A DNA stretch of 64,000 bases from Ferrimonas balearica DSM 9799 (GTDB taxonomy: Bacteria; Pseudomonadota; Gammaproteobacteria; Enterobacterales; Shewanellaceae), in the NCBI RefSeq assembly GCF_000148645.1, contig NC_014541.1, positions 62,001 through 126,000 on the forward strand, in the 5' to 3' direction. Position 1 is the stretch's first letter. Each line of letters starts with the position of its first letter. Positions 1 through 64,000 of the stretch are shown here, piece after piece. The notes under the pieces were generated by a model that saw nothing but the letters and a program-made list of their open reading frames with translations, ran no database searches and was not told where the DNA came from. The position numbers and the translations under genes are program-made.

Positions 1-1967
1 CCGAAGACGAGAGTCTGCGGGAAAGCACACTCATCGCTGCGCTGCACCGGAGCTGCGGTGGCGCGAACGCTGCCAAACAGGACGTTGTCCTCCAGGCTGT
101 TGAGGGTGAGGTCTTCCTTGGTGGTTGTGTTGTTGTTGGTGACGGTAAAGCGATAGACCACCGGATGGGCACTGCCACCGGGCTCGTCGATGGTGACCGA
201 ATCCATAAAGCTGGCGGAATCGATTGCCGGGGTGGGGATGCCCACATCACCGGACTTGGCCACTTTCTTCACCAGAACCACGCTCGGGGTGGCTCGGGTG
301 ATGGTCACCATTGCCATATCGTCGGTACGGCGATTCTCATTGTCCTTGGCGTCAACGTTGACCGTGTTCGGGTAACTTGCACCATCAACGAGAGTGACAT
401 TGACGATGTAGCGGCAGGTAAATTTCCCTCCATTGGCACTGAGCGAAGCGGGATAGGTATTACAGGCCGGCGTTCCTGAGCTGTCATTCAACAGGTTGGT
501 GACCGACGTATCGGTCAGGGCCAGAAGGCTCAGGGCGTCGACGGTGCTGTTGTTGGTGATGGTGATCTCATAGGTGATCAGACCCTGATCCTCAACAAAC
601 CAGGCCCCACCGATGTTTTGCAGGCCGGGGCCTGCCACCGGGGTTTTGGTGATGACGATGCTCGGATCAACATTGGTGATCTTAACGGCGATGACGTTGG
701 AGCAGTTGCCCTCATCGTTGCTGGTGAGGTTGTCAGTGACGTCACAGGTGTTGTCACCAATGTTGTCGCCATTGAGGTCGACCGAAGTGATGCGGATAAA
801 GTTCTGATACTCCTCTTCGCCAGCTGGCGGCATCGGGGTGGCTTCGGTGGGGTCGAGGGCATCCGGCAGGTCTTCGTCGCTGACTTTGACCTTAAAGGTA
901 CAGGTGAAAGTCGGACTGGCGGCGGTCAGGGTGACCGGCACGGTGTCATAGCACTTATTGTCGGCACCAAGCAGAGTCAGGTTGCCGATGGTGGTGTCGC
1001 TGTTGGTGCCATCCAGATCAAACAGGATGGGCGCATCGCTGCTGCCCACCTTGGGGCTGCCGCTGTCGGCAACGGAGCGGTAGAGATCATCGATGTCGGT
1101 GATCACCAGATCCGCGTCGGTGCTGCCACGCTCAATCTTCACTTCGTACTCGAATGTGGCCATCGGCTCGGTACCGCTGTTGCTGGCACTCTTGAGGGTT
1201 TTGGTGATTTTGGCCGGGTCCGGCTGAATGAAGATGTTCAGCGGGATGATGTCGCAATTACATTTCGACTTGGAGCTGGGCTCCTGGCCCGGGGCCGCGC
1301 CGGTGGCGGAGCAGTTTGCCGGGTCCTCCTGAACATCCCAGGCGGCGCAGTAGTTAAACTCCACCCTCTCGCTGCCGGGAGAGGCGGTACAGGTCATGGT
1401 GAACACGGCGTTCACTAAGGTGTACTCGTCATTCACCAGGCCGGACTTGGCGATGTCGCCGCATTGGTCGGCATCCAGGTTCTGGGCGTTGCCCGTTCCC
1501 TTGAAGTCATTTTTCGGGATCAGAATGCTGCACGCCTCCTCGTCCTGTTGAACCACCTGGGGGGAGTCGAGATCCCGGGAAACGAAGAAGGTGGTGTCAT
1601 AGCGTTCGGCCGCATTGGTGCGAACACGCAGGTCGGCGGTGACCTCAATGGTGTCACCGAGGGTACAGGTGAAGTCGCCGGTTGATGAGGTTTCGCCATC
1701 CACCGCTTTGACGGTGACTTCTGCGATCTCAACATCTTCGGCGGTACAGTTAATGACCTGACCGACTTTGTCTTTCAGGCCCTTGCCGCCGGTCTCGATG
1801 TAGGCGTCCGCCATACAGGAATCGGCAGAGTTGGCCGGTGTATTGAAAATCGGATTGTCGGCTTCAGGAACGACGGCGAGGCTGGGAAGGGCAATGCCCG
1901 CAGCCGTCATGGCAACCAACAACACCGTTCTTGGGTGTTTGAATGGAACCGATGGTGTGCGTTTCAT
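1..1967 (-). CDS. Secreted repeat protein with DUF11-like domains, 3' end outside window
   Basis: The reading frame is open on the minus strand from an ATG at 1967 to the window edge, giving about 655 residues without a stop. The start is preceded by AGGA about 8 bases upstream. The N-terminus (MKRTPSVPFKHPRTVLLVAM...) is a long signal peptide ending near ALPSLA. Beyond it come repeated beta-sandwich segments of the type 'V.Y.FTVTNNNTTT.EDLTL' and 'ITYEITITNNSTVDALSL', which are typical of DUF11/SdrD-like conserved repeats in surface proteins. There are many cysteines, mostly in C-x(n)-C pairs. I infer an exported or cell-surface protein of unknown role. No C-terminal anchor can be seen because the gene is cut by the window. 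Confidence 0.8.
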   Translation of the reverse strand, partial: MKRTPSVPFKHPRTVLLVAMTAAGIALPSLAVVPEADNPIFNTPANSADSCMADAYIETGGKGLKDKVGQVINCTAEDVEIAEVTVKAVDGETSSTGDFTCTLGDTIEVTADLRVRTNAAERYDTTFFVSRDLDSPQVVQQDEEACSILIPKNDFKGTGNAQNLDADQCGDIAKSGLVNDEYTLVNAVFTMTCTASPGSERVEFNYCAAWDVQEDPANCSATGAAPGQEPSSKSKCNCDIIPLNIFIQPDPAKITKTLKSASNSGTEPMATFEYEVKIERGSTDADLVITDIDDLYRSVADSGSPKVGSSDAPILFDLDGTNSDTTIGNLTLLGADNKCYDTVPVTLTAASPTFTCTFKVKVSDEDLPDALDPTEATPMPPAGEEEYQNFIRITSVDLNGDNIGDNTCDVTDNLTSNDEGNCSNVIAVKITNVDPSIVITKTPVAGPGLQNIGGAWFVEDQGLITYEITITNNSTVDALSLLALTDTSVTNLLNDSSGTPACNTYPASLSANGGKFTCRYIVNVTLVDGASYPNTVNVDAKDNENRRTDDMAMVTITRATPSVVLVKKVAKSGDVGIPTPAIDSASFMDSVTIDEPGGSAHPVVYRFTVTNNNTTTKEDLTLNSLEDNVLFGSVRATAAPVQRSDECAFPQTLVF

Positions 1968-2034
1968 CTTGTTGATCCTGCTTACAAAGACAAAAACACC
2001 CCTCAGCAGCGAAACCGCCACTGATGAGCAATCA

Positions 2035-2051
2035 GCCAGTTGGGAACTGGC
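2035..2051 (-). promoter_or_regulatory. Perfect hairpin in the 5' leader of the repeat-protein gene
   Basis: GCCAGTT and AACTGGC form a 7-bp stem with a 3-base loop, between the leader ORF and the start at 1967. There is no following T run, so it is not an obvious terminator. The rest of 1968-2324 holds no other gene that I can support. Confidence 0.35.
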
Positions 2052-2080
2052 GCTAAACGCTGAGTATTGAGGGTCGGCAG

Positions 2081-2146
2081 TCAACTGCCCCGGAGGGGGA
2101 TGACCGCCTTAAGACATGCCAGATGAGAAGGGACAACAGTACGCAT
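2081..2146 (-). CDS. Possible 21-residue leader ORF upstream of the repeat protein
   Basis: An ATG at 2146 lies 5 bases behind a GGAGG, the strongest Shine-Dalgarno in this leader. It opens a 21-codon frame (MRTVVPSHLACLKAVIPLRG-S) ending in TGA at 2081, 113 bases before the repeat-protein start. A short inverted repeat (GGCAG/CTGCC) overlaps its stop codon. It could be a leader peptide or a chance ORF; no conservation can be tested here. Confidence 0.3.
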   Translation of the reverse strand: MRTVVPSHLACLKAVIPLRGS

Positions 2147-2324
2147 AGAGACCTCCGCAAACGTCCTGCGAATAGACACAACACTATGCTGGGCACCAGA
2201 GTCAGGCCCAAATATCGTATGGAAAAAGAGTCAGTTTCGACCTCATGTTAAAATCTAGTTCACGGCTCTCAGGGCGCAAGCGGGAGAGGGAAATTGCGCG
2301 GGGCCAGTGGCAGGATTCAGGTAC

Positions 2325-2354
2325 AAAAAAGGGGTGGCCAAAGCCACCCCAAAA
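2325..2354 (-). terminator. Rho-independent terminator of the octaheme cytochrome operon
   Basis: Read on the minus strand, GGGGTGGC, a 4-base loop and GCCACCCC are followed by six T. It lies about 30 bases after the octaheme cytochrome stop at 2382. Confidence 0.85.
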
Positions 2355-2381
2355 CCTGCAGGGAGGGGACGGGAGCGCCCC

Positions 2382-3761
2382 TTAGTCGGTCTTTCTGCCG
2401 CCTTGTTTCATCGGGTCACCGTCGTAGCCGAGGGCCTTCCAGTCGAGGCGGTCGCCACTGCCGTGGCAATCCATGCAACCCAGCGCGTCCTCTTTGGGGG
2501 AGACCATATGGTTGATGCGCCACCACATCTCAGTGGGGGCAAAACCATGCTTGCCGCTGTAGCTCAGGCCCAGCTTCTGCATTTCAGCGTTGGCCGCCAT
2601 GCCGAGACGGGATGCCTGGTCCCAGTCGAAGGTTTTCCAGTAGCCCCCTTCACCCCAGACTTTGGGGGTGATGAACACCCGGTGCTCGGCGTCGTAGATC
2701 TGCTCGCCACGGTGCACTTTGAACGGGTAGATCTTGGCGCTGGGGTCGGAGATGTCGCCCAGGGGGAAGGCCAGCTTGGTGACCTGTTCCGGGTTCATCT
2801 TGTCACCCGCCACGTAAGCGTCGCCGTTGCCGTTGTACCAGGCGTATTCCGGCTCCACCATCACACCCCAGGTAAAGTCACCCTTCTTGCGCTGGTAGGT
2901 TTTGCGGCCATGCTCATCCTTGGTTTCCGGCTTGTCCTGACCGGCGGTGGACCAATCCCAGGTCAGCTTGGTCGGTTCATTGCGGGCAAAGAACGGGATG
3001 TGGCAGGTCTGGCACGCCACGCTGGCGGTGTGGCTGTCCAGTTTGGCGTTGTCGTGCGGGGCCGCATCGTGGCAGTTTTCGCAGCCAAAGTGGTTCTGCC
3101 CGCCCGGAGAAACCCCCATGGCCTGGCCGCTGATCTGGTGATTGGGGGTTTCGTGACAGGCCTGGCACTGGAAGTCGAGGCCATCGACATCCATATGGAC
3201 GTCGGTCTGACGGTCCGGATAGCCCATGCTGGAGTCGAGGTCGCCATGTTTGACGCCATCGCCACCGCCGCCGTAGAAGTGGCAGCTGCCGCAGTTATCG
3301 CGGACCGGTTCGCCCACGTTCTGAGCCACCCGCAGCAGGTTCACCTTTGCCAGCGGGGCGCCCGCGCCAGCGGGATCTTTGACGTAGGTGCCGGTGGTGT
3401 CGTGACAGACCAGACAATCCACCTTGGCCATATCAGTAAAGTCGAACTGGTTGTCCTCCCAGCCATAGCCCGCGTGACAACTGGTGCAGCGTGGTTCGTT
3501 GCCGCTGACGGCGACACAGAAGTTGTTGATCACGTTCTTCTTGCCGCGATCGACCGTACGTCCGGGCAACTCCTGCTGCAGTGACCAGGTCCAGTGTGAG
3601 CTCTGCATAAAGTCTTTGGCGTGCTGTTCATGGCAGGTCAGACACTGGGCGGTGGCTTCCGGCCCGGTGCTGATGGGGCCTTCAATAAACTCGGCGTGGG
3701 GGTTGCTGGCCAGCGCTGGCCAGCCCAGCAGCCCCAACAACAGAATAGTGTGACGTTTCAT
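2382..3761 (-). CDS. Periplasmic octaheme c-type cytochrome, tetrathionate reductase (OTR) family
   Basis: The protein has 459 residues, a signal peptide (MKRHTILLLGLLGWPALAS) and exactly eight CxxCH haem sites, starting at residues 40, 92, 116, 157, 199, 227, 250 and 429. The long gap before the eighth haem and the NNFCVAV...CTSCHAGYGW block fit the Shewanella octaheme tetrathionate reductase family, whose member reduces tetrathionate and also nitrite and hydroxylamine in vitro. The ATG at 3761 has GGAG 7 bases upstream; the in-frame TTG at 3773 overlaps that ribosome site and is unlikely. It is the last gene of an operon with a DUF3373 porin and a monoheme cytochrome behind an FNR box. The physiological substrate is not settled by sequence. 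Confidence 0.9.
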   Translation of the reverse strand: MKRHTILLLGLLGWPALASNPHAEFIEGPISTGPEATAQCLTCHEQHAKDFMQSSHWTWSLQQELPGRTVDRGKKNVINNFCVAVSGNEPRCTSCHAGYGWEDNQFDFTDMAKVDCLVCHDTTGTYVKDPAGAGAPLAKVNLLRVAQNVGEPVRDNCGSCHFYGGGGDGVKHGDLDSSMGYPDRQTDVHMDVDGLDFQCQACHETPNHQISGQAMGVSPGGQNHFGCENCHDAAPHDNAKLDSHTASVACQTCHIPFFARNEPTKLTWDWSTAGQDKPETKDEHGRKTYQRKKGDFTWGVMVEPEYAWYNGNGDAYVAGDKMNPEQVTKLAFPLGDISDPSAKIYPFKVHRGEQIYDAEHRVFITPKVWGEGGYWKTFDWDQASRLGMAANAEMQKLGLSYSGKHGFAPTEMWWRINHMVSPKEDALGCMDCHGSGDRLDWKALGYDGDPMKQGGRKTD

Positions 3762-3773
3762 AGGGGTCTCCAA

Positions 3774-3794
3774 AGCGCCCGCGGGGCGGGCGCT
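3774..3794 (-). promoter_or_regulatory. Intercistronic hairpin between porin and octaheme cytochrome genes
   Basis: AGCGCCCGC and GCGGGCGCT form a perfect 9-bp stem with a GGG loop, starting 7 bases after the porin stop. There is no T run, so it is more likely an mRNA-stabilising or processing hairpin than a terminator. It would allow different expression of the two genes. Confidence 0.55.
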
Positions 3795-3800
3795 CTACAA

Positions 3801-5504
3801 TCAGAATCTCAGGGCCAGGGTGGCGTTGATGTCGTAGGCGGTATCGACCACCGGCAACATGGAGTAGGCGGTGCCGGCGAGAATGTCTTCGACCTTCTGC
3901 GGGGCGCCAACCGGGGTACCGCTGCCGCTGTACTCGTAGTCGTAATAGAGGCCAGACAGCTTGATGTGCATCTTCGGATTGATGTCGAAGATGTAGTACG
4001 CCTCGCCAACGTGACCACGGGTGGCCAGCTTGCTGCCGATGGGGTCATCCTGGGCCTGGGTGAAGGGAGTCCAGTATTCGGAGCCGTAGTTGTACTCCAG
4101 CCCGAACTTGCCGCCCGGTGCGGGGATCTGGATACCCACATAGGCGCCGTAACCGTCGTGATCCCCGGCGTCCTGAGCGGCCACCGGCACCATCAGAATT
4201 TCGGTGCCATCGGCATTGAGGGCCGCTTCAAAGCGGGCGTCGGCCAGCATGCCACCGAACAGGCCAGCGTTGCCGTTGGACTCGGTGCGAGTCCAGCCCA
4301 GAGAGGCGAAGCCAACAAAGCCACTGTCGCCCTCATAGGCGTAGCCGATGCCGCCCAGGTACATGTCGCCAATCACACTGGAGGGTTGCACCCGGGTGAC
4401 AAAGTTGAAGTCATCAAACTTCTGCATGTCCTGGTACATGGTGGGCGCAAAGATCCCGGCCAACTGGGTGGGGAACGCCATCAGCCCCTTAAAGCCATCA
4501 TTGACGTCTTTGGCGCCAAACAGGGTCAGCTGAAGGAAGTGGGTGCCATCGTTGAGGGCATCGATGTTGAATCCCCCCAGGTGGGTGTCCTTGGTGACGA
4601 TGTCACCGTACATCTCGCCATTGCCCCACTGTGACTCAAAGCCCTGGCCGTAGCAGAAGCGCAGCACCTGGCCCTCGATGCCGGTGATCTCACCCAGTCT
4701 GTAACCCAGGGTAGCGCCGTCGAAATTGAAGTTGACCAGATGGCCGGAGGGGGTACCGCCGCGCAGTTCGTTTTCGCGGTATTGGGTCGGCGGCCCATAG
4801 GTGGAGGGACGGCGGCCGATGGAGAGGTAGAAGTTGCTGTCGGCGATGTTTTTCCAGTCAAAGTAGGCGCGCTCAACCCGCAGCCAGTCACCGCTGGTGT
4901 TGCCGCTGTTGGTGCCGTCCATGGTGAAGCTGCGCCAGGAATCGAACACCTGAACGCCGGTGGAATCGCCCCAGTTTTTGTACATGGTGAGGCGGCCGGC
5001 AAAGCTGACGTTATCCCACACCTGGGCCTTCAGATTGAGGCGCAGGCGGGTGTTGTAGAGGATGTCGTTATTAACGTCGTAGGTTTGCTTGGGGGCCAGC
5101 ACCATCGGCATCACACCCTGCAGCTGGCCGCTCATAAAGGCTTCGGCCAGGGCAGGATTGGACGCCATCAGAGCGCCGAGCGGTGAGTTGGGGTTATTGG
5201 GGTCGCCCAGCTGGCCGGACATCGCCTTGGCGCCAAAGTCGTTGAAGTCCACCAGCATGGCGGGATTCCAGGTGACGTCCTGGTAGTGCAGGGTATGGGC
5301 GCGAACCCGGAAGTCGCCGCTGAACTGGATACGGTCGGTGGCGGTGTGGCGTTCCGCTTTGTCCAGTCGGTCGGAGAGGTACTCAAGCTCTTCATTGAGC
5401 TCATCAAGGCGCAGTTTTAGCGCTTCTTGTTCACTGGTTTCGGCGGCCAGCGCCGGGGCAGTCAGTGCCAGTGAGACCAGGGTGGCTACGAGGGTTTTCA
5501 TCAT
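3801..5504 (-). CDS. DUF3373-type outer-membrane porin linked to multihaem cytochromes
   Basis: The precursor has about 567 residues with a signal peptide ending at APALA. A short predicted coiled coil follows (EQEALKLRLDELNEELEYL, about residues 25-52). A long beta-barrel region then has alternating aromatic strands and ends in the typical outer-membrane C-terminus ATLALRF. DUF3373 proteins are putative porins often encoded beside multihaem cytochromes. ATGs at 5504 and 5501 both follow AGGAG at workable spacing; I prefer 5504. The gene sits between the monoheme and octaheme cytochrome genes, so it may admit the substrate or help electron transfer across the outer membrane. The family has no settled function. 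Confidence 0.85.
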   Translation of the reverse strand: MMKTLVATLVSLALTAPALAAETSEQEALKLRLDELNEELEYLSDRLDKAERHTATDRIQFSGDFRVRAHTLHYQDVTWNPAMLVDFNDFGAKAMSGQLGDPNNPNSPLGALMASNPALAEAFMSGQLQGVMPMVLAPKQTYDVNNDILYNTRLRLNLKAQVWDNVSFAGRLTMYKNWGDSTGVQVFDSWRSFTMDGTNSGNTSGDWLRVERAYFDWKNIADSNFYLSIGRRPSTYGPPTQYRENELRGGTPSGHLVNFNFDGATLGYRLGEITGIEGQVLRFCYGQGFESQWGNGEMYGDIVTKDTHLGGFNIDALNDGTHFLQLTLFGAKDVNDGFKGLMAFPTQLAGIFAPTMYQDMQKFDDFNFVTRVQPSSVIGDMYLGGIGYAYEGDSGFVGFASLGWTRTESNGNAGLFGGMLADARFEAALNADGTEILMVPVAAQDAGDHDGYGAYVGIQIPAPGGKFGLEYNYGSEYWTPFTQAQDDPIGSKLATRGHVGEAYYIFDINPKMHIKLSGLYYDYEYSGSGTPVGAPQKVEDILAGTAYSMLPVVDTAYDINATLALRF

Positions 5505-5530
5505 CAACACTCCTTTGTCATGGCTGACAC

Positions 5531-5854
5531 TTAACCGCAGGTGGCGGGTTGCTCAGAATCGGCGGCGTGGTCGTAGAGGAACTGGTGGATATTGAGCAGT
5601 TTTTGCGGGTCCAGTTGCTCAAACACCTCAGGCTTGGCTTTGTGCTTGTCGCGCTGGAAGAAGCGATCCCACTGGCCCATGGTTTTGGACATGGGGGTGA
5701 TCTCTCCGCCCTCGGCTCCGACGGTGTGACAGGCTTTGCATTCGCGCTTGTACTCATGCTTGCCCTTCTTGGGGTTGCCACCATCCACGGCCATCGCCCC
5801 TGCAGCGAGGGTCAGCAACAGCATCGCGAGTGCAGTTTGGCTGGTTGTTTTCAT
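5531..5854 (-). CDS. Small periplasmic monoheme cytochrome c
   Basis: The 107-residue protein has a signal peptide (MKTTSQTALAMLLLTLAAGAMA) and one haem site, CKACH, after a class I-like YKRECKACHTVGAEGG start. A conserved MGQWDRFF stretch follows. The start at 5854 has GGGAG 6 bases upstream; a longer frame from 5899 begins with a charged stretch before the signal and is rejected. It is the first gene of the porin/octaheme operon and probably carries electrons to the octaheme enzyme. From memory, Shewanella oneidensis has a similar trio around SO_4142-SO_4144; I cannot check that here. Confidence 0.88.
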   Translation of the reverse strand: MKTTSQTALAMLLLTLAAGAMAVDGGNPKKGKHEYKRECKACHTVGAEGGEITPMSKTMGQWDRFFQRDKHKAKPEVFEQLDPQKLLNIHQFLYDHAADSEQPATCG

Positions 5855-5969
5855 CTCGATCTCCCGTTGTTTTTTGGTTATCGCGAAGCGTCGTTTCACT
5901 TCGGCTTAACCAAATGCTAACCCGCTTAATTAGATAGATCTGCATTAGATAAATCTACTTAAGGCAATG

Positions 5970-5983
5970 TTGATTTAGATCAA
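5970..5983 (-). promoter_or_regulatory. Perfect FNR/EtrA box upstream of the octaheme cytochrome operon
   Basis: TTGAT-TTAG-ATCAA matches the FNR consensus (TTGAT N4 ATCAA) at all ten defined bases. It is centred 122 bases upstream of the monoheme cytochrome start at 5854. A class II arrangement would place transcription start near 5935, with an A/T-rich -10 region around 5943-5950. The inference is activation in the absence of oxygen. Confidence 0.8.
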
Positions 5984-6398
5984 TTTGCCGTCAGATCCCA
6001 ATGTAATGCCCTGTTTTTAATCTGGTTTTACTTGCTTCGCGGCAGGGGGATGGCTTGCGGGGTTGCGACTTTGTTGTGGCTTTGTGAGGGGGTTCACGCC
6101 TTGGGTGGAAGCTGTGGACAGGGCAAAGATTTGTCGGCAGGAGCCCCGGTTGGCTCAATATCTTGCCGTGGGATGGTTACCGTTTGGTGCAGAGATTCAC
6201 TGGCAAAGTGAAGAAAATTACCGGTTTGCTCGCATCGTTATAGTTCAGGGCTGCAAGGCCGGGGGTTTCGCCGTCGCATAGACCCTTTGGTGGGGTGAAA
6301 ATAGAGGCGTTATGAGATTGTTGCCGGTCCCTGCGAGACAGGGGTTCACACCTTGAGAGGTTTTTAGAGCAGAAGGACGTTCTACGTTAGGGGATACC
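5984..6398. other. Intergenic stretch without a supportable gene
   Basis: A TTG-started 72-codon frame (6063-6281) has no ribosome site and an implausible product. The region probably holds the promoter of the DUF1800 gene; AGGGGA precedes the start at 6399. I saw no riboswitch or terminator. Confidence 0.5.
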
Positions 6399-8399
6399 AT
6401 GGGATTGAATCTGAAACCGATATTGTTGTGCCAGGCCTTGTGTGCCCTGGTGTTATTGCAGGGGTGTGGGGATACCGAGCCTCAGATACCGGAATCTCCC
6501 GGTATCGATGAAAAAGAGCCAACCCCGGACCCGACCCCGGACCCTACGCCGGATCCTGACCCAACCCCCGACCCGGATCCTACCCCGGATCCTGACCCGA
6601 CTCCGGACCCGGACCCGGACCCCGACCCGGATCCTGACCCCGACCCGACGCCGGATCCTGACCCGACTCCGGAGCCGGAGCAGAACCAGGCTCCGCTGGC
6701 GATGGATTATGTCCATCCGGACACCGTTCGCTACGGCGCCTCGGTCACGCTCTCTCTGGACCAACTGGGACAGGATGCCGATGGTGATGCCCTGCAGTTG
6801 GCGCAATGGGTGACTGACGATGACAGCACCGCCATCAGCGTGAATGAACAGGGGGAGCTGACCCTGAGACCTCTGAAAACCGGAACGCAACAGTGGGCAT
6901 TTCAGCTGAGCGACGGCGAAGCGGAATCTGAGATGGCGACGTTTACCGTCACGGTCGATGCCCCGAGCAAAAAACAGTATCAGCGCCTGCTCCTGCAAAG
7001 CACCTTTGGCCCAACGCCTGCGGATGTGGAGAACTATGCCGGTTTTGAGCCTGTAGCCTGGATTGATGAGCAACTCGCTCTTTCGCCCTCCTCCCATGAG
7101 CCTGCGGAGTTAATGGGGATATCCCATGATGACCGAGAGGACACCTGGTTCTACCTCAGCGCAACCGCACCAGATCAGCTGCGACAGCGCGTAGCGTTTG
7201 CCCTGAGTGAGCTGTTTGTGGTGTCCCGCTTGGGGGTACTAAGCCAGCGGGAAGAGGCACTGACCCGCTACTACAACAACCTGGTTACCGGCAGTTTTGG
7301 CAACTATCGGGACCTGTTGGAAGCGGTCTCGTTGCATCCGGCAATGGGCGCCTATCTGACCCTGATCAACAGCCGTAAGGCGGACGAAGCGCGGGGGTTT
7401 CAGCCGGATGAAAACTATGCCCGTGAAGTGATGCAGCTGTTCACCATCGGGTTGTATGAGCTCAATGCGGATGGGACGTTGAAGCGGGATGACTCGGGTT
7501 TGCCGATCCCCTCATACACCCAGCAGGATGTTCAGGAGATTGCCCGCGCCTTCACCGGATGGCAGAAAAGCGATGCCGAGTATATCGAACCGATGAGCGC
7601 CGATGAGTCGTACCACGACACCGGCAGCAAAGCCGCGTTGGGGCACAGTTTGCCCGCGGGCCAGACGGCGCTGGAGGATATGCGCCAGGTGCTGGATATT
7701 CTGTTTGAACATCACAATACCCCGCCATTTTTCGCCCGACACATGATTCAACGTCTGGTGAGCTCCAACCCCTCTCCCGAGTATGTTGAACGGGTGGCGC
7801 AGGTCTTTATCGATAATGGCCATGGCGTCCGCGGCGACATCGGCGCGGTGGTCAAAGCGTTGTTGCTGGATGAGGAGGCTTTGGGGCTGAATCCTGATGC
7901 GCCGCCCAGGAAGATTAAAGAGCCGTTGATCGCCTTACTTAATCTGGTTCGAGGCATGAATGGCCAACTCGATGACCAAACCCGCAAGTTCTCGGGCAGT
8001 AAATACGCTTACTGGGCGGCGGGTCAGGGACCCTTACGCGCGACCTCGGTTTTCAACTTCTTTTCGCCGGATTACGTGATCGGCAGCGAACAGAAGACCG
8101 CTCCCGAAGCGGAGATACTCTCCTGGACGGCCTATGCCGGTTGTGCCAATTACATGCGGGCCATGCTGTTTGAGTCAAAGGATGTGGATTTTGAGGTGAG
8201 CTACTTCACTGAGGACTTTGATGATGTGGACAGAGCAATCGACAAGATCCGATTCCTGTTTTTTGGCGAGGACATGAATCCCACGCTGGAGCCGCACTTG
8301 AGAGCCTTGATTGAGAGTGCCAGTAATCCAGATGTCGGCATGAGAGAAACCGTTGGTGTGCTGATCGCCAACTCCGATGAATTCTTTATTCAGGACTGA
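6399..8399 (+). CDS. DUF1800 lipoprotein with Pro-Asp/Pro-Thr linker and beta-sandwich domain
   Basis: The 666-residue protein starts with a lipoprotein signal (ALVLLQG-C23). Residues 41-94 are an almost pure PTPDP/DPDP linker. About residues 96-190 form an Ig/cadherin-like domain (NQAPLA...GQDADGDALQL...FTVTVDAP). From about residue 192 comes a DUF1800 domain (QYQRLLLQSTFGPTPADV..., ENYAREVMQLFTIGLYEL..., RHMIQRLVSSNPSPEYV). DUF1800 genes are regularly paired with DUF1501, as here. The function is unknown; proposed roles are in the envelope or in handling polymers. The lipid anchor and acidic linker suggest display on the membrane. AGGGGA 6 bases upstream supports the start. Confidence 0.88.
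   Translation: MGLNLKPILLCQALCALVLLQGCGDTEPQIPESPGIDEKEPTPDPTPDPTPDPDPTPDPDPTPDPDPTPDPDPDPDPDPDPDPTPDPDPTPEPEQNQAPLAMDYVHPDTVRYGASVTLSLDQLGQDADGDALQLAQWVTDDDSTAISVNEQGELTLRPLKTGTQQWAFQLSDGEAESEMATFTVTVDAPSKKQYQRLLLQSTFGPTPADVENYAGFEPVAWIDEQLALSPSSHEPAELMGISHDDREDTWFYLSATAPDQLRQRVAFALSELFVVSRLGVLSQREEALTRYYNNLVTGSFGNYRDLLEAVSLHPAMGAYLTLINSRKADEARGFQPDENYAREVMQLFTIGLYELNADGTLKRDDSGLPIPSYTQQDVQEIARAFTGWQKSDAEYIEPMSADESYHDTGSKAALGHSLPAGQTALEDMRQVLDILFEHHNTPPFFARHMIQRLVSSNPSPEYVERVAQVFIDNGHGVRGDIGAVVKALLLDEEALGLNPDAPPRKIKEPLIALLNLVRGMNGQLDDQTRKFSGSKYAYWAAGQGPLRATSVFNFFSPDYVIGSEQKTAPEAEILSWTAYAGCANYMRAMLFESKDVDFEVSYFTEDFDDVDRAIDKIRFLFFGEDMNPTLEPHLRALIESASNPDVGMRETVGVLIANSDEFFIQD
6519..6680 (+). repeat. 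In-frame low-complexity repeat coding for PD/PT dipeptides
   Basis: About 160 bases consist of variants of a six-base CCG-GAC / CCC-GAT / CCG-ACC unit with repeated GGATCC steps. It encodes the acidic proline linker (residues 41-94) of the DUF1800 lipoprotein. Slippage during replication could change its length between strains. Confidence 0.9.
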
Positions 8400-8403
8400 G
8401 CGG

Positions 8404-9708
8404 ATGCCAATTTCAAGAAGAACGTTTTTAAAGGGAATAGGCGCATCAGCCTTAATGTCTCAAGTGGGCTGGGCAACCGCTTCGACGGCGGTCAGCGACT
8501 ACCGGGCACTGGTTTGCATCTACTTCAACGGGGGCAACGATGGGTTCAATACTCTGGTGCCCACGGACGATACGCACTATCAGGAGTACGCGAACATCCG
8601 TAAACACCTCGCGATCCCGCAAGCCAACCTGCTGACCACGTCATTGTCCGGACGGGATCGAGCCGGCAATACGGTTGAACTGGGATTGCACCCCTCGATG
8701 GAGGGCCTCAAGGCGCTGTGTGACCGGGGCTATGTAACCGGACTGCTCAATTGCGGAGTGCTGAAACGGCCCATGACGGTTGCGGATCATGGGGCAGAAC
8801 CCGACATGCTGTTCTCCCATAACTCCCAGACCTACGAGTGGCTGCGGGGAGACGCCATCAACAAATCCCTGAGCAGTGGTTGGGGATCGCGGCTGATGGC
8901 GCAGCTAAGCCAGCAAAGTGACATCCCCCCGATGTACAGCTTCGCGGGTCAGTCCCGGCTGTTCCGGGGGCCGGATAAAGCCAACAGTTTGTCAGCCTCC
9001 GGGGCGCAAACCATCACCATGAGGACTTTCCTTAAAAATCGCTACATACAGACGCTGGATAATGAAAGGCCTGATCCCTTTCGGGAGCATTTCCGCGGCA
9101 TCATGCGAGACAGCATTTACGCGAGCCAGACGGTGAATGGTGTGATCAGTGGGGCGGCCAACGCGACCCTGGCCGCGGACAGCGACAACCCGCTTAGTCT
9201 GCAGCTGGACGCAACGCTGAAGTTCATCAACAGTCGGGAATCACTGACCCAGAACCGGCAGATCTTCTTTCTCAACCTGGGGGGATTCGATACCCATGCC
9301 AACCAGGTGTCCAGTCATGAGGCGCTGCTGTCTCAATTCAGCCGGGCGGTGAAAAACTTCTATGACCTGCTGGATGAACAAGGGCTGTCGTCCAAGGTGA
9401 CGACGGTAACCCTGTCTGATTTTGGCCGTCGCATCATCCCCAATGCCACCGGGACTGACCACGGTTGGGGCAACAACCAGTTTGTGATCAGCGGCGCCCC
9501 AATGGCCGGGACAACGGTCGGCACCTGGCCTTCGTTGGTGCCCGGAGGGGAGGACGACTTCTCTGCCGGCCGTCTGCTTCCCACCACCTCGGTGGATCAG
9601 ATTGGTGCCACACTGGCGCGTTGGATGGGAGTGGCCGAGCCGGACTTGCAAGCCGTATTCCCCAATATCGCCAATTTTACCCCCAAGGCGTTGCCACTGT
9701 TCAGCTGA
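8404..9708 (+). CDS. DUF1501 protein with Tat signal
   Basis: The 434-residue protein starts MPISRRTFLKGIGASALMSQ, a twin-arginine signal with SRRTFLK. The body is a DUF1501 domain (YRALVCIYFNGGNDGFNTLVP, LGLHPSMEGLKAL, FFLNLGGFDTHANQ, TVTLSDFGRRIIPN...GTDHGWGN), related to the alkaline-phosphatase/sulfatase fold. It begins 4 bases after the DUF1800 stop, so translation is probably coupled. An in-frame ATG at 8377 overlaps the upstream gene and has no ribosome site. The pair is presumably exported together and acts as a unit. Substrate unknown. Confidence 0.9.
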   Translation: MPISRRTFLKGIGASALMSQVGWATASTAVSDYRALVCIYFNGGNDGFNTLVPTDDTHYQEYANIRKHLAIPQANLLTTSLSGRDRAGNTVELGLHPSMEGLKALCDRGYVTGLLNCGVLKRPMTVADHGAEPDMLFSHNSQTYEWLRGDAINKSLSSGWGSRLMAQLSQQSDIPPMYSFAGQSRLFRGPDKANSLSASGAQTITMRTFLKNRYIQTLDNERPDPFREHFRGIMRDSIYASQTVNGVISGAANATLAADSDNPLSLQLDATLKFINSRESLTQNRQIFFLNLGGFDTHANQVSSHEALLSQFSRAVKNFYDLLDEQGLSSKVTTVTLSDFGRRIIPNATGTDHGWGNNQFVISGAPMAGTTVGTWPSLVPGGEDDFSAGRLLPTTSVDQIGATLARWMGVAEPDLQAVFPNIANFTPKALPLFS

Positions 9709-9726
9709 GCCAGAACCTGTGGTGAT

Positions 9727-9757
9727 AAAAAAAGCGCCCCGAGAGGGGCGCTTTTTT
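9727..9757. terminator. Bidirectional terminator between DUF1501 and gor
   Basis: A run of A, then GCGCCCC, a GAGA loop and GGGGCGC, then a run of T. It serves the two convergent genes. Confidence 0.92.
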
Positions 9758-9772
9758 GTTGCGCTGAGTGAA

Positions 9773-11128
9773 TCAGCGCATGGTCACGAACTCTTCGGCG
9801 CTGGTGGGGTGCAGGGCCACGGTGGCATCAAAGTCGGCCTTGGTGGCGCCCATCTTGATGGCCACGGCGAAGCCCTGGAGGATTTCATCCATACCGAAGC
9901 CGATGCCGTGCAGGCCAACGATCTTCTCCTCGGGGCCGACGCACACCAGCTTCATTTCGGTGGCCTGACGGTGAGCGGTCACTGCGGTGTACATGGCGGC
10001 GAAGGAGGAGGTGTAGACCTTCACATTGTCGTCGCCGTACTGCTCGCGGGCCTGAGGTTCGGTCAGGCCGATGGTGCCGATGGCCGGGTGGCTGAACACC
10101 ACGGTGGGCACCAGCGAGTAGTCCATCTTGGCTTCCGGCTGGCCGCCGAACAGGCGCTCGGACAGGGCACGGCCCGCTTTCACTGCCACCGGAGTCAGTT
10201 CAATGCCGCCCTCCATGATGTCACCCACGGTGTAGATGCCGGGCACATTGGTGTTCTGGTACTCATCCACCGGGATAAAGCCGCGCTCGTTCACCTTCAC
10301 GCCCGACGCTTCGATGTTGATCTTGTCGGTGGCCGGCTCTCGACCGATGGCCCAGATCAGGCAATCCACGTTGAGGCTGTTGCCGTTTTCCAGATGCAGG
10401 GTCAGGCTGCCGTCCGCCTCTTTCTCCACCGCTTTGGGGATGGAGTGGGTGTGCAGGGTCGGGCCTTCCGCTGCCATCAGTTTCACCAGGGTATCGACGA
10501 TCATCGGGTCGAAGTTGCGCAGCGGCGCGTGCTTGCGCACCAGCAGGTGGGTTTCACTGCCCAGGCTGTGCAGCACACCAGCCAGCTCGACGGCGATGTA
10601 ACCGGCACCCACCACCGCCACACGTTTGGGCTGCTCGGTCAGGGCGAAGAAGCCGTTGGAATCGATGCCGTGCTCAGCACCGGGGATGGCCGGGATGGTG
10701 GGACGGCCACCGGTAGCGATCAGGATGTTCGGCGCGGTGTAGTGCTCACCGTTCACCTCAACGGTTTTGGCGTCGACAAATTTGCCGAAGCCTTTGACCA
10801 GCGTTACGCCGTTGGCATCCAGGCCGCGGTTGTAGCCGCCGTGGATGCGCTCGATGTAGGCCTCGCGACTCTCCACCAGCTTGCTCCAGCTGAACTGGTT
10901 GAGGGTGGTATCAAAGCCGTAATCCGGGCCATACAGCTTGATGGCTTCCGCCACCTGGGCACCAAACCACATCACTTTCTTCGGTACACAACCGACGTTT
11001 ACGCAGGTGCCACCGAGGTGCTGGGCTTCGATCAGCAGCACCTTGGCGCCGCGCATGGCCGCGCGGTTGGCTGAGGCGATACCGCCGGAACCGGCGCCTA
11101 GAACGATGTAGTCAAATTGCTGTGCCAT
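9773..11128 (-). CDS. gor: Glutathione-disulfide reductase
   Basis: The 451-residue protein matches the usual length (about 450). It has the FAD-binding [16 protein letters not shown] start, the redox disulfide [13 protein letters not shown], an NADPH-binding [15 protein letters not shown], and the C-terminal [14 protein letters not shown] with the catalytic His-Pro. It reduces glutathione disulfide with NADPH in the cytoplasm. AAAGGA upstream supports the start at 11128. The gene stands alone, and no clear OxyR site could be recognised. Confidence 0.96.
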
Positions 11129-11502
11129 GGGAAGCTTCCTTTACCTGATGGCCCCGTGGGGCGAATACGCATTGGCGGAGTTGTACCCTGATCTGGGGGC
11201 GCACTCAACCGCAAACAAGGGATTGCCCTTATCGGAAAGGGCGTTCAGTGAGCCGGTGACTCAGCCGAAATGGCTGCCAGTTGTTGTGAGGCCGCGCTAT
11301 CCGGCGGAGTCATTCAATGTCGATTGGTTCGGGGGGGCACGCTGCATCCATTCATCAGTCGCGCGGGCGATGACCCGGAAGCAACAGGGAGGGTGCGCCG
11401 GTGAGTTCATTCCTTAAGGGTAATTAATCTTACTGTTCAGTACCGACCTTAACGAATGTCGCTCACATTTTTTCAACCCGGCATGTCGGGTTTTGCCCCA
11501 GT
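11129..11502. other. Intergenic stretch between gor and the outer-membrane protein gene
   Basis: It holds the gor promoter region and, at 11474-11493, a weak hairpin (AACCCG, 6-base loop, CGGGTT). A 96-codon plus-strand frame at 11127-11417 overlaps the gor start and looks non-coding. Confidence 0.5.
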
Positions 11503-11516
11503 TTGATCAATATCAC
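11503..11516 (+). promoter_or_regulatory. FNR-like box before the outer-membrane protein gene
   Basis: TTGAT-CAAT-ATCAC matches nine of ten defined bases of the FNR consensus. It is centred about 76 bases before the start at 11586, a workable distance for activation. CRP binds related sequences, so the regulator is not certain. Confidence 0.55.
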
Positions 11517-11585
11517 AACGAACTCGCAGCGAGTGCAAATAAGATTGATTCGTAATCCGGTTATTTTCTCTTTTGCGAGCAGTTG

Positions 11586-12278
11586 ATGATGAAGCGATCC
11601 CTGATAGCCCTGGCCCTCTGTCTTCCCGCCATTGGTGCGGGCGCGGCCGAATATGAAGTCGATTTTGGGTACGACAGCAAGTACATCTCTCAAGGCCGGG
11701 ATAACCTGGAGCAGGGAGGCATCTATTGGGCCAGCGGTGCCGCGGGCTTTGATAATGGCATCGTGCTCAGTGCCGCTTACGGCTATGCCGCCGACTCCGA
11801 TGTGGATTATGACGAACTGAATCTGGGCATCGAGTACGGTTTTGAGCTGGGTGATTTCGCCTTCTACGGCAGCTATACCCGCCTTGAGTTCTTTAAAGAT
11901 GACGAAGCCGATAATGAGCTTGGGGCGGGGGTCGCCTACGGTGGCCTGAGCTGGTTTGAGCCCTTTATCGACTACGTCTACAGCACCGAATCTGAGGGCA
12001 GTTTTGTTGAAATCGGCATTCAGCGGGAGTTTGCCCTGAATGAGCGCCTGGCCCTGACGCCCTATGTGATCGCCGGTTTGGATTATGGCTACGCCAATCC
12101 GGATCATGATGGCGAAAACCACCTGGCCGTGGGGGCCACCCTGGGATACCAGTTAACCGAACAGCTGGGGCTGACCCTGATCGCCGAACACACTGAGGCC
12201 CACCGCCAGATGGCTAAGGATGAGGGGATTGAAACGGATCAAACCTGGGCGGGTATCCACCTGACCATGGCGTTTTAA
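11586..12278 (+). CDS. Small outer-membrane beta-barrel protein
   Basis: The 230-residue precursor has a signal peptide (MMKRSLIALALCLPAIGAGA). The mature part alternates aromatic and polar residues in short strands (YEVDFGYDSKYISQGRDN, FYGSYTRLEFF, LGVGATLGYQL-type repeats) and ends in aromatic WAGIHLTMAF, as outer-membrane barrels do. The start 'DSKYISQGRDNLEQGG' resembles the TIGR02001-type barrel family of unknown function. The reading frame could start at TTG 11583 or ATG 11589; I chose ATG 11586. An FNR-like site upstream suggests expression under low oxygen. It is a single-gene unit. Confidence 0.75.
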   Translation: MMKRSLIALALCLPAIGAGAAEYEVDFGYDSKYISQGRDNLEQGGIYWASGAAGFDNGIVLSAAYGYAADSDVDYDELNLGIEYGFELGDFAFYGSYTRLEFFKDDEADNELGAGVAYGGLSWFEPFIDYVYSTESEGSFVEIGIQREFALNERLALTPYVIAGLDYGYANPDHDGENHLAVGATLGYQLTEQLGLTLIAEHTEAHRQMAKDEGIETDQTWAGIHLTMAF

Positions 12279-12295
12279 TCGTCGCGGCCCGGAGC

Positions 12296-12526
12296 CTACC
12301 GGTTGTCGTCGCCGAAACAAGGTTGGCAGCTGCATTGGCGCTGGCCCGAAGGCGATAGCCAGCTGCGGTAATCTTCAGGGTGACACTGCAGTTGGAGTCG
12401 CCGGCACTCGGCGTCGCCATAGCCAAGGTTCTGGCCGGTGGCCTGCTCCAGGGCAAAATGGATCAGGCTCTGACAGCCGCAAAGCAGGGCCAATCCCGCG
12501 GCAAGGATAATCCGGCGTCTGTACAT
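12296..12526 (-). CDS. Small cysteine-rich lipoprotein, unknown function
   Basis: The 76-residue protein starts MYRRRIILAAGLALLCGC, a lipobox with the lipidated cysteine at 18. The remaining 58 residues include five more cysteines, with a CSCQPC cluster near the C-terminus. No family was recognised. GAAGAAG lies 5-11 bases before the ATG. It sits downstream of the CDGSH-fusion gene on the same strand, behind a hairpin that probably ends most upstream transcripts. The C-terminal cluster could bind metal or form disulfides; this is inference. Confidence 0.6.
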   Translation of the reverse strand: MYRRRIILAAGLALLCGCQSLIHFALEQATGQNLGYGDAECRRLQLQCHPEDYRSWLSPSGQRQCSCQPCFGDDNR

Positions 12527-12537
12527 GTGGGCTTCTT

Positions 12538-12577
12538 CAAAAGGGTTGTGTTACCGAGTAGGACCACAACCCTTTTT
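12538..12577 (-). terminator. Hairpin terminator after the CDGSH-fusion gene
   Basis: On the minus strand AAAAGGGTTGTG and CACAACCCTTTT form an 11-12 bp stem with a loop of about 14 bases. It lies 40 bases after the stop at 12618 and just before the ribosome site of the small lipoprotein. The T run is only four, so read-through is likely. Confidence 0.6.
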
Positions 12578-12617
12578 CGATCCCTGAGCCCATTGAGCCG
12601 ACTGAGGAACGTTGCCG

Positions 12618-14192
12618 TCAGGAATTAACCTCTTTGCTGACCCCCACATAAGGCACCCCGGCCAGCGCCACCAGCTCGCGGTCGGCGGTGGCAATATCCG
12701 CCAGGCTGAAATCACTCAGGTGCGCGTGACCGCAAGCCCGGGCCATGACCGTCATCAACTCGCAGGCACTTTGCAGATAACGCGCTACCCGTTGCGGCCC
12801 GGCTTGGGTATCGAGGCGCTGGCGCAGGGTGGGGTCCTGAGTGGCGATGCCGGTGGGGCAGCGGTTGCTGTTGCACATCCGTGCCCCGACGCAGCCCAGG
12901 GCCTGAATGGCGGCGTTGGCCAGCGCGATGCCATCGGCCCCCAATGCCAGCGCTTTGACAAAGTCTGCCGGGGTGCGCAGGCCACCCGTGATGATCAGGG
13001 TAATGTCCCGTTGGCCCTGGGCATCGAGGTAACGCCGGGCCCGGGCCAAGGCCGGGATGGTGGCCACGCTGATGTGATCACGGAACAGCGCCGGGGCTGC
13101 TCCGGTGCCACCGCCGCGGCCATCAAGGATCAGGTAATCGGCACTGGCTTCGAGGGCAAACTGGATATCCTGTTCGACGTGGTTGGCGGAGAGCTTAAAG
13201 CCGATGGGGATGCCCCCGGTGACTTCGCGGATGCGGTCGGCGCAGCGGCGGAAATCCCGTGGGCTGGTGAGGTCGGTAAACCGGGCGGGCGAGATGGCCG
13301 GTTGGCCCGCAGGCAAGCCGCGAACGGCGGCGATCTCCTCGGTCACCTTATCAGCAGGCAGGTGACCGCCTGTACCGGTTTTGGCGGCCTGTCCGGCCTT
13401 GAAGTGCAGGGCCTGCACGCCCTTAAGCTTTGCCTCATCAAAACCAAAGCGGGCAGCGGCCAGCTCATAGAAGTAGCGCGAGCAGGCGGCCTGTTCCGCA
13501 TCCAGCATGCCACCTTCGCCGGAACAGATGCCGGTGCCTGCTAACTCCGCCCCTTGCGCCAGGGCGATCTTGGCTTCCCGGGACAGAGCGCCAAAACTCA
13601 TGTCCGACACAAACAGAGGCATCGCCAGAGTCAGGGGTTTGCGGGCGCGGGGACCGATCACCAACTCTGTCCCAACCCGGGCGTCATCCAGCAGGGGCGG
13701 CCGCGCCAACTGCGCCACCATCACCTGAATGGCATCCCATTGGGGCAGGGTGTGTCGTGGCACCCCCATCGCCACCATCGGGCCATGATGGCCACCGGCA
13801 AGCCCTTCTCTGGCCAGCTGGTGGATGAACGCCACCTCCGGCTCTTCCGGCGTGGGTTCGGCCTGCGGCGGGCGGTTCGCGTTGCTGCTGCCGTCCGCCG
13901 CCTCACGCTTTGGGGCGTCATTCTCTCCGCCTTCGGTGCCGACCTGCTCGGCGGGAATGCGGGCATGACTGCCGTCGCAATAGGGCTGCTCCTGGCTGCG
14001 TTTGCACTGGCACAGGTAGGCGTCGCCATCCTTTTCGGGTGAGAACGCCAGCGGGGTAAAGTCCGTGCCCTTGTGGGAGCCATCGCAAAACGGCTGTGTG
14101 GCAGAGCGTCCACAGCGGCAGAACCAGTAGGACTGGCCCGCTTTGAGCGCCACTTTGGCGGGACGAACGGCGGCGATGATTGGTTTGGTCAT
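12618..14192 (-). CDS. Two CDGSH iron-sulfur domains fused to an FMN glutamate-synthase-like domain
   Basis: In 524 residues there are two complete CDGSH motifs (C25-x-C27-x8-C36-D-G-S-H40 and C61-x-C63-x8-C72-D-G-S-H76), which normally bind 2Fe-2S clusters. A charged linker (about 78-120) follows, then an FMN-binding glutamate synthase domain (LTLAMPLFVSDMSFGALS, GQAAKTGTGGHLPADKV, DGRGGGTGAAP). The 3Fe-4S motif C434-x5-C440-x4-C445 of GltB is intact. The glutaminase domain of true glutamate synthase is absent, so ammonia is not obtained from glutamine here. I infer a cytoplasmic FMN oxidoreductase fed by its own CDGSH clusters; the substrate is unknown. AAGGAG 7 bases upstream supports the start. 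Confidence 0.85.
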   Translation of the reverse strand: MTKPIIAAVRPAKVALKAGQSYWFCRCGRSATQPFCDGSHKGTDFTPLAFSPEKDGDAYLCQCKRSQEQPYCDGSHARIPAEQVGTEGGENDAPKREAADGSSNANRPPQAEPTPEEPEVAFIHQLAREGLAGGHHGPMVAMGVPRHTLPQWDAIQVMVAQLARPPLLDDARVGTELVIGPRARKPLTLAMPLFVSDMSFGALSREAKIALAQGAELAGTGICSGEGGMLDAEQAACSRYFYELAAARFGFDEAKLKGVQALHFKAGQAAKTGTGGHLPADKVTEEIAAVRGLPAGQPAISPARFTDLTSPRDFRRCADRIREVTGGIPIGFKLSANHVEQDIQFALEASADYLILDGRGGGTGAAPALFRDHISVATIPALARARRYLDAQGQRDITLIITGGLRTPADFVKALALGADGIALANAAIQALGCVGARMCNSNRCPTGIATQDPTLRQRLDTQAGPQRVARYLQSACELMTVMARACGHAHLSDFSLADIATADRELVALAGVPYVGVSKEVNS

Positions 14193-14358
14193 GGCAACTC
14201 TCCTTGCACCCTCAACGCTAAAAGCCTAGAACAGGCAAAGTGTCACGATGGGGCCAATCGTTGTTTCGGACTTGAACTTCCCGCCCTTTGACCGCATCTA
14301 TGGTTACAACATCCCATTGTCAAACGGGGCCGCAGAGTCGGCCTCACAAGGAGTCGCC

Positions 14359-16407
14359 ATGACCAACCCGTTGCTGGAGCCACACGCTTTACCCGCTTTT
14401 TCCCAGATCCAACCGGAACACGTTCAGCCTGCGGTAGAGCACGCGCTGAAGCAGTGTCGGGAAACCGTTGAGCGGGTGCTGGCCAGTGGTGCTGCACCGA
14501 CCTGGGACAACCTGATTGCCCCGATTGACGAAGTGGAGGACACCCTGTCCCGCCTGTGGTCACCGGTCAGCCATATGAACTCCGTAGTGAGCAACGACGC
14601 CCTGCGCGCAGCCCACGATGCCTGTCTGCCGGCGCTGTCTGAGTACGGCACCTGGCTGGGCCAGAACAAAGATCTGTACGAGGCCTACAAAGCGCTGGCC
14701 GCCAGTGACGGCTACGCCGACCTGAGTCCCGCCCGTAAGAAGGTGATTGAGAACGGCCTGCGTGATTTCGAGCTGTCCGGTATTGGTCTGCCGGAGGCGG
14801 AGCAGAAGCGCTATGGCGAGATCGTGATGCGCCTGTCCGAGCTGTCCAGCCAGTACTCCAACCAACTGTTGGATGCCACCAACGCCTGGACCAAGCTGGT
14901 CACTGATGAAGCGGAGCTGGCCGGTTTGCCGGAATCGGCCCTGGAAGCGGCCAAGCAGAGCGCGACCCAGCGTGGACTGGAGGGGTATCTGCTGACCCTG
15001 GAGTTCCCCTCCTACCTGGCCGTGATGACCTACGCCGACAACGCCGAACTGCGCCGTGAGGTGTACACCGCGTTCTGCACCCGCGCCTCCGACCAGGGCC
15101 CGCACGCAGGACAATACGATAACGGCCCGCTGATGAGCGAAATCCTGGCCCTGCGTCAGGAGTTGGCCCAGCTGCTGGGTTTCGACAGCCCGGCCCACAA
15201 ATCGCTGGCCACCAAGATGGCACAAACCCCGGAGCAGGTGATCAGCTTCCTCAATGAGCTGGCACTGGCCTCCAAAGGGCAGGGCGAACGTGAGCTCAAA
15301 GAGCTGACCGAGTACGCCAAAGCGGAGCACGGCGTCGACAGCCTGAACGCCTGGGACATCACCTACTTCGCGGAAAAGCAGAAACAGCACCGTTACCAGA
15401 TCTCCGATGAGGCGCTGCGCCCCTACTTCCCGGAGAACAAGGTGTTGTCCGGTCTGTTCCACACCGTTGAGCGCCTGTTCGGCGTCAAGGTTCAGGAGCG
15501 TGAAGGGGTCGACACCTGGCACAAAGACGTTCGCTTTTTCGACCTGCTGGAAGCGGATGGCAGCGTGCGCGGCAGCTTCTACCTCGACCTGTATGCCCGC
15601 CAGAACAAGCGCGGCGGTGCCTGGATGGACGATTGCCAGGGCCGCCGGGTGCGCGCCGATGGCAGCCTGCAGAAGCCGGTGGCGTACCTGACCTGCAACT
15701 TCAACGGTCCGGTGGGCGACAAGCCGGCGCTGTTTACCCACGACGAAGTGGTTACGCTGTTCCACGAGTTTGGCCATGGCATCCACCATATGCTGACCCG
15801 CATCGAAGACGCTCCGGGCGTCGCCGGCATCAACGGCGTGCCGTGGGATGCGGTCGAGTTGCCCAGCCAGTTCCTGGAAAACTGGTGCTGGGAGAGTGAA
15901 GCGCTGGCGGAGATCTCCGGTCACTACCAGACCGGTGAGCCGCTGCCCACCGAGATGCTGGAGAAGATGCTGGCGGCCAAGAACTACCAGAGTGCCATGA
16001 TGATGCTGCGCCAGCTGGAGTTCGCCCTGTTCGATTTCCGCCTGCACCTTGAGTACAGCGAGCTGCAGGACGCTGACCCGATCCAGAACGTACTGAACCA
16101 GGTGCGCGGCCAGGTGGCGGTGATTAAGGCGCCGGAGTTCAATCGCTTCCAGCACAGCTTCAGCCACATCTTTGCCGGTGGTTACGCGGCGGGTTACTAC
16201 AGCTACAAGTGGGCCGAAGTGCTCTCCGCAGACGCGTTCTCCCGCTTTGAGGAGGAGGGGATCTTCAATCCGCAGGTGGGCGGCGACTTCCTGCAGCACG
16301 TGTTGGAGATGGGGGGCAGTGAGGAGCCGATGGCGCTGTTCACCCGTTTCCGTGGCCGTGAGCCGGAGATTGACGCCTTGCTGCGCCACAGCGGCATTGC
16401 CCAGTAA
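14359..16407 (+). CDS. prlC: Oligopeptidase A (M3 metallopeptidase)
   Basis: From the ATG at 14359, with AAGGAG 7 bases upstream, the protein has 682 residues, as in E. coli (680). The zinc motif HEFGHGIHH (HExxH family) is present, with the downstream glutamate region NWCWESEAL. It degrades short peptides, including cleaved signal peptides, in the cytoplasm. An upstream in-frame start at 14248 adds 37 unlikely residues. rsmJ follows two genes later; prlC-rsmJ linkage is common in gammaproteobacteria. Confidence 0.95.
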   Translation: MTNPLLEPHALPAFSQIQPEHVQPAVEHALKQCRETVERVLASGAAPTWDNLIAPIDEVEDTLSRLWSPVSHMNSVVSNDALRAAHDACLPALSEYGTWLGQNKDLYEAYKALAASDGYADLSPARKKVIENGLRDFELSGIGLPEAEQKRYGEIVMRLSELSSQYSNQLLDATNAWTKLVTDEAELAGLPESALEAAKQSATQRGLEGYLLTLEFPSYLAVMTYADNAELRREVYTAFCTRASDQGPHAGQYDNGPLMSEILALRQELAQLLGFDSPAHKSLATKMAQTPEQVISFLNELALASKGQGERELKELTEYAKAEHGVDSLNAWDITYFAEKQKQHRYQISDEALRPYFPENKVLSGLFHTVERLFGVKVQEREGVDTWHKDVRFFDLLEADGSVRGSFYLDLYARQNKRGGAWMDDCQGRRVRADGSLQKPVAYLTCNFNGPVGDKPALFTHDEVVTLFHEFGHGIHHMLTRIEDAPGVAGINGVPWDAVELPSQFLENWCWESEALAEISGHYQTGEPLPTEMLEKMLAAKNYQSAMMMLRQLEFALFDFRLHLEYSELQDADPIQNVLNQVRGQVAVIKAPEFNRFQHSFSHIFAGGYAAGYYSYKWAEVLSADAFSRFEEEGIFNPQVGGDFLQHVLEMGGSEEPMALFTRFRGREPEIDALLRHSGIAQ

Positions 16408-16413
16408 CAGCAC

Positions 16414-16443
16414 AAACGGCACCTTAGGGTGCCGTTTTTCTTT
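16414..16443 (+). terminator. Terminator of prlC
   Basis: AAACGGCACC, a TTAG loop and GGTGCCGTTT, then a T-rich tail, starting 7 bases after the prlC stop. Confidence 0.88.
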
Positions 16444-16525
16444 TTATTCAAACGATTAGGTTGATTTTGCTGCGGTGCATAGGCACCTTAACCCTCAGCG
16501 ACAGGATGTTGCTTTGGAGTCTGCC

Positions 16526-16747
16526 ATGGGTGCGTTTTTGCAGCGCTGGGGCTGGGCCCTGGTCACCACCAACCTGCTGGGCTGGGGATTAGCCCTGCTG
16601 GGGCTTTATCACTACTTATTTACCGCCACGGCGCGGGCATCCGGGTTAGACCCCGGTTTGGTCATGGGACTGGGGGTGGTGTTGATGCTGCCTCAAACCC
16701 TGCGGCTGTTGCTGCGTTATTGGTTTGCCGATGACCGGGCGCCCTGA
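16526..16747 (+). CDS. Small two-helix membrane protein, unknown function
   Basis: The 73-residue product (MGAFLQRWGWALVTTNLLGW...) has two hydrophobic segments, about residues 8-32 and 46-65, and a charged C-terminus (FADDRAP). GGAG 7 bases before the ATG supports this start over an upstream one at 16475. No family was recognised. It stands alone between prlC and the TetR regulator. Confidence 0.6.
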   Translation: MGAFLQRWGWALVTTNLLGWGLALLGLYHYLFTATARASGLDPGLVMGLGVVLMLPQTLRLLLRYWFADDRAP

Positions 16748-16850
16748 GGCTGCCCTGTGCCACAGTCCTCACCTTGGTCTGATTGAACTTCGCTCTCAGG
16801 TTGCCTAGGATCTCGCACCCTGGGCCGGCTTGCTATTGCCTCCGGTTATC

Positions 16851-16889
16851 ACGCAATCGCACTGATTGCGGGTCGAAGAATATTCTTCT
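16851..16889. repeat. Two inverted repeats in the prlC-side intergenic region
   Basis: CGCAATC/GATTGCG with a 5-base loop (16851-16869) and the 14-bp palindrome GAAGAATATTCTTC (16876-16889). Either could be a regulator site. Apart from these and the structured leader at 16979-17103, the stretch 16748-17130 holds no gene I can support. Confidence 0.4.
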
Positions 16890-16978
16890 CCACATGGCGC
16901 ACAGACGAATTCGTACCGAAATGAGACAGTTAGGGGCGGTGACGTTGACCTGACCCGGTACAATCGGCCAGAGGTATG

Positions 16979-17103
16979 CACAAGTGACTGTTCTGAAAGA
17001 GTTATTTAAGCGACTTGTGTGATCTTCCGCGCAGTTGGGCAGCGCGCTTTTTGATTTCATATCACCCATCCCAAAAGGGCAGCGAGATGGCGCTGCGGAT
17101 GGG
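16979..17103 (+). ncRNA. Structured leader or small RNA upstream of the TetR gene
   Basis: Three hairpins occur in a row: CACAAGT/ACTTGTG (16979-17019); CGCGC/GCGCG followed by five T (about 17028-17052), which looks like a terminator; and a nested CCCATCC/GGATGGG with CAGCG/CGCTG inside (17065-17103). A TACAAT at 16959-16964 could be a -10. Either a short RNA ending near 17052 or an attenuated leader of the TetR gene would fit. No known RNA family was recognised. Confidence 0.35.
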
Positions 17104-17130
17104 ACCCAGTTTGAATAAAGGGACAACCTA

Positions 17131-17847
17131 ATGAACAAGTCGGAACTGTTCAAAGCGCGGGAACAGCGCATCTTATCGGCGGCATTGGTCACTGCCCGGG
17201 GCAAGGGAGCCCTGGACTTTCGTATGGCGGACGTCGCACGCGCGGCAGAATGCTCCGTGGGCACACTGTACGGCCACTTCCTCAGCAAAGAAGACATGAT
17301 GGCAGCGCTGGTTCAGATCAGCCTGCAACAGCGTCACGAGTGGATCGCCCGTCTCAACGAGATGGAACTGACCCCGATGGAACGCTTTGTTACCCTGCTG
17401 GCCTCTGAGCGCGTACGCCTGCTGCGCGATGACGTGCTGGCCCAGCTGGAACTGCTGGTAAGCCACACCGAGCTGTGGCGTCGTGCCGCTGACCAGCGTC
17501 AGCTGGCGCTGCGTGCGCTGGTGGAAGAGCTGGTGAAAGCGCTGGAGGGGATCCTGCAGGACGCCCGTCAGCAGAACCTGCTGGCGGTTGGCGAAGCCGA
17601 GTGCAGCACTCTGGTCGCTCGTGCCCGTGCCCTGTTGCTGGGCTTCCAGTTGCAATCCAGCCGTCAAACCCTGGCCCCGACTGCGGAGCTGGCGGAAACC
17701 GACGGTCTGTTGGATGCGCTGGCCAATCTGCTGGCCGGTGCCGGCCTGGCCGAAGGCCATACCGAGTGGCGTACCCGCTGCCGTGAGGCACTGCGTCAAT
17801 ACCCGGCTCTGCCGGAAGTGGCCATCCAGGCGCCGAACGCCGCCTAA
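17131..17847 (+). CDS. TetR/AcrR-family transcriptional regulator
   Basis: The 238-residue protein has an N-terminal TetR helix-turn-helix at about residues 11-56 (REQRILSAALVTARGKGALDF, then VARAAECSVGTLYGHFLSKEDMM). The C-terminal ligand-binding part is helical and leucine-rich with no clear family. AAGGGA is 9 bases before the ATG. No neighbour is obviously its target: rsmJ lies downstream with its own start, and the upstream leader is structured. It may repress itself. Confidence 0.85.
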   Translation: MNKSELFKAREQRILSAALVTARGKGALDFRMADVARAAECSVGTLYGHFLSKEDMMAALVQISLQQRHEWIARLNEMELTPMERFVTLLASERVRLLRDDVLAQLELLVSHTELWRRAADQRQLALRALVEELVKALEGILQDARQQNLLAVGEAECSTLVARARALLLGFQLQSSRQTLAPTAELAETDGLLDALANLLAGAGLAEGHTEWRTRCREALRQYPALPEVAIQAPNAA

Positions 17848-17910
17848 ACCCGCCGCTTGCAGGGCTCCCGGTGATCCACTACTCTCCCGCTGATCACCCA
17901 TGGGAGCCCT

Positions 17911-18687
17911 ATGTCCACCACCATCTATCTTGACCCCGGCAGTGAACAGCCGGCGCGTCTGGCTGAACTGGCTCAACGCTGGCAGCTGCATCACTGTGAA
18001 GACGCCCCGTTCCGGCTGACGCTGGAGCAGGACCGCTTACGCCTCTACGATCGTCATCAACCTAAACTGGGTGCCATTGAAGTGGACCTGGTCGGCGGCG
18101 CCGTGGCACACCGTCGCAAATTTGGTGGCGGCCGCGGTCAGGCCATTGCCAAGGCCGTGGGCCTGAAGGGCGGGGCCAGTCCCAGTGTGGTGGATGGCAC
18201 CGCCGGCTTGGGGCGGGATGCCTTCGTCCTGGCCAGCCTGGGCTGTGATGTCACCCTGGTGGAGCGTCACCCGGTGGTGGCTGCCCTGCTGGACGATGGG
18301 CTGCGTCGGGCTTACGACGATGCTGAGATCGGTCCCTGGGTCTCCGAGCGGATGCGCCTGTTCCACGGCAACAGCCTGGAAGCGCTGGCCGAGCTGGACC
18401 TGCAGCCTGATGTGGTGTTTCTTGACCCGATGTATCCGCACCGGGCCAAGTCGGCCCAGGTAAAGAAAGAGATGCGGGTGTTTCAGGAGCTGGTGGGCGC
18501 GGATATGGACGCCGACGGCCTGTTGGCTCCGGCCCTGCAACTGGCGCAAAAGCGGGTGGTGGTAAAGCGGCCGGATTACGCTGAGCCGCTGGCAGACCGT
18601 GCCCCGACCATGGTGATCGACACTAAGAAGAACCGCTTTGATGTCTACGTCAAAGCGGCCATGGCTGAGTTGGCCTCAGAACGGTGA
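17911..18687 (+). CDS. rsmJ: 16S rRNA (guanine1516-N2)-methyltransferase
   Basis: The 258-residue protein has the SAM-binding motif [19 protein letters not shown], the catalytic-type motif [10 protein letters not shown] and the family block [16 protein letters not shown]. Length equals E. coli RsmJ (about 250). It methylates G1516 of 16S rRNA in the cytoplasm. GGGAG 5 bases before the ATG supports the start. Its 3' end overlaps the stop region of a small gene on the other strand. Confidence 0.94.
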
Positions 18688-18816
18688 CGGATCCGTACTG
18701 CGCCGCCCAAGCCGGTGGCGCCGATCCTGTCCCTGTAAGCCAAAGCGGCGAATGCGGCGCCGGTCCTGCCCGTCGCGCCGCTCACCGCGGCGGCGCTCTT
18801 CAACCTCGGCGGTCAT
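18676..18816 (-). CDS. Small arginine-rich protein with DRRxxxRR motifs
   Basis: The 46-residue product ([20 protein letters not shown]...) repeats the pattern (E/D)RRxxxR. Such short RR-rich proteins are found in many gammaproteobacteria without a known function. AGGGGA 7 bases before the ATG at 18816 supports translation; a longer start at 18873 is less likely. It converges on rsmJ and overlaps its last 12 bases. It could be a nucleic-acid-binding peptide, or a chance ORF. Confidence 0.5.
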
Positions 18817-18862
18817 CGTTGATCCCCTGTTCCCGTTCCCTTTTAAGTGTAGCGTTGCCGCT

Positions 18863-19288
18863 GTGAATGGCATCAGCGCGCACTGGCTCAGCCCCGTGCA
18901 GGCCCCGTTGGCCAGCCGCTTCTATGCTGCGGAAGGTCAGAAAGAGCGGGCCCGTCGGGATGAGCGCATCGCGGTACTGCGTGATGCCGACGGCACCATC
19001 ATTGCTGCTGCCCGGCTCAGTCCCCGTGGTGATGCCTGGTTGCTGCGGGCGCTGCAGGTGGCGCGGCATTGCCAGGGGCAGGGCCTGGCCCGGCAATTGA
19101 TGCAGTTTGTGCTGAGCCAACCCCAACCGCTGTGGTGCTTCTCCCTGCCTCATCTTCAGCCATTCTATCGCTCACTGGGGTTTGTCGTGCCGGACGCGGC
19201 AGGCGTTCCAGCCGCCATTGCCGATCCGTTTGCCGCCTACTGCCGTACTCAGCCCTTAGTGATTCTTTACGCTCCGGGCGCGGATTGA
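18863..19288 (+). CDS. GNAT-family N-acetyltransferase
   Basis: Starting from GTG at 18863 the protein has 141 residues. It shows the GNAT acetyl-CoA loop LLRALQVARHCQGQGLARQL (RxxGxGxxL-like) and a C-terminal HLQPFYRSLGF, typical of YhbS/ElaA-size acetyltransferases. No strong ribosome site precedes the GTG, and no ATG is in frame, so the start is tentative. The substrate is unknown. Confidence 0.75.
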   Translation: MNGISAHWLSPVQAPLASRFYAAEGQKERARRDERIAVLRDADGTIIAAARLSPRGDAWLLRALQVARHCQGQGLARQLMQFVLSQPQPLWCFSLPHLQPFYRSLGFVVPDAAGVPAAIADPFAAYCRTQPLVILYAPGAD

Positions 19289-19414
19289 ACTTCAGTTGCC
19301 AACGCCGTCACCCAGCGGGAAAAACGTGTCCGGTTAACCCACTTTTCTTTGAATCCCAGCGGGTTTGCTGAGACTATGTTGGCCAACAAGGCGCAAACGA
19401 TTAAGGAGACAACC

Positions 19415-19945
19415 GTGCTGTCTAAAGCGATGGTCGATAAGCTTAACGAGCAGATTAATCTGGAGTTCTTTTCCTCAAACCTGTACCTGCAGATGAGTGC
19501 CTGGTGTGAGGACAAAGGGTTCGAGGGCGCAGCGCTGTTCCTGCGTGCTCATGCTGATGAAGAGATGGAGCACATGCGCCGTCTGTTCACCTACGTCAGC
19601 GAAGCTGGCGGTCTGCCGATGCTGGGGGCCATCGAAGCGCCTGAGCACGAGTTTGACAACCTGGCCGCGCTGTTTGCCCAAACCTATGAGCACGAGCAGC
19701 TGGTTACCCGCAAGATCAACGAGCTGGCCCACGCCGCCTTTACCAACCAGGACTACTCCACCTTCAACTTCCTGCAGTGGTACGTGGCGGAACAACACGA
19801 GGAGGAGAAGCTGTTCAAGTCCATCCTCGATAAGCTCGAGCTGGTCGGCAACGATGGTCAGGGCCTCTACCTGGTCGACAAAGACCTGGCCAAGCTGGCC
19901 ACCGAAGAAGCCGCCAGCGTGATGCACGAAGCCTCCGAGGCGTAA
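19415..19945 (+). CDS. ftnA: Ferritin, cytoplasmic iron storage
   Basis: The 176-residue protein from GTG 19415 (AAGGAG 6-11 bases upstream) has the ferroxidase residues of bacterial ferritins: the E in [23 protein letters not shown] with E-x2-H, and the later EQHEEEKL. It lacks the Met haem ligand arrangement of bacterioferritin. It oxidises and stores iron in a 24-mer. It stands alone and ends at a strong terminator. Confidence 0.93.
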
Positions 19946-19951
19946 TCGAAA

Positions 19952-19980
19952 AACGGATGGCCGCGGCCATCCGTTGTTGT
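19952..19980 (+). terminator. Terminator of ftnA
   Basis: A 24-base perfect palindrome (AACGGATGGCCG and its complement), then a GTTGTTTTT tail, starting 7 bases after the ftnA stop. Confidence 0.88.
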
Positions 19981-19997
19981 TTTTGAGCTCCCCCCAC

Positions 19998-21326
19998 ATG
20001 TCGACCTCATTGCCCCGCCGTCAGCTGTTGCTGTTCGGCTTGCTGAACCTGCCCCTGTCGATGCTGATGTCGCCCACTGCGGCGATGCTGCCTGCCTTTT
20101 ATCTGGAAACCACCGCCGTTACGGCCGCCGGATTGGCCACCGCCACGTTGGTGGCGCGCCTGTTTGATGGCCTGACCGATCCCATTTTGGGCTGGCTCTC
20201 AGACCGCAGTGGCCGCCGTAAGGTGTGGATGGCGCTCGGGGTGGTGCTGGTGCTGCTGGGGATCTGGCCTCTATTCCAGCCGCCCGAAGAGGCGGGCGTG
20301 GCTTATCTGGTGGGCTGGTACCTGCTGGTGACGCTGGGCTGGACGGCGGTGGAGATCCCCCACAGTGCGCTGGCGGCTGAGATGTCGAACGACTATCAGG
20401 AGCGCAGCCGGGTGGTGCTATGGCGACAGATGCTGGGTTTTCTCGGGGGGCTGCTGTTTATGGCCAGCCCGATGATACTGCTGGGTCGCAGCGGCTTTAC
20501 TGACGAGGTGTTTGCCCTGCTGGCGGGCTTTATCGCGGTGGCGTTGCCGCTGGGACTGGTGCTGATGTGGCGGGCGGTGCCGGAGCCGAGTCACCCCAGT
20601 CGGGCCCGCCCCGGCCTGCGGGACCTGCTGGGTGCGCTCTCCACCATCGCCCCGCTGCGATACTTCCTGCTGACCCAGGTGCTGTTTGGTCTGGCCACCG
20701 GGGCGGTCTCCTCCCTGTTTGTTATCTACGCCAGCTTCTATCTGGGGCACGCCGATGCCATCGCCAAGATTGCGATGCCGATGACGCTGGCGATGGCAGC
20801 GGGGATGCCCCTGTGGCTGCAGCTGCTCAAACGGGTGGATAAACACCGGGCCTGGGCCCTGTCCGGAGTAGGGATGATCGTCTGTCTGCTGGCGGTGCTG
20901 ACCCTGGAGCCGGGGCCCGATTCGCTGAAGCCGATGATGGCGCTGATGACCGGGTTCGGCTTCTTCCTTGGGTTGTCGTCTCTGGCGCTGCCATCACTGC
21001 TGGCGGACGTGGTGGACTACGACCGCTGGAAAAACCGCAAGGACCGGGCCGCCATCCTGTTCGCCTTTCAGGCCCTGATCACCAAGTTTAATCAGGGCAT
21101 CGGCGGCGCCATTGCGCTGGGGATCCCGGCCCTGTACGGCTTTACCGGCAAGGGGGTGCTGGAGGGGGAAGCGGTGACCGGACTGAAGCTGGGCTTTGTG
21201 GTCTGGCCCTGCCTGCTGTTGGTGCCGATGTTGCTGCTGGCCTGGCGTTACCCCCTGACCCGCCACCGACAGGGCGTACTGGCACGTCGATTGGCTCGCA
21301 GAATCGCAACAAACCCGCACCCATAG
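19998..21326 (+). CDS. MFS transporter, glycoside-pentoside-hexuronide (GPH) symporter type
   Basis: The 442-residue protein has about 12 hydrophobic segments. The signature GLTDPILGWLSDRSGRRKVWM between helices 2 and 3 is diagnostic of the GPH cation symporter family (MelB-like), with later VEIPHSALAAEMSNDYQERSR and LLADVVDYDRWKNRKDRA. Substrates in this family are sugars or other small solutes; none can be named here. The ATG at 19998 has only a weak ribosome site, and a longer TTG start at 19974 is possible. A TetR regulator follows 65 bases downstream. Confidence 0.85.
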   Translation: MSTSLPRRQLLLFGLLNLPLSMLMSPTAAMLPAFYLETTAVTAAGLATATLVARLFDGLTDPILGWLSDRSGRRKVWMALGVVLVLLGIWPLFQPPEEAGVAYLVGWYLLVTLGWTAVEIPHSALAAEMSNDYQERSRVVLWRQMLGFLGGLLFMASPMILLGRSGFTDEVFALLAGFIAVALPLGLVLMWRAVPEPSHPSRARPGLRDLLGALSTIAPLRYFLLTQVLFGLATGAVSSLFVIYASFYLGHADAIAKIAMPMTLAMAAGMPLWLQLLKRVDKHRAWALSGVGMIVCLLAVLTLEPGPDSLKPMMALMTGFGFFLGLSSLALPSLLADVVDYDRWKNRKDRAAILFAFQALITKFNQGIGGAIALGIPALYGFTGKGVLEGEAVTGLKLGFVVWPCLLLVPMLLLAWRYPLTRHRQGVLARRLARRIATNPHP

Positions 21327-21391
21327 CGTTGTGACCGGTTTACCTTTGTGAAGCACTCGACGAAATCGTCGGGGGCTTCTCGCTATGCTCC

Positions 21392-22198
21392 GTGACCGAC
21401 ATCATTAACCGGATTCAGCGGATGCAATGCCCCAGCACGGAAGCGCAGTTTGAGCGCAGCCAATTGATCTTAAACGCGACTGAGTGGTTGATTGAGACTC
21501 AGGGCCTGATCGCGTTCAAAATTTCTGATCTGTCCAACCATGCCGGCATCGCCAACAGCTCCCTCTATAAGCTGTTCGAAAGCAAGGAAGACCTGTTGGT
21601 GTGCTGCTTCCTGCGCAACGCCACCAGCAACCACTTTGCCCCGTTTGAAGCCCAGTATCCGGACCTGACTCCGATCCAGCGGGTGCTGATCCCCATCATG
21701 TTCACCTTTGAAGCCACCCACTTTGCCCCGACCTTCAACCTGGTGCGGCAGGTGGCGGTGAACCCGATGGTGTGGCGCCGGGCCAGCCCGGAGAAGGTGA
21801 AAGCCTTCGAGACCCGCATCAACCTGTTCTGGCGCGCGATTAAGGGATACGTGGTCGAAGCGGTGGAATCCGGCGACCTGGTGGCCACGGAGGAGGAGGT
21901 ACTGGAACTGACTCAGGCGATCACCTTCTACCTGAGTGGGGCGCTGTCGGCGTATCAGAGCCAGCTGATCAACAACACCTATCTGAAAGAGAAGCGCTAC
22001 ACCCTGTTCCGGCAGCTGCAGAAGGTGTTTCTGCCCTATCAGTGGCGGCAGCAGATGGAACTGGCCGATTTTGAGCGCATCGGGATGCGGGTGCATCTCT
22101 ACTACCGCCAGCTGGGCGAAACCTTCAACCGTTGTGAACGTTGCCAGCAAGCCGGACAGTGCGGGGCGGGGACGTCGCCATCCGTGGCGACCGAATAA
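21392..22198 (+). CDS. TetR-family regulator
   Basis: Up to 268 residues. A TetR helix-turn-helix lies at about residues 23-70 (RSQLILNATEWLIETQG, LSNHAGIANSSLYKLFESKEDLLV). The C-terminal tail carries a cysteine group (CERCQQAGQC) unusual for the family that could bind metal or sense redox. The GTG at 21392 and the ATG at 21422 are both possible starts; neither has a strong ribosome site. It is convergent, 3 bases apart, with the cupin gene of the flavoprotein operon, and is a candidate regulator of that operon or of the GPH transporter. Confidence 0.8.
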   Translation: MTDIINRIQRMQCPSTEAQFERSQLILNATEWLIETQGLIAFKISDLSNHAGIANSSLYKLFESKEDLLVCCFLRNATSNHFAPFEAQYPDLTPIQRVLIPIMFTFEATHFAPTFNLVRQVAVNPMVWRRASPEKVKAFETRINLFWRAIKGYVVEAVESGDLVATEEEVLELTQAITFYLSGALSAYQSQLINNTYLKEKRYTLFRQLQKVFLPYQWRQQMELADFERIGMRVHLYYRQLGETFNRCERCQQAGQCGAGTSPSVATE

Positions 22199-22201
22199 CG
22201 C

Positions 22202-22945
22202 TTACTTAAAGCGTGCTTCGTTGGTGCCGTAGGGGCCCAGGCCCATGGCGGCTTTACGCATGATGTCGACGCGGTCGAACGCTTCTTCTGCCACGCGCAG
22301 GTTCTTCACGTCCTTACGCCAGTAGTACTTGAAGCCGTCGAAGTGGGCGTTTTTCGGGTACCAGTACAGCACGCCAAAGCCTTCCTCTTCGGTGATCGGG
22401 GTGTTGTGGATGGTGTTGCCCGGGATGTAGAAGTACATGCCTTTCTCCATCCACTTGTACTCGCCGTCCGCCAGGGTGCGTGCACGGCCACTGACCGCGT
22501 AGTAACACTCAGGCTGACCGTGGAAGTGCGGCTCGTGATCCGATTTGCCCCCGTTGGTGATGCCGATGGTGAGCGGGTAATCGGCCAGCTCTTTCCACAG
22601 GTAGCCTACCGGCGCGTTGTTCAGGTCGCAGCCCTTCACTTCCAGAATGTTGCCGTCGTTGTCCAGGCCCTTACAGAAGCGCTGGTCCTTGGCGATGGAG
22701 TCGTTGGCGGTAATGGTGTTGAAGTCGATCTTGCCGGCTTCCCAGTCGGCGATGTACTGCTCCACCAGCGGGTCACGGCACTGCTCCGGCATGGTGGTCT
22801 GTGGGGAGTAGGGGCTGTAGTCGTACGGGATGGCGGTCGGTTGCTGGTACGGGCGCTGTTCCATCTTGAACGCGTGCTCGCCATGGCCGGCGTAAGCGTT
22901 ACCTGCCAGCAGAGCGGTCAGGATCAGGGCTACGGGTTTCATCAT
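22202..22945 (-). CDS. Periplasmic cupin with DMSP-lyase-type metal motif
   Basis: The 247-residue precursor has a signal peptide (PVALILTALLAGNAYA). Counting from the first of three consecutive ATGs, it has the cupin motif H141-x-H143-x3-E147-x-Y149 and H181 in GMYFYIPGNTIHNTP. From memory this is the pattern of cupin dimethylsulfoniopropionate lyases (DddW: H81, H83, E87, Y89, H121, the same spacing). DddY is the known periplasmic member but is longer (about 400). Four cysteines suggest disulfides. It is the last gene after a flavoprotein and a tetraheme cytochrome, behind an intercistronic hairpin. I infer a lyase whose product feeds the reductase; the substrate is unproven. Confidence 0.65.
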   Translation of the reverse strand: MMKPVALILTALLAGNAYAGHGEHAFKMEQRPYQQPTAIPYDYSPYSPQTTMPEQCRDPLVEQYIADWEAGKIDFNTITANDSIAKDQRFCKGLDNDGNILEVKGCDLNNAPVGYLWKELADYPLTIGITNGGKSDHEPHFHGQPECYYAVSGRARTLADGEYKWMEKGMYFYIPGNTIHNTPITEEEGFGVLYWYPKNAHFDGFKYYWRKDVKNLRVAEEAFDRVDIMRKAAMGLGPYGTNEARFK

Positions 22946-22973
22946 CATCTCTCCGTATTATTTTCGGTATTAC

Positions 22974-23007
22974 TTAAAAAGATTCGGGCCCGTCTAGACG
23001 GGCCCGA
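22974..23007 (-). terminator. Terminator-like hairpin between tetraheme cytochrome and cupin genes
   Basis: A 24-base perfect palindrome (TCGGGCCCGTCT and its complement) is followed on the minus strand by ATCTTTTTAA. It lies just after the cytochrome stop, with only about 25 bases before the cupin start. Cupin expression would therefore depend on read-through or processing. Confidence 0.75.
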
Positions 23008-23015
23008 GGCAGGGC

Positions 23016-23381
23016 TTAACGCTCGTTAAACCAGGTGCGGTGGCACTCAGAGCAAACCGGCGCTTTGGTTTCGTGCTCGGCGTGGCAGGCCAGACAGCTG
23101 GCGCCATTTCCGTAGTGGATGCTCTTGTGCGGGTTGGCTTCTTCCAGTACCAGCTCAGTGGTGATCTCGATGGTGTCGATGGTGCCGTGACACTCGATGC
23201 AGGACTGGTCGTCAACGTACTTCTTGGCGTTGCCGGTGTGGCAGCCGTTACAGCCGTCTTCGTACAGGAAAGCGTGGTTGCTGCGGCCTTCCAGTTTGCC
23301 TTTCATTGCCACCAGCTCACCGGCTTGGGCGCCAGAGGTCAGTGCCAGCGCCAGGCCCAGGCTAATCAACAGTTGTTTCAT
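23016..23381 (-). CDS. Small periplasmic tetraheme cytochrome c, flavocytochrome c3 type
   Basis: The 121-residue precursor has a signal peptide ending at SGAQA and four haem sites: CNGCH, CIECH, CLACH and CSECH. The spacing and the blocks CIECHGT...NPHKSIHYG...CLACHAEHE resemble the N-terminal tetraheme domain of Shewanella fumarate reductase FccA. Here it is a separate protein. The gene starts 12 bases after the flavoprotein stop, so the two very likely form a split flavocytochrome, the cytochrome passing electrons from the quinol-oxidising chain to the flavin. Confidence 0.9.
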   Translation of the reverse strand: MKQLLISLGLALALTSGAQAGELVAMKGKLEGRSNHAFLYEDGCNGCHTGNAKKYVDDQSCIECHGTIDTIEITTELVLEEANPHKSIHYGNGASCLACHAEHETKAPVCSECHRTWFNER

Positions 23382-23392
23382 GGTGGGTCTCC

Positions 23393-24895
23393 TCAGGCGT
23401 CGGCTTTGATGGCTTTGGGTACGATGAAGCCCATGGCCAGACCTTCAAGGCAGGCACAGGAACTCAGACGGGCTTCGCCGTGGGTACCACCGGACACTTC
23501 ACCGGCGGCGTACAGGCCCTTCATCGGCTCGAGGGTCTTGGCGCTCAGCACGCGACCATCGATGTCGGTTTTCAGGCCGCCCATGCAGTAGTGCACTTTC
23601 GGCCAGATGCGGGATACCACGAACGGCGCTTTCAGCTCTTCGGCGGTGTCCATCTTGCGGTCGAAGTCCGGGTCAACGCCCTGCTTCACCTGCTCGTTCC
23701 AGCGGGCAACGGTCTTCTTCAGCTCGGCCACCGGCACGTTGAACTTCTCAGCCATCTCTTCGAGGCTGTCCACTTTCCACGCCATCTCATCACGCAGGGC
23801 ACGGGTAACACGCTCGTCATTGCCGTACTTGTCGTAGTTGATGAACACCAGCGGGTAGGCCGGGGAACCGTCTTCGTAACGGTTGGCCATGATGCGGGTG
23901 GAGCAGTACAGACGGTCAGCACGCTCGTTCATGTAGCGCTTGCCGCTCAGTACGGAGACGGAGATGCCCTGGTGCCAGCCGATGGACAGCAGCGCGTTGG
24001 ACCAGCCAAAGCCGCCTTCGTCCGGAGAGCCCCAGTGGCCGGTCTGGATCATGTTCAGGTGTACCGCCAGAGCACCGTGGCCCATGGCAGACAGCATCGC
24101 TTCACCGGTGGCACCCAGGTGGTTGGTGCCGTCCAGGGTCGGATCCAGAGACGGGTCCACCATGGCGCGCAGCTTCATGTTGCGGGTAAAGCCGCCGGAA
24201 GCCAGGATCACGCCCTTACGGGCTTTGATGCGCAGGGTGTGGCCGGTTTTCTCGTCCGGGAAACGGTAGCCGCGACGAACCACGACACCGGTCACCACGT
24301 CGTTTTCAACCACCAGGTCTTCGATAAAGTGCTGGAGACGGAAATCCACGCCTTCCGCTTTGGCCACTTCGTACAGCTTGGAGGTGATGTCACCACCGGT
24401 GCCGTGCTGGGTGCGCACTGCGCGGGCCTTGTTGTGGCCGCCCACCTGGATGTTGAAGTCCTTTTTGAATTTCACGCCGGACTCAACACACAGGTTGTAG
24501 GAGTCCAGAGCGTGGTTGGCGATTTTGCGCAGCTTGGCTTCGTCACCCATACCACGGGCGGCGATCAGCTGGTCTTTGACCAACTCTTCCGGGCTGTCGT
24601 CGTTGATGCCCTGAGCCAGCTGCACCGGGTTACGCGGTACTGCGAACCAGCCGCCGTTGATGGCGGAGTTGCCGCCGATCACCTGCATCTTTTCCAGTAC
24701 CAGAATGTTGCCCAGGCCTTCACGCTTGGCGTTCAGGGCGCAGGACAGGCCGGCAAAACCGGAACCGATAACCAGCACATCCACTTCTTCGTCCCACTGG
24801 GGGGCGTCTTTAGCGGCATTGGCCGGCATGGAAACGGTCAGCCCGGTGGCAGTCAGGGCGGCGCCGTATTTCAAAAAGGAGCGTCTGCTCGACAT
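23393..24895 (-). CDS. Tat-exported FAD-dependent reductase, fumarate/urocanate/acrylate reductase type
   Basis: The 500-residue protein has a Tat signal (MSSRRSFLKYGAALTATG), an FAD Rossmann start (VDVLVIGSGFAGLSCALNA) and the family C-terminus VHYCMGGLKTD...GLYAAGEVSGGTHGEARLSS. In fumarate reductase FccA the matching block is HHxMGG and a carboxylate-binding arginine in GxxRLGG. Here the second histidine is a tyrosine while the arginine remains, which suggests another enoate rather than fumarate. Split flavoprotein/cytochrome systems are known for methacrylate and acrylate reduction. GGGAG 8 bases upstream supports the start. First gene of the operon with the tetraheme cytochrome and cupin. 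Confidence 0.85.
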   Translation of the reverse strand: MSSRRSFLKYGAALTATGLTVSMPANAAKDAPQWDEEVDVLVIGSGFAGLSCALNAKREGLGNILVLEKMQVIGGNSAINGGWFAVPRNPVQLAQGINDDSPEELVKDQLIAARGMGDEAKLRKIANHALDSYNLCVESGVKFKKDFNIQVGGHNKARAVRTQHGTGGDITSKLYEVAKAEGVDFRLQHFIEDLVVENDVVTGVVVRRGYRFPDEKTGHTLRIKARKGVILASGGFTRNMKLRAMVDPSLDPTLDGTNHLGATGEAMLSAMGHGALAVHLNMIQTGHWGSPDEGGFGWSNALLSIGWHQGISVSVLSGKRYMNERADRLYCSTRIMANRYEDGSPAYPLVFINYDKYGNDERVTRALRDEMAWKVDSLEEMAEKFNVPVAELKKTVARWNEQVKQGVDPDFDRKMDTAEELKAPFVVSRIWPKVHYCMGGLKTDIDGRVLSAKTLEPMKGLYAAGEVSGGTHGEARLSSCACLEGLAMGFIVPKAIKADA

Positions 24896-25207
24896 GGTTC
24901 TCTCCCAAAATCCTCTGTGTTCATCGAGGCTCAGGTTACGCCGGCTGAACCGGCGTTGCCGTGACCGGCCGATGGAGGAAGTTTTCTCCGCAAAAAGGGG
25001 TTTTGAGGGCCATTTTCGGGGGCTGGGAGGGGGCAAAAGTCCGCCGCTTTCGCACCAGATCGCGAATCGATCCAAAGTTGTGAGGCGGATCGCGATAAAG
25101 TTTCTCTCCCGGTCCGGGCCAGCCCGCCTGAGCAACGGGCTGGCGCGCCGGAGCGAAGCTGTTACTATCGAGGCCATGCCCCCCTCACGTGTCATAACGG
25201 ACGCAAA
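24896..25207. promoter_or_regulatory. Divergent promoter region between flavoprotein operon and Sel1 gene
   Basis: It holds two direct copies of GATCGCGA 30 bases apart (25058-25065 and 25088-25095), about three helical turns, which could bind a regulator of the flavoprotein operon. No FNR box was found. No gene is supportable here. Confidence 0.4.
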
Positions 25208-26662
25208 ATGAATGATCTGGAGCTGGTGCGGCGACTCGACCGCCGCCTGGTAGATGACTACCGCCTGGCCCGTAATTACTGCCTGGACGTGCCCACCTTT
25301 GCGCTGGTTCACCTGCGCTCCATTGCCCATCGTCTCACCACCTGGCTGGGGGAGCGGGCGGAGCTGGAGTTCCACAGCAAGAATCTGTATGACCGCATCG
25401 AGCAGCTGGCCCGGGCCAAGGTGATCGACATGCGCCTGGCCCGCAAACTGCACAAGCTGCGTGGCGACGGCAACAAGGGGGCGCACCCGGAGAAGTACCA
25501 TTTGTCACTGGAGCAACTGGTGCAGCTGGCGGGCAAAAGCGTCAAGGACACCGCCAGGCTGTGTGCCGAGGTGTTTCCCCTGCTGCACCCGGATGAAGCG
25601 GTGCCGGAGTGGCAGTTTGAGCCGGTGGACGTGGTGGCAGGAAGGGAGCTCTGTTACCGCGCCGTGATGGAGGATGACCCGGAAGCCCAGTATCTGGTGG
25701 GGCTGTCGCTTAAGGCGCGGTCGCTGATGCAGCAGGAGCGGGCGCGCTCTTATGCCCTGGCCAACGATGGGCAGATCCCCGACCTGAGCGATGCCCGCCG
25801 GGTGCTGGAACAGGCGGCTTACTGGTTCCGCCGTGCCGCTCAGGAGCACCCCGCCGCCCGGTTTGAGCATGGCGTGGCGCTGCTGAACGGCTACGGTGGT
25901 GAGCGCGACCCCCAGGCTGCGGTCCGGCTGATTGCCGAAGCGGCAGAGCAGGGGGTGGCCGATGCCCTGGCCCTGGTGGGTTACTTCTATCTGGCGGGCA
26001 GTCAGGGGTATGGCCAGGACCCGCTTAAGGCGGAGCATTACCTCAAGCTGGCGGCAGAGCAGGACCAGCCGGAAGCGATGGCCAACCTTGGCGTGCTCTA
26101 CTACCAGGGGCTGCTGGGCCAACCCGACCTGGCTCAGGCCCGGGCCTGTTCTGAGCAGGCGGCGCTGGCCGGTTACCCCCACGCCCAGTACCACCTCGCG
26201 GTGATGCTGTTTGCCGGGGAGGGCGGCGATGCAGACCCGGAAGCGGGCCTGAGCTGGCTGCGTCAGGCTGCGGCCCAGCACTACCCCGATGCGCTGGCGG
26301 ATCTGGCCCAGCGCACCCTTGATGGTGACGGCGTGGACACCAACCCGGCTGCCGCCGTGACGCTCTATCAGGAAGCGATCCAGTACGGTCGCCTGCCCCG
26401 GGCGATGTTTGAACTGGCGCTGGCCCACTTTGATGGCGAGGTGCCGGAGCGGGACCTGGCCACCGCAGGCCAGCTGCTGCATCAGGCGTTTCTGCACGCG
26501 GTGCCGGACAGTGAACTGGCCGAGGCGATCTGGCAACTGGCGCCCGAGCTGGTGGCTCAGCTGGACCAGGCTCTGGCTCAGGAGTCGGAGCAACGGGACG
26601 ACCTGCTGCAGGCCCGGGCCCGGTTTGATTCGGCAGGTTACCCACTGGGCAATGCGCCGTGA
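25208..26662 (+). CDS. DUF4145-like domain fused to Sel1 repeats
   Basis: The 484-residue cytoplasmic protein lacks a signal peptide. Residues 1-115 (RLVDDYRLARNYCLDVPTFALVHLR, LHKLRGDGNKGAHPEKY) resemble the DUF4145 helical domain seen beside restriction and nuclease domains. Residues about 140-440 contain Sel1-type alpha/alpha repeats (AARFEHGVALLNGYGGERDP, AMANLGVLYYQGLLGQPD). Sel1 proteins mediate protein-protein contacts. No catalytic motif was seen. Its stop overlaps the start of the downstream GNAT gene (GTGA), so they form an operon. Confidence 0.8.
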   Translation: MNDLELVRRLDRRLVDDYRLARNYCLDVPTFALVHLRSIAHRLTTWLGERAELEFHSKNLYDRIEQLARAKVIDMRLARKLHKLRGDGNKGAHPEKYHLSLEQLVQLAGKSVKDTARLCAEVFPLLHPDEAVPEWQFEPVDVVAGRELCYRAVMEDDPEAQYLVGLSLKARSLMQQERARSYALANDGQIPDLSDARRVLEQAAYWFRRAAQEHPAARFEHGVALLNGYGGERDPQAAVRLIAEAAEQGVADALALVGYFYLAGSQGYGQDPLKAEHYLKLAAEQDQPEAMANLGVLYYQGLLGQPDLAQARACSEQAALAGYPHAQYHLAVMLFAGEGGDADPEAGLSWLRQAAAQHYPDALADLAQRTLDGDGVDTNPAAAVTLYQEAIQYGRLPRAMFELALAHFDGEVPERDLATAGQLLHQAFLHAVPDSELAEAIWQLAPELVAQLDQALAQESEQRDDLLQARARFDSAGYPLGNAP

Positions 26663-27180
26663 CTCCGCTCATCCGCGGGCCCCGGCTGTCACTGTATCGC
26701 TTTGCGCCGCGAGATGCGGCGGGCTTTATGGCGATGAATGCCGACCCGCGGGTGGTACAGCATACCGGTGACCGGCCCTTTGCCGATGAAGCCGACGCCC
26801 TGCGTTTTATCCAACACTACGATCACTATCAGCGCCACGGGTTTGGCCGCTGGTCGCTCTATACCCACGAGGGGGAGTACGCCGGATTCTGTGGCTTGCG
26901 ACGGGCCGCCGGTGAGGTGGATCTGGGCTACCGCCTGCCCTGGCGTCTGTGGGGGCGGGGACTGGCGACCGAAGCCGCGCAATTGGCGCTGCAACTGGGA
27001 TTCGAGCGGTTTGACCTCGGCAGCATTGTTGGCCGCGCCCGCTGTGCCAACCCGGGCTCCATCCGGGTGCTGGAGAAGGTCGGGATGGGTCTGGAGGGGG
27101 CTTTTACCGAAGAGGGCCACGACTGGCTGCAGTACCGTATTCGAAGCCATGAGTGGACCGGGTTGCCCTTTTTGCGTTGA
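26659..27180 (+). CDS. GNAT acetyltransferase, RimJ/RimL type
   Basis: The 173-residue protein has the RimJ/L-type arrangement: RGPRLSLYRFAPRDA at the N-terminus, YRLPWRLWGRGLATEAAQLA (acetyl-CoA loop R-G-x-G/A) and RCANPGSIRVLEKVGMGLEG. The GTG start overlaps the stop of the Sel1 gene by 4 bases, so translation is coupled. Substrates of such enzymes are protein N-termini or small amines; this one is unknown. Confidence 0.88.
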   Translation: MTPLIRGPRLSLYRFAPRDAAGFMAMNADPRVVQHTGDRPFADEADALRFIQHYDHYQRHGFGRWSLYTHEGEYAGFCGLRRAAGEVDLGYRLPWRLWGRGLATEAAQLALQLGFERFDLGSIVGRARCANPGSIRVLEKVGMGLEGAFTEEGHDWLQYRIRSHEWTGLPFLR

Positions 27181-27313
27181 CTGACGTTCGCAACGTACTG
27201 AACCATTTGCTATTTTCTCTGCCCAAATCTTGCTCAGCCGGTTGGACACTGATCCCGCTGGTGGCATTATGCTCAATCAAACTTTGACCTAATACCGTCA
27301 CAAGGAGTGCTTT

Positions 27314-28636
27314 ATGGGGATCCGCCTGGCGACCCTGGCGCTGGGGCTGGCACTGAGCCCGCTCTCCCAGGCCAACACTGCCGACGAGGTTCAGACTCTG
27401 GATCTGGCCAACGGCATGCGCATCCTGGTGCTCGAGGATGACACCATCCCGAACGCCAATATGTACCTGTTCTGGAAAGTGGGCTCGCGCAACGAAGTGC
27501 CCGGCATTACCGGCCTGTCCCACTTCTTTGAGCACATGATGTTCAACGGCTCCGAACAGTTCGGCCCGAAGATGTTTGACCGCACCATGGAAGCGGCGGG
27601 CGGCGCCAACAACGCCTACACCACGGAGAACCTGACGGTCTACACCGATTGGTTCCCGGCCGATGCCATGGAAACCATCTTTAAGCTGGAAGCGGATCGC
27701 ATCGCCAACCTGTCCATCGACCCCGCCATGGTGGAGAGCGAGCGTGGCGTGGTGGACTCCGAGCGTCGCACCGGCCTGGAAAATTCCAACTGGCGAATGC
27801 TGCAGGAAGAGGTGAAGGGCGTGGCGTTCCGGGCTCATCCCTACAGCGCCCCGGTGATCGGTCATCAGTCCGACATCCACGCCTGGACCCAGGATGACCT
27901 GGTCAACTTCCACCGCACCTACTACGCCCCCAACAACGCCGTGGTGGTGATCTCCGGCGCCGTGACCTTTGAACAGGTCAATGCGTTGGCTCAACAGTAC
28001 TTCGCCCCGATCCCGGCCCAGACCCCGCCACCGGCGGTGCGCACCGTGGAGCCGGAGCAGAAAGGCGAACGCCGGGTGTACGTGCAGAAGCCCTCGGTCT
28101 CGACCCCCAACCTGATGCTGGCCTACAAGATTCCGGCCACCGACAGCGCCGATTACCACGCGCTGGATCTGGCCATGTCCCTGCTGATCGACGGCAACAG
28201 CAGCCGCCTCAGTCGCGCGCTGGTGGATAAGCAACTGGCGCTGGGCGTTGACGGTTATATGCCGGAAAGCTTCGACCCCAACCTGTTCTACCTCTACGCC
28301 GTAGCGGCGGCAGGTGTGGATGCGGCGCAGCTTGAGGCGGCGATGATTGCCGAAGTGAACCGTCTGGCCGCCGAGCCGGTCACTCAGGCTGAGCTGGATA
28401 AGGTGAAGAACCGCAAGCTGATGGCGTTCTACGACACCATGGAAACCATCAACGGCAAGTCCAATACCCTGGGCACCTACGAGCTGTTCTTTGGCGATTA
28501 CCGCGCCCTGTTCAACGCGCCGCAAGCCTATGAGGCGGTCACTGCTGAGCAGATTCAGCAGGTGGCGCAGAAATACCTGATTAAAGCCCGCCGCACCGTC
28601 GGGGTGCTGGCCGCGGAGGAGGACACCGACCAATGA
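27314..28636 (+). CDS. M16 zinc metallopeptidase, active subunit
   Basis: The 440-residue precursor has a short signal peptide (MGIRLATLALGLALSPLSQA) and the inverted zinc motif H70-F-F-E73-H74 of pitrilysins. The remote glutamate lies in the ESERGVVDSERR stretch. It is a half-size M16B protein that normally works with a second half. AAGGAG 6 bases upstream supports the start. The next gene overlaps by 4 bases and encodes an M16 homologue without the zinc motif, so the pair probably forms a periplasmic heterodimer that degrades peptides. Confidence 0.92.
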   Translation: MGIRLATLALGLALSPLSQANTADEVQTLDLANGMRILVLEDDTIPNANMYLFWKVGSRNEVPGITGLSHFFEHMMFNGSEQFGPKMFDRTMEAAGGANNAYTTENLTVYTDWFPADAMETIFKLEADRIANLSIDPAMVESERGVVDSERRTGLENSNWRMLQEEVKGVAFRAHPYSAPVIGHQSDIHAWTQDDLVNFHRTYYAPNNAVVVISGAVTFEQVNALAQQYFAPIPAQTPPPAVRTVEPEQKGERRVYVQKPSVSTPNLMLAYKIPATDSADYHALDLAMSLLIDGNSSRLSRALVDKQLALGVDGYMPESFDPNLFYLYAVAAAGVDAAQLEAAMIAEVNRLAAEPVTQAELDKVKNRKLMAFYDTMETINGKSNTLGTYELFFGDYRALFNAPQAYEAVTAEQIQQVAQKYLIKARRTVGVLAAEEDTDQ

Positions 28637-30081
28637 AAGCCAAGATGATGCTGATGAGCGCGCTGGTGATGGCCGGGTGCTCCGCGACCCAACAACCGGC
28701 TCAGCCCGCGAAAACCACTAACCCGACCCCGGCCCCCGTAGCCGTGGCGCCGACGCCAAAGTTTGCCCTGCCTGAGTATCAGGTTCGCACTCTGGATAAC
28801 GGCCTGACCGTCTACCTGATGGAACGCCATCAGGTGCCGCTGATCACCGTGAATGCGGTGGTGCGTGCCGGCGCGGTCAACGACAGTGAGCCGGGTCTGG
28901 CGGCGCTGACGGCTGAGAGCCTGTTGCTGGGGACCAGCAAGATGAAAAAGGCGGAGCTGGAAGCGCTGGTGGATGGCCTGGGTGCCAGCCTGACTGCCGG
29001 TGCCGGCAAAGAGGGCACCACCGTCAATGCCCGTTTCCTGGCCAAGGACACCGACACCATGCTCGACCTGGTGGCGGATGTGCTGCAACACCCCAGTTTC
29101 CCCTCTGACGAGGTGAAGAAGGCGCGGGACCGTTACGTGGCGATGCTGGCGCAGCAGAAAGAGAGCCCCCGCACGGTGATCCGTCAGTACTTCGACATGC
29201 TGTACTACGGCGACCATCCCTACGCCAACACCACCGTCGGTGACGGTGCCCGCCTGTCCCAGCTGGACGCGTTTGACCTGCGCATGTTCCACGGCAGCTG
29301 GTTCCAGCCGCGCAATGCCGCCATCGTGGTGGCCGGCGACTTCGATGCCGATGCCATGGCTCGCGCCATTGAGCAGCGCTTCGGTACTTGGCGGGATGGC
29401 GACACCCCGACCGCGCCCAAGCTGAACCAGCCGGTTAAGGTACCGCAGCAGGCTCGGGTGTTGCTTGTGGACAAGCCCGACGCCCGCGAAACCACCTTCC
29501 TGATTGGCGGCCCGGGTGTGGCCCGGGACAACCCAGATTACGTTGGTCTGCAGGTGATCAACACCATCCTCGGCGGTCGCTTTACCTCCTGGCTCAACGA
29601 TGAGTTGCGGGTTAACGCCGGCCTGACCTATGGGGCCCGTTCCGGCTTCACCAGTTACGGTGAAGCGGGCAGCTTCCAGATCAGCACCTTTACCGCCACC
29701 GAAACCACTCAGGAAGCGATCGACCTGGCGCTGAAAACCTACCAGCGTCTGTGGCAGCAGGGCATTGACGAAGCCACCCTGGCGTCCGCCAAAGCGTACG
29801 TAAAGGGTCAGTTCCCGCCGCGCTACGAAACCTCGGGGCAGCTGGCCGGGCTGCTGGGGCAGATGTACCTGTATGACCTCAGCGATGCCCAGGTGAACGC
29901 GTTCCAGCAGCAGGTGGACGCCCTGACCCTGGAGCAGGCTCAGGCGCTGGTGGCCAAGTATTTCCCCAAAGCCGATCTACAGTTTGTGCTGGTGGGCCAG
30001 GCGGATGCCATTCGTGGCGTCGCGGCCCAGTACGGTGAAGTGGCGGAAGTGGCCATCAGCGACCACGGTTTCTGGTTCTGA
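28633..30081 (+). CDS. M16 peptidase-like lipoprotein without zinc motif
   Basis: The 482-residue protein has a lipobox (LVMAGC16) and a proline/alanine linker, then two M16 domains. At the place of HxxEH it reads SEPGLAALTAESLLLGTSK, so the metal ligands are missing and catalysis is unlikely. Later blocks (YYGDHPYANTTVGD, MFHGSWFQPRNAAIVVAGDFD) are typical of M16. The ATG overlaps the upstream active subunit (ATGA). I infer a membrane-anchored partner that completes the substrate chamber. Confidence 0.9.
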   Translation: MKAKMMLMSALVMAGCSATQQPAQPAKTTNPTPAPVAVAPTPKFALPEYQVRTLDNGLTVYLMERHQVPLITVNAVVRAGAVNDSEPGLAALTAESLLLGTSKMKKAELEALVDGLGASLTAGAGKEGTTVNARFLAKDTDTMLDLVADVLQHPSFPSDEVKKARDRYVAMLAQQKESPRTVIRQYFDMLYYGDHPYANTTVGDGARLSQLDAFDLRMFHGSWFQPRNAAIVVAGDFDADAMARAIEQRFGTWRDGDTPTAPKLNQPVKVPQQARVLLVDKPDARETTFLIGGPGVARDNPDYVGLQVINTILGGRFTSWLNDELRVNAGLTYGARSGFTSYGEAGSFQISTFTATETTQEAIDLALKTYQRLWQQGIDEATLASAKAYVKGQFPPRYETSGQLAGLLGQMYLYDLSDAQVNAFQQQVDALTLEQAQALVAKYFPKADLQFVLVGQADAIRGVAAQYGEVAEVAISDHGFWF

Positions 30082-30104
30082 CGGCCGCCTGAGAGGACAC
30101 GACT

Positions 30105-30650
30105 ATGTTGGCCCTGACCCTTGGAATGGCAGCGTTTATCGTTCTCCATCTGGTGCCCGGCACCGCCCTGCGTGACCGCCTCAGTGGGGCGATGGGTGAG
30201 CCCCTGTACAAGGGGCTGTTTACCCTGCTGTCGGCGGCCGCTTTAGTGCTGGTGGTGTGGGGCAAGGGCCAGGCCAGCTACCACTCGGTGTGGGTGCCGC
30301 CGGTCTGGACCCGGCATCTGGCGCCGCTGCTGATGCTGGCCAGTTGCTACCTGATGGTGACCTACCTGCTTGGTGGCAAGCTCAAAGGGCTGACCCCCAA
30401 CCCGATGCTGTGGTCTGTGGTGATCTGGGCTCTGGCCCATCTGCTGGCCAACGGCGACCTGGCCTCGTTGGTGCTGTTTGGCGGCTTTATTGGCTACAGC
30501 CTGCTGGCGATCTGGCGCTCCCGCAGCCAGCGCCGCAATGACTACAGCGGCCGCCATGAACTGCTGGTGGCGGTGGTGGCCCTGGCCCTGTATGTGGCGT
30601 TTCTGCTGGCGCACCCCTACCTGTTCGGGGTGGCGGTGATGGGTCGGTAG
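30105..30650 (+). CDS. NnrU-family integral membrane protein
   Basis: The 181-residue protein has five or six hydrophobic segments and the family blocks HLVPGTALRDRLSG, LASCYLMVTYLLGG and LANGDLASLVLFGGF. NnrU proteins were first linked to nitric oxide/nitrite reduction, and related proteins isomerise carotenoids; the role here is open. GAGAGGA is 7 bases before the ATG. It follows the M16 pair at 23 bases, perhaps in one operon, and ends at a terminator. Confidence 0.85.
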   Translation: MLALTLGMAAFIVLHLVPGTALRDRLSGAMGEPLYKGLFTLLSAAALVLVVWGKGQASYHSVWVPPVWTRHLAPLLMLASCYLMVTYLLGGKLKGLTPNPMLWSVVIWALAHLLANGDLASLVLFGGFIGYSLLAIWRSRSQRRNDYSGRHELLVAVVALALYVAFLLAHPYLFGVAVMGR

Positions 30651-30676
30651 TGTTCTGGACCCCCTTCCCGAAAGAG

Positions 30677-30705
30677 AAAAAAGGCGCCTGATGGCGCCTT
30701 TTTTT
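30677..30705. terminator. Bidirectional terminator between NnrU and DedA genes
   Basis: Six A, GGCGCC, a TGAT loop, GGCGCC and seven T, shared by convergent genes. Confidence 0.92.
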
Positions 30706-30709
30706 GCGG

Positions 30710-31354
30710 TTACAGCGTGGCTTGGCGACGCTGTCGCCACCGCCAGGTCAGGGCCAGAGTCAGCACTGCTGCCGCCCCGACGCCCCAGGTCAGGTTGTGG
30801 TGAGCCTGATAGAACTGCATCAGGGGTTGGCGCTCATGCCAGAGCAGGGCGGGGCCGAGGCCAAACAGGGTGACCCACACCGCCGTGGCGAGGGCATTGC
30901 CCAACAGAAAAGCGCGCAGTGGCATGCGGGCCAGACCGCAGCCCAGCGCCATGGTCTGCTTCAGCCCCTCGATAAAGCGGCTGAACAGCAGCACGGCGAT
31001 GCCGTGACGCTCAATGAACTGGTGAAGGCGGGCTTCGGTGGCGGCGGAGAGCCAGCCCTTCTGGCGCAGCCAACGGTCGCCGCGCTGGCCCAGGAAGTAC
31101 CCCACCAGATTGCCGCCAAAGGCGCTGATGGCGGCCACCAGCAACACCCAGTGCAGCGCCAGTTCGCCATCGGCTGCGAGCACGCCGGACACCATAAGCA
31201 GCGCTTGGCCCGGGGCGGGGATACCGAATCCCTCGACGGCGATCGCCAGCGCCAACAGCAGGTAGCCGTATTGATGCAGGTAGGGGCTGAGGTCAGTGAC
31301 CAGGGTTTGCAGAGTGTGGAGCATGGGCACGGTCGGGGCGGGTAAAAACCGCAT
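30710..31354 (-). CDS. DedA/SNARE-associated family membrane protein
   Basis: The 214-residue protein has the DedA pattern: LLLALAIAVEGFGIPAPGQALL, GNLVGYFLGQRGDRWL, and RFIEGLKQTMALGCGLARM, with several membrane segments. DedA proteins are linked to lipid-carrier or phospholipid flipping and membrane potential. GGGGA 10 bases before ATG 31354 favours this start over an internal Met at 31324. Alone on this strand. Confidence 0.88.
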   Translation of the reverse strand: MRFLPAPTVPMLHTLQTLVTDLSPYLHQYGYLLLALAIAVEGFGIPAPGQALLMVSGVLAADGELALHWVLLVAAISAFGGNLVGYFLGQRGDRWLRQKGWLSAATEARLHQFIERHGIAVLLFSRFIEGLKQTMALGCGLARMPLRAFLLGNALATAVWVTLFGLGPALLWHERQPLMQFYQAHHNLTWGVGAAAVLTLALTWRWRQRRQATL

Positions 31355-31384
31355 GATACGGCATCCCCCCGCCCCGCAACGTGA

Positions 31385-32410
31385 TCATTTGTTCATCTTG
31401 GCGACGTCGCTGGCGGCGGGCAGGCCACCGGCGGATTCTGCCGCCTGAACGGCACGGTGGATGGCGGTTTCCATCACCTCGGCGGCGATCACCCCGAGCG
31501 TGTTGATGTTGACCGGGCCGAGCTCGCCGGTGCCGGCGGCAAAGATGGCGTCTCCGTCGTTCATGGTGTGCACCGGGCGGATGGCCCGGGCGTAACCATC
31601 GTGGGCCATCTGCGCCACTTTCAGCGCTTCCGCCTTGGTCAGGGTGGCGTTGGTGACAATGGCGCCGATGGTGGTGTTCTTGCCGACAAATCCGGGTTCA
31701 TTGGCGCCCTGGAAGATCAGCGCGGTACCGGGGATAAAACCGTTCTCGTCGCGGGTGCCAGCCAGCAGCTGACCGCTGCGGTCCACCACATCGCCCCAGG
31801 CGTTCACGGCCACCACCGCGCCCACCACCAGGCCGCTGTCGAGCTGGACGCTGTAAACGCCGAGGCCGGATTTGGTGGCGTGCTCCATGCCGCGGATCTT
31901 GCCGACGCTGGCGCCGGTGCCCGCGCCCACATTGCCCTCGGTCAGGCCGCTGCGCTTGGCGGCCTTGGCAGCGGCTTGGCCCATGGCGGCGTCCGGGCGC
32001 GCTTTGGGGTCGCCCACCACCAGGTCAAACAGCACGGCACCGGTGACGATGGGCACCCGCGCCACGCCGGTGTTAAAGCCGATCCCTTCGGACTCCAGTT
32101 GGCGGGCAACCCCACTCATGGCGTCCAGGCCAAAGGCGCTGCCGCCGGACAGGACGATGGCGTGCACCTTATCCACCAGGTTCTCCGGTTTCAGCAGGTC
32201 GGTTTCGCGGGTGCCGGGGGCGGCGCCCCGCACGTCCACCGAGGCGGTGGCGCCCTGATCAAAGCGCAGCACGGTGACGCCGGTCAGCCCGGTGTGGTCA
32301 CTGATCTGGCCAATCTTCAGTTGTTTGATGGCGAACAGGGCGTTGGGGTCGTAATTCTGCGCCGACAGGGGCAGGGCGAGGGCAGCAAGCAGGGCCAGCC
32401 AGGCTTTCAT
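31385..32410 (-). CDS. P1-family (DmpA/NylC-type) self-cleaving peptidase, exported
   Basis: The 341-residue precursor has a signal peptide (MKAWLALLAALALPLSA). P1 hydrolases cleave themselves before a Ser or Thr that becomes the nucleophile; here Asn245-Thr246 in GKNTTIGAIVTNATLTK fits the NylC-like form. Other family blocks are LSGGSAFGLDAMSGV and GNVGAGTGASVGKIRGM. Substrates of relatives include N-terminal D- or beta-amino acid peptides and nylon oligomers. AGGA 7 bases before the ATG supports the start. Export to the periplasm is notable, as most P1 members are cytoplasmic. Confidence 0.88.
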   Translation of the reverse strand: MKAWLALLAALALPLSAQNYDPNALFAIKQLKIGQISDHTGLTGVTVLRFDQGATASVDVRGAAPGTRETDLLKPENLVDKVHAIVLSGGSAFGLDAMSGVARQLESEGIGFNTGVARVPIVTGAVLFDLVVGDPKARPDAAMGQAAAKAAKRSGLTEGNVGAGTGASVGKIRGMEHATKSGLGVYSVQLDSGLVVGAVVAVNAWGDVVDRSGQLLAGTRDENGFIPGTALIFQGANEPGFVGKNTTIGAIVTNATLTKAEALKVAQMAHDGYARAIRPVHTMNDGDAIFAAGTGELGPVNINTLGVIAAEVMETAIHRAVQAAESAGGLPAASDVAKMNK

Positions 32411-32461
32411 GGCAGCATCCTAAGTGGTTGGAATTGGGATGACTCTAGGTGGCGACACGGG

Positions 32462-32490
32462 GAAAAACAAGCGGCGGCCGAGGCCGCCGC
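32462..32490 (-). terminator. Terminator of the EF-G paralogue gene
   Basis: On the minus strand GCGGCGGCC, a 2-base loop and GGCCGCCGC are followed by TTGTTTTT, 20 bases after the stop at 32511. Confidence 0.85.
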
Positions 32491-32510
32491 AGAGGAAAAG
32501 CGCGTTGCGC

Positions 32511-34541
32511 TTAATGGGCCATCAGCTGCTGCTGAACATTGGGCGGCACCACTTCGTAACGGCTGAACGCCATCGACAGTTGGCCTTCGCCGCCGGTCAT
32601 CGCTTTTAACCGGGTGGCGTAGTCGTCCAGCGCCGCCAGAGGGGCTTCAGCGTTGATGTCCACCTGCTGGTTGGCCAGGGCTTGGGTGCCGCACACCATG
32701 GCGCGGTGCGCGCTCAGGTCGCCGGTGATGTCACCCATCTTGTCCTGATGCACCTGCACGTGCATATCAACAATTGGCTCCAGCAGTACCGGACTGGACG
32801 CCATCACCGCTTCCAGGAAGGCTTTCTTGCCTGCCATATGGAAGGCGATCTCCTTGGAGTCCACCGGATGGTGTTTGCCGTCCAGCACCACCACGCGGAT
32901 GTCCTGCATCGGGAAGCCGGCCAGGATGCCTTCCCGCATCGCCTCTTTCACCCCTTTCTCAATGGCCGGGATAAATTGGCTGGGGATGGCGCCACCCACC
33001 ACTTTGGAGGTGAACTCAAAGCCACTGCCGCGCGGCAGGGGTTCCACTTTCAGATGCACTTCACCAAACTGACCGGCGCCGCCGGACTGTTTCTTATGGC
33101 GGTAGCGCGACTCGGCGCTGTTGGTGATGGTTTCCCGGTAGGCCACGGAGGGTTTCTGGGTGTCCATATCGAGGTTAAACACCTGCTGGGCTTTCTCCAG
33201 TGCGATCTGCACGTGCATATCGCCCAGGCCCTGCAGCACGGTTTCGTTGTCCACCCCATCGTGGCTGATCTGCAGGCTCGGATCCTCCGCCACCAGCTTA
33301 TGCAGCACTTCAGCCAGCTTCTGTTCGTCGCCACGACGCTTGGGCCGAACCGCCAGGCCAAACAGCGGCTGGGGCAGGTCCTGATCGACCATATGGAAGT
33401 TATCTTCCTCGTGGTGGTCGTGCAGGATGGCACCCACTTCGAGGCCGTCGATCTTGGCCAGGGCGCAGATGTCGCCGGGGCCGGCACTGGTGACCTCCAC
33501 CTGATCTTTGCCCTGCAGCTTCACAAGATGGGCCACTTTGATCGGCTTACGGTCGGCACCGATAAACAGCTTCTGGCCGGTGCGCAGCACCCCCTGGTGG
33601 ATACGGAACACGCCGAGGCGACCCACGTAGGGGTCGATACTGACCCGGAACACGTGCGCCAGCAGGTGGCCGGCTTCGTCCAGCGTCAGTTTGACCGGCT
33701 TGGCCTCATCACCCCAGCCGTTGACGAAATTAGGCGGGTTGGCTTCCTGCGGGTTGGGCAGGACCTGAGCCAGGATCTGCAGCAGGTGGTTGATGCCCAT
33801 CTGCTGTTCGGCACTGGCAAAGCAGACCGGCACCAGCTCGCCGTGGCGCAGGGCGGTTTCCAGCGGCGCGTGAAGCTGCTCCGGTGTCAGCGACTCCTCC
33901 TGCTCAAGGTAGATCTCCATCAGGGCTTCGTCCTGCTCGACCACGGTGTCGATCAGGGCATCGTGACAGCTGCGTACATCGCCAAAGCGGGTCGGGGTGT
34001 CGTAATCCGGGCTGAAGTAGCAGTCCACCACGCCGGTACCATCGGCTTTCGGCAGGTTCAGGGGCAGACAGCCATGGCCAAACTGAGTCTGGATCTGTTC
34101 CAGTACGCTCTCCAGCTGGGCTTCATTGCCATCCATCTGATTCACCACAATCAGGATCGATTTGCCCTGGCGTCGGGCCTCTTCAAAGGCGCGCTGGGCA
34201 ATGGGTTCGATACCACGGCTGGCGTTGATCACCAGCAGGACGCTCTCCACGGCAGGCATCGCCAGCTGGGCGCGGCCAAAGAAATCGGGCAGTCCGGGGG
34301 TGTCGATAAGATTGATGTGGATGTCGTTGTGGTCGAGGGAGAGGAAGGACGCTTCCAGGCTGTGGTGGTGGGCTTTTTCCTGGGGGGTGAAGTCGGCATG
34401 GTTAGTGCCGTCGTCGACCCTGCCACGTTGACTGATGGCTCTGGCGCCATAGAGCAGGGCTTCCAGCAAGCTGGATTTGCCGCTGCCGCTATGACCCATC
34501 AGAGCCGCATTCCTTATCTGTTCGATGCGATGCTCGGGCAT
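32511..34541 (-). CDS. Elongation factor G-like GTPase (EF-G paralogue)
   Basis: The 676-residue protein has all EF-G domains in order. The GTPase motifs are altered: G1 is GHSGSGKSS instead of [10 protein letters not shown]3 is DTPGLPDFF and G4 is NQMD instead of NKMD. The IV/V domains are present (GGAGQFGEVHLKVEPL, VGGAIPSQFIPAIEKGV). Such paralogues occur in many bacteria; roles in stress or specialised translation are proposed. AGGAGG 6-11 bases before ATG 34541 rejects the longer frame from 34577. Confidence 0.9.
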   Translation of the reverse strand: MPEHRIEQIRNAALMGHSGSGKSSLLEALLYGARAISQRGRVDDGTNHADFTPQEKAHHHSLEASFLSLDHNDIHINLIDTPGLPDFFGRAQLAMPAVESVLLVINASRGIEPIAQRAFEEARRQGKSILIVVNQMDGNEAQLESVLEQIQTQFGHGCLPLNLPKADGTGVVDCYFSPDYDTPTRFGDVRSCHDALIDTVVEQDEALMEIYLEQEESLTPEQLHAPLETALRHGELVPVCFASAEQQMGINHLLQILAQVLPNPQEANPPNFVNGWGDEAKPVKLTLDEAGHLLAHVFRVSIDPYVGRLGVFRIHQGVLRTGQKLFIGADRKPIKVAHLVKLQGKDQVEVTSAGPGDICALAKIDGLEVGAILHDHHEEDNFHMVDQDLPQPLFGLAVRPKRRGDEQKLAEVLHKLVAEDPSLQISHDGVDNETVLQGLGDMHVQIALEKAQQVFNLDMDTQKPSVAYRETITNSAESRYRHKKQSGGAGQFGEVHLKVEPLPRGSGFEFTSKVVGGAIPSQFIPAIEKGVKEAMREGILAGFPMQDIRVVVLDGKHHPVDSKEIAFHMAGKKAFLEAVMASSPVLLEPIVDMHVQVHQDKMGDITGDLSAHRAMVCGTQALANQQVDINAEAPLAALDDYATRLKAMTGGEGQLSMAFSRYEVVPPNVQQQLMAH

Positions 34542-34723
34542 GTATGCCTCCTGTTGTCCTAAATCCATCAGGTGCACTTCTGACTATAGGGGTGCAGGCC
34601 TGGTCAGGATTTGACCGGGATCAGGTTCTGCCCTGATTCGGCCAAGCTCAGGAACCCGGGTCCATTTCGCAGCGGTTCCGGTACAGTAAGATTGAGCATA
34701 GATCGTCAAACCGGAGCCAGCCT

Positions 34724-35407
34724 GTGATCCCCTATATCCGCCCTGAAACCCTCGAATTTCTGGAGCAACTTCGCGTCAATAACAGCCGCGATTGGTTCCA
34801 GGCCAATAAGTCCCGTTACGAAGCCTGTGTGCGTGGCCCGGCGCTGGACCTCATCGCCAGCTTTGCGCCACGTCTGGCCAGCTTCGCCCCCCGTTTTCGT
34901 GCGGACGCCAAAAAGGTGGGGGGCTCGTTGATGCGGCCCTATCGCGACACCCGTTTTTCCCACGATAAAACCCCCATCAAAACCAATGTCGGCATCCAGT
35001 TCCGCCATGATCTGGGCAAGGATGTGCACGCCCCGGGCTACTACCTGCATATCGAGCCGGGCCAGTGTTTGCTGGGGGTGGGGTGCTGGCGGCCGGATTC
35101 CCCGTCGCTGGCAGCGATTCGGGAGGCCATTGATCGCTCCCCCATCCGTTGGTTGGCGGCGCGGGATGACGGCGAATTCTGCAGTCGGTTCAGCCTGTCC
35201 GGCACCAGCCTGGTGCGGCCCCCCAAGGGCTATGACAAGGACCACCCCCAGCTGGAGGACCTCAAGCGCAAAGACTTTATCGGGGTGATGCCGCTGGCGG
35301 ATGAGCAGGTGATGGGGGAGGGACTGCTCGACCTGATGGAGGAGGCCTACGAGGGCGCTGATCCCTTTATGCGGTTTCTCTGTCAGGCGATGAAAGTGCC
35401 GTTTTAA
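34724..35407 (+). CDS. DUF2461 (TIGR02453) family protein
   Basis: The 227-residue protein shows the family start FLEQLRVNNSRDWFQANKSRY, the block GGSLMRPYRDTRFSHDKTPIK and a central YYLHIEPGQCLLGVGCWRP. Function is not known. The start is GTG at 34724 with GGAG 7 bases upstream. Alone and divergent from the EF-G paralogue. Confidence 0.9.
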   Translation: MIPYIRPETLEFLEQLRVNNSRDWFQANKSRYEACVRGPALDLIASFAPRLASFAPRFRADAKKVGGSLMRPYRDTRFSHDKTPIKTNVGIQFRHDLGKDVHAPGYYLHIEPGQCLLGVGCWRPDSPSLAAIREAIDRSPIRWLAARDDGEFCSRFSLSGTSLVRPPKGYDKDHPQLEDLKRKDFIGVMPLADEQVMGEGLLDLMEEAYEGADPFMRFLCQAMKVPF

Positions 35408-35554
35408 TCGCCACCCTGCGCCTTTTCTCCGGGCCGGATTGTGCGCTGCGTCATGCTTTGATTTTTTTTACCGTTGGCCCGGGCACCGGTCACCGATGTG
35501 CCGCTCAAAAGAGGTTAGCTTGTAGCGCGTTAACCGAATTTAAGGAGCGACATC

Positions 35555-37327
35555 ATGTTGAAGCGTGTGGTCCTGGCCATGGCGGCGATGGGGATCATGG
35601 GTTCGGCGGCGGCGGTCAGCCTGCCCCCGGCACCGGCAGTCGGCAAACTGGGAGCGGTTGTGGTGGATCCCTACGGCACAGCACCGTTGACCGCGGTGAT
35701 TGAACTGGCCGGGAAATCGATCTCCGACGTTCATGTCACCGTGGAAGGCAAAGGGCCGGAGGGCGTCAGCATTGACTACCCCGTGGGCCGTCACAGCCTG
35801 CTGACCCACGATGGCATTCCGGTGTTTGGTCTCTACGCCAACCACCTCAACAACGTGACCGTGCGCTATCAGATGGCGGGACAGCCGGTGGAGGAGCACT
35901 ACCGCATCCTGACCGGCAGCCTGCAGAACCGCTACATCGATAACCGCTCCACCTCCGAGTTGCAGCCGGTGGAGGTCAAAACCGTGGCACCGGGGTTTGA
36001 GGACCGGCTCTATCTGGTCAACAGCCACACCCTGCTGCCGCAGGGCTCTGACCTGCACTGGGGCGCTCTGAAGGACGCCAGCTCCGGCCTGCTGGACGCC
36101 AACCCGGCGGGGGGCTCGATGCCCTTTGATGCCATCCCGATGACCTACATCATCGATACCCAGGGTGAGTACCGCTGGTGGCTGAGCCAGGATGCGCTGT
36201 ACGACGGCAAGAACCACGATGTGGATCGCCGCGGCTACCTGATGGGCATCAACCCCACCGCCACCGGCAGCTACACCTTTGTGCAGGGACAGCGCTGGTA
36301 TGAGATGGACCTGATGGGCCGCTTTGCCCACGATCAGAAGTTACCCCGTGGCTTTATCGACGCCTCTCACGAATCGGTGGAGACCCCGCAGGGCACCGTG
36401 CTGCTGCGTGTCGCCAAACGCAACTATCTGCGTGACGACGGCCAGATGGTGCACACCGTGCGTGACCACATTATCGAGGTGGATAAGAGCGGCAACCTGT
36501 TGGACGTCTGGGACCTGCCGGTCATCCTCGACCCGCTGCGGGATGACCTGATCAAAGCGCTGGACGCTTCCGCCGTGTGCGTCAGCCGTAACGTGGACGC
36601 GGAAGGCCAGGCCGTGGTGCTGGAACCGGATGCGCCCTTTGGTGATGCGGTGGGTGTGGGGGCCGGTCGTAACTGGGCCCACGTCAACTCCATCGCGTAT
36701 GACCCCAGCGACGACAGCATCATCATCTCCCCGCGCCATCAGGCCAGCGCCATCAAGATTGGCCGCGACAAGCAGGTGAAGTGGATCCTCAGCGCCAGCA
36801 TTGGCTGGAGCGGCGAGCTGGCCGACAAACTGCTGACCCCGGTGGACGCCAAGGGCAACCCGCTGGACTGCACCGTGAAAGGGGTGTGCGAGGGGGATTT
36901 CGACTTCTCTTACACTCAGCATACCGCCTGGCTCAGTGACAAAGGCACCCTCACCGTGTTCGATAATGGCGATGGTCGCCACTATCGCCAGCCGTTCTTC
37001 AAAACCGAGCGTTACAGCCGCGCGGTGGAGTACAAGATCGATGAAAAGGCGATGACGGTGCAGCAGCTGTGGGAGTACGGCAAAGAGCGCGGTTACGACT
37101 GGTTCAGCCCGATCACCTCCAATGCGGAGTATCAGTCTGACCGGGACACCATGTTCACCTTTGGCGGTTCCATCCACCTGTTCGAAGGGGCCAGTATCAT
37201 CGGGAAAATCAACGAGATTGACTATGATACCAAGGCCGTTAAGGTGGAGATCGACGTGATCTCGGATAAAACCAACTCGCCGCATTACCGGGCGCTGGTG
37301 GTGCAACCGGAGCAAGCGTTCCGCTAA
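35555..37327 (+). CDS. assT: Arylsulfate sulfotransferase, periplasmic
   Basis: The 590-residue precursor has a signal peptide (MLKRVVLAMAAMGIMGSAAA). It carries AssT features: an N-terminal Ig-like domain, a beta-propeller, the candidate active-site histidines in DASHESVET, NWAHVNSIAY and YTQHTAWLS, and the arginine in IISPRHQASAIK. The disulfide pair CTVKGVC matches the essential loop of E. coli AssT. The enzyme moves sulfate between phenolic compounds without PAPS. AAGGAG 8 bases upstream supports the start. Unlike the E. coli locus there is no dsbL/dsbI pair next to it; a YbaY-like lipoprotein follows. Confidence 0.9.
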   Translation: MLKRVVLAMAAMGIMGSAAAVSLPPAPAVGKLGAVVVDPYGTAPLTAVIELAGKSISDVHVTVEGKGPEGVSIDYPVGRHSLLTHDGIPVFGLYANHLNNVTVRYQMAGQPVEEHYRILTGSLQNRYIDNRSTSELQPVEVKTVAPGFEDRLYLVNSHTLLPQGSDLHWGALKDASSGLLDANPAGGSMPFDAIPMTYIIDTQGEYRWWLSQDALYDGKNHDVDRRGYLMGINPTATGSYTFVQGQRWYEMDLMGRFAHDQKLPRGFIDASHESVETPQGTVLLRVAKRNYLRDDGQMVHTVRDHIIEVDKSGNLLDVWDLPVILDPLRDDLIKALDASAVCVSRNVDAEGQAVVLEPDAPFGDAVGVGAGRNWAHVNSIAYDPSDDSIIISPRHQASAIKIGRDKQVKWILSASIGWSGELADKLLTPVDAKGNPLDCTVKGVCEGDFDFSYTQHTAWLSDKGTLTVFDNGDGRHYRQPFFKTERYSRAVEYKIDEKAMTVQQLWEYGKERGYDWFSPITSNAEYQSDRDTMFTFGGSIHLFEGASIIGKINEIDYDTKAVKVEIDVISDKTNSPHYRALVVQPEQAFR

Positions 37328-37368
37328 CCCCTATACTGAGTGCCGGACAGACCGGAGGAGGAGAAAGG

Positions 37369-37788
37369 ATGAAATGGCAACTGCCAGCGCTGCTGGCTAT
37401 TGGTGCCCTGCTCGGCGGCTGTGGTGGCGAAGCCCCCAGCTCCGCGCCTCAACAGGAGAGTGCCAGCATGGAAACCATTACCGGACAGGCGTTGTATCGT
37501 GAACGCATTTTGCTGACCCCGGGCACCACCATGCTGGTGGCGCTGGAGGATGTGTCCCGCGCCGACGCGCCCGCCGAGGTGGTGAGTGAAAACCGGTTCG
37601 AGATCCAGGGGCCGCCGCCGTTCGCGTTTGCCCTGCAGTATGACCCGGCCAAGTTGGTGGAGAATCACCGCTACGGCCTGCGCATCCGCATCGAAGAGAA
37701 GGGCGAACTGCGCTTTATCAACGACACCCACATCGACCCGTTCGGGGACGGTTTGGATCAGATCGTGCTCAAAGGCGTTGGCCGCTGA
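37369..37788 (+). CDS. YbaY/YscW-like lipoprotein
   Basis: The 139-residue protein has a lipobox (ALLGGC18) and a YbaY-type domain: ITGQALYRERILLTPGTT, VALEDVSRADAPAEVV, FAFALQYDPAKLVENHRYGLR and GELRFINDTH. The family includes T3SS pilotins (YscW) and glycan-linked YbaY of unknown role. GGAGGAGGAGAAAGG just before the ATG is a strong ribosome site. It follows assT by 41 bases and ends in a terminator, so the two probably form one operon. It may help fold or hold AssT; inference only. Confidence 0.85.
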   Translation: MKWQLPALLAIGALLGGCGGEAPSSAPQQESASMETITGQALYRERILLTPGTTMLVALEDVSRADAPAEVVSENRFEIQGPPPFAFALQYDPAKLVENHRYGLRIRIEEKGELRFINDTHIDPFGDGLDQIVLKGVGR

Positions 37789-37804
37789 GCCCGCAACCGG
37801 TCAC

Positions 37805-37835
37805 AAAAAAAACGCCCGCATCTGCGGGCGTTTTT
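37805..37835. terminator. Bidirectional terminator
   Basis: A run, ACGCCCGCA, 2-base loop, TGCGGGCGT, T run. Shared by the YbaY-like gene and the large lipoprotein gene. Confidence 0.92.
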
Positions 37836-37853
37836 GTTGGTCGCGCAAGGCCA

Positions 37854-40040
37854 TTACTGGCGCGGTGCGTTATCCAGCATTTGAATGCGCACGGCATCAA
37901 CACGGTCGCTGCTGACGCCAGTCAGGGTGCCGTACTCTTCGCTGCGCTGGTACTCCTCCTCAAACTGGGAGAGGTCCACCGGGCTGAGGACGTTGATGCG
38001 GGGGAAGATAAAGGGACCGGTTTGGTCCTGCTGACCCTCATCGATGTAGTCCAAGGTACGCACGGAGCGTTCCAGCACCAGGTGGCGGCCATCCGCTAAG
38101 GTGTTGATCACGGTCCAGCTACGCTCACGGCTGTAGGTAGCCCAACCTTCCCAGACTTCTTTGCCGGTCAGCTGGTACTCGTGATCCCCAACCTGCTCCC
38201 AGTGCTGGAATGCGTTGTAGTAGGTTTCAAAGTAACCCTGGTCTTCAACGTATTCACCACTGGTGGGATCGGTGTAGGTGCCGAAAGTCCAGCTCAGGCT
38301 GCCATCTTCAGCAAAGGTGTAACCATAGACGGTGTCAAAGTCCGGACGGGTCGGGTCCCCTTCGCTGGCGATCCAGCTGTTGATCCAGGCGCCCAGCACA
38401 TAGGGCATCTCCTGAATCAGGTCATCGGCCAGAGAGGCGTTGTCCTGATCGTACTGGGCGATCCAGGCCACATTAGACTGCTCAAACTCCCCTTTGGAGA
38501 TGGAGACAATGGCGCTGTAGAGCGCGTCGCTCTGGGCGTAGGGCTGGTAGCTCACGGTCCAGTCACCGGACGCGATGGTGAGAACGCCGTCGGCATAGCT
38601 CCACTGGCCACGGGCTTCACCCGCCTTGTCCAGCACCGAGCCCCCTTCGGCCAGAGTCACCTCATTGTGAACCAGGTAGTCGTAAGCCTGGTTGTCATAG
38701 AAGCCCTGGATGCTGGTGACCATCGGCAGCGCCCAGGTGCCTTGCGGAGCGCTGTCCCAAAGGGTGCTGACCTGATTGCCCAGATGCAGAACGCCAGCGG
38801 ATTCCAGTTCGATCTCCTGATAGCTGGGCAGTTCACCCTCCCAGGCCAGACCGGCAGAGGTCGGGTCCAGGGTGAAGGTTTGGCTGATTTCCACCGCCAC
38901 TTTGCTTTCTGCGCCATCGGTCAGCTTGGTGAACTTGACGGCATCGGTTGATTCAATAACGCGCAGGTAGCCTTCCTGCCAAATCGGGGCAAGGGTGTCC
39001 GCGGCAGCTTGTCCCCAATGCTCGGTGACGTCGGCCAGCGTCAGGTAGGGGTAGCTCTCTTGCTCATTGTCGCCGTAGTTCACCACCAGACGATTGGCTT
39101 CATTGACGGCCCACTCTGCACTCACATCGGTGCCCAGAAAGTAGCCGTAGACGCCGGGGTCGCCCAGAGTGGCGGTGCCGTCGGCAGCAAAGTTCAACAC
39201 ATTGCCGCTTTGCGCCACCCAGCCCTGGGTAACGGAGGTGGTGTAGACGTTGGTTCCCAACAGTTCTTCGGCGGTAAACGCCAGCGTCACGGCGGGGTCG
39301 TTAACGGTCTCTTGCAGTGCTTCTTCGAAGGCGGCCTCAAAGGCGTCGGTCAGTTCGCCCTCTTCGTCCAGAAGGCCATTATCGGCCAGATAGCTGTTCA
39401 CCGCCTCTTCGACGCTCTCTTCCCCTTCCGGTGTCAGCAGCTCCAGGATGGTGCCGGTTTCCGGCGTGTAGTCCGGGTTGTCCGCCAGTACCTTAATCAC
39501 GGCACTGAGTTCCAGCAGGGCTTCGGTTTCCACCTGGGCTTCCGCCTCGGCCAGCGCTTCATCGCTGTTCAGCTCAACGCCGGTGTCTTCAGCCAGCAGG
39601 TGCAGCGCAGTGCTGACCTGGGTGATGGCGGTACGGGAAGACTCATCCTGGGCCAACACGCCGTCGTCGCCAGCCTGCTCATTCAGTGATTCAAATGATC
39701 CCAGCTGGCTGACCAGTTCGATATGACCCTGATCGCCTTCACCCTGGGCGCTCAGCAACACCATCTCATCGCCACTCAGAGTGCCCTCTTCGTATTCGAA
39801 GTCGAGGGTGTAGAGACCATCATCATCGGCGGTGGTGGTGATGGTTTGGTCGCCGAGTGTGGCGGTGATGGTTGCATTGGCAACCGGTGCGTCGGTGGCG
39901 ATGCCCTCAATGGCAAAGCTGAGGATCTGGGGCGGAGTCGGCTCCGGCGGCGGGGTGATTTGCGTATTGTCGTCACTGCCACTACAGCCAGACAGGGCGG
40001 TGATGGCCATCAGGCTTAGGGCGACTTTGGAAAGGCGCAT
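37854..40040 (-). CDS. Large acidic lipoprotein, unknown function
   Basis: From the ATG at 40040 (CAGGAG 6-11 bases upstream) the protein has 728 residues. The signal MRLSKVALSLMAITALSGC gives lipidation at Cys19. After a PPPEPTPP linker comes a carboxypeptidase-regulatory-like beta domain (ATDAPVANATITATLGDQTI). A helical stretch rich in Glu and Ala follows, then a long region of WSYADGVLTI / YTFAEDGSLSWTFGTY type strands, perhaps a repeated beta structure. No known family was recognised. A longer frame from 40103 would put 21 residues before the signal and is rejected. Confidence 0.7.
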   Translation of the reverse strand: MRLSKVALSLMAITALSGCSGSDDNTQITPPPEPTPPQILSFAIEGIATDAPVANATITATLGDQTITTTADDDGLYTLDFEYEEGTLSGDEMVLLSAQGEGDQGHIELVSQLGSFESLNEQAGDDGVLAQDESSRTAITQVSTALHLLAEDTGVELNSDEALAEAEAQVETEALLELSAVIKVLADNPDYTPETGTILELLTPEGEESVEEAVNSYLADNGLLDEEGELTDAFEAAFEEALQETVNDPAVTLAFTAEELLGTNVYTTSVTQGWVAQSGNVLNFAADGTATLGDPGVYGYFLGTDVSAEWAVNEANRLVVNYGDNEQESYPYLTLADVTEHWGQAAADTLAPIWQEGYLRVIESTDAVKFTKLTDGAESKVAVEISQTFTLDPTSAGLAWEGELPSYQEIELESAGVLHLGNQVSTLWDSAPQGTWALPMVTSIQGFYDNQAYDYLVHNEVTLAEGGSVLDKAGEARGQWSYADGVLTIASGDWTVSYQPYAQSDALYSAIVSISKGEFEQSNVAWIAQYDQDNASLADDLIQEMPYVLGAWINSWIASEGDPTRPDFDTVYGYTFAEDGSLSWTFGTYTDPTSGEYVEDQGYFETYYNAFQHWEQVGDHEYQLTGKEVWEGWATYSRERSWTVINTLADGRHLVLERSVRTLDYIDEGQQDQTGPFIFPRINVLSPVDLSQFEEEYQRSEEYGTLTGVSSDRVDAVRIQMLDNAPRQ

Positions 40041-40212
40041 TGTGCTGCTCCTGCAGGTTTGAAACGTCCTTGGAAACCGCCCGGGCGCAAAGCTAAAACT
40101 CAATTCAGAGCAATGGGTAAGCCGGGCAGAAAATATTGCGAACTGGGGAATTTAATGTGGTCGATTGGTTAAATCAATGGGCTTTGGAATCAACCGGTTA
40201 ACGAATGACCCC

Positions 40213-40247
40213 ATAAAAAAACGCCCGCGTCTGCGGGCGTTTTTTAT
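40213..40247 (-). terminator. Terminator of the DUF2058 gene
   Basis: ATAAAAAA, CGCCCGC, a GTCT loop, GCGGGCG and TTTTTTAT, just after the stop at 40258. Confidence 0.9.
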
Positions 40248-40257
40248 CGCTATTGGG

Positions 40258-40782
40258 TTACCACATCAGGTCGTCAGGGATCTGGTAATCGGCGTAGGGA
40301 TCATCTTCATCCGGCTGGTCGCTGGCTTTGTCGTTGAGCAGGACAATGGCACTGGCATCACGCTGGGCCACTTTCTCTGCGACCGCCGCGGCGATCAGGA
40401 AGTACTCCTGGCCCAGCTTGGCGATGGCCAGTTGGCCGTTGATCAGCCCCTGCTGCAGTGCCGGAGTGACGTAGATCTTGGTGATGCTGCCCTGATCCGA
40501 GAAGTTGTAGGCCAGGTCGCCCTTATCGCGGGGCTGAGCGTTGACGGTGATCAGCTGGCGGATCTGAGCCTGCAGGGCCTTTTTCTCCGCTTCCGCTTTG
40601 CGCTCGGCGTTGAGCTGGCGGTCACGTTCGGCCTGTTCAGCGCGCTTTTGTGCGGCCTCAGCCTTGGCTTCATTCACCACCGATTTCCCCGCTTTGCGGG
40701 CACGGTGTTTGTCTTTATTGGCCTTTTTGGCGTCGTGTTTGCTGACGAGCCCGGCTTTCATCAGCTGGTCCTGCAGTGACAT
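40258..40782 (-). CDS. yaiL: DUF2058 (YaiL-like) protein
   Basis: The 174-residue protein begins SLQDQLMKAGLVSKHDAKKANKDKHRARK, as E. coli YaiL does. A charged helical region, likely a coiled coil (residues 30-72), and a C-terminal globular part (YNFSDQGSITKIYVTPALQQGL) follow. Its basic N-terminus suggests binding to nucleic acid, but function is unknown. AGGAAG 5-10 bases before the ATG supports the start. Confidence 0.88.
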   Translation of the reverse strand: MSLQDQLMKAGLVSKHDAKKANKDKHRARKAGKSVVNEAKAEAAQKRAEQAERDRQLNAERKAEAEKKALQAQIRQLITVNAQPRDKGDLAYNFSDQGSITKIYVTPALQQGLINGQLAIAKLGQEYFLIAAAVAEKVAQRDASAIVLLNDKASDQPDEDDPYADYQIPDDLMW

Positions 40783-40819
40783 GGTGGCTTCCTCGGTATG
40801 GGGCTATGGCGGCAGCGTC

Positions 40820-41284
40820 TCAGAGCGCGCCGTCGAAGTCCAGTTGGCGCCAGGCTTCATAGCTGACGATGGAGACGGCGTTGGCCAGATTCAGGCTGCG
40901 GGCGTCGGCTTTCATGGGGATGCGAATGCGCTGACTGGTGGGGATCGCTTCCCGCACCGCTTCCGGCAGGCCGCGGCTTTCCGGGCCAAACAGCAGCACA
41001 TCACCGGCCTGGTATTGCGGCTCGGTGTGGGGGCGGCTGCCTTTGGTGGTCAGGGCAAATACCCGTCGGCCCGCCATCGCTTCCAGAAAACTCGCGTAAT
41101 CCGGGTAGCGGGTGACGGTGGTCAGCTCGGCGTAGTCGAGTCCGGCCCGGCGGAGCTTCTTCTCATCCATGTCGAAACCAAGCGGTTCAATCAGGTGCAA
41201 GCGGCAACCGTTATTGGCGCAGAGTCGGATAATGGCGCCGGTATTGGGGGCGATTTCCGGCTCATACAGGGCAATTTCAAACAT
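40820..41284 (-). CDS. trmL: tRNA (cytidine(34)-2'-O)-methyltransferase
   Basis: The 154-residue protein is a SPOUT enzyme of the usual length (about 155). Motifs: [32 protein letters not shown] and the knot [20 protein letters not shown]. It methylates the wobble base of tRNA-Leu. The start at 41284 lacks a clear ribosome site; an upstream frame from 41386 gives an unlikely extension. Confidence 0.93.
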
Positions 41285-41408
41285 GATGAATGGGTCTGCT
41301 GCGAACAAGTGGGCTTCTTTTACTCTGCCCGGGACCGGAACGCAAGCGCCGGGCCGGGCAGTGGGGTAGGCTAGGGCCCAGTCCAAATCTCAAGGAGTCC
41401 GCCAAATC

Positions 41409-42245
41409 ATGGCCTTTCCCAACCTGATCAGCGTTGATGAGCTGGCGCAAAATCTCGACCACCCGGATTGGCGGGTGCTGGATGGCACCTGGTTTCTGCC
41501 CGGCAGCACCGAGGATGCCCGGCAACGGCACCGGGAGGAGCGCATCCCCGGCGCCCGCTGGTTTGATTTTGATGATGCCCTGGCCGACCCGGACAGCAGC
41601 CTGCCTCACATGCTGCCGACTCCGGAGCAGTTTGCCCTTGAGCTCGGAAAGCTGGGACTGAAGCCGGAGCACAAGGTGGTGGTGTATGACCGTCACGGCC
41701 TGTTCTCGGCGCCCCGGGTGTGGTGGATGCTGAAGGCGTTTGGCCATCAGGCGGTGGCGGTTCTGAACGGCGGCCTGCCGGCCTGGCGCGAAGCGGACTA
41801 TCCACTGGAGCAGGGCGAAGCGGCGGCGGTGGAGGCATCCCATTACCCGGTGCCGGCGCTGCCCGGACAGGTGATCGATGCTCAAACGTTGCATCAGCAA
41901 CTGATCGCCGGGGAGATCTGGCTGCTGGACGCCCGCGCTCCGGGCCGCTTTGCCGGTGCCGAGCCGGAGCCCCGCCCCGGTGTGCGGCCGGGTCATATGC
42001 CCGGTGCGGTCAATCTGCCGTTTGGCCAACTGCTGGATCAGGGCAAACTGCGTCCCGTTGCGGAGTTGAAGGCGCGGTTTGCCGCTGTGGCGGATGGGTC
42101 AAAACCCTGGGTATTCAGCTGTGGCAGCGGTGTGACCGCCTGTGTGCTGGCGCTGGCGGCCAGCGAGGCGGGTCATCATCAATGGCGGGTGTACGACGGC
42201 TCGTGGGCCGAATGGGGGGCGGATCCGGCGTTGCCGCTGGCTTAA
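41409..42245 (+). CDS. sseA: 3-mercaptopyruvate/thiosulfate sulfurtransferase
   Basis: The 278-residue protein has two rhodanese domains. The first is inactive (no Cys at its loop, VVYDRHGLFSAPRVW). The second has the active loop FSCGSGVTACVLALAA, and CGSGVT is the mercaptopyruvate form of the loop. It moves sulfur from mercaptopyruvate to cyanide or thiols. An AAGGAG is 12 bases before the ATG, which is far. Its stop overlaps the cpxA stop on the other strand by 4 bases. Confidence 0.9.
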   Translation: MAFPNLISVDELAQNLDHPDWRVLDGTWFLPGSTEDARQRHREERIPGARWFDFDDALADPDSSLPHMLPTPEQFALELGKLGLKPEHKVVVYDRHGLFSAPRVWWMLKAFGHQAVAVLNGGLPAWREADYPLEQGEAAAVEASHYPVPALPGQVIDAQTLHQQLIAGEIWLLDARAPGRFAGAEPEPRPGVRPGHMPGAVNLPFGQLLDQGKLRPVAELKARFAAVADGSKPWVFSCGSGVTACVLALAASEAGHHQWRVYDGSWAEWGADPALPLA

Positions 42246-43612
42246 GCCAGCGGCAGGGTGACGGTCATGGTGAGGCCATGCGGGGTGCGGTTGTTGGCCC
42301 GCACTCGTCCCTGGTGGGCCTCCACAGCCCCTTGGGTGATGGCCAGTCCGAGGCCCCATCCGCCACTGTCGCGGTCGCGGGCTTCGGCGACCCGATAGAA
42401 GGGCTTAAAGATGGTCTCCAGCTCCGTTTCCGGCACGCCGGGGCCATCGTCACTGATGCGGATCAGCACCTCATTGGGCTGACGCACGATCTCCAGGCTG
42501 ACCTGGTTTTCGGCGTAACGCAGGGCGTTGCGCAGCAGGTTTTCCACCGCCCGCCGCAGCAGGTTTTCAATCCCCTTGAACGGCAGGTGTTCCGGCATGG
42601 TCACCGACAGCTGCTTGTTCATCTGTTCCGCCTCAAACCCGGCATCGTCAATCACATCGGTCAGCACGTCGATCAGGTCGAGCGGGTGTTTGCTGTCGGT
42701 GATCTGCATATTCAGCCGCGACAGGGCGAGCAGTTCGCGGATCATCGCATCCAGCTGTTCCGCTTCCCGGCCGATGCGTTGCAGCTCGGCACTGTCTTCA
42801 CCCTTTTTGCGGGCCAGCGCGAGGGCCAGCTGCAACCGGGTCAGTGGGGTGCGCAGCTCATGGGAGATACCGGACAGCAAGCGCTGCTGCCCCTTCACCA
42901 TGGTGGTAACGGAGTCCGCCATCTGGTTAAAGCTGGTGGCCAGCTGGCCCAGCTCATCGCGGCGGCTCAGGGTATCGCCATCCACCCGCGCTTCGAGATC
43001 CCCCCGGGCCAGTGCGCCAGCGGTGTCTTTCAGGTGGCGCAATGGTTTGCCCAGGTGCCAGGCCAACAGGCCGAACACCAGGCCCGAGAAGGCGATGGCC
43101 ACCAGCAGGAAAGCGCCGGGATGGGCCATCAGGAAAAACAGCCAGGGGCGCTGGTGCGGTGCCCGGATCTTGCCGATCAGATAATGGGTTTCGCCGTTGA
43201 GCTGCACCTCTTTGGGGCCGAACACCACCTCATCGGGAAAGCGGTAGCGCATCGGCTGCTGATAGCTGTCCAACTCCAGCAGGAAGTGGCGCACCTCCCG
43301 GGGCAGGCGTCGGTCTCCACGGAATACCGGTCGACCGTCTTTGTCGATCAGGTAGAAACTCATGCGGAACTCGCGGCCGCGCTCGTCCTGATAGTGGCGC
43401 AGCTTATGGGACAGTTGCCGCCACTGCTGGGGCGGCGTTTCTGCCAGCCGTTCGGCGGTGCGGTTCAGCACTGTGGCCAAACGGGGATCCAGCGGCTCGC
43501 GGTCAAAGCTTTTCTGCAGGTGGGGCAGGCCAATCACCAGCCCCAACACCAGCGAAGAGGTGATCCAGAACGCCAGCAGCAGTTTGAACAGCAGGTGGTT
43601 GGGCAGTTTCAC
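42242..43612 (-). CDS. cpxA: Envelope-stress sensor histidine kinase
   Basis: The 456-residue protein has two membrane helices (about 8-30 and 160-183) around a periplasmic sensor domain. It then has a HAMP domain, the H-box SGISHELRTPLTRLQLA, the N-box NLLRNALRYA and the G-boxes DDGPGV and GWGLGL. It starts with GTG at 43612, 3 bases after the cpxR stop. With cpxR and the divergent cpxP-like gene it forms the Cpx envelope-stress system. Confidence 0.93.
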   Translation of the reverse strand: MKLPNHLLFKLLLAFWITSSLVLGLVIGLPHLQKSFDREPLDPRLATVLNRTAERLAETPPQQWRQLSHKLRHYQDERGREFRMSFYLIDKDGRPVFRGDRRLPREVRHFLLELDSYQQPMRYRFPDEVVFGPKEVQLNGETHYLIGKIRAPHQRPWLFFLMAHPGAFLLVAIAFSGLVFGLLAWHLGKPLRHLKDTAGALARGDLEARVDGDTLSRRDELGQLATSFNQMADSVTTMVKGQQRLLSGISHELRTPLTRLQLALALARKKGEDSAELQRIGREAEQLDAMIRELLALSRLNMQITDSKHPLDLIDVLTDVIDDAGFEAEQMNKQLSVTMPEHLPFKGIENLLRRAVENLLRNALRYAENQVSLEIVRQPNEVLIRISDDGPGVPETELETIFKPFYRVAEARDRDSGGWGLGLAITQGAVEAHQGRVRANNRTPHGLTMTVTLPLA

Positions 43613-43615
43613 GGT

Positions 43616-44302
43616 TTAGTCCAGCCAGATGTAGCCTTTGCCCCGAACGGTTTTCACCCGGGGACGGTTGTCGCTGCGCTCCGGCAGTTTGCGGCGCAGG
43701 TTGGACAGGTGCATGTCCAGGCTGCGGTCAAAGGGCATCAACTTTTTGCCCAGTACCGCTTCGGACAGCCGATCTTTGCTGATCAGCTCACCGGGGTTTT
43801 GAGTCAGCTCCAGCAGCAGACTGAATTCGGTGGCGGTCAATGGCAGCAGGGCTTCGTTGACCCAGGCTTCCTGGCGGCGCGGGTAGAGGGTGAGGTCGTC
43901 ACAGACCAACTCATCCTGACCGTTGCTGCTGGACTCCTTATCGCGGGTGCGGCGCAGAATGGCGCGGATGCGGGCGATAAGCTCCCGGTCATTAAAGGGT
44001 TTGGGCAGGTAATCATCGGCCCCGATTTCGAGCCCGACTACCCGGTCGATGTCGTCCCCGCGTGCGGTCAGCATCAGCACCGGTACGTCGCTCTTCTGAC
44101 GCAGCTGGCGCAGCACATCAAAGCCGTTCAGGCCCGGCAGCATCACGTCCAGCAGCACGATGTCGTGCTCGCCGTTTTGGGCCTCTAACAGCCCGGACGG
44201 ACCGTCCTGGCGGACCGTCAGGGTAAAGCCTTCCAGCTCAAGCAGCTGTCCGAGCAGTTCACACAGTCCCTGATCATCTTCCACCAGCAAGATACGATTC
44301 AT
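43616..44302 (-). CDS. cpxR: Envelope-stress response regulator
   Basis: From ATG 44302 the protein has 228 residues. The receiver domain is intact: acidic pocket LLVEDDQG, phosphorylation Asp in VLLDVMLPG, and K in DYLPKPF. An OmpR-type winged helix follows (LTATEFSLLLELTQNPGE, HLSNLRRKLPE, VRGKGYIW). GGGAG is 10 bases upstream. It lies upstream of cpxA and next to a perfect CpxR box, so it probably regulates its own operon. Confidence 0.95.
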   Translation of the reverse strand: MNRILLVEDDQGLCELLGQLLELEGFTLTVRQDGPSGLLEAQNGEHDIVLLDVMLPGLNGFDVLRQLRQKSDVPVLMLTARGDDIDRVVGLEIGADDYLPKPFNDRELIARIRAILRRTRDKESSSNGQDELVCDDLTLYPRRQEAWVNEALLPLTATEFSLLLELTQNPGELISKDRLSEAVLGKKLMPFDRSLDMHLSNLRRKLPERSDNRPRVKTVRGKGYIWLD

Positions 44303-44366
44303 CACATTTGACTCCCAATTGTTACAGGGCAAGCGTACCGCAACGCCGGGGGTGTCCCAAGCAACC

Positions 44367-44381
44367 TTTACACTGTTTTAC
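44367..44381 (-). promoter_or_regulatory. Perfect CpxR box between cpxR and cpxP-like gene
   Basis: On the minus strand GTAAA-ACAGT-GTAAA matches the CpxR consensus GTAAA N5 GTAAA at all ten bases. It is 65 bases before cpxR and 73 bases before the cpxP-like start, so it can serve both divergent genes. Confidence 0.85.
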
Positions 44382-44453
44382 CCGCTCTAAACCCTGTTTG
44401 ACATTGACCTTGGTACGCTTGTGACCGTCGACTTAACCAAGAGGACGAACCCC

Positions 44454-44969
44454 ATGAAACCCATTGCCAAACTGATTGCTGTTGGTGCGCTGACGACCAC
44501 TGCGCTGGTCTCCACTTCCTTTGCTGTTGCTGCCCAGGGTGACGGCCAACGGGACTGTGAAATGCGTGGAAAGGGTGGCCACCACGGTATGGGCTACCAT
44601 CACGGCAAGCGCGGTCACCATGGTGGTGAAGTGCGCAAGATGCTGCGTGGCCTGGACCTGACCGCCGAGCAGAAAACCCAGATTAAGGCGCTGATTGAAG
44701 CCGCACACACCGATAAACCGGCCCGCGATACGGCCGACTTTGAGGCGAAGATGGCGGCTCACCAGGCGCTGATGAACAACCCCAACTTTGATGAAGCGGC
44801 GGCGCGCCAGATGATCAATGAGCGTCAGGCTGCCCACGCAGACCGCGCACTGGCCCGCATGAAGCTGCAGCACGACATCATTCAGCTGCTGACCGATGAG
44901 CAGAAAGCCAAGCTGGAAGCACGTCACGACAAGCGTATGGCGCGATTCCAGGCCCACCACGGCGAGTGA
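44454..44969 (+). CDS. cpxP: CpxP/Spy-family periplasmic protein
   Basis: The 171-residue precursor has a signal peptide (MKPIAKLIAVGALTTTALV...VAA). A histidine/glycine-rich start (GGHHGMGYHHGKRGHHGG) is followed by two LTxxQ-type helices, LDLTAEQKTQIKAL and LLTDEQKAKLEAR. CpxP inhibits CpxA and Spy is a chaperone; the position beside cpxR and the CpxR box favour CpxP. The His-rich stretch, which may bind metal, is stronger than in E. coli CpxP. The next gene is the metal exporter fieF. GAGGA is 8 bases before the ATG. Confidence 0.85.
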   Translation: MKPIAKLIAVGALTTTALVSTSFAVAAQGDGQRDCEMRGKGGHHGMGYHHGKRGHHGGEVRKMLRGLDLTAEQKTQIKALIEAAHTDKPARDTADFEAKMAAHQALMNNPNFDEAAARQMINERQAAHADRALARMKLQHDIIQLLTDEQKAKLEARHDKRMARFQAHHGE

Positions 44970-45013
44970 GGTGTTACACTGGGCGGCACCGAAACTGACT
45001 CCTTTTCAGCATC

Positions 45014-45892
45014 ATGTCGTCCTCCACCACTCCTGAGCAATACGCTTTCTGGATCCGTGTGGCCACCCGAGCGTCGGTGGCCACTGCGGTGATCCTGATC
45101 CTGGCCAAGCTGCTGGCCTGGTCTTTCTCCGGTTCCGCCAGTCTGCTGGCCTCCCTGACCGACTCCATGATGGACGCGATGGCGTCACTGGTGAACTTCT
45201 ACGCCCTGCGCGTGGCCCTGCTGCCCGCTGATCAGCACCACCGCTTTGGCCATGGCAAAGCCGAGCCGCTGGCGACCCTGGTGCAGGCGGGCTTCATTCT
45301 CGGCTCAGCCCTGTTGCTGCTGTTCCACGGCAGTGAGCGCCTGATCAACCCCACCCCCCTGACCAACTCCACCCTCGGCATTGGCGTCAGCGTCTTCGCC
45401 ATGGTGGCGACGGTGGTGCTGCTGACCATCCAGAAGCGTGCGGTGGCCGTGACCGGTTCCACCGCCATTGCCGCCGATGCCCTGCATTACCGCACCGATC
45501 TGCTGTTGAACGCCGCTGTGCTGCTGGCACTGGTGCTGGCCAGCCAGGGGTTGCTCTGGGCGGATGGTCTGTTCGCGGTGTTGATTGCACTCTACATCGG
45601 CTACGGTGCCTGGGGGCTGGGCAGCGAAGCGGTGCAGCTGCTGCTGGATCGTGAAGCGGAGCCGGAAGTGCGTGAACAGGTGGAAGCGCTGGCCAAAGCG
45701 GACCCCGGTGTGCAGGGGCTGCACGATCTGCGGACCCGTCGCTCTGGTAATACCCTCTATGTGCAGATGCACCTGGAGCTGGATGGCGACCTGCCACTGC
45801 GGGAGGCTCATGATCTGGCCGATGCGGTGGAGTGCCGCATTCGCGAGGCGTTCCCCGGTGCGGATGTGATTGTTCACCAGGACCCGGTCTGA
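45014..45892 (+). CDS. fieF: Cation-diffusion-facilitator metal exporter
   Basis: The 292-residue protein has six membrane helices and the CDF metal sites: LTDSMMDAMAS (DxxxD) in helix 2 and ADALHYRTDLL (HxxxD) in helix 5. The C-terminal cytoplasmic domain (DLRTRRSGNTLYVQMHLEL) is FieF-like. It exports Fe(II)/Zn(II) with proton exchange. It follows the cpxP-like gene by 44 bases; the cpxP-fieF order is common in enterobacteria. Confidence 0.93.
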   Translation: MSSSTTPEQYAFWIRVATRASVATAVILILAKLLAWSFSGSASLLASLTDSMMDAMASLVNFYALRVALLPADQHHRFGHGKAEPLATLVQAGFILGSALLLLFHGSERLINPTPLTNSTLGIGVSVFAMVATVVLLTIQKRAVAVTGSTAIAADALHYRTDLLLNAAVLLALVLASQGLLWADGLFAVLIALYIGYGAWGLGSEAVQLLLDREAEPEVREQVEALAKADPGVQGLHDLRTRRSGNTLYVQMHLELDGDLPLREAHDLADAVECRIREAFPGADVIVHQDPV

Positions 45893-45910
45893 ACCGACGG
45901 ACTCCGAAGC

Positions 45911-45941
45911 AAAAAAGCGCGCCCAAGGGCGCGCTTTTTTA
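45911..45941. terminator. Bidirectional terminator between fieF and ntrC
   Basis: Six A, GCGCGCCC, a short AA loop, GGGCGCGC and six T. It overlaps the ntrC stop codon. Confidence 0.9.
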
Positions 45942-47351
45942 CTCTTCCATATTCAGCTCTTTGAGCTTTCGGGTCAGGGTGTTGCGGCCCCAGCCGAGCA
46001 ATCGGGCGGCTTCCTGCTTATGGCCTCGGGTGTGGCTGAGGGCGGTGGTCAGCAGGGTACGCTCAAACGCCGGTTGGGCATCCTCCAGCAGGTTGGTGTC
46101 ACCGTTGGCCAGAGCGCGGCTGGCCCAGCTGGCCAGCAGGGTGGTCCAGTCGCCCTCCTGTCCCGGCTCGCCACTGAAGGCGCTGCTGGTCTGGGCGGTT
46201 TTGAGTTCCGGCGGCAGGTCATCCGCCAAAATCTCCTGGCCTGAGGCCATGACAGTCATCCAGCGACAGGCGTTCTCCAGCTGGCGCACGTTGCCGGGCC
46301 AGGGCAGTTCACTTAAGCGGATCTCCGCCTCCTTGGTGAGGCGTTTCGGCTCTACCCCCAGTTCATCCGCCGCGGCAGCCAGGAAGTGGCGGGTCAGGGC
46401 CGGGATGTCCTCGGCACGTTCACTCAGCGGGGGCAACTGGATGCGGATGACGTTGAGGCGATGGAACAGATCCTCACGGAACTGCCCCTCCCGCACCCGC
46501 TGCTCCAGATCCTGGTGGGTGGCGGCAACGATGCGCACATCCACCTTGATGGCGCTGTGGCCACCCACCCGGTAAAACTGGCCATCGGCCAGCACCCGCA
46601 GCAGGCGTGTCTGCACATCCAGCGGCATATCGCCGATCTCATCCAGAAACAGGGTGCCGCCATTGGCCTGCTCGAAGCGACCCTGGCGCACCCCGGCGGC
46701 GCCGGTAAAGGCGCCTTTTTCGTGGCCGAACAGCTCTGATTCGATCAGGTCTTTGGGGATGGCGGCCATGTTCAGGGCCACAAAGGGTGCGGCCGAGCGC
46801 GGGCTGTGCTTGTGCAGGGCATGGGCCACCAGCTCTTTACCGGTACCGGACTGGCCGTTGATCAGTACGCTGATGGAGGAGCGCGACAGGCGACCAATGG
46901 CGCGGAACACCTCCTGCATCGCCGGGGCTTCGCCGATGATGCCGGGCACCGCTTCGCCACGCTCCTGAGGCTGTGGCGCGGAGGCGGCAGCGTGCTCAAG
47001 GGCCCGGCGTACCAGCGCCAGCGCCTCATCGATATCAAAAGGTTTGGGCAGGTACTCAAAGGCGCCGGACTGGTAGGCCCCCACGGCGGAGTCGAGATCG
47101 GAGTGGGCGGTCATGATGATCACCGGCAGCTCGGGGTAGTGCTGCTTAATCCGTTCCAGCAGGGTCAGACCGTCGGTGCCGGGCATGCGGATGTCGGAGA
47201 CGATCACCTGAGGTTGGCTGGCCTCCAGCGCCTGCCACAGGGATTCAGCACTGGCGAAGCTGGCGCTGGTCAGGTTTTCCCGCTTAAGGGCGCGTTCCAG
47301 TACCCAGCGGATGGAGCTGTCATCATCCAGAACCCAGACTTGTTCGCTCAT
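45939..47351 (-). CDS. glnG: Nitrogen regulator NtrC (sigma54 activator)
   Basis: The 470-residue protein has a receiver domain (DDDSSIR, phosphorylation Asp in VSDIRMPGTDG), an AAA+ domain with Walker A GQSGTGKE and the sigma54 contact motif GAFTGA, and a Fis-type helix-turn-helix (HKQEAARLLGWGRNTLTRKL). It activates sigma54 promoters such as that of glnA when nitrogen is scarce. It overlaps ntrB by 4 bases. Confidence 0.96.
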   Translation of the reverse strand: MSEQVWVLDDDSSIRWVLERALKRENLTSASFASAESLWQALEASQPQVIVSDIRMPGTDGLTLLERIKQHYPELPVIIMTAHSDLDSAVGAYQSGAFEYLPKPFDIDEALALVRRALEHAAASAPQPQERGEAVPGIIGEAPAMQEVFRAIGRLSRSSISVLINGQSGTGKELVAHALHKHSPRSAAPFVALNMAAIPKDLIESELFGHEKGAFTGAAGVRQGRFEQANGGTLFLDEIGDMPLDVQTRLLRVLADGQFYRVGGHSAIKVDVRIVAATHQDLEQRVREGQFREDLFHRLNVIRIQLPPLSERAEDIPALTRHFLAAAADELGVEPKRLTKEAEIRLSELPWPGNVRQLENACRWMTVMASGQEILADDLPPELKTAQTSSAFSGEPGQEGDWTTLLASWASRALANGDTNLLEDAQPAFERTLLTTALSHTRGHKQEAARLLGWGRNTLTRKLKELNMEE

Positions 47352-48403
47352 TGTGCCTCCTTGGAAAACGTCATCGGCAGTAGCAGGGTGAACTCGGTGT
47401 GGCCGGGCCAGCTTTCGAGCTCGATCCGACCCTGATGCTGGCTGACGATCTTCTGGGCGATGGATAAGCCCAGGCCACTGCCGTCAGCCTTATTGGTGAC
47501 CATCGGGTAGAACAGGGTGTCCTGAATGCTGGGGTCGATGCCCGGGCCGTCATCCACCACGCTGACCGCTACCACCTGACGATGGCGCCGACCGGCGATG
47601 GTGGTCTGGCCCTGGCTGCGGGTGCGCAACACGATGCGTCCCTGACCATCCAGCGCCTGCACTGCGTTGCGAACGATATTGAGCAGCGCCTGTTGCAGCT
47701 GCTCGGCGTCCATCACGAAGTCGGGGATGGAGGGGTCGTAGTCCCGTTCGATCACCAGGGTGCCGGTGGCTTCCATCTCGCACAGCCGGGCCACCTGCTC
47801 CAGCAACCGGTGAACATTGCCCTCGGCCCAGGTGCCCGGGTATTGCGGACCCAGCAGTCGGTCTACCAGGCCACGCAGGCGGTCGGACTGCTCAATGATG
47901 ATGGTGGTGAACTCTTTGAGTTCCGGGTCGTCCAGCTCCCGCTCCAGCAACTGGGCAGCACCACGCAGACCGCCCAGCGGATTTTTAATCTCGTGGGCCA
48001 GGCCACGCACCAGCAGCTGCGCTGCGTGTTGCTGGGCATAATGCTGCAGCTCCTGGCTGATGCGTTGCTGGTGATCCACCACCCGGGCTTCCACCAGGAT
48101 CTCGGCGCTCTCCAGCGGGGTGAAGATCAGGTCGATGGTGTGGTGTTGGCCATCCAGGGTGACCAGAGAAACGGCGTACAGGGATTGGCCCTGCTCGCGC
48201 TCCAGTGTCTGGCGCAGCAGGGCGGTGTCGGTGGCCAGCTGGCTATAGAGGCTGGCGGCATTCTGGCCCAGCAGGCGGCGTTGCCCGAGGCCGAGCAGTT
48301 GCTCGGCAGCGTGATTGGCGTAACGCACCTGTAACTGGGGAGTCAGCACCAGTACGGCGGTGGAAAGCTGGTGCAGATAGTCTGGGTCCGACTGGCGGTC
48401 CAT
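47348..48403 (-). CDS. glnL: Nitrogen sensor kinase/phosphatase NtrB
   Basis: The 351-residue soluble kinase has an N-terminal PAS domain, the H-box GLAHEIKNPLGGLRGAAQLL, the N-box NIVRNAVQAL and the G-boxes DDGPGI and GSGLGLSIAQ. It phosphorylates NtrC under PII control. No ribosome site is clear before the ATG. A perfect NtrC box lies 47-63 bases upstream. Confidence 0.95.
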   Translation of the reverse strand: MDRQSDPDYLHQLSTAVLVLTPQLQVRYANHAAEQLLGLGQRRLLGQNAASLYSQLATDTALLRQTLEREQGQSLYAVSLVTLDGQHHTIDLIFTPLESAEILVEARVVDHQQRISQELQHYAQQHAAQLLVRGLAHEIKNPLGGLRGAAQLLERELDDPELKEFTTIIIEQSDRLRGLVDRLLGPQYPGTWAEGNVHRLLEQVARLCEMEATGTLVIERDYDPSIPDFVMDAEQLQQALLNIVRNAVQALDGQGRIVLRTRSQGQTTIAGRRHRQVVAVSVVDDGPGIDPSIQDTLFYPMVTNKADGSGLGLSIAQKIVSQHQGRIELESWPGHTEFTLLLPMTFSKEAQ

Positions 48404-48449
48404 GGTGGTGCGGTCCTCTGTGCCCTGGCATTGTGCACCACCTTAGCAC

Positions 48450-48466
48450 TGCACCAAATTGGTGCA
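48450..48466 (-). promoter_or_regulatory. Perfect NtrC box upstream of ntrB
   Basis: TGCACCA-AAT-TGGTGCA matches the NtrC consensus on both arms. A further left half-site, TGCACCA, starts at 48434. Placed between the DUF4124 stop and the ntrB start, it probably serves autoregulation of ntrBC. Confidence 0.85.
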
Positions 48467-48491
48467 AAGCGGTTTTCGACCGGATCCCGCT

Positions 48492-49031
48492 TCAGCTGCG
48501 GGGTTGCGGCTTGGGCGGGGCGATCAAACGGGAGTGGCGGTGCAGATAAACCTTCGTTTTACGACTTGATGCAAGGACTTTGCCGTTTTCGTCGATAACC
48601 CGCGCCTGGAGAACATGTTCACCCCGATCAACGTTATCCAGGGCAAAGGAACCGCCGCTGCCAACGGTGCGCACCACCTCACCATTGAGCAGCAGCTCGA
48701 TGCGATGGTCAGCCAACAGGTCAGGTTGCAGCGCGATATTGAGGTTCAGTTGCCCGTTGTTGTCCCGCACCGTGGCGCCCTGTTCAGGCGCACTCAGGCT
48801 GATGCGGTATTCAGGGGCGGTGACCGGTTGCAGGGGGGCCGTGGTGGGGCTGGGCTTGGCCAGCTCGATGGTGTTGGCTTTGCTGGTGTCCACGGCGATC
48901 TCTTCCGCCCCGTCCTGAGGCTTATCGGAATAGTGAACCTGGCCGTTGCTGTCCACCCAGCGGTACACCTTGGCAAATCCCTGTGGTGCCAGCAACAGGG
49001 CGGCAACCAGCAGGATGTATCGGGATCCCAT
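48492..49031 (-). CDS. DUF4124 domain protein, exported
   Basis: The 179-residue precursor has a signal peptide (MGSRYILLVAALLLAPQGFA), then a DUF4124 domain (KVYRWVDSNGQVHYSDKPQDGAEEI). The C-terminal beta domain (LSAPEQGATVRDNNGQLNLN...) resembles Ig-like folds. Such a gene between glnA and ntrB is common in Shewanella-like genomes; its role is unknown. AAGGAG 6-11 bases before the ATG supports the start. Confidence 0.88.
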   Translation of the reverse strand: MGSRYILLVAALLLAPQGFAKVYRWVDSNGQVHYSDKPQDGAEEIAVDTSKANTIELAKPSPTTAPLQPVTAPEYRISLSAPEQGATVRDNNGQLNLNIALQPDLLADHRIELLLNGEVVRTVGSGGSFALDNVDRGEHVLQARVIDENGKVLASSRKTKVYLHRHSRLIAPPKPQPRS

Positions 49032-49081
49032 GTCTCACTCCTTGTCGATGGTTTCTTGTACAGTTTAGAGAGTTGCAAGAA

Positions 49082-49109
49082 AAAAGCCCATCCTTGCGGA
49101 TGGGCTTTT
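49082..49109 (-). terminator. Terminator of glnA
   Basis: AAAAGCCCATCC, a 4-base loop and GGATGGGCTTTT, with further T on the minus strand, 68 bases after the glnA stop. Confidence 0.88.
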
Positions 49110-49176
49110 GGTGCTCTTAATTCTTGTTTTTATTAGGGGTACAGAGCGTTCTTCACTTCCAGTGAATCGTTACGTC

Positions 49177-50586
49177 TTAGACGCTGTAATACAGTTCGAA
49201 CTCGACCGGGTGAGTGGTCATGTTCAGACGCTCTACTTCGCCACGCTTCAGGCCGATGTAGGAGTCGATAAAGTCGTCGGAGAACACGCCACCAGCGGTC
49301 AGGAAGGCGCGGTCGGCGTCCAGACAATCCAGAGCCTGCTCCAGGCTGGAGGCAACGGTCGGGATCTCGGCCGCTTCTTCTGCCGGCAGGTCGTACAGAT
49401 CCTTGTCCATGGCATCGCCCGGGTGGATCTTGTTGATGATGCCGTCCAGGCCAGCCATCAGCATGGCGGAGAACGCCAGGTACGGGTTGGCAGTCGGATC
49501 CGGGAAGCGCACCTCAATGCGACGACCTTTCGGGTTCGGTACCACCGGGATACGGATGGAGGCGGAGCGGTTACGGGCAGAGTAAGCCAGCATTACCGGT
49601 GCTTCGAAGCCAGGTACCAGACGCTTGTAGGAGTTGGTAGACGCGTTGGCAAAGGCGTTGATGGCACGGGCGTGCTTGATGATACCGCCGATGTAGTACA
49701 GCGCGGTTTCAGACAGGCCGCCGTACTTGTCGCCGGCAAACAGGTTAACGCCGTCTTTGCTCAGGGACTGGTGGCAGTGCATACCAGAACCGTTGTCGCC
49801 AACCAGCGGCTTCGGCATAAAGGTGGCGGACTTGCCGTATACGTGGGCCACATTGTGGATCACGTACTTCAGTACCTGCAGTTCATCCGCTTTCTCAACG
49901 ATGCTGTTGAAGCGGGTGGCGATTTCGTTCTGACCGGCAGTGGCCACTTCGTGGTGGTGGGCTTCAACAACCTGGCCCATCTCTTCCAGTACCAGACACA
50001 TGGCAGAACGGATGTCCTGGGCAGAATCCACCGGGGATACCGGGAAATAGCCGCCTTTTACGCCCGGACGGTGACCTTTGTTGCCGCCTTCGTAGTCTTT
50101 GTCGGAGTTCCAGGACGCTTCTTCGGCGTCAATCTTGTACATGGAACCGGACATGTCGGTTTTGTACTTCACGTCGTCAAACAGGAAGAACTCCGGCTCG
50201 GGACCGAAGAAACAGTCGTCGGCGATGCCGGTGGACTGCATGTAGGCTTTGGCACGCTTGGCGATGGAGCGCGGGTCGCGGTCGTAGCCTTCCATGGTGG
50301 CCGGCTCGATGATGTCGCAACGGACGTTCAGGGTCACTTCATCGGTGAAGGGGCACAGTACGGCGGTGGCCGGGTCCGGCATCAGGATCATGTCGGACTC
50401 GTTGATGCCCTTCCAGCCCTGGATGGAGGAACCATCGAACATCTTACCTTCTTCGAAGAAGTCGGCGTCGATCTGGCTGACCGGGATGGACACGTGCTGT
50501 TCCTTACCCTTGGTATCGGTGAAGCGCAGATCAACAAACTTAACGTCGTTCTCTTCAATCAGTTTCAATACGTTTTCGATGGACAT
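49177..50586 (-). CDS. glnA: Type I glutamine synthetase
   Basis: The 469-residue protein has the length of enterobacterial GlnA. Motifs: [42 protein letters not shown], the catalytic KPKGRR-like block [14 protein letters not shown] and the adenylylation site [10 protein letters not shown]. It condenses glutamate and ammonia in the cytoplasm. ATG 50586 has GGAGG 7 bases upstream; a longer frame to 50667 is rejected. A sigma54 promoter and NtrC boxes lie upstream. Confidence 0.97.
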
Positions 50587-50637
50587 CCCTAAACCTCCAG
50601 TGGCAAATGTGTGCTCTGACCAAGCTGGCCAAAACAA

Positions 50638-50653
50638 AGCGAACGCCGTGCCA
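50638..50653 (-). promoter_or_regulatory. Sigma54 promoter of glnA
   Basis: TGGCACG-GCGT-TCGCT has the GG-N10-GC spacing and differs from the consensus TGGCACG N4 TTGCT by one base. Transcription would start near 50627, about 40 bases before the glnA start. Confidence 0.75.
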
Positions 50654-50682
50654 AAAATGCAAGGCATTGATTAATAAGGAAT

Positions 50683-50733
50683 TGAGTTGATTTGGTGCAG
50701 GGGGGAGGGCTTGCTTTGCACCAAAGTGGTGCG
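50683..50733 (-). promoter_or_regulatory. NtrC boxes upstream of glnA
   Basis: TGCACCA-AAG-TGGTGCG (50717-50733) differs from the consensus by one base; a second, half-conserved site has TGGTGCA at 50693-50699. Their centres are about 98 and 64 bases before the predicted sigma54 start, as expected for an NtrC enhancer. The rest of the glnA-typA region holds only the typA leader. Confidence 0.8.
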
Positions 50734-50949
50734 CATGCCGCCCAAAAACGGGGCATGGTCGATATTGGGGCGGGTCCAAATCCCTGACGGGCCATGAGAG
50801 TGCCTCTAAACTGCACAATCCTTGAGCATTTCGCCAGTGTAGCAGGAACACTCTTTCGATGTTTACAAGTAAATCATCGGTATTTGTCGCAGTTTTAATC
50901 GCTATCCATTAAACTTGCCGCCCAGAATTTACCCCGCGGAGGGGTTCGC

Positions 50950-50980
50950 CCGGTCTTTCCTCAAGATCGGGTCTTTTCGT
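50950..50980 (+). promoter_or_regulatory. Hairpin with T-rich tail in the typA leader
   Basis: CCGGTCTT and AAGATCGG form an 8-bp stem (one G-U pair) with a 5-base loop, followed by GTCTTTTCG. It sits 25 bases before typA and resembles a weak attenuator or leader hairpin. Confidence 0.35.
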
Positions 50981-51005
50981 TTGTACCCCTTTGCATGGAG
51001 AGATC

Positions 51006-52832
51006 ATGAGTATCGAGAACTTGCGTAACGTGGCGATCATCGCCCACGTTGACCACGGGAAAACCACCCTGGTTGACAAACTGCTGTCCCAATCAGGCAC
51101 CCTGGATGCCCGCGTGGCCCTGGATGAGCGCGTGATGGACTCCAACGACCTGGAGAAAGAGCGTGGCATTACCATTCTGGCGAAAAACACCGCCATTAAA
51201 TGGAATGACTACCGCATCAACATCGTGGACACCCCTGGACACGCCGACTTCGGTGGTGAAGTAGAGCGTGTTCTGTCCATGGTGGACTCCGTACTGCTGC
51301 TGGTTGACGCGCAGGAAGGTCCGATGCCGCAGACCCGCTTCGTAACCCAGAAAGCCTTTGCTCAGGGTCTGAAGCCGATCGTGGTTATCAACAAGATCGA
51401 CAAGCCGGGCGCGCGCCCTGACTGGGTAATGGATCAGGTGTTTGACCTGTTCGACAACCTGGGTGCGACCGACGAACAGCTGGACTTCAAAGTGGTGTAC
51501 GCCTCTGCTCTGAACGGCTGGGCCTCTGCTGAAGAGGGCGAGACCGCTGAAGACATGACCGCCCTGTTCCAGACCATCGTTGACGAAGTGTCTCCGCCGT
51601 CTGCGGATCCGGAAGGTCCGTTCCAGATGCAGATCTCCCAGCTGGACTACAACAGCTACGTGGGCGTTATCGGTGTAGGCCGTGTTTCCCGTGGCCGCGT
51701 TAAAGTGGGTCAGCAGGTTACCGTACATGGTGCCAACGGCATCACCCGTAACGGCAAAGTGGGCCAGGTTCTGGGCTACATGGGCCTGGAGCGCCACGAA
51801 GTGGGTGAAGCTCAAGCTGGCGACATCATCGCCATCTCCGGTCTGGGTGAACTGAAGATCTCCGATACCGTTTGCTGCCCGACCGAAGTGGAAGCGCTGC
51901 CGGCCCTGTCTGTTGACGAGCCGACCGTAACCATGACCTTCCAGGTGAACACCTCCCCGTTCGCGGGTCAGGAAGGCAAGTACGTGACCTCCCGTAACAT
52001 CCTGGAGCGTCTGCAGAAAGAACTGGTGCACAACGTGGCTCTGCGCGTCGAAGAAACCGATGATCCGGACAAGTTCAAAGTGTCCGGCCGTGGTGAACTG
52101 CACCTGGGCGTTCTGATTGAAAACATGCGTCGTGAAGGCTTCGAGCTGGCGGTATCCCGTCCGGAAGTGATCATGCGCACCGTAGACGGCGAGCTGCAAG
52201 AGCCCTACGAGACCGTAACCGTTGACGTTGAGGAAGCCCACCAGGGTTCCATCATGGAGAAGCTGGGCCTGCGTAAGGCTGAGCTGACCGACATGTCTCC
52301 GGACGGCAAAGGTCGTATCCGTATGGACTTCATCATGCCGTCCCGCGGCCTGATCGGCTTCCAGACTGAGTTCATGACCCTGACCTCCGGCACCGGTCTG
52401 CTGTACCACACGTTCTACGAATACGGTCCGCACAAAGGCGGCAACATTGGCCAGCGCATCAACGGTGTACTGATTGCCAATGCTACTGGTAAAGCTCTGA
52501 CTAACGCCCTGTTCAACCTGCAGGAGCGTGGCCGCCTGATGGTAGGTCACGGTACTGAGGTTTACGAAGGTATGGTGATCGGCATCCACAGCCGTGACAA
52601 CGACCTGACCGTAAACGCCCTGAAGGGTAAGCAGCTGACCAACATGCGTGCGTCCGGTACCGACGAAGCTCAGGTTCTGACTCCGCCGATCCAGCTGACT
52701 CTGGAACGTGCCCTCGAGTTCATCGACGACGATGAGCTGGTGGAAGTGACCCCGGAGAGCATCCGTATCCGTAAGAAGCTGCTGACCGAATCCGATCGTA
52801 AGCGCGCTTCCCGCGAAGGCAAAAAAGGCTAA
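51006..52832 (+). CDS. typA: Ribosome-associated GTPase BipA/TypA
   Basis: The 608-residue protein has GTPase motifs [17 protein letters not shown] and NKID, then the EF-G-like domains III and V and the BipA-specific C-terminal domain ([21 protein letters not shown]). It helps 50S assembly and stress adaptation. ATG 51006 follows GGAGAG; an upstream ATG at 50994 lies over that site. The gene uses GGT, GTT and CGT codons more than its neighbours, a sign of high expression. Divergent from glnA, as in many gammaproteobacteria. Confidence 0.96.
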
Positions 52833-52846
52833 GGCCGGTTTGCGGT

Positions 52847-52877
52847 AAAAAAGGCACCCCACGGGGTGCCTTTTTTT
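52847..52877. terminator. Bidirectional terminator after typA
   Basis: Six A, GGCACCCC, 2-base loop, GGGGTGCC and seven T. Confidence 0.92.
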
Positions 52878-52895
52878 GTGCCGGGCTGATCGGGT

Positions 52896-53978
52896 TCAGC
52901 GCTGTCCCAGGTCGATATGGAAGCCCACGGAGTCCTCCAGTTTGTCCTTGAGGTCGCTGCTGTTGCGCTTGATGTTGATGGCGTCGCAGCTCTTATAGGG
53001 GTTGGACTTGGCGTAGTCATTGATGACGATACGTCGGCCATGCACCAGCCCCATGATCAGCTGGTCATAGCGGATCCCCAACCGTTCAAGCTGAGCCACG
53101 GTGACGTCACGGTACGCCTCCTTGCGGGAGGTGGTGATGATGATCTGGACGGTGCCGCTGGCGTGCAGGGCGTTAAGCGTTGCGACGTTGTCGGCGATCG
53201 CCTCGGTGGTGCCCCACTTGGGCTCGGTAAACTGGGCCGAGTTGCGCACCAGAGTGCCGTCGAGGTCCACAAACAGCGTGGAGTAGTGGGCCTTGTAGGC
53301 GTTCCACTCCTTGATGGTGCCCCAGTCGACGTAGTCGCTCACCAGCTGATGGCCAAAGGTCTCCCCATCGGACACCATCTGGAAAATCATGTGGGACAGG
53401 TAGAGGTCCGGCTCCGCCTGCAGGCGCTCGAAGCAGGCCATAAACTGAGCCGCATCGGCAAAGCCGTAGCCACCGACGCAGAAGGTGCTGGAGACGATCT
53501 GCTTTTCGACGATGTTGATGATGTGGCCATCGGCGTTCACTTCCAGATAGCTCTTGTTGCGGGCGTTGACGTTGTCCAGCGAATGCAGGTCGTAGCAGGC
53601 CACCAGGTTGCCCGGCCGCGGGGTGTCCACAAAGTAGTTGTCGGAATCTTTGATGTAGATGGGCCCCTCGATGTGGGCCTGCTCAATGGCGCGGGCGACG
53701 GTTTCCGGCTGATGGCGGGTCTGCGCCTCCAGCAGCACAAATTCGACCCGGTCGTCGATCCCCAGGGCCTCAAACTGGGCGGTCAGCGCCGCAACAAACC
53801 CGTACTCCTGCTCATGCTGCGCCAGCCCCACCAACACAATGCGTCGCACGTTACTCAGGTCGAGCCCCTTGATCGCCTCCACCACCATAAAGTCCCCCTG
53901 GGGATGGGTCAGCATCCACTTGGGTTTCATATCGGGAAAACGGGAGGAGCGGCCGGCGATGGGGATGATGATGTTCAT
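52896..53978 (-). CDS. Nucleotidyltransferase fused to HAD phosphatase-like domain
   Basis: The 360-residue protein begins NIIIPIAGRSSRFPDMKPKW, a GxGxRxxPxxxKP-type nucleotide-sugar pyrophosphorylase signature. YIKDSDNYF is the metal-binding part. From about residue 235 a HAD domain follows (STLFVDLDGTLVRN, IIITTSRKEAYRDV, RIVINDYAKSN). Such fusions make activated sugars or alcohols for surface polymers. It starts 3 bases after the kinase gene, so the two are coupled. No glycosyltransferases are nearby. The specific product is unknown. Confidence 0.8.
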   Translation of the reverse strand: MNIIIPIAGRSSRFPDMKPKWMLTHPQGDFMVVEAIKGLDLSNVRRIVLVGLAQHEQEYGFVAALTAQFEALGIDDRVEFVLLEAQTRHQPETVARAIEQAHIEGPIYIKDSDNYFVDTPRPGNLVACYDLHSLDNVNARNKSYLEVNADGHIINIVEKQIVSSTFCVGGYGFADAAQFMACFERLQAEPDLYLSHMIFQMVSDGETFGHQLVSDYVDWGTIKEWNAYKAHYSTLFVDLDGTLVRNSAQFTEPKWGTTEAIADNVATLNALHASGTVQIIITTSRKEAYRDVTVAQLERLGIRYDQLIMGLVHGRRIVINDYAKSNPYKSCDAINIKRNSSDLKDKLEDSVGFHIDLGQR

Positions 53979-53981
53979 AGG

Positions 53982-54836
53982 CTAAAAACCAAGTTGAGTG
54001 AGGGTGTTGTGGGTGAAGTCGGACACCTGGGGCTGGTGTTCATAGGGGAAGATGCGGGCGATGTTGATGCCCTGAATCAGGGTGTAGTGCTGGCGATACC
54101 AGGGGTAAGCGTGGAAGTGCTGGTCGATCTGCTGGTCGAGGTAGCGCATCACGATGCGGTAGCGGGCGCGGTCGATGCGGGCCCGGGTCATCAGCCGTGA
54201 CCAGTGAAACTGGGTGTCCTGTCGCACCTTGGCGATGTCCACCAGCGGAGAGTCCAGATAGCTGTCGAGGAAGTCGAACAGGCCGATGCGGCTGGCGTCC
54301 TGGCTGACCATCAGGTTGGCCAGAGTGAGGTCGCCATGGTTGGGGCCCAGTGGCAGCACCACCGGCTGCGCCTTGACCCGGCGGGCCAGAGCGGCCAGTT
54401 GCGCCTGCTTAGCATCGCGATTGGCCAGCCCGGGCAGTTGCCGGGCGATGGCATCCAGCTTGTCGAGAAAGTGTTGGGCGGGCACTTCCGTCAGCGTCGC
54501 TTCTGCCAGTTCCGCTTCAATAAAATCGATAAGGTGGCGCGCCAGCCGGTCGAGTTTGGCCAGCGAAGCGGTGGCAAAGAACTGGCTGTAATCCTGATAG
54601 TTCAGGTACTCCATCCAGGCGCAGTAGCCCTGAGGGGAGGGTTGCTCAGCAACGATTGCGGGGATGTGTACGCCGGGCAGGCGATTGCGGCGGGCGGCGC
54701 AGCGCTGTTTGTCGATTTGGGCACGCAGTCGGGGCGCGTAGGCGGCGGTGGTGGCGCGCTTCTGCACCACGATAACGCCATTACGCTGGGTCAGGCTGAG
54801 CTGGCAGCCTGAGTTGCCGCTGACGGTGGGTTTCAT
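53982..54836 (-). CDS. APH/choline-kinase-like small-molecule kinase
   Basis: The 284-residue protein (from ATG 54836) has the kinase catalytic block GPNHGDLTLANLMVSQD (Brenner HxDxxxxN type) and the metal-binding IGLFDFLDSYLDSPLVDIAK. The N-terminal lobe is short. Choline and ethanolamine kinases, aminoglycoside kinases and sugar kinases share this fold. The partner is a nucleotidyltransferase-HAD gene, so a LicA/LicC-like pathway (phosphorylate, then activate with a nucleotide) is the simplest idea; a sugar is also possible. AGGA is 13 bases before the ATG; a GTG at 54866 is an alternative start. Confidence 0.75.
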   Translation of the reverse strand: MKPTVSGNSGCQLSLTQRNGVIVVQKRATTAAYAPRLRAQIDKQRCAARRNRLPGVHIPAIVAEQPSPQGYCAWMEYLNYQDYSQFFATASLAKLDRLARHLIDFIEAELAEATLTEVPAQHFLDKLDAIARQLPGLANRDAKQAQLAALARRVKAQPVVLPLGPNHGDLTLANLMVSQDASRIGLFDFLDSYLDSPLVDIAKVRQDTQFHWSRLMTRARIDRARYRIVMRYLDQQIDQHFHAYPWYRQHYTLIQGINIARIFPYEHQPQVSDFTHNTLTQLGF

Positions 54837-55055
54837 CGAGGCGGTCGGTTCCTTTCTTGCTGGCACTGCCGAGTAAACGGATTAGTGCGCTCTGCGGCAA
54901 AATGCCGGGACGACAGCGCGTTCGCACTGACAACATCCCATCATAGGGAGGGATGGTCCAGTCTCGCGTTAATCCGATCACAAAATCAGCGGGTTAAACC
55001 GCCGTCCAACAAGGGTAGTGCGTGATGACTGAACCGGGACCAAATGACCGGGTAA

Positions 55056-56075
55056 TCAGGTTAACCGGGAGAATTGGCTGGGCAGCAGCCCGGTCCAGCG
55101 CTTGAAGGAGCGACGGAAATTGCCGCCGTCGGCGAACTGAAGCTGGCGGGCCACATCGGCGTTGGCGGCGCCCTGAATGCTGAGCAGATACAGGGCCTGC
55201 CCCAGCCGGGCCTGATCCTGCAGGGGCTGGAACGCCAGCCCAAACGCTTTAAGCCGCCGCTTCAGGGTCGCGGGGCTGGTGGCCAGGTCTTTGGCGACCT
55301 GAGGCAGCGCATCGCCCTGATGCTGGGGGCGCTCAAGCCGGGCCAGCACGGCGGCGGGCAGGCCCCGCTGCCAGGGTTCGGCCTGAAGCCGTTGCCGGCA
55401 TTGGCGCCAGGCCAGCTGGAACCCCGCCAGATCGGCGCCAGGCAGGGGGCGCTGCAGCTCAACCCGGGGCAGGCTGATGCGGGTCATGGCGGCGCCAAAC
55501 TGCACCTCCGGGCCCAGGTATTTCCAGTAATGGTGGGGATGGGCCGGCGCCGGGTAGGGCAGCTGGATGTGAAAGTGGAGTGGCTGCGGTGAAAGGCGCT
55601 TAGCGGTGGCGGTCAGGGTGCTGAGGGCAAGTTCCAGCAGAAATTGATGATGAGTCTGCAACCCCAGGTCGAGCTGCAGTTGCCAATGGCTGTGATCATC
55701 CTGATGCCAGCGGGTGGGCCGTAGCCAGGGTTGGCTGAGCCAGTGGTAACGACCCCAAAAGCTCAGCGCCCGCTCGAGATCCGGCGCACAAAGCAGGCCA
55801 TTGGTCAGGGCACCACTCTGGCTGGGCAGCCAGTGCTGGCCCAACAGAAAAGCCAGATCATCCCCCGGCCACAGTTTGCGGGCGTTGCTGAGCAGGGCGC
55901 AGAGCTGGCGTGGCGATACCCGCAGGCCAGGGTGCTGCAGGTCGGTGGCAAACAGGCCGGTGCCACGCAACAGCGCTTCGCCGTCCAACTGGCGCAGGCG
56001 AAACAGTTGCCAAAGCCCCAGCGGCAGCAGCTGACCATCCATGCACTTGTCCTGCCACAGCGCCAGCCGCTTCAT
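55056..56075 (-). CDS. AraC-family regulator with Arabinose_bd-type N-terminus
   Basis: The 339-residue protein has an N-terminal sensor domain of the PF12625 kind (LRVSPRQLCALLSNARKLWPGDDLAFLLG). The C-terminal AraC double helix-turn-helix is present (VAKDLATSPATLKRRLKAFG, VARQLQFADGGNFRRSFKRWTG). Its ATG directly follows the stop of the GGDEF gene (TGAATG), so the two are translated together. AAGGCAGG precedes the start. The targets are unknown. Confidence 0.87.
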   Translation of the reverse strand: MKRLALWQDKCMDGQLLPLGLWQLFRLRQLDGEALLRGTGLFATDLQHPGLRVSPRQLCALLSNARKLWPGDDLAFLLGQHWLPSQSGALTNGLLCAPDLERALSFWGRYHWLSQPWLRPTRWHQDDHSHWQLQLDLGLQTHHQFLLELALSTLTATAKRLSPQPLHFHIQLPYPAPAHPHHYWKYLGPEVQFGAAMTRISLPRVELQRPLPGADLAGFQLAWRQCRQRLQAEPWQRGLPAAVLARLERPQHQGDALPQVAKDLATSPATLKRRLKAFGLAFQPLQDQARLGQALYLLSIQGAANADVARQLQFADGGNFRRSFKRWTGLLPSQFSRLT

Positions 56076-56951
56076 TCAGCCTGCCTTCGCCCATTGCCGA
56101 TGCGCTTTGGCATCGATCATCCGCTGGTTCAGCTCGGCCAGCAGCGACTGGGCCTCGAAAGGCCCCTCGCCCCGATACAGGTACACCGCAGTCACGCTGA
56201 TCCGAGGCTCCGGCAGCTGCTGCCTGAGGTGTTCGGCCAGGGCTGCGGCCAGGGAAGCCGGGCAGCGGGGCAGCAGCACCACAAAGCGGTCTCCGGCGTA
56301 GCGGCAGATCAGGTCACAGTGGCGGACTTCGTTCGCCAGGGCGTGGCTGAACCGGTGCAGCAATTCATCGCCGGCGGCCATGCCGTGGTCGTGGTTGAAG
56401 CGGTGGAACTGATCCAGGTCCAGCATCATGACGCTGCAGGAGGTGCCTTTCTGGGCAAGGCGCTGCAGGTGCGCGTCAAAGGTACGGGCATCGCACAGTT
56501 GGGTCAGGGGGTCGATGTGGTCGGCTTCCCGCAGGAACTGCTCCCGGGTTCGCAGTTGCTGATTGATGCGCAGCTGCTCCTTACGCCAGCCCCACAAGCC
56601 AATGGTCAGGCTGATCAGGCCCAGGGGCACCGGGCCTTTCTCCAGCAGGGCAAACCCGGTTGGCAGAGTGTCGAGGCGGACAAACTCATCCAACAGGTCC
56701 ACCACTGAACCGCAACCGAATGCCAGCAATCCGGCCAGCAGCCAACGGGTGATTCGGCCACCGGGACGGGCTTGGGCCACCATCACCAGCCAGGTACTGA
56801 TCAGCACCAGCAGACTGGTTTCCAGGGCAATGTCCCACCAATCCCAAATGGCCAATGGCTTGGCGTCCGCCCGGGCCAGAACCAGTGCGCTGATGCCAAG
56901 CATCAGTGCTATCCACAGCCCGATGATGCGCAGGGTGCGTGTTCGTTCCAT
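56076..56951 (-). CDS. Membrane protein with degenerate GGDEF domain
   Basis: The 291-residue protein has four hydrophobic segments in residues 9-125. Then comes a GGDEF domain (IDPLTQLCDARTFDAHLQRL, SVMMLDLDQFHRFNHDHG). The catalytic signature reads CRYAGDRFVVLLP: AGDRF in place of GGDEF. The fourth position, a metal-ligand Glu, is Arg, so diguanylate cyclase activity is doubtful. It may bind GTP or c-di-GMP as a sensor, or act on a different nucleotide. GGAG 6 bases before ATG 56951 supports the start. Operon with the AraC regulator. Confidence 0.85.
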   Translation of the reverse strand: MERTRTLRIIGLWIALMLGISALVLARADAKPLAIWDWWDIALETSLLVLISTWLVMVAQARPGGRITRWLLAGLLAFGCGSVVDLLDEFVRLDTLPTGFALLEKGPVPLGLISLTIGLWGWRKEQLRINQQLRTREQFLREADHIDPLTQLCDARTFDAHLQRLAQKGTSCSVMMLDLDQFHRFNHDHGMAAGDELLHRFSHALANEVRHCDLICRYAGDRFVVLLPRCPASLAAALAEHLRQQLPEPRISVTAVYLYRGEGPFEAQSLLAELNQRMIDAKAHRQWAKAG

Positions 56952-57014
56952 CACGATCTCCTTATCTGCCCAGCAAAGTAACGTTGGCGTGTGACGCTTT
57001 TGCGACAGCGGGGT

Positions 57015-57129
57015 GGGGCAAATCGGCTCAGCCGATATGGCGTCGCGACTGTCATAAAGCGGCGCGAGTGGACTGAGGCCGATTCAGACCACGGTGGCGC
57101 GCCGGTGGGGCCGGGGCAAATTGGCTCAG
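57015..57129. repeat. Imperfect 17-bp direct repeat upstream of the TonB receptor gene
   Basis: GGGGCAAATCGGCTCAG at 57015-57031 and GGGGCAAATTGGCTCAG at 57113-57129 differ at one position, 98 bases apart. The first copy is part of a palindrome (ATCGGCT/AGCCGAT). They may be operator copies. The region 56952-57254 otherwise holds only promoters. Confidence 0.5.
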
Positions 57130-57181
57130 GTCCGGCGGGGATCCACCAAAAAGGCCCATTCCGACAGGATGTTAATAAAAA

Positions 57182-57199
57182 GTGTCACGGCTTCGTCAT
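57182..57199 (+). promoter_or_regulatory. Possible PhoB box before the TonB receptor/phytase operon
   Basis: GTGTCAC and TCGTCAT are spaced at the 11-base period of the Pho box (CTGTCAT N4 CTGTCAT), each matching five of seven bases. A lone perfect CTGTCAT half-site is at 57049-57055. Phosphate control would suit a phytase operon, but the match is weak. Confidence 0.35.
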
Positions 57200-57254
57200 C
57201 TGCTCTCACTAGCTTGCCCCGGCGTGAATCGCAGCCAATTTCAAGGAAGCCAAC

Positions 57255-59981
57255 ATGTGGAAGTTGAACACCTACCTGCTGCTGCTCGGTGCCGGTTTGT
57301 GCGCCAGCGTAAACGCCGCAGGACGCGTTGAGGGACAGGTAACGGATGCCGACAGCCGCCTGCCACTGGCCGGGGCCCAGGTGAAGATTGAGGAGCTGGG
57401 ACTGTCCCAGTCCGCCGGCCGGGATGGGCGATTTCTGTTTCCTCAGGTCGCTCCGGGCCAATACACCCTGGTGGTGGATTACCTCGGGGCGGGCAGCGCC
57501 CGACTGGTGATCGATGTGGTGGACGAGCAGACCCTGCGCCAGAGTGTCACCCTGACCGGCCCCACCGAGCGGATTGAGGTGGTGGGCCAGCGCGGCTCGT
57601 TGAGTCGCTCCCTTAACCGTCAGCGCGCAGCCGACAATCTGGTCAGCGTGATCAGTGCGGATGCGCTGGGCCAGTTCCCGGACACCAACGTCAGTGAAGC
57701 CCTGCAACGGGTGCCGGGGGTGTCGATTGAGCGTGACCAGGGCGAAGGCCGCTTTGTTCGGGTACGGGGTATGGCACCGGACTACAACGCGGTATCGATG
57801 AACGGAGCCCGCCTGCCGGCGCCGGAGAATGACCGCCGGGCCGTGGCGCTGGACGTCATTCCTTCCGATCTGCTGGAAACTCTGGAGGTAACCAAAACCC
57901 TGACCCCGGACATGGACGCGGACTCCCTTGGTGGTGCCGTTGAGGTCAAGAGTCTGTCCGCCTTTGACCGCGACGACACCTACCTCAACCTCAGTGCTGA
58001 AGGCAGCTACGACAGTCAGACCGAGAACACCAGCCCCAAGCTGGCGGCCACCTACAGTGACCGCTATGCAGACGATAAGGTTGGCATGGCGCTGGCCCTG
58101 AGCTGGTATGACCGTGAGTTCGGCTCCGACAACGTTGAAACCGGTGGTAAGTGGGACTTTGATGATGCTGCCCTGCTGGAAGAGGTGGAGCAGCGGGACT
58201 ACCAGATCCAACGCGAGCGTCTCGGGGTCGGGGTCAATCTGGATTTTCGTCCCAACGACAACAATGACCTCTATCTGCGCACTCTCTACAGCCGCTTTAC
58301 CGATGATGAAACCCGTAACGCCAACGTGGTGGAGTGGGAGGAGGGGCAACCCCAGGACAGTGCTGCGCCCGCCGATGTGACCCGAGAACTGAAGTCCCGT
58401 ACCGAGGAGCAGGAGATCGCCTCGCTGGTAGGGGGTGGAGAATGGCGTGGCGAGCGCTGGACCCTCAACTATCAGGGCAGCTGGAGTCGGGCTGAAGCCG
58501 ACAAACCGCGATTTATCGATGGCGCCAAGTTTGAGGCGGGTGTTGAGGATGTGGGTTACCAGGGCACCCGGGACATCCGCCTGACCGCCCCGGATGCGTT
58601 CTATGACCCCGCTGAGTTTGAGCTTGCTGAGGTGGAGATTGGCGAAAGCGCTGCCCGGGATACTCTGGCTGAAGGGAAGTTTGACGTCTCCCGCGATCTG
58701 GGCCTGAACCGCTATCCGGGTGCCATCCAGTTTGGCGGCAAGTACAGCGCCCGTGAAAAACGCAATCGTGAAACCGTTTGGATCTACGAAGACTTTGAAG
58801 AGCAGGGTGTAGACCCGGCGCGACTGTCGATGGTGGGTTACGCCGGCAGTGAACTGGACTACCAACTTGGCCGGTTTGGTCCGGGCATCGAAAGCGCTGG
58901 CGTGTGGGAGCTGGTCAACAGCCTGAGTGCCGATGACGCGCTGGACGAGGTGGAGTCCACCATCAACGATTTTGACATCGATGAAGACCTGGCAGCCGGT
59001 TACCTGATGGGCCATCTGGATGTGGGTCAATTGCGCTTGTTGGCCGGGGTGCGTTACGAACGGGTGGACCGCGATGCCCGGGGTTATGGCTATAACGATG
59101 TGACCGAAGCCTTTGAGCCGGTGCGGGTGGAGAACGACGAAGAGCACTGGCTGCCCGGTGTGCACCTGAAGTATCAACTGGGGGAGAAAACCCAGATCCG
59201 TGGTGCCTGGAGCAACACTCTGGTGCGTCCCACCTTTGGTCAGTTGGCGCCGGGCTTCCTGATTGAAGAGGACGACGGTGATCTGGAGGTGGCCTTTGGT
59301 AACCCTGAGCTGCAATCCCTGGAATCGATGAACTGGGACCTGGCGATTGAGCACTACCTGGGGGGCGTCAGCGTGCTGTCCGCCAACCTGTTCTACAAGG
59401 ACATCGAGAACTTTATCTACCGCGCCGACCTCGGCGGTTGGGGCGCCTACACCGACTTTGCGGTGGCGGACACCTTCGTCAACGGGGATGACGCCGAACT
59501 GTACGGTGCCGAGCTGGCCTACGTTCAGCAGTTTACCTTTCTGCCGGAACCGCTGCAGGGCCTGCTGTTCAGCGCCAATGCCACCTGGAGCGACTCCACC
59601 GCCCGCATCGACTGGGTTGATGACGGCCAGCGCCAGGGGCGGGACATTCCGCTGCCGAGCCAGTCTGACCTGACCGCCAACGTGTCGCTGGGGTATGAAA
59701 ACGCCTACGTCAGCCTGCGTCTGTCCGCCGCCTACAAGTCCGAGTATCTGGTGGAAGTGGACGCGCTGGACGATGCCGCTTTCGACATCTACGAGGATGA
59801 GCACCTGCAGTGGGATCTGGTTGCCAAGGGCTTCGTCACCACCGACTTTATCGTCTACTTCAAGGCCATCAACCTGACCGATGAGCCCTTCTACACCTAC
59901 ACCGGCCAGAGCAGCTACAACGCCCAGTACGAACAGTATGGGCGGACCTTCCAGCTGGGCGTGCAGTACACCAATTTCTAA
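57255..59981 (+). CDS. TonB-dependent receptor with carboxypeptidase-regulatory N-terminus
   Basis: The 908-residue precursor has a signal peptide (MWKLNTYLLLLGAGLCASVNA) and a carboxypeptidase-regulatory-like domain (about 23-100: GRVEGQVTDADSRLPLAGAQV). Then come a TonB plug (TERIEVVGQRGSLSRSLN, FPDTNVSEALQRVPGVSIER) and a long beta barrel ending in RTFQLGVQYTNF. The type is TIGR01782-like, common in Xanthomonas, Caulobacter and Alteromonadales for uptake of complex organic ligands. AAGGA 9 bases before the ATG supports the start. A phytase gene follows after 13 bases, so phytate or its breakdown products are the likely ligand. Confidence 0.93.
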   Translation: MWKLNTYLLLLGAGLCASVNAAGRVEGQVTDADSRLPLAGAQVKIEELGLSQSAGRDGRFLFPQVAPGQYTLVVDYLGAGSARLVIDVVDEQTLRQSVTLTGPTERIEVVGQRGSLSRSLNRQRAADNLVSVISADALGQFPDTNVSEALQRVPGVSIERDQGEGRFVRVRGMAPDYNAVSMNGARLPAPENDRRAVALDVIPSDLLETLEVTKTLTPDMDADSLGGAVEVKSLSAFDRDDTYLNLSAEGSYDSQTENTSPKLAATYSDRYADDKVGMALALSWYDREFGSDNVETGGKWDFDDAALLEEVEQRDYQIQRERLGVGVNLDFRPNDNNDLYLRTLYSRFTDDETRNANVVEWEEGQPQDSAAPADVTRELKSRTEEQEIASLVGGGEWRGERWTLNYQGSWSRAEADKPRFIDGAKFEAGVEDVGYQGTRDIRLTAPDAFYDPAEFELAEVEIGESAARDTLAEGKFDVSRDLGLNRYPGAIQFGGKYSAREKRNRETVWIYEDFEEQGVDPARLSMVGYAGSELDYQLGRFGPGIESAGVWELVNSLSADDALDEVESTINDFDIDEDLAAGYLMGHLDVGQLRLLAGVRYERVDRDARGYGYNDVTEAFEPVRVENDEEHWLPGVHLKYQLGEKTQIRGAWSNTLVRPTFGQLAPGFLIEEDDGDLEVAFGNPELQSLESMNWDLAIEHYLGGVSVLSANLFYKDIENFIYRADLGGWGAYTDFAVADTFVNGDDAELYGAELAYVQQFTFLPEPLQGLLFSANATWSDSTARIDWVDDGQRQGRDIPLPSQSDLTANVSLGYENAYVSLRLSAAYKSEYLVEVDALDDAAFDIYEDEHLQWDLVAKGFVTTDFIVYFKAINLTDEPFYTYTGQSSYNAQYEQYGRTFQLGVQYTNF

Positions 59982-59994
59982 CGGAGCAGAGACA

Positions 59995-61776
59995 GTGAAA
60001 TGGAATGCAATTGGGGCTGCGATGCTGGCCCTGTGGATGAGCCCGGCAGAGGCCGTAGAGCAGGGCAGCCAAGGGGCCCGCTATCAGGATGGTTGGTTAC
60101 TGGCCAGCGAACGGGAGGGTCTGGTCTGGCAGCAGGGGGACCAAACCCGTACGGTATTGCCCGGCCGGTTTGAAGCGTTGGCGGTGGCCGCAGATCTTGC
60201 TCTGACCATCGAGCTGACCGAGGACCGGGTAGTGCCGGTGAAGCTCACCGCGACCGGGGCGCAGGCGCTGTCCCCGTTGCCGCAACGGACGTTTCAGGTG
60301 GAGTGGTTGTGCCTGCAACGTCACGCCGACTCCGACTCGCTGTATGCCTGGATTGGTGGTGAGCGGGGCTGGGCCGAGCAGTGGCTGATGCAAAGTGGCC
60401 GTCACTGGCAACCAACCCTGATGCGCACGTTGCCGGTGCCGCCGGATGCCAGTGCTTGTGCCGTTGACAGCGCCGCCCAGCAACTGCTGGTGGTGGACGC
60501 CTCAGCGGGGGTCTGGCGTTATCCCGCCGCCTCCCATGCGCCGCTGGAGCGGGAACTGCTGCTGGCGATGCCGGACGCCGGGCTGACCGCCATCAGCATC
60601 GATGAACAGCGCGGCTTGTGGTTGCTGGACGAGAGTGGCCATCTGTATGACGGTGACGGTAACCGCACCGGGGTGCGCTTTGACGACCACGGCGAATGGG
60701 AGGGATTGGCGGTGGCCGCTGGCCAGGCCCTGGCCTATGACGATGAGCGTGGCCGGTACGTCTGGCAGCCCCTGAAGACCCGGGGGGTGACACCACTGGA
60801 GCCGGTCGATGCCATTGCCGAGGCTCCGGCCTGGGTGGAGTCCGATGTGGCGGACCGCCCCGGTGACACCATGGATGATCCGGCCATCTGGGTGCATCCC
60901 ACCCACCCGGAGCGCAGCCGCATTATCGGCACCAACAAGCGCTGGGGCCTGCTCAGTTTCGATATGGCCGGCAACACCGTGCAGGCCTTGGCGGTAGGGC
61001 GGGTGAATAACGTCGACATCCGCCAGGGGGTAAAACTGGGGGGGCAGCTTCGGGATGTGGGGGTGGCCAGTAACCGCGATGGGGATACGCTGACACCGTT
61101 TCTGATCGATGCTGAAGGCGAACTCGCGCTGCTGCCCGACCTGCCCACAGACATCGAGGAGATCTACGGTCTCTGCCTGTACCAGCCGGCGAACGATGAG
61201 CTGCATGTGATCGCTAACGGTAAGTCCGGTGAGATGGTGCAGTATCGATTGGATTGGCGCGATGAGGTCTTGCGTGCCACCGAGCTGCGCCGTCTCTGGT
61301 TACCCAGTCAGCCTGAAGGCTGTGTGGCGGATGACCGGGCTCACCGCCTGTTTGCGGGCGAGGAGGATGCCGGGATCTGGTTGTTTGATGCCCGTCCGGA
61401 TGGCGACAGCCAAGGTGTGATGATTGCCGAAGTGGGCCCCAATCTGGTGGCGGATGTGGAGGGGATGGACCTTTACCACGGTGATAAGGGCTACCTGGTG
61501 GTATCCAGCCAGGGCAATGACAGCTACGTGCTGTACGACAGCGAGCCCCCCTACGCCTACCGCGGCCGCATGCGCATCGGTAACCATCTGAAGGCGGGCA
61601 TCGACGGCTCCGCGGAAACCGATGGGCTGGCGGTGACAGCGGCTCCGGTCGGCAGTGGCGGCTGGGCCAGTGGTATGCTGGTGGTTCAGGATGGCCGCAA
61701 CCGGATGCCGGATGGGTTCCACAACTTTAAGTGGTTGCCGTTCAGCGAAGTGCTGAAAGCCGCAGGCATTGAGTAA
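59995..61776 (+). CDS. Beta-propeller phytase with extra N-terminal domain
   Basis: From GTG 59995 (GGAG 8 bases upstream) the protein has 593 residues with a signal peptide (MKWNAIGAAMLALWMSPAEA). Residues about 275-593 are a beta-propeller phytase: DDPAIWVHPTHPERSRIIGT, DIRQGVKLGGQLRDVGVASN, EIYGLCLY and QPEGCVADDRAHRLFAGEED. The first 270 residues look like an incomplete second propeller, as in dual-domain phytases. It hydrolyses phytate with calcium, in the periplasm or outside the cell. It is the second gene of an operon with a TonB receptor, a linkage known from marine bacteria. Confidence 0.93.
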   Translation: MKWNAIGAAMLALWMSPAEAVEQGSQGARYQDGWLLASEREGLVWQQGDQTRTVLPGRFEALAVAADLALTIELTEDRVVPVKLTATGAQALSPLPQRTFQVEWLCLQRHADSDSLYAWIGGERGWAEQWLMQSGRHWQPTLMRTLPVPPDASACAVDSAAQQLLVVDASAGVWRYPAASHAPLERELLLAMPDAGLTAISIDEQRGLWLLDESGHLYDGDGNRTGVRFDDHGEWEGLAVAAGQALAYDDERGRYVWQPLKTRGVTPLEPVDAIAEAPAWVESDVADRPGDTMDDPAIWVHPTHPERSRIIGTNKRWGLLSFDMAGNTVQALAVGRVNNVDIRQGVKLGGQLRDVGVASNRDGDTLTPFLIDAEGELALLPDLPTDIEEIYGLCLYQPANDELHVIANGKSGEMVQYRLDWRDEVLRATELRRLWLPSQPEGCVADDRAHRLFAGEEDAGIWLFDARPDGDSQGVMIAEVGPNLVADVEGMDLYHGDKGYLVVSSQGNDSYVLYDSEPPYAYRGRMRIGNHLKAGIDGSAETDGLAVTAAPVGSGGWASGMLVVQDGRNRMPDGFHNFKWLPFSEVLKAAGIE

Positions 61777-61780
61777 GCAC

Positions 61781-61810
61781 AAAAAAGCGGGCCTGTTGGC
61801 CCGCTTTTTT
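61781..61810. terminator. Bidirectional terminator after the phytase gene
   Basis: Six A, GCGGGCC, a TGTT loop, GGCCCGC and six T. Confidence 0.92.
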
Positions 61811-61824
61811 AATGGGAAATCGGC

Positions 61825-62457
61825 TCAGGGGTTGAGGGTCTGGATAAATTTGTCGGACTCGGCAATGGCCCGGTTCATCTCGGCGATCACCCGCTCCACC
61901 TCCTGCTCCAGCACCCCGAACTCTTTACCCACGGCACCGATGGCGCGGGCATTCAGGTTGTGTTTCAGGTAGAGCTCATTGTCCTTGAGTCGCTTCAGCA
62001 CCGGCTCCATCTTGTCCTCGGCCTGACGCATCGCCCGCAGCATGGCGTCGTAGCGGCGACGGGTGTCGCGCAGCTGAGATTCGCTGTCACGGCGCAGGCT
62101 GGCGGACTGGTACTGCGCCAACTCGTCTTCCCACTCATCGAACATCGCTTCGGCTACATCGGCCACGGCGTTGATGCGGCTGCTGACGTCGGCGGCGGCA
62201 TCGGCGGAGTCTTCATATTCGCCCTTCACTTTGTCGTAGGCCGCTTCCAGATCGCCGCCGTCGAAATTGATCAGGGTTTTCATCTGCTCCAGCGCCGAGC
62301 TGAATTGCTCCTGCGCCTCCTGCTGGCTCTCCTGGGCGTCTTCAACCCGGTCCACCAGAATCTCCCGCTTGTGGTAGCCCACCTGCTCAGCAGCGGCGTA
62401 ATAAGCGCTCTGACAACCGGTCAGGGCCAGAACAAACAGCAAGGGTAACACTCTCAC
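61825..62457 (-). CDS. DUF2959 lipoprotein
   Basis: The 210-residue protein has a lipobox (LFVLALTGC15 from GTG 62457). Then comes a mostly helical DUF2959 domain, probably with coiled-coil parts (REILVDRVEDAQESQQEAQEQF, SLRRDSESQLRDTRRRYDAML). AAGGAG 6-11 bases before the GTG supports this start over a much longer frame reaching 62634. Function is unknown. It follows a small membrane-protein gene by 10 bases and is probably in its operon. Confidence 0.88.
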   Translation of the reverse strand: MRVLPLLFVLALTGCQSAYYAAAEQVGYHKREILVDRVEDAQESQQEAQEQFSSALEQMKTLINFDGGDLEAAYDKVKGEYEDSADAAADVSSRINAVADVAEAMFDEWEDELAQYQSASLRRDSESQLRDTRRRYDAMLRAMRQAEDKMEPVLKRLKDNELYLKHNLNARAIGAVGKEFGVLEQEVERVIAEMNRAIAESDKFIQTLNP

Positions 62458-62467
62458 AATGAGCTCC

Positions 62468-62689
62468 TTAACCGCGATAGCGGGCAGCGTCGACGATGCA
62501 CCAGATGTGCAGCGGGATGGCGATGATAAAGGGGACGTACAACACCGCCGCCAGGGCATAGAAACCGCCGACAAAGATAAAGAACAGGAACGCCGCCAGA
62601 ATGCGGCCCTGAACCAGCTGGCCCAGGCCAGCAATAAAGAAACTGCAGATGGCGGCCAGCACGTTTCCGGCGGAACCTTGTTGGGTCAT
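62468..62689 (-). CDS. Small membrane protein with two hydrophobic segments
   Basis: The 73-residue protein has two hydrophobic stretches: about 8-25 (NVLAAICSFFIAGLGQLVQG) and 30-60 (AAFLFFIFVGGFYALAAVLY...). It ends in the charged DAARYRG. The GQLVQGR turn resembles small conserved membrane proteins of unknown role. AGGAGG precedes ATG 62689. It is the first gene before the DUF2959 lipoprotein. Confidence 0.78.
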   Translation of the reverse strand: MTQQGSAGNVLAAICSFFIAGLGQLVQGRILAAFLFFIFVGGFYALAAVLYVPFIIAIPLHIWCIVDAARYRG

Positions 62690-62800
62690 AACCCCCTCCT
62701 CAATGCGTCTCGCCAGAGCGAATAACGCGAAGTACAACAATAAGTAAATGTTGGTCCAATGTTGTATGCTGCCGCCATAACCTTTGAATTGGAAGCATAG

Positions 62801-63670
62801 ATGAACCGGTTACAGGACTGGGTGCGCCAACTGATGCAGTTGAGCTGGCGCGAGGTGCTGGGCTTTTTCCCCTATCTGTGGCGCCGAGTTGGCGAAAATG
62901 GGCTCCAAGTGACGGCGGGTCACCTGGCTTATGTCTCTCTGCTGTCGCTGGTGCCGATGCTGGCGGTGGTGTTGTCGGTGTTCTCGGCGTTCCCCGGTTT
63001 TGCCGGTGTGCGAGCCGATCTGGAAGCCTTCGTCTACAACAACTTTGTCCCCACTGCCGGGGAAACCGTGCAGCTCTACCTGAGCCAGTTCGTGGATAAC
63101 GCGTCGAGGATGACGGCGGTAGGGGTGCTGTTTCTGGCAGTGGTCGCCCTGATGTTGATCAGCAACATCGATAAGGCCCTGAACCGCATCTGGCGGGTGA
63201 AGACCCGGCGTCGTGCCATCTACTCCTTCTCCATGTACTGGATGATCCTGACCCTGGGGCCGATGCTGATGGGCGCCAGCATCGCCGTGACCTCCTATCT
63301 GGTGTCGATGAAGCTGTTCTCTGACACCGGCCTCAGTGGCGCCTATGCTTTCCTGATTGCGCGCTTGCCGTTCCTGTTGTCGGTGAGTGCCTTTGCTCTG
63401 CTGTACCTGCTGGTGCCCAATACCCGGGTGCGCTTCCACCATGCGGTGATCGGTGCCTTTGTGGCGGCGTTGCTGTTTGAGGCGGGTAAGCGGGGCTTTG
63501 CCTGGTACGTGACCCAGTTTCCCTCTTATGAGGCGATCTATGGTGCCTTGGCCACCATTCCGATCCTGTTTCTCTGGGTCTACCTGTCCTGGCTCATCGT
63601 GCTGTTGGGGGCGGAAATCACCGCAGCACTGCCGGAGCACTTTCACCTGAACGACAAGGAGTCATCATGA
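62801..63670 (+). CDS. yihY: YihY/BrkB-family membrane protein (UPF0761)
   Basis: The 289-residue protein has about six membrane helices and the family blocks [21 protein letters not shown], FNxP-type [13 protein letters not shown], and [14 protein letters not shown]-like [10 protein letters not shown]. Function is uncertain; it is not an RNase BN as once thought. The next gene overlaps its stop by 4 bases (ATGA). Confidence 0.92.
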
Positions 63671-64000
63671 AACGATCCATTGCCGCTGTGCTGCTCTCCA
63701 CCGCACTGCTGGGCGGTTGTGCTTCCCTGACCTCGTCCGGCACCATGCTGGACCTGGCGGGTAAGACCAACCAGGAAGCCACTGACGCGCTGGTGACGGC
63801 GTTGACCGACAAGCAGTACAAGGTGCAGCGGGTCAGTGGTCAGAGCCTGATGGTGGAGTACGACAACAGCCACTTTATGATGCAGCCGAAGCTGACTGAA
63901 GATGGCCTCGACCGCATCGTCATCACCAAGTATTACGTGCTGCACCCCGACCTGGCGCAGACCCCGGAGCTGCTGCTGTTGATCGGCCAGCTGAACCAGC
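63667..64000 (+). CDS. Lipoprotein, 3' end outside window
   Basis: The first 111 residues are visible: [18 protein letters not shown] (lipobox, Cys18), then an alpha/beta domain with [21 protein letters not shown] and [18 protein letters not shown]. No family was recognised with confidence. The ATG overlaps the YihY stop, so the genes form an operon. AAGGAG lies 8-13 bases upstream. Confidence 0.75.

Follow-up and report, generated by a model that had tools for sequence, protein, structure and literature searches.

A candidate periplasmic lyase-reductase module with a DddK-like cupin in Ferrimonas balearica DSM 9799

Gene content and organization of the locus

The window analyzed here is a stretch of 64,000 nucleotides from F. 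balearica DSM 9799. On its minus strand it carries a set of three genes in the order flavoprotein, cytochrome, and cupin, with intergenic gaps of 11 and 67 bases. The genes and accompanying features are:

23393..24895, minus strand: flavoprotein of 500 aa, putative 2-enoate reductase of the flavocytochrome c family, predicted to be Tat-exported
23016..23381, minus strand: small tetraheme cytochrome c of 121 aa, predicted to be exported, putative electron donor of the flavoprotein
22984..23007, minus strand: terminator-like hairpin in the gap between the cytochrome and cupin genes
22202..22948, minus strand: cupin of 248 aa, putative lyase, predicted to be exported, with DddK-like metal site and tyrosines
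21392..22198, plus strand: TetR-type regulator, convergent with the gene set
25079..25094, minus strand: CRP-like site preceding the flavoprotein gene, with mismatches at 2 of 10 positions

All three open reading frames which a preliminary description had assigned to exported proteins were present on this strand, the export signals being judged by eye. The flavoprotein contains the Tat motif RRSFLK and scored above the cut-off of the flavocytochrome c model TIGR01813 (504.6 bits; cut-off 285.45) and slightly below that of the Pfam model TAT_signal (22.5 bits; cut-off 22.7). In the cytochrome, which matched PF14537 with 50.1 bits, four CxxCH motifs were counted by eye. The cupin has a signal peptide, again judged by eye, and matched PF07883 with 30.4 bits (cut-off 27.2).

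The genes had also been described as one operon. The short gaps agree with this, but the terminator-like hairpin (23007-22984; 10 pairs) between cytochrome and cupin weakens the claim and may split the operon before the cupin. The terminator call rests on the strength of the hairpin, since the scan counted 1 hairpin, fewer than the 4.3 in shuffled sequences. Hairpins with at least 8 perfect pairs and a T-rich tail were present in 5 of 40 gaps in which a cytochrome gene directly precedes a cupin gene, namely in the window, in L082, in L083 at the same place as in the window, and in two type C loci.

CRP-like sites were located upstream of 45 of the 47 loci of type A, the cupin type of the window. 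FNR-like sites with up to 2 mismatches occurred in 25 of these 47 upstream regions, compared to 0.235 in shuffled sequences; the window was not among them, and the earlier statement that an FNR box is lacking held for its gene set within 2 mismatches. TetR-type relatives were encoded within 8 kb of 57/60 type A and 27/28 type B cupins. A search for their operator yielded no palindrome common to more than 5 of the 47 type A upstream regions.

Identity and metal site of the cupin

The motif H141-x-H143-x3-E147-x-Y149 and the distal H181, for which a spacing as in cupin DMSP lyases had been proposed, were found as described. These residues, as well as Y208, were invariant in all 36 aligned family members. 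They correspond to H56, H58, E62, Tyr64, H96, and Tyr122 of DddK, the SAR11 DMSP lyase, in which Tyr64 is catalytic and Tyr122 holds the carboxylate (PMC12582016, PMC10686828). The spacing from Glu to the distal His is 34 in both proteins, and that from this His to the second Tyr is 26 in DddK and 27 in the window cupin. The DddK cage aromatics Trp26, Trp110, and Phe117 are matched by W118, W196 (or Y195), and F203, with the Trp110 counterpart varying between alignments, while the cupin alignments contained no conserved aromatic counterpart of Tyr21 and Phe108. Metal ligands and both tyrosines are thus shared, and three of the five cage positions have an aromatic counterpart in the alignments. 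DddK chains comprise 136-150 aa, whereas in the mature window cupin the matched part is preceded by about 90 additional residues. DddK is also not known to have a signal peptide or a linked reductase, whereas the window cupin looks exported.

DddK was the best PDB match of the cupin by sequence profile (9.3e-9), and hhalign of the cupin profile with a DddK fragment gave 97.0%. In a Foldseek search with the AF2 model of the cupin (pLDDT 86.3), ranks 1-6 of 1679 were all DddK. Quercetinase, outscored by only about 4 bits, and phosphoglucose isomerase followed closely in the profile search. By fold, the same two proteins and KdgF ranked close behind DddK. A grouping with a non-lyase family, named beforehand as the outcome that would speak against the proposal, was therefore not obtained, although the lyase DddK led the non-lyase cupins by a small margin. 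Sequence and model support the view that the cupin is most similar to DMSP lyases of the DddK type.

A six-frame scan of 246 sequences (3.29 Mb) yielded 195 occurrences of the pattern with DddK spacing, most loci having been chosen as family holders and overlapping loci being counted repeatedly; judged by the first 11 letters, 192 occurrences belonged to the window cupin family and 3 to DddY. Within the limits of this control, the motif is beyond chance. Among the 11 Cupin_2 matches within the genome, the general cupin metal pattern was present at 4 loci, of which only the window cupin has a Tyr two positions after the Glu. The cupin reached 11.2 bits against PF16867, below the cut-off of 27, which is a weak test because the true DddY of the same genome also misses it (17 bits). 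In the NCBIfam search, likewise a weak test, no model was matched at E<=1.

A short DddY was considered and rejected, as no DddY model matched and the profile aligned to DddY at the metal motif alone (hhalign 1.1%). The earlier remark that the cupin is too short for an ordinary DddY, whose lyases have 414-459 aa as called compared to 248 aa here, was right in that it is not DddY, but its nearest relative is DddK.

Active site and phylogeny of the flavoprotein

In FccA, roles are assigned to a proton-donor Arg and to a His and an Arg around one carboxylate, and H365, T377, E378, and R381 serve the second carboxylate and the proton path. UrdA has a Tyr at the position of FccA H365. R402, H504, and the C-terminal Arg of FccA were kept in all lyase-linked flavoprotein clades; in the window, the proton-donor Arg is R328 and the one-carboxylate residues are H435 and R476. 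H365, T377, E378, and R381 appear replaced by G286, S299, N300, and W307 in a loop of unsure alignment, and Gly takes the place of the UrdA Tyr in all lyase-linked rows. Two candidate functions were rejected accordingly: fumarate reductase, because the residues for the second carboxylate of fumarate appear to be missing, and urocanate reductase, because Gly stands in place of the UrdA Tyr. Roles for the proton-donor Arg and the carboxylate His and Arg are also given in PMC4427408. The residues kept and lost support the previously suggested split flavoprotein/cytochrome system.

In the tree, flavoprotein clades largely follow the lyase type. The type A flavoproteins form a clade separate from the DddY-linked one and, in 47/47 rows, are set apart from those of types B and C and from the DddY-linked and ergothionase-linked ones at H287, W298, S299, H308, R325, C331, and S478 (loop alignment unsure). 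Acrylate is not assured as their substrate, because this clade differs from the DddY-linked one near the active-site segment. The flavoprotein partners of type B and C cupins fall on the DddY-linked side of the tree. The type C cupin is nearer to type A, yet its flavoprotein sides with those of type B and DddY; therefore, the partners have not always changed together.

Related modules and distribution

The genome of F. balearica holds two further modules. A true DddY (687.8 bits against the NCBIfam DddY model; cut-off 650) is encoded beside its own flavoprotein-cytochrome pair and is adjoined by a LysR-type gene, not a TetR-type one. Another flavocytochrome pair adjoins an exported relative of ergothionase (PDB 6s7j, 1.7e-86; signal peptide by eye). 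This module has the same plan as the window set, but ergothionase belongs to the aromatic amino acid lyase family, which is unrelated to cupins, and its substrate differs. A flavoprotein-cytochrome pair is reportedly also formed by the acrylate reductase ArdAB of Shewanella woodyi (Swoo_0275/0276). For dddY, the combination of a periplasmic lyase with a flavocytochrome has been published (PMC3338564, PMC4427408), as in Shewanella MR-4 with fccA and fccB (PMC3338564); like the window set, DddY/FccAB consists of an exported lyase, a Tat flavoprotein, and a tetraheme cytochrome. Mrd-Mcc of Geobacter sulfurreducens AM-1 is likewise split into a periplasmic flavoprotein and a tetraheme cytochrome and reduces acrylate and methacrylate, but not fumarate (PMC4427408). 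Unlike the window set, it is not known to be accompanied by a lyase gene. Known lyases are listed in PMC13310141. The literature searched, which excluded most subscription papers, contained no description of the cupin module, and for a cupin with flavocytochrome c in Shewanella only PMC3338564 surfaced. At the level of the module, the initial idea of a dedicated enoate reductase supplied by an exported lyase has good support.

Across 152 related genomes, 86 of 93 family cupins were accompanied by both flavoprotein and cytochrome, so that the co-occurrence on which the initial idea depended was observed. Cupins with no adjacent reductase were those of Falsirhodobacter, Granulosicoccaceae, F. 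senticii, and two type D loci, which indicates that the cupin can have a use apart from the reductase. When their surroundings were inspected for hints to the substrate, these solitary cupins had no neighbor in common: the Falsirhodobacter cupin adjoins a gene for an alginate lyase (183 bits against PF08787), and M24, EutA/arylmalonate-decarboxylase-like, and M20 genes are present at the type D loci.

Proposed function and alternative explanations

We assign a probability of roughly 0.6 to the gene set being a periplasmic lyase-reductase module. The cupin would bind a divalent metal via H141, H143, E147, and H181, and the carboxylate of a small acid would be held at this metal. Y149 would take the alpha-carbon proton and a beta leaving group, probably cationic (onium), would be expelled, giving a 2-enoate. 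The flavoprotein would reduce the C=C bond, with FAD as hydride donor and R328 as proton donor. The tetraheme cytochrome would supply the electrons and would itself probably receive them from a CymA-type quinol dehydrogenase; the genome has five PF03264 (NapC/NirT-type) matches. Overall, the initial lyase-reductase proposal is partly supported, and the cupin product may be used as terminal electron acceptor. Because the type A flavoproteins form a clade apart from the DddY-linked ones, we weakly favor an enoate that is not plain acrylate.

By the same mechanism, the cupin could simply release acrylate from DMSP or DMSOP. The genome would then encode two periplasmic DMSP lyases, DddY and the cupin, which perhaps differ in affinity or regulation. 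This is a narrower form of the preferred reading and not exclusive of it. The kinship to DddK, which also cleaves DMSOP (PMC10686828), the three matched cage aromatics, and the pairing of type B and C cupins with DddY-side flavoproteins speak for it; however, the genome already holds DddY with its own pair, the type A flavoproteins form their separate clade with seven distinguishing positions (loop alignment unsure), and two cage aromatics are without a conserved counterpart in the alignments. We regard it as unlikely. That the cupin is an isomerase, hydratase, sensor, or oxygenase-type protein serving the same enoate reductase otherwise appears improbable. Against the breadth of the Cupin_2 family, the closeness of quercetinase, phosphoglucose isomerase, and KdgF, and the failure to reach a curated lyase model stand the conservation of both DddK tyrosines at nearly equal spacing, the Tyr unique among the four metal-pattern loci, and the placement of DddY and the ergothionase relative, kin of eliminating enzymes, beside sister pairs.

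A different question is whether the flavoprotein-cytochrome pair detoxifies the enoate instead of supporting energy-conserving respiration. Such reductases were suggested to have evolved against toxic lyase-made acrylate (PMC4427408), but upstream CRP-like sites, the tetraheme partner, and the NapC/NirT-type proteins fit respiration, and at three loci the stretch read contained a cupin gene but none for a reductase. Detoxification is considered rather unlikely.

As a tentative extension, which we consider clearly less likely than not, Ferrimonas and Shewanella may follow a general respiratory strategy in which interchangeable exported lyases turn onium or betaine-type osmolytes into extracytoplasmic electron acceptors. 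These lyases would comprise DddY, the ergothionase relative, and no fewer than three types from a new family of DddK-like cupins, and most of them would have been inherited together with a flavocytochrome clade of their own. The type A set would then convert a non-DMSP onium compound to a substituted enoate that is not a known respiratory substrate. The module described here would add an uncharacterized exported DMSP-lyase-like family of marine and sediment bacteria and would show that a single plan has recruited three or more different lyases. As most lyases lie beside their own reductase clade, an assay of one enzyme informs on the other, and the substrate question is directly testable. A leaving group such as DMS or a methylamine would bear on the release of these gases under anoxia.

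Other neighboring genes

An aminotransferase gene (PF01063, read as ilvE-like) adjoins many modules. It looks like a fixed genomic site, because it is also present in L080, a locus without a called module. One porin family was common to cupin modules and 11 of 20 DddY stretches.

Gene order and linkage

The window corresponds to positions 62001-126000 of contig C1, which constitutes the whole genome of F. balearica DSM 9799 (4,279,159 bases). On its - strand the three genes follow each other in the order flavoprotein, tetraheme cytochrome, cupin, and export signals were predicted by eye in all three products:

24895-23393, - strand, flavoprotein (TIGR01813, 504.6 bits; cut-off 285.45)
23381-23016, - strand, tetraheme cytochrome (PF14537, 50.1 bits)
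22948-22202, - strand, cupin (PF07883, 30.4 bits)

The cupin was found in 64/152 genomes of the taxonomic family (93 matches, E≤1e-10). All 93, window included, were inspected for linkage and typed as A to D by the best of four reference cupins, the window's cupin being type A. Together with a tetraheme cytochrome, a codirectional flavoprotein lying 5′ at a distance of no more than 7 kb accompanied 86/93 cupins (A 55/60, B 28/28, C 3/3, D 0/2), and thus the co-occurrence of the trio in other genomes expected in the preliminary description was confirmed. Among the five unlinked type A cupins, three have ≤1.42 kb of contig upstream, one (genome G369) matches over 160 residues only, and the fifth is a solitary full-length cupin of F. 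senticii. Two cupin loci lie outside the family, and gene calling gave no flavoprotein in the roughly 10 kb around them. A DUF3299 gene was present with type B (28/28) and type D (2/2), and with neither type A (0/60) nor type C (0/3). The type B-associated DUF3299 protein, e.g. at 8127-8627 of fetched stretch L041, appeared exported by eye. Type D cupins (stretches L051, L052, L134) have a DUF3299-like gene but no reductase; their surroundings include genes for an M24 peptidase and for M20, EamA-like, and EutA/arylmalonate decarboxylase-like proteins.

A 10-pair terminator-like hairpin separates cytochrome from cupin in the window and recurs in the same gap in stretches L083 and L082; the terminator scan count of 1 lay below that of shuffled sequences (4.3). 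Requiring ≥8 perfect pairs and a T-rich tail, a hairpin was present in 5/40 gaps in which the cytochrome gene lies directly 5′ of the cupin (A 3/12, C 2/2, B 0/26). Because of this hairpin, the F. balearica cupin may be expressed at a level other than the rest of the set. Several TetR-type regulators of the modules (window 21392-22198 and relatives) end in cysteine-containing tails (CxxC), perhaps for metal or redox sensing.

CRP-like sites (≤2 mismatches) were located upstream of 45/47 type A flavoproteins (0.13 in mononucleotide shuffles), which are not 45 independent events since the sequences are related; the values were 11/18 for type B (0.17), 6/21 for DddY-linked (0.17), and 0/2 for ergothionase-linked flavoproteins. 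With regard to electron supply, the genome holds five PF03264 matches as candidates for a CymA.

Occurrence of the cupin

Scanning contigs of GTDB species with two peptide patterns yielded 53 cupin loci, 50 of them in Ferrimonas, Shewanella or Paraferrimonas. The other three belong to Falsirhodobacter sp. alg1 (68%), a Granulosicoccaceae genome (57%), and a genome labelled Marinobacter nauticus (90%); a F. balearica strain likewise has a 90% identical cupin. In the 20 kb stretch with the Marinobacter title (L082), the genes are arranged as they are in F. balearica, and the label may be wrong. The cupin profile matched 2/369 genomes in a class-level draw and 3/398 in a phylum-level draw, each including the window's own. 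Types A and B occur together in 24 genomes and adjoin in eight fetched stretches (L041-L045, L053, L054, L060).

Similarity of the cupin to DddK

Searched against the PDB as a single sequence, the cupin gave weak matches, quercetinase first (1.4e-4) and the DMSP lyase DddK at 0.003-0.004. A profile of 36 family members ranked DddK first (9.3e-9) by a small margin over quercetinase YxaG (1.4e-7). DddK was also first with a profile of seven type B cupins (2.8e-5). None of the curated lyase models reached its cut-off with the cupin, but PF16867 also scores the genome's true DddY at just 17 bits, and a type B cupin at 18.8 bits. In hhalign, the cupin profile aligned to a DddK fragment with 97.0% and to the C-terminal part of DddY with 1.1% only, while in full-length alignment with DddY the signal peptides alone aligned.

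The structural comparison also led to DddK: with an AlphaFold2 model (pLDDT 86.3, pTM 0.80), Foldseek ranks 1-6 were DddK (2.0e-8 to 4.5e-8 over 102 columns, with TM scores of 0.36 normalized to the query length and 0.64-0.69 normalized to that of the target), followed by phosphoglucose isomerase (4.7e-7). According to PMC12582016 and PMC10686828, DddK binds its metal by His56, His58, Glu62, and His96, uses Tyr64 as base, holds the carboxylate with Tyr122, which may also act as a second base, and surrounds the sulfoxonium/sulfonium with Tyr21, Trp26, Phe108, Trp110, and Phe117. The counterparts in the window's cupin are H141, H143, E147, H181, Y149, and Y208, with W118, Y195/W196, and F203 for three of the five surrounding aromatic residues (Trp26, Trp110, Phe117); F203 is kept in ≥90% of the 36 aligned cupins and all others, Y195 and W196 included, are invariant (36/36). 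The counterpart of Trp110 depends on the alignment (W196 by hhalign vs Y195 by HMMER). Of the genome's 11 Cupin_2 matches, four loci carry the general cupin pattern, and the window's cupin alone has Tyr two positions after Glu.

Flavoprotein phylogeny and active-site residues

Of 113 flavoproteins with ≥470 aa (shorter sequences were left out), 101 were distinct, and these entered a quick tree together with two outgroups. Lyase labels required 14 changes for seven groups (minimum 6) vs 50.7 in shuffles (0/200 as low), in a tree for which a long-branch warning was raised. The type A clade comprises 48 rows, 47 of type A and one without lyase label (L085), where a cupin was found by scanning though missed by gene calling. 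The DddY-linked clade consists of 21 rows labelled DddY plus a duplicate that has no lyase of its own; beside this clade are types B and C, with B mixed with six rows lacking a called lyase. Identity to the window's cupin is 45% for type C cupins and 26-30% for type B cupins; type C flavoproteins nevertheless side with B and DddY.

The roles of the active-site residues of the flavocytochrome FccA are treated in part in PMC4427408. Of these FccA residues, R402, H504, and the C-terminal Arg are retained in every lyase-linked row, in contrast to H365, T377, E378, and R381. Type A is set apart from the remaining lyase-linked rows by H287, W298, S299, H308, R325, C331, and S478 (47/47) and by N300 (46/47), with an unsure loop alignment. 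Subject to that alignment, these differences speak for a distinct enoate that the type A flavoprotein would take.

Relation to DddY and further modules

The plan of lyase plus flavocytochrome is already known from dddY, since PMC3338564 and PMC4427408 place such genes beside it: the former reports dddY-acuI of Shewanella MR-4 with fccA and fccB as neighbours, as well as dddY in F. balearica DSM9799, and the latter describes the Mrd-Mcc system, notes dddY with adjacent cytochrome genes, and suggests reductase evolution on lyase-made acrylate. We regard the cupin module as a variant of this DddY-flavocytochrome kind and the cupin as a putative lyase rather than a proven DMSP lyase. Of the cupin branch, no description was found in the literature searched, which covered few subscription papers.

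DddY was found in 66/152 family genomes, 46 of which also have the cupin (odds ratio 8.7, uncorrected for kinship). Fetched DddY stretches showed an adjoining flavoprotein in 20/20, a called cytochrome in 18/20, and a porin of the cupin-module family in 11/20 cases. The F. balearica genome encodes four related flavoproteins (≥40% identity), each with a tetraheme cytochrome, besides two at 31-34% identity and two weak matches. The partners of the four are the window's cupin, a true DddY (PDB 5xkx, 8.5e-74; NCBIfam 687.8 vs 650), an ergothionase relative (6s7j, 1.7e-86, above histidine ammonia-lyases), and, for one, no lyase called nearby.

The ergothionase relative (L074:8145-13064; C1 about 3537.6-3542.6 kb) has a signal peptide by eye and is neighboured by flavoprotein, tetraheme cytochrome, and a Tsx-like channel, a set possibly serving ergothioneine/thiourocanate respiration. 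In a Ferrimonas genome (L047:9402-18118), a type C cupin module is shortly followed by an ergothionase-like gene that has a separate flavoprotein and cytochrome beside it. An orphan type B-like flavoprotein and cytochrome pair (L073:9135-11977; C1 about 1729 kb) has a TetR gene and no cupin called nearby.
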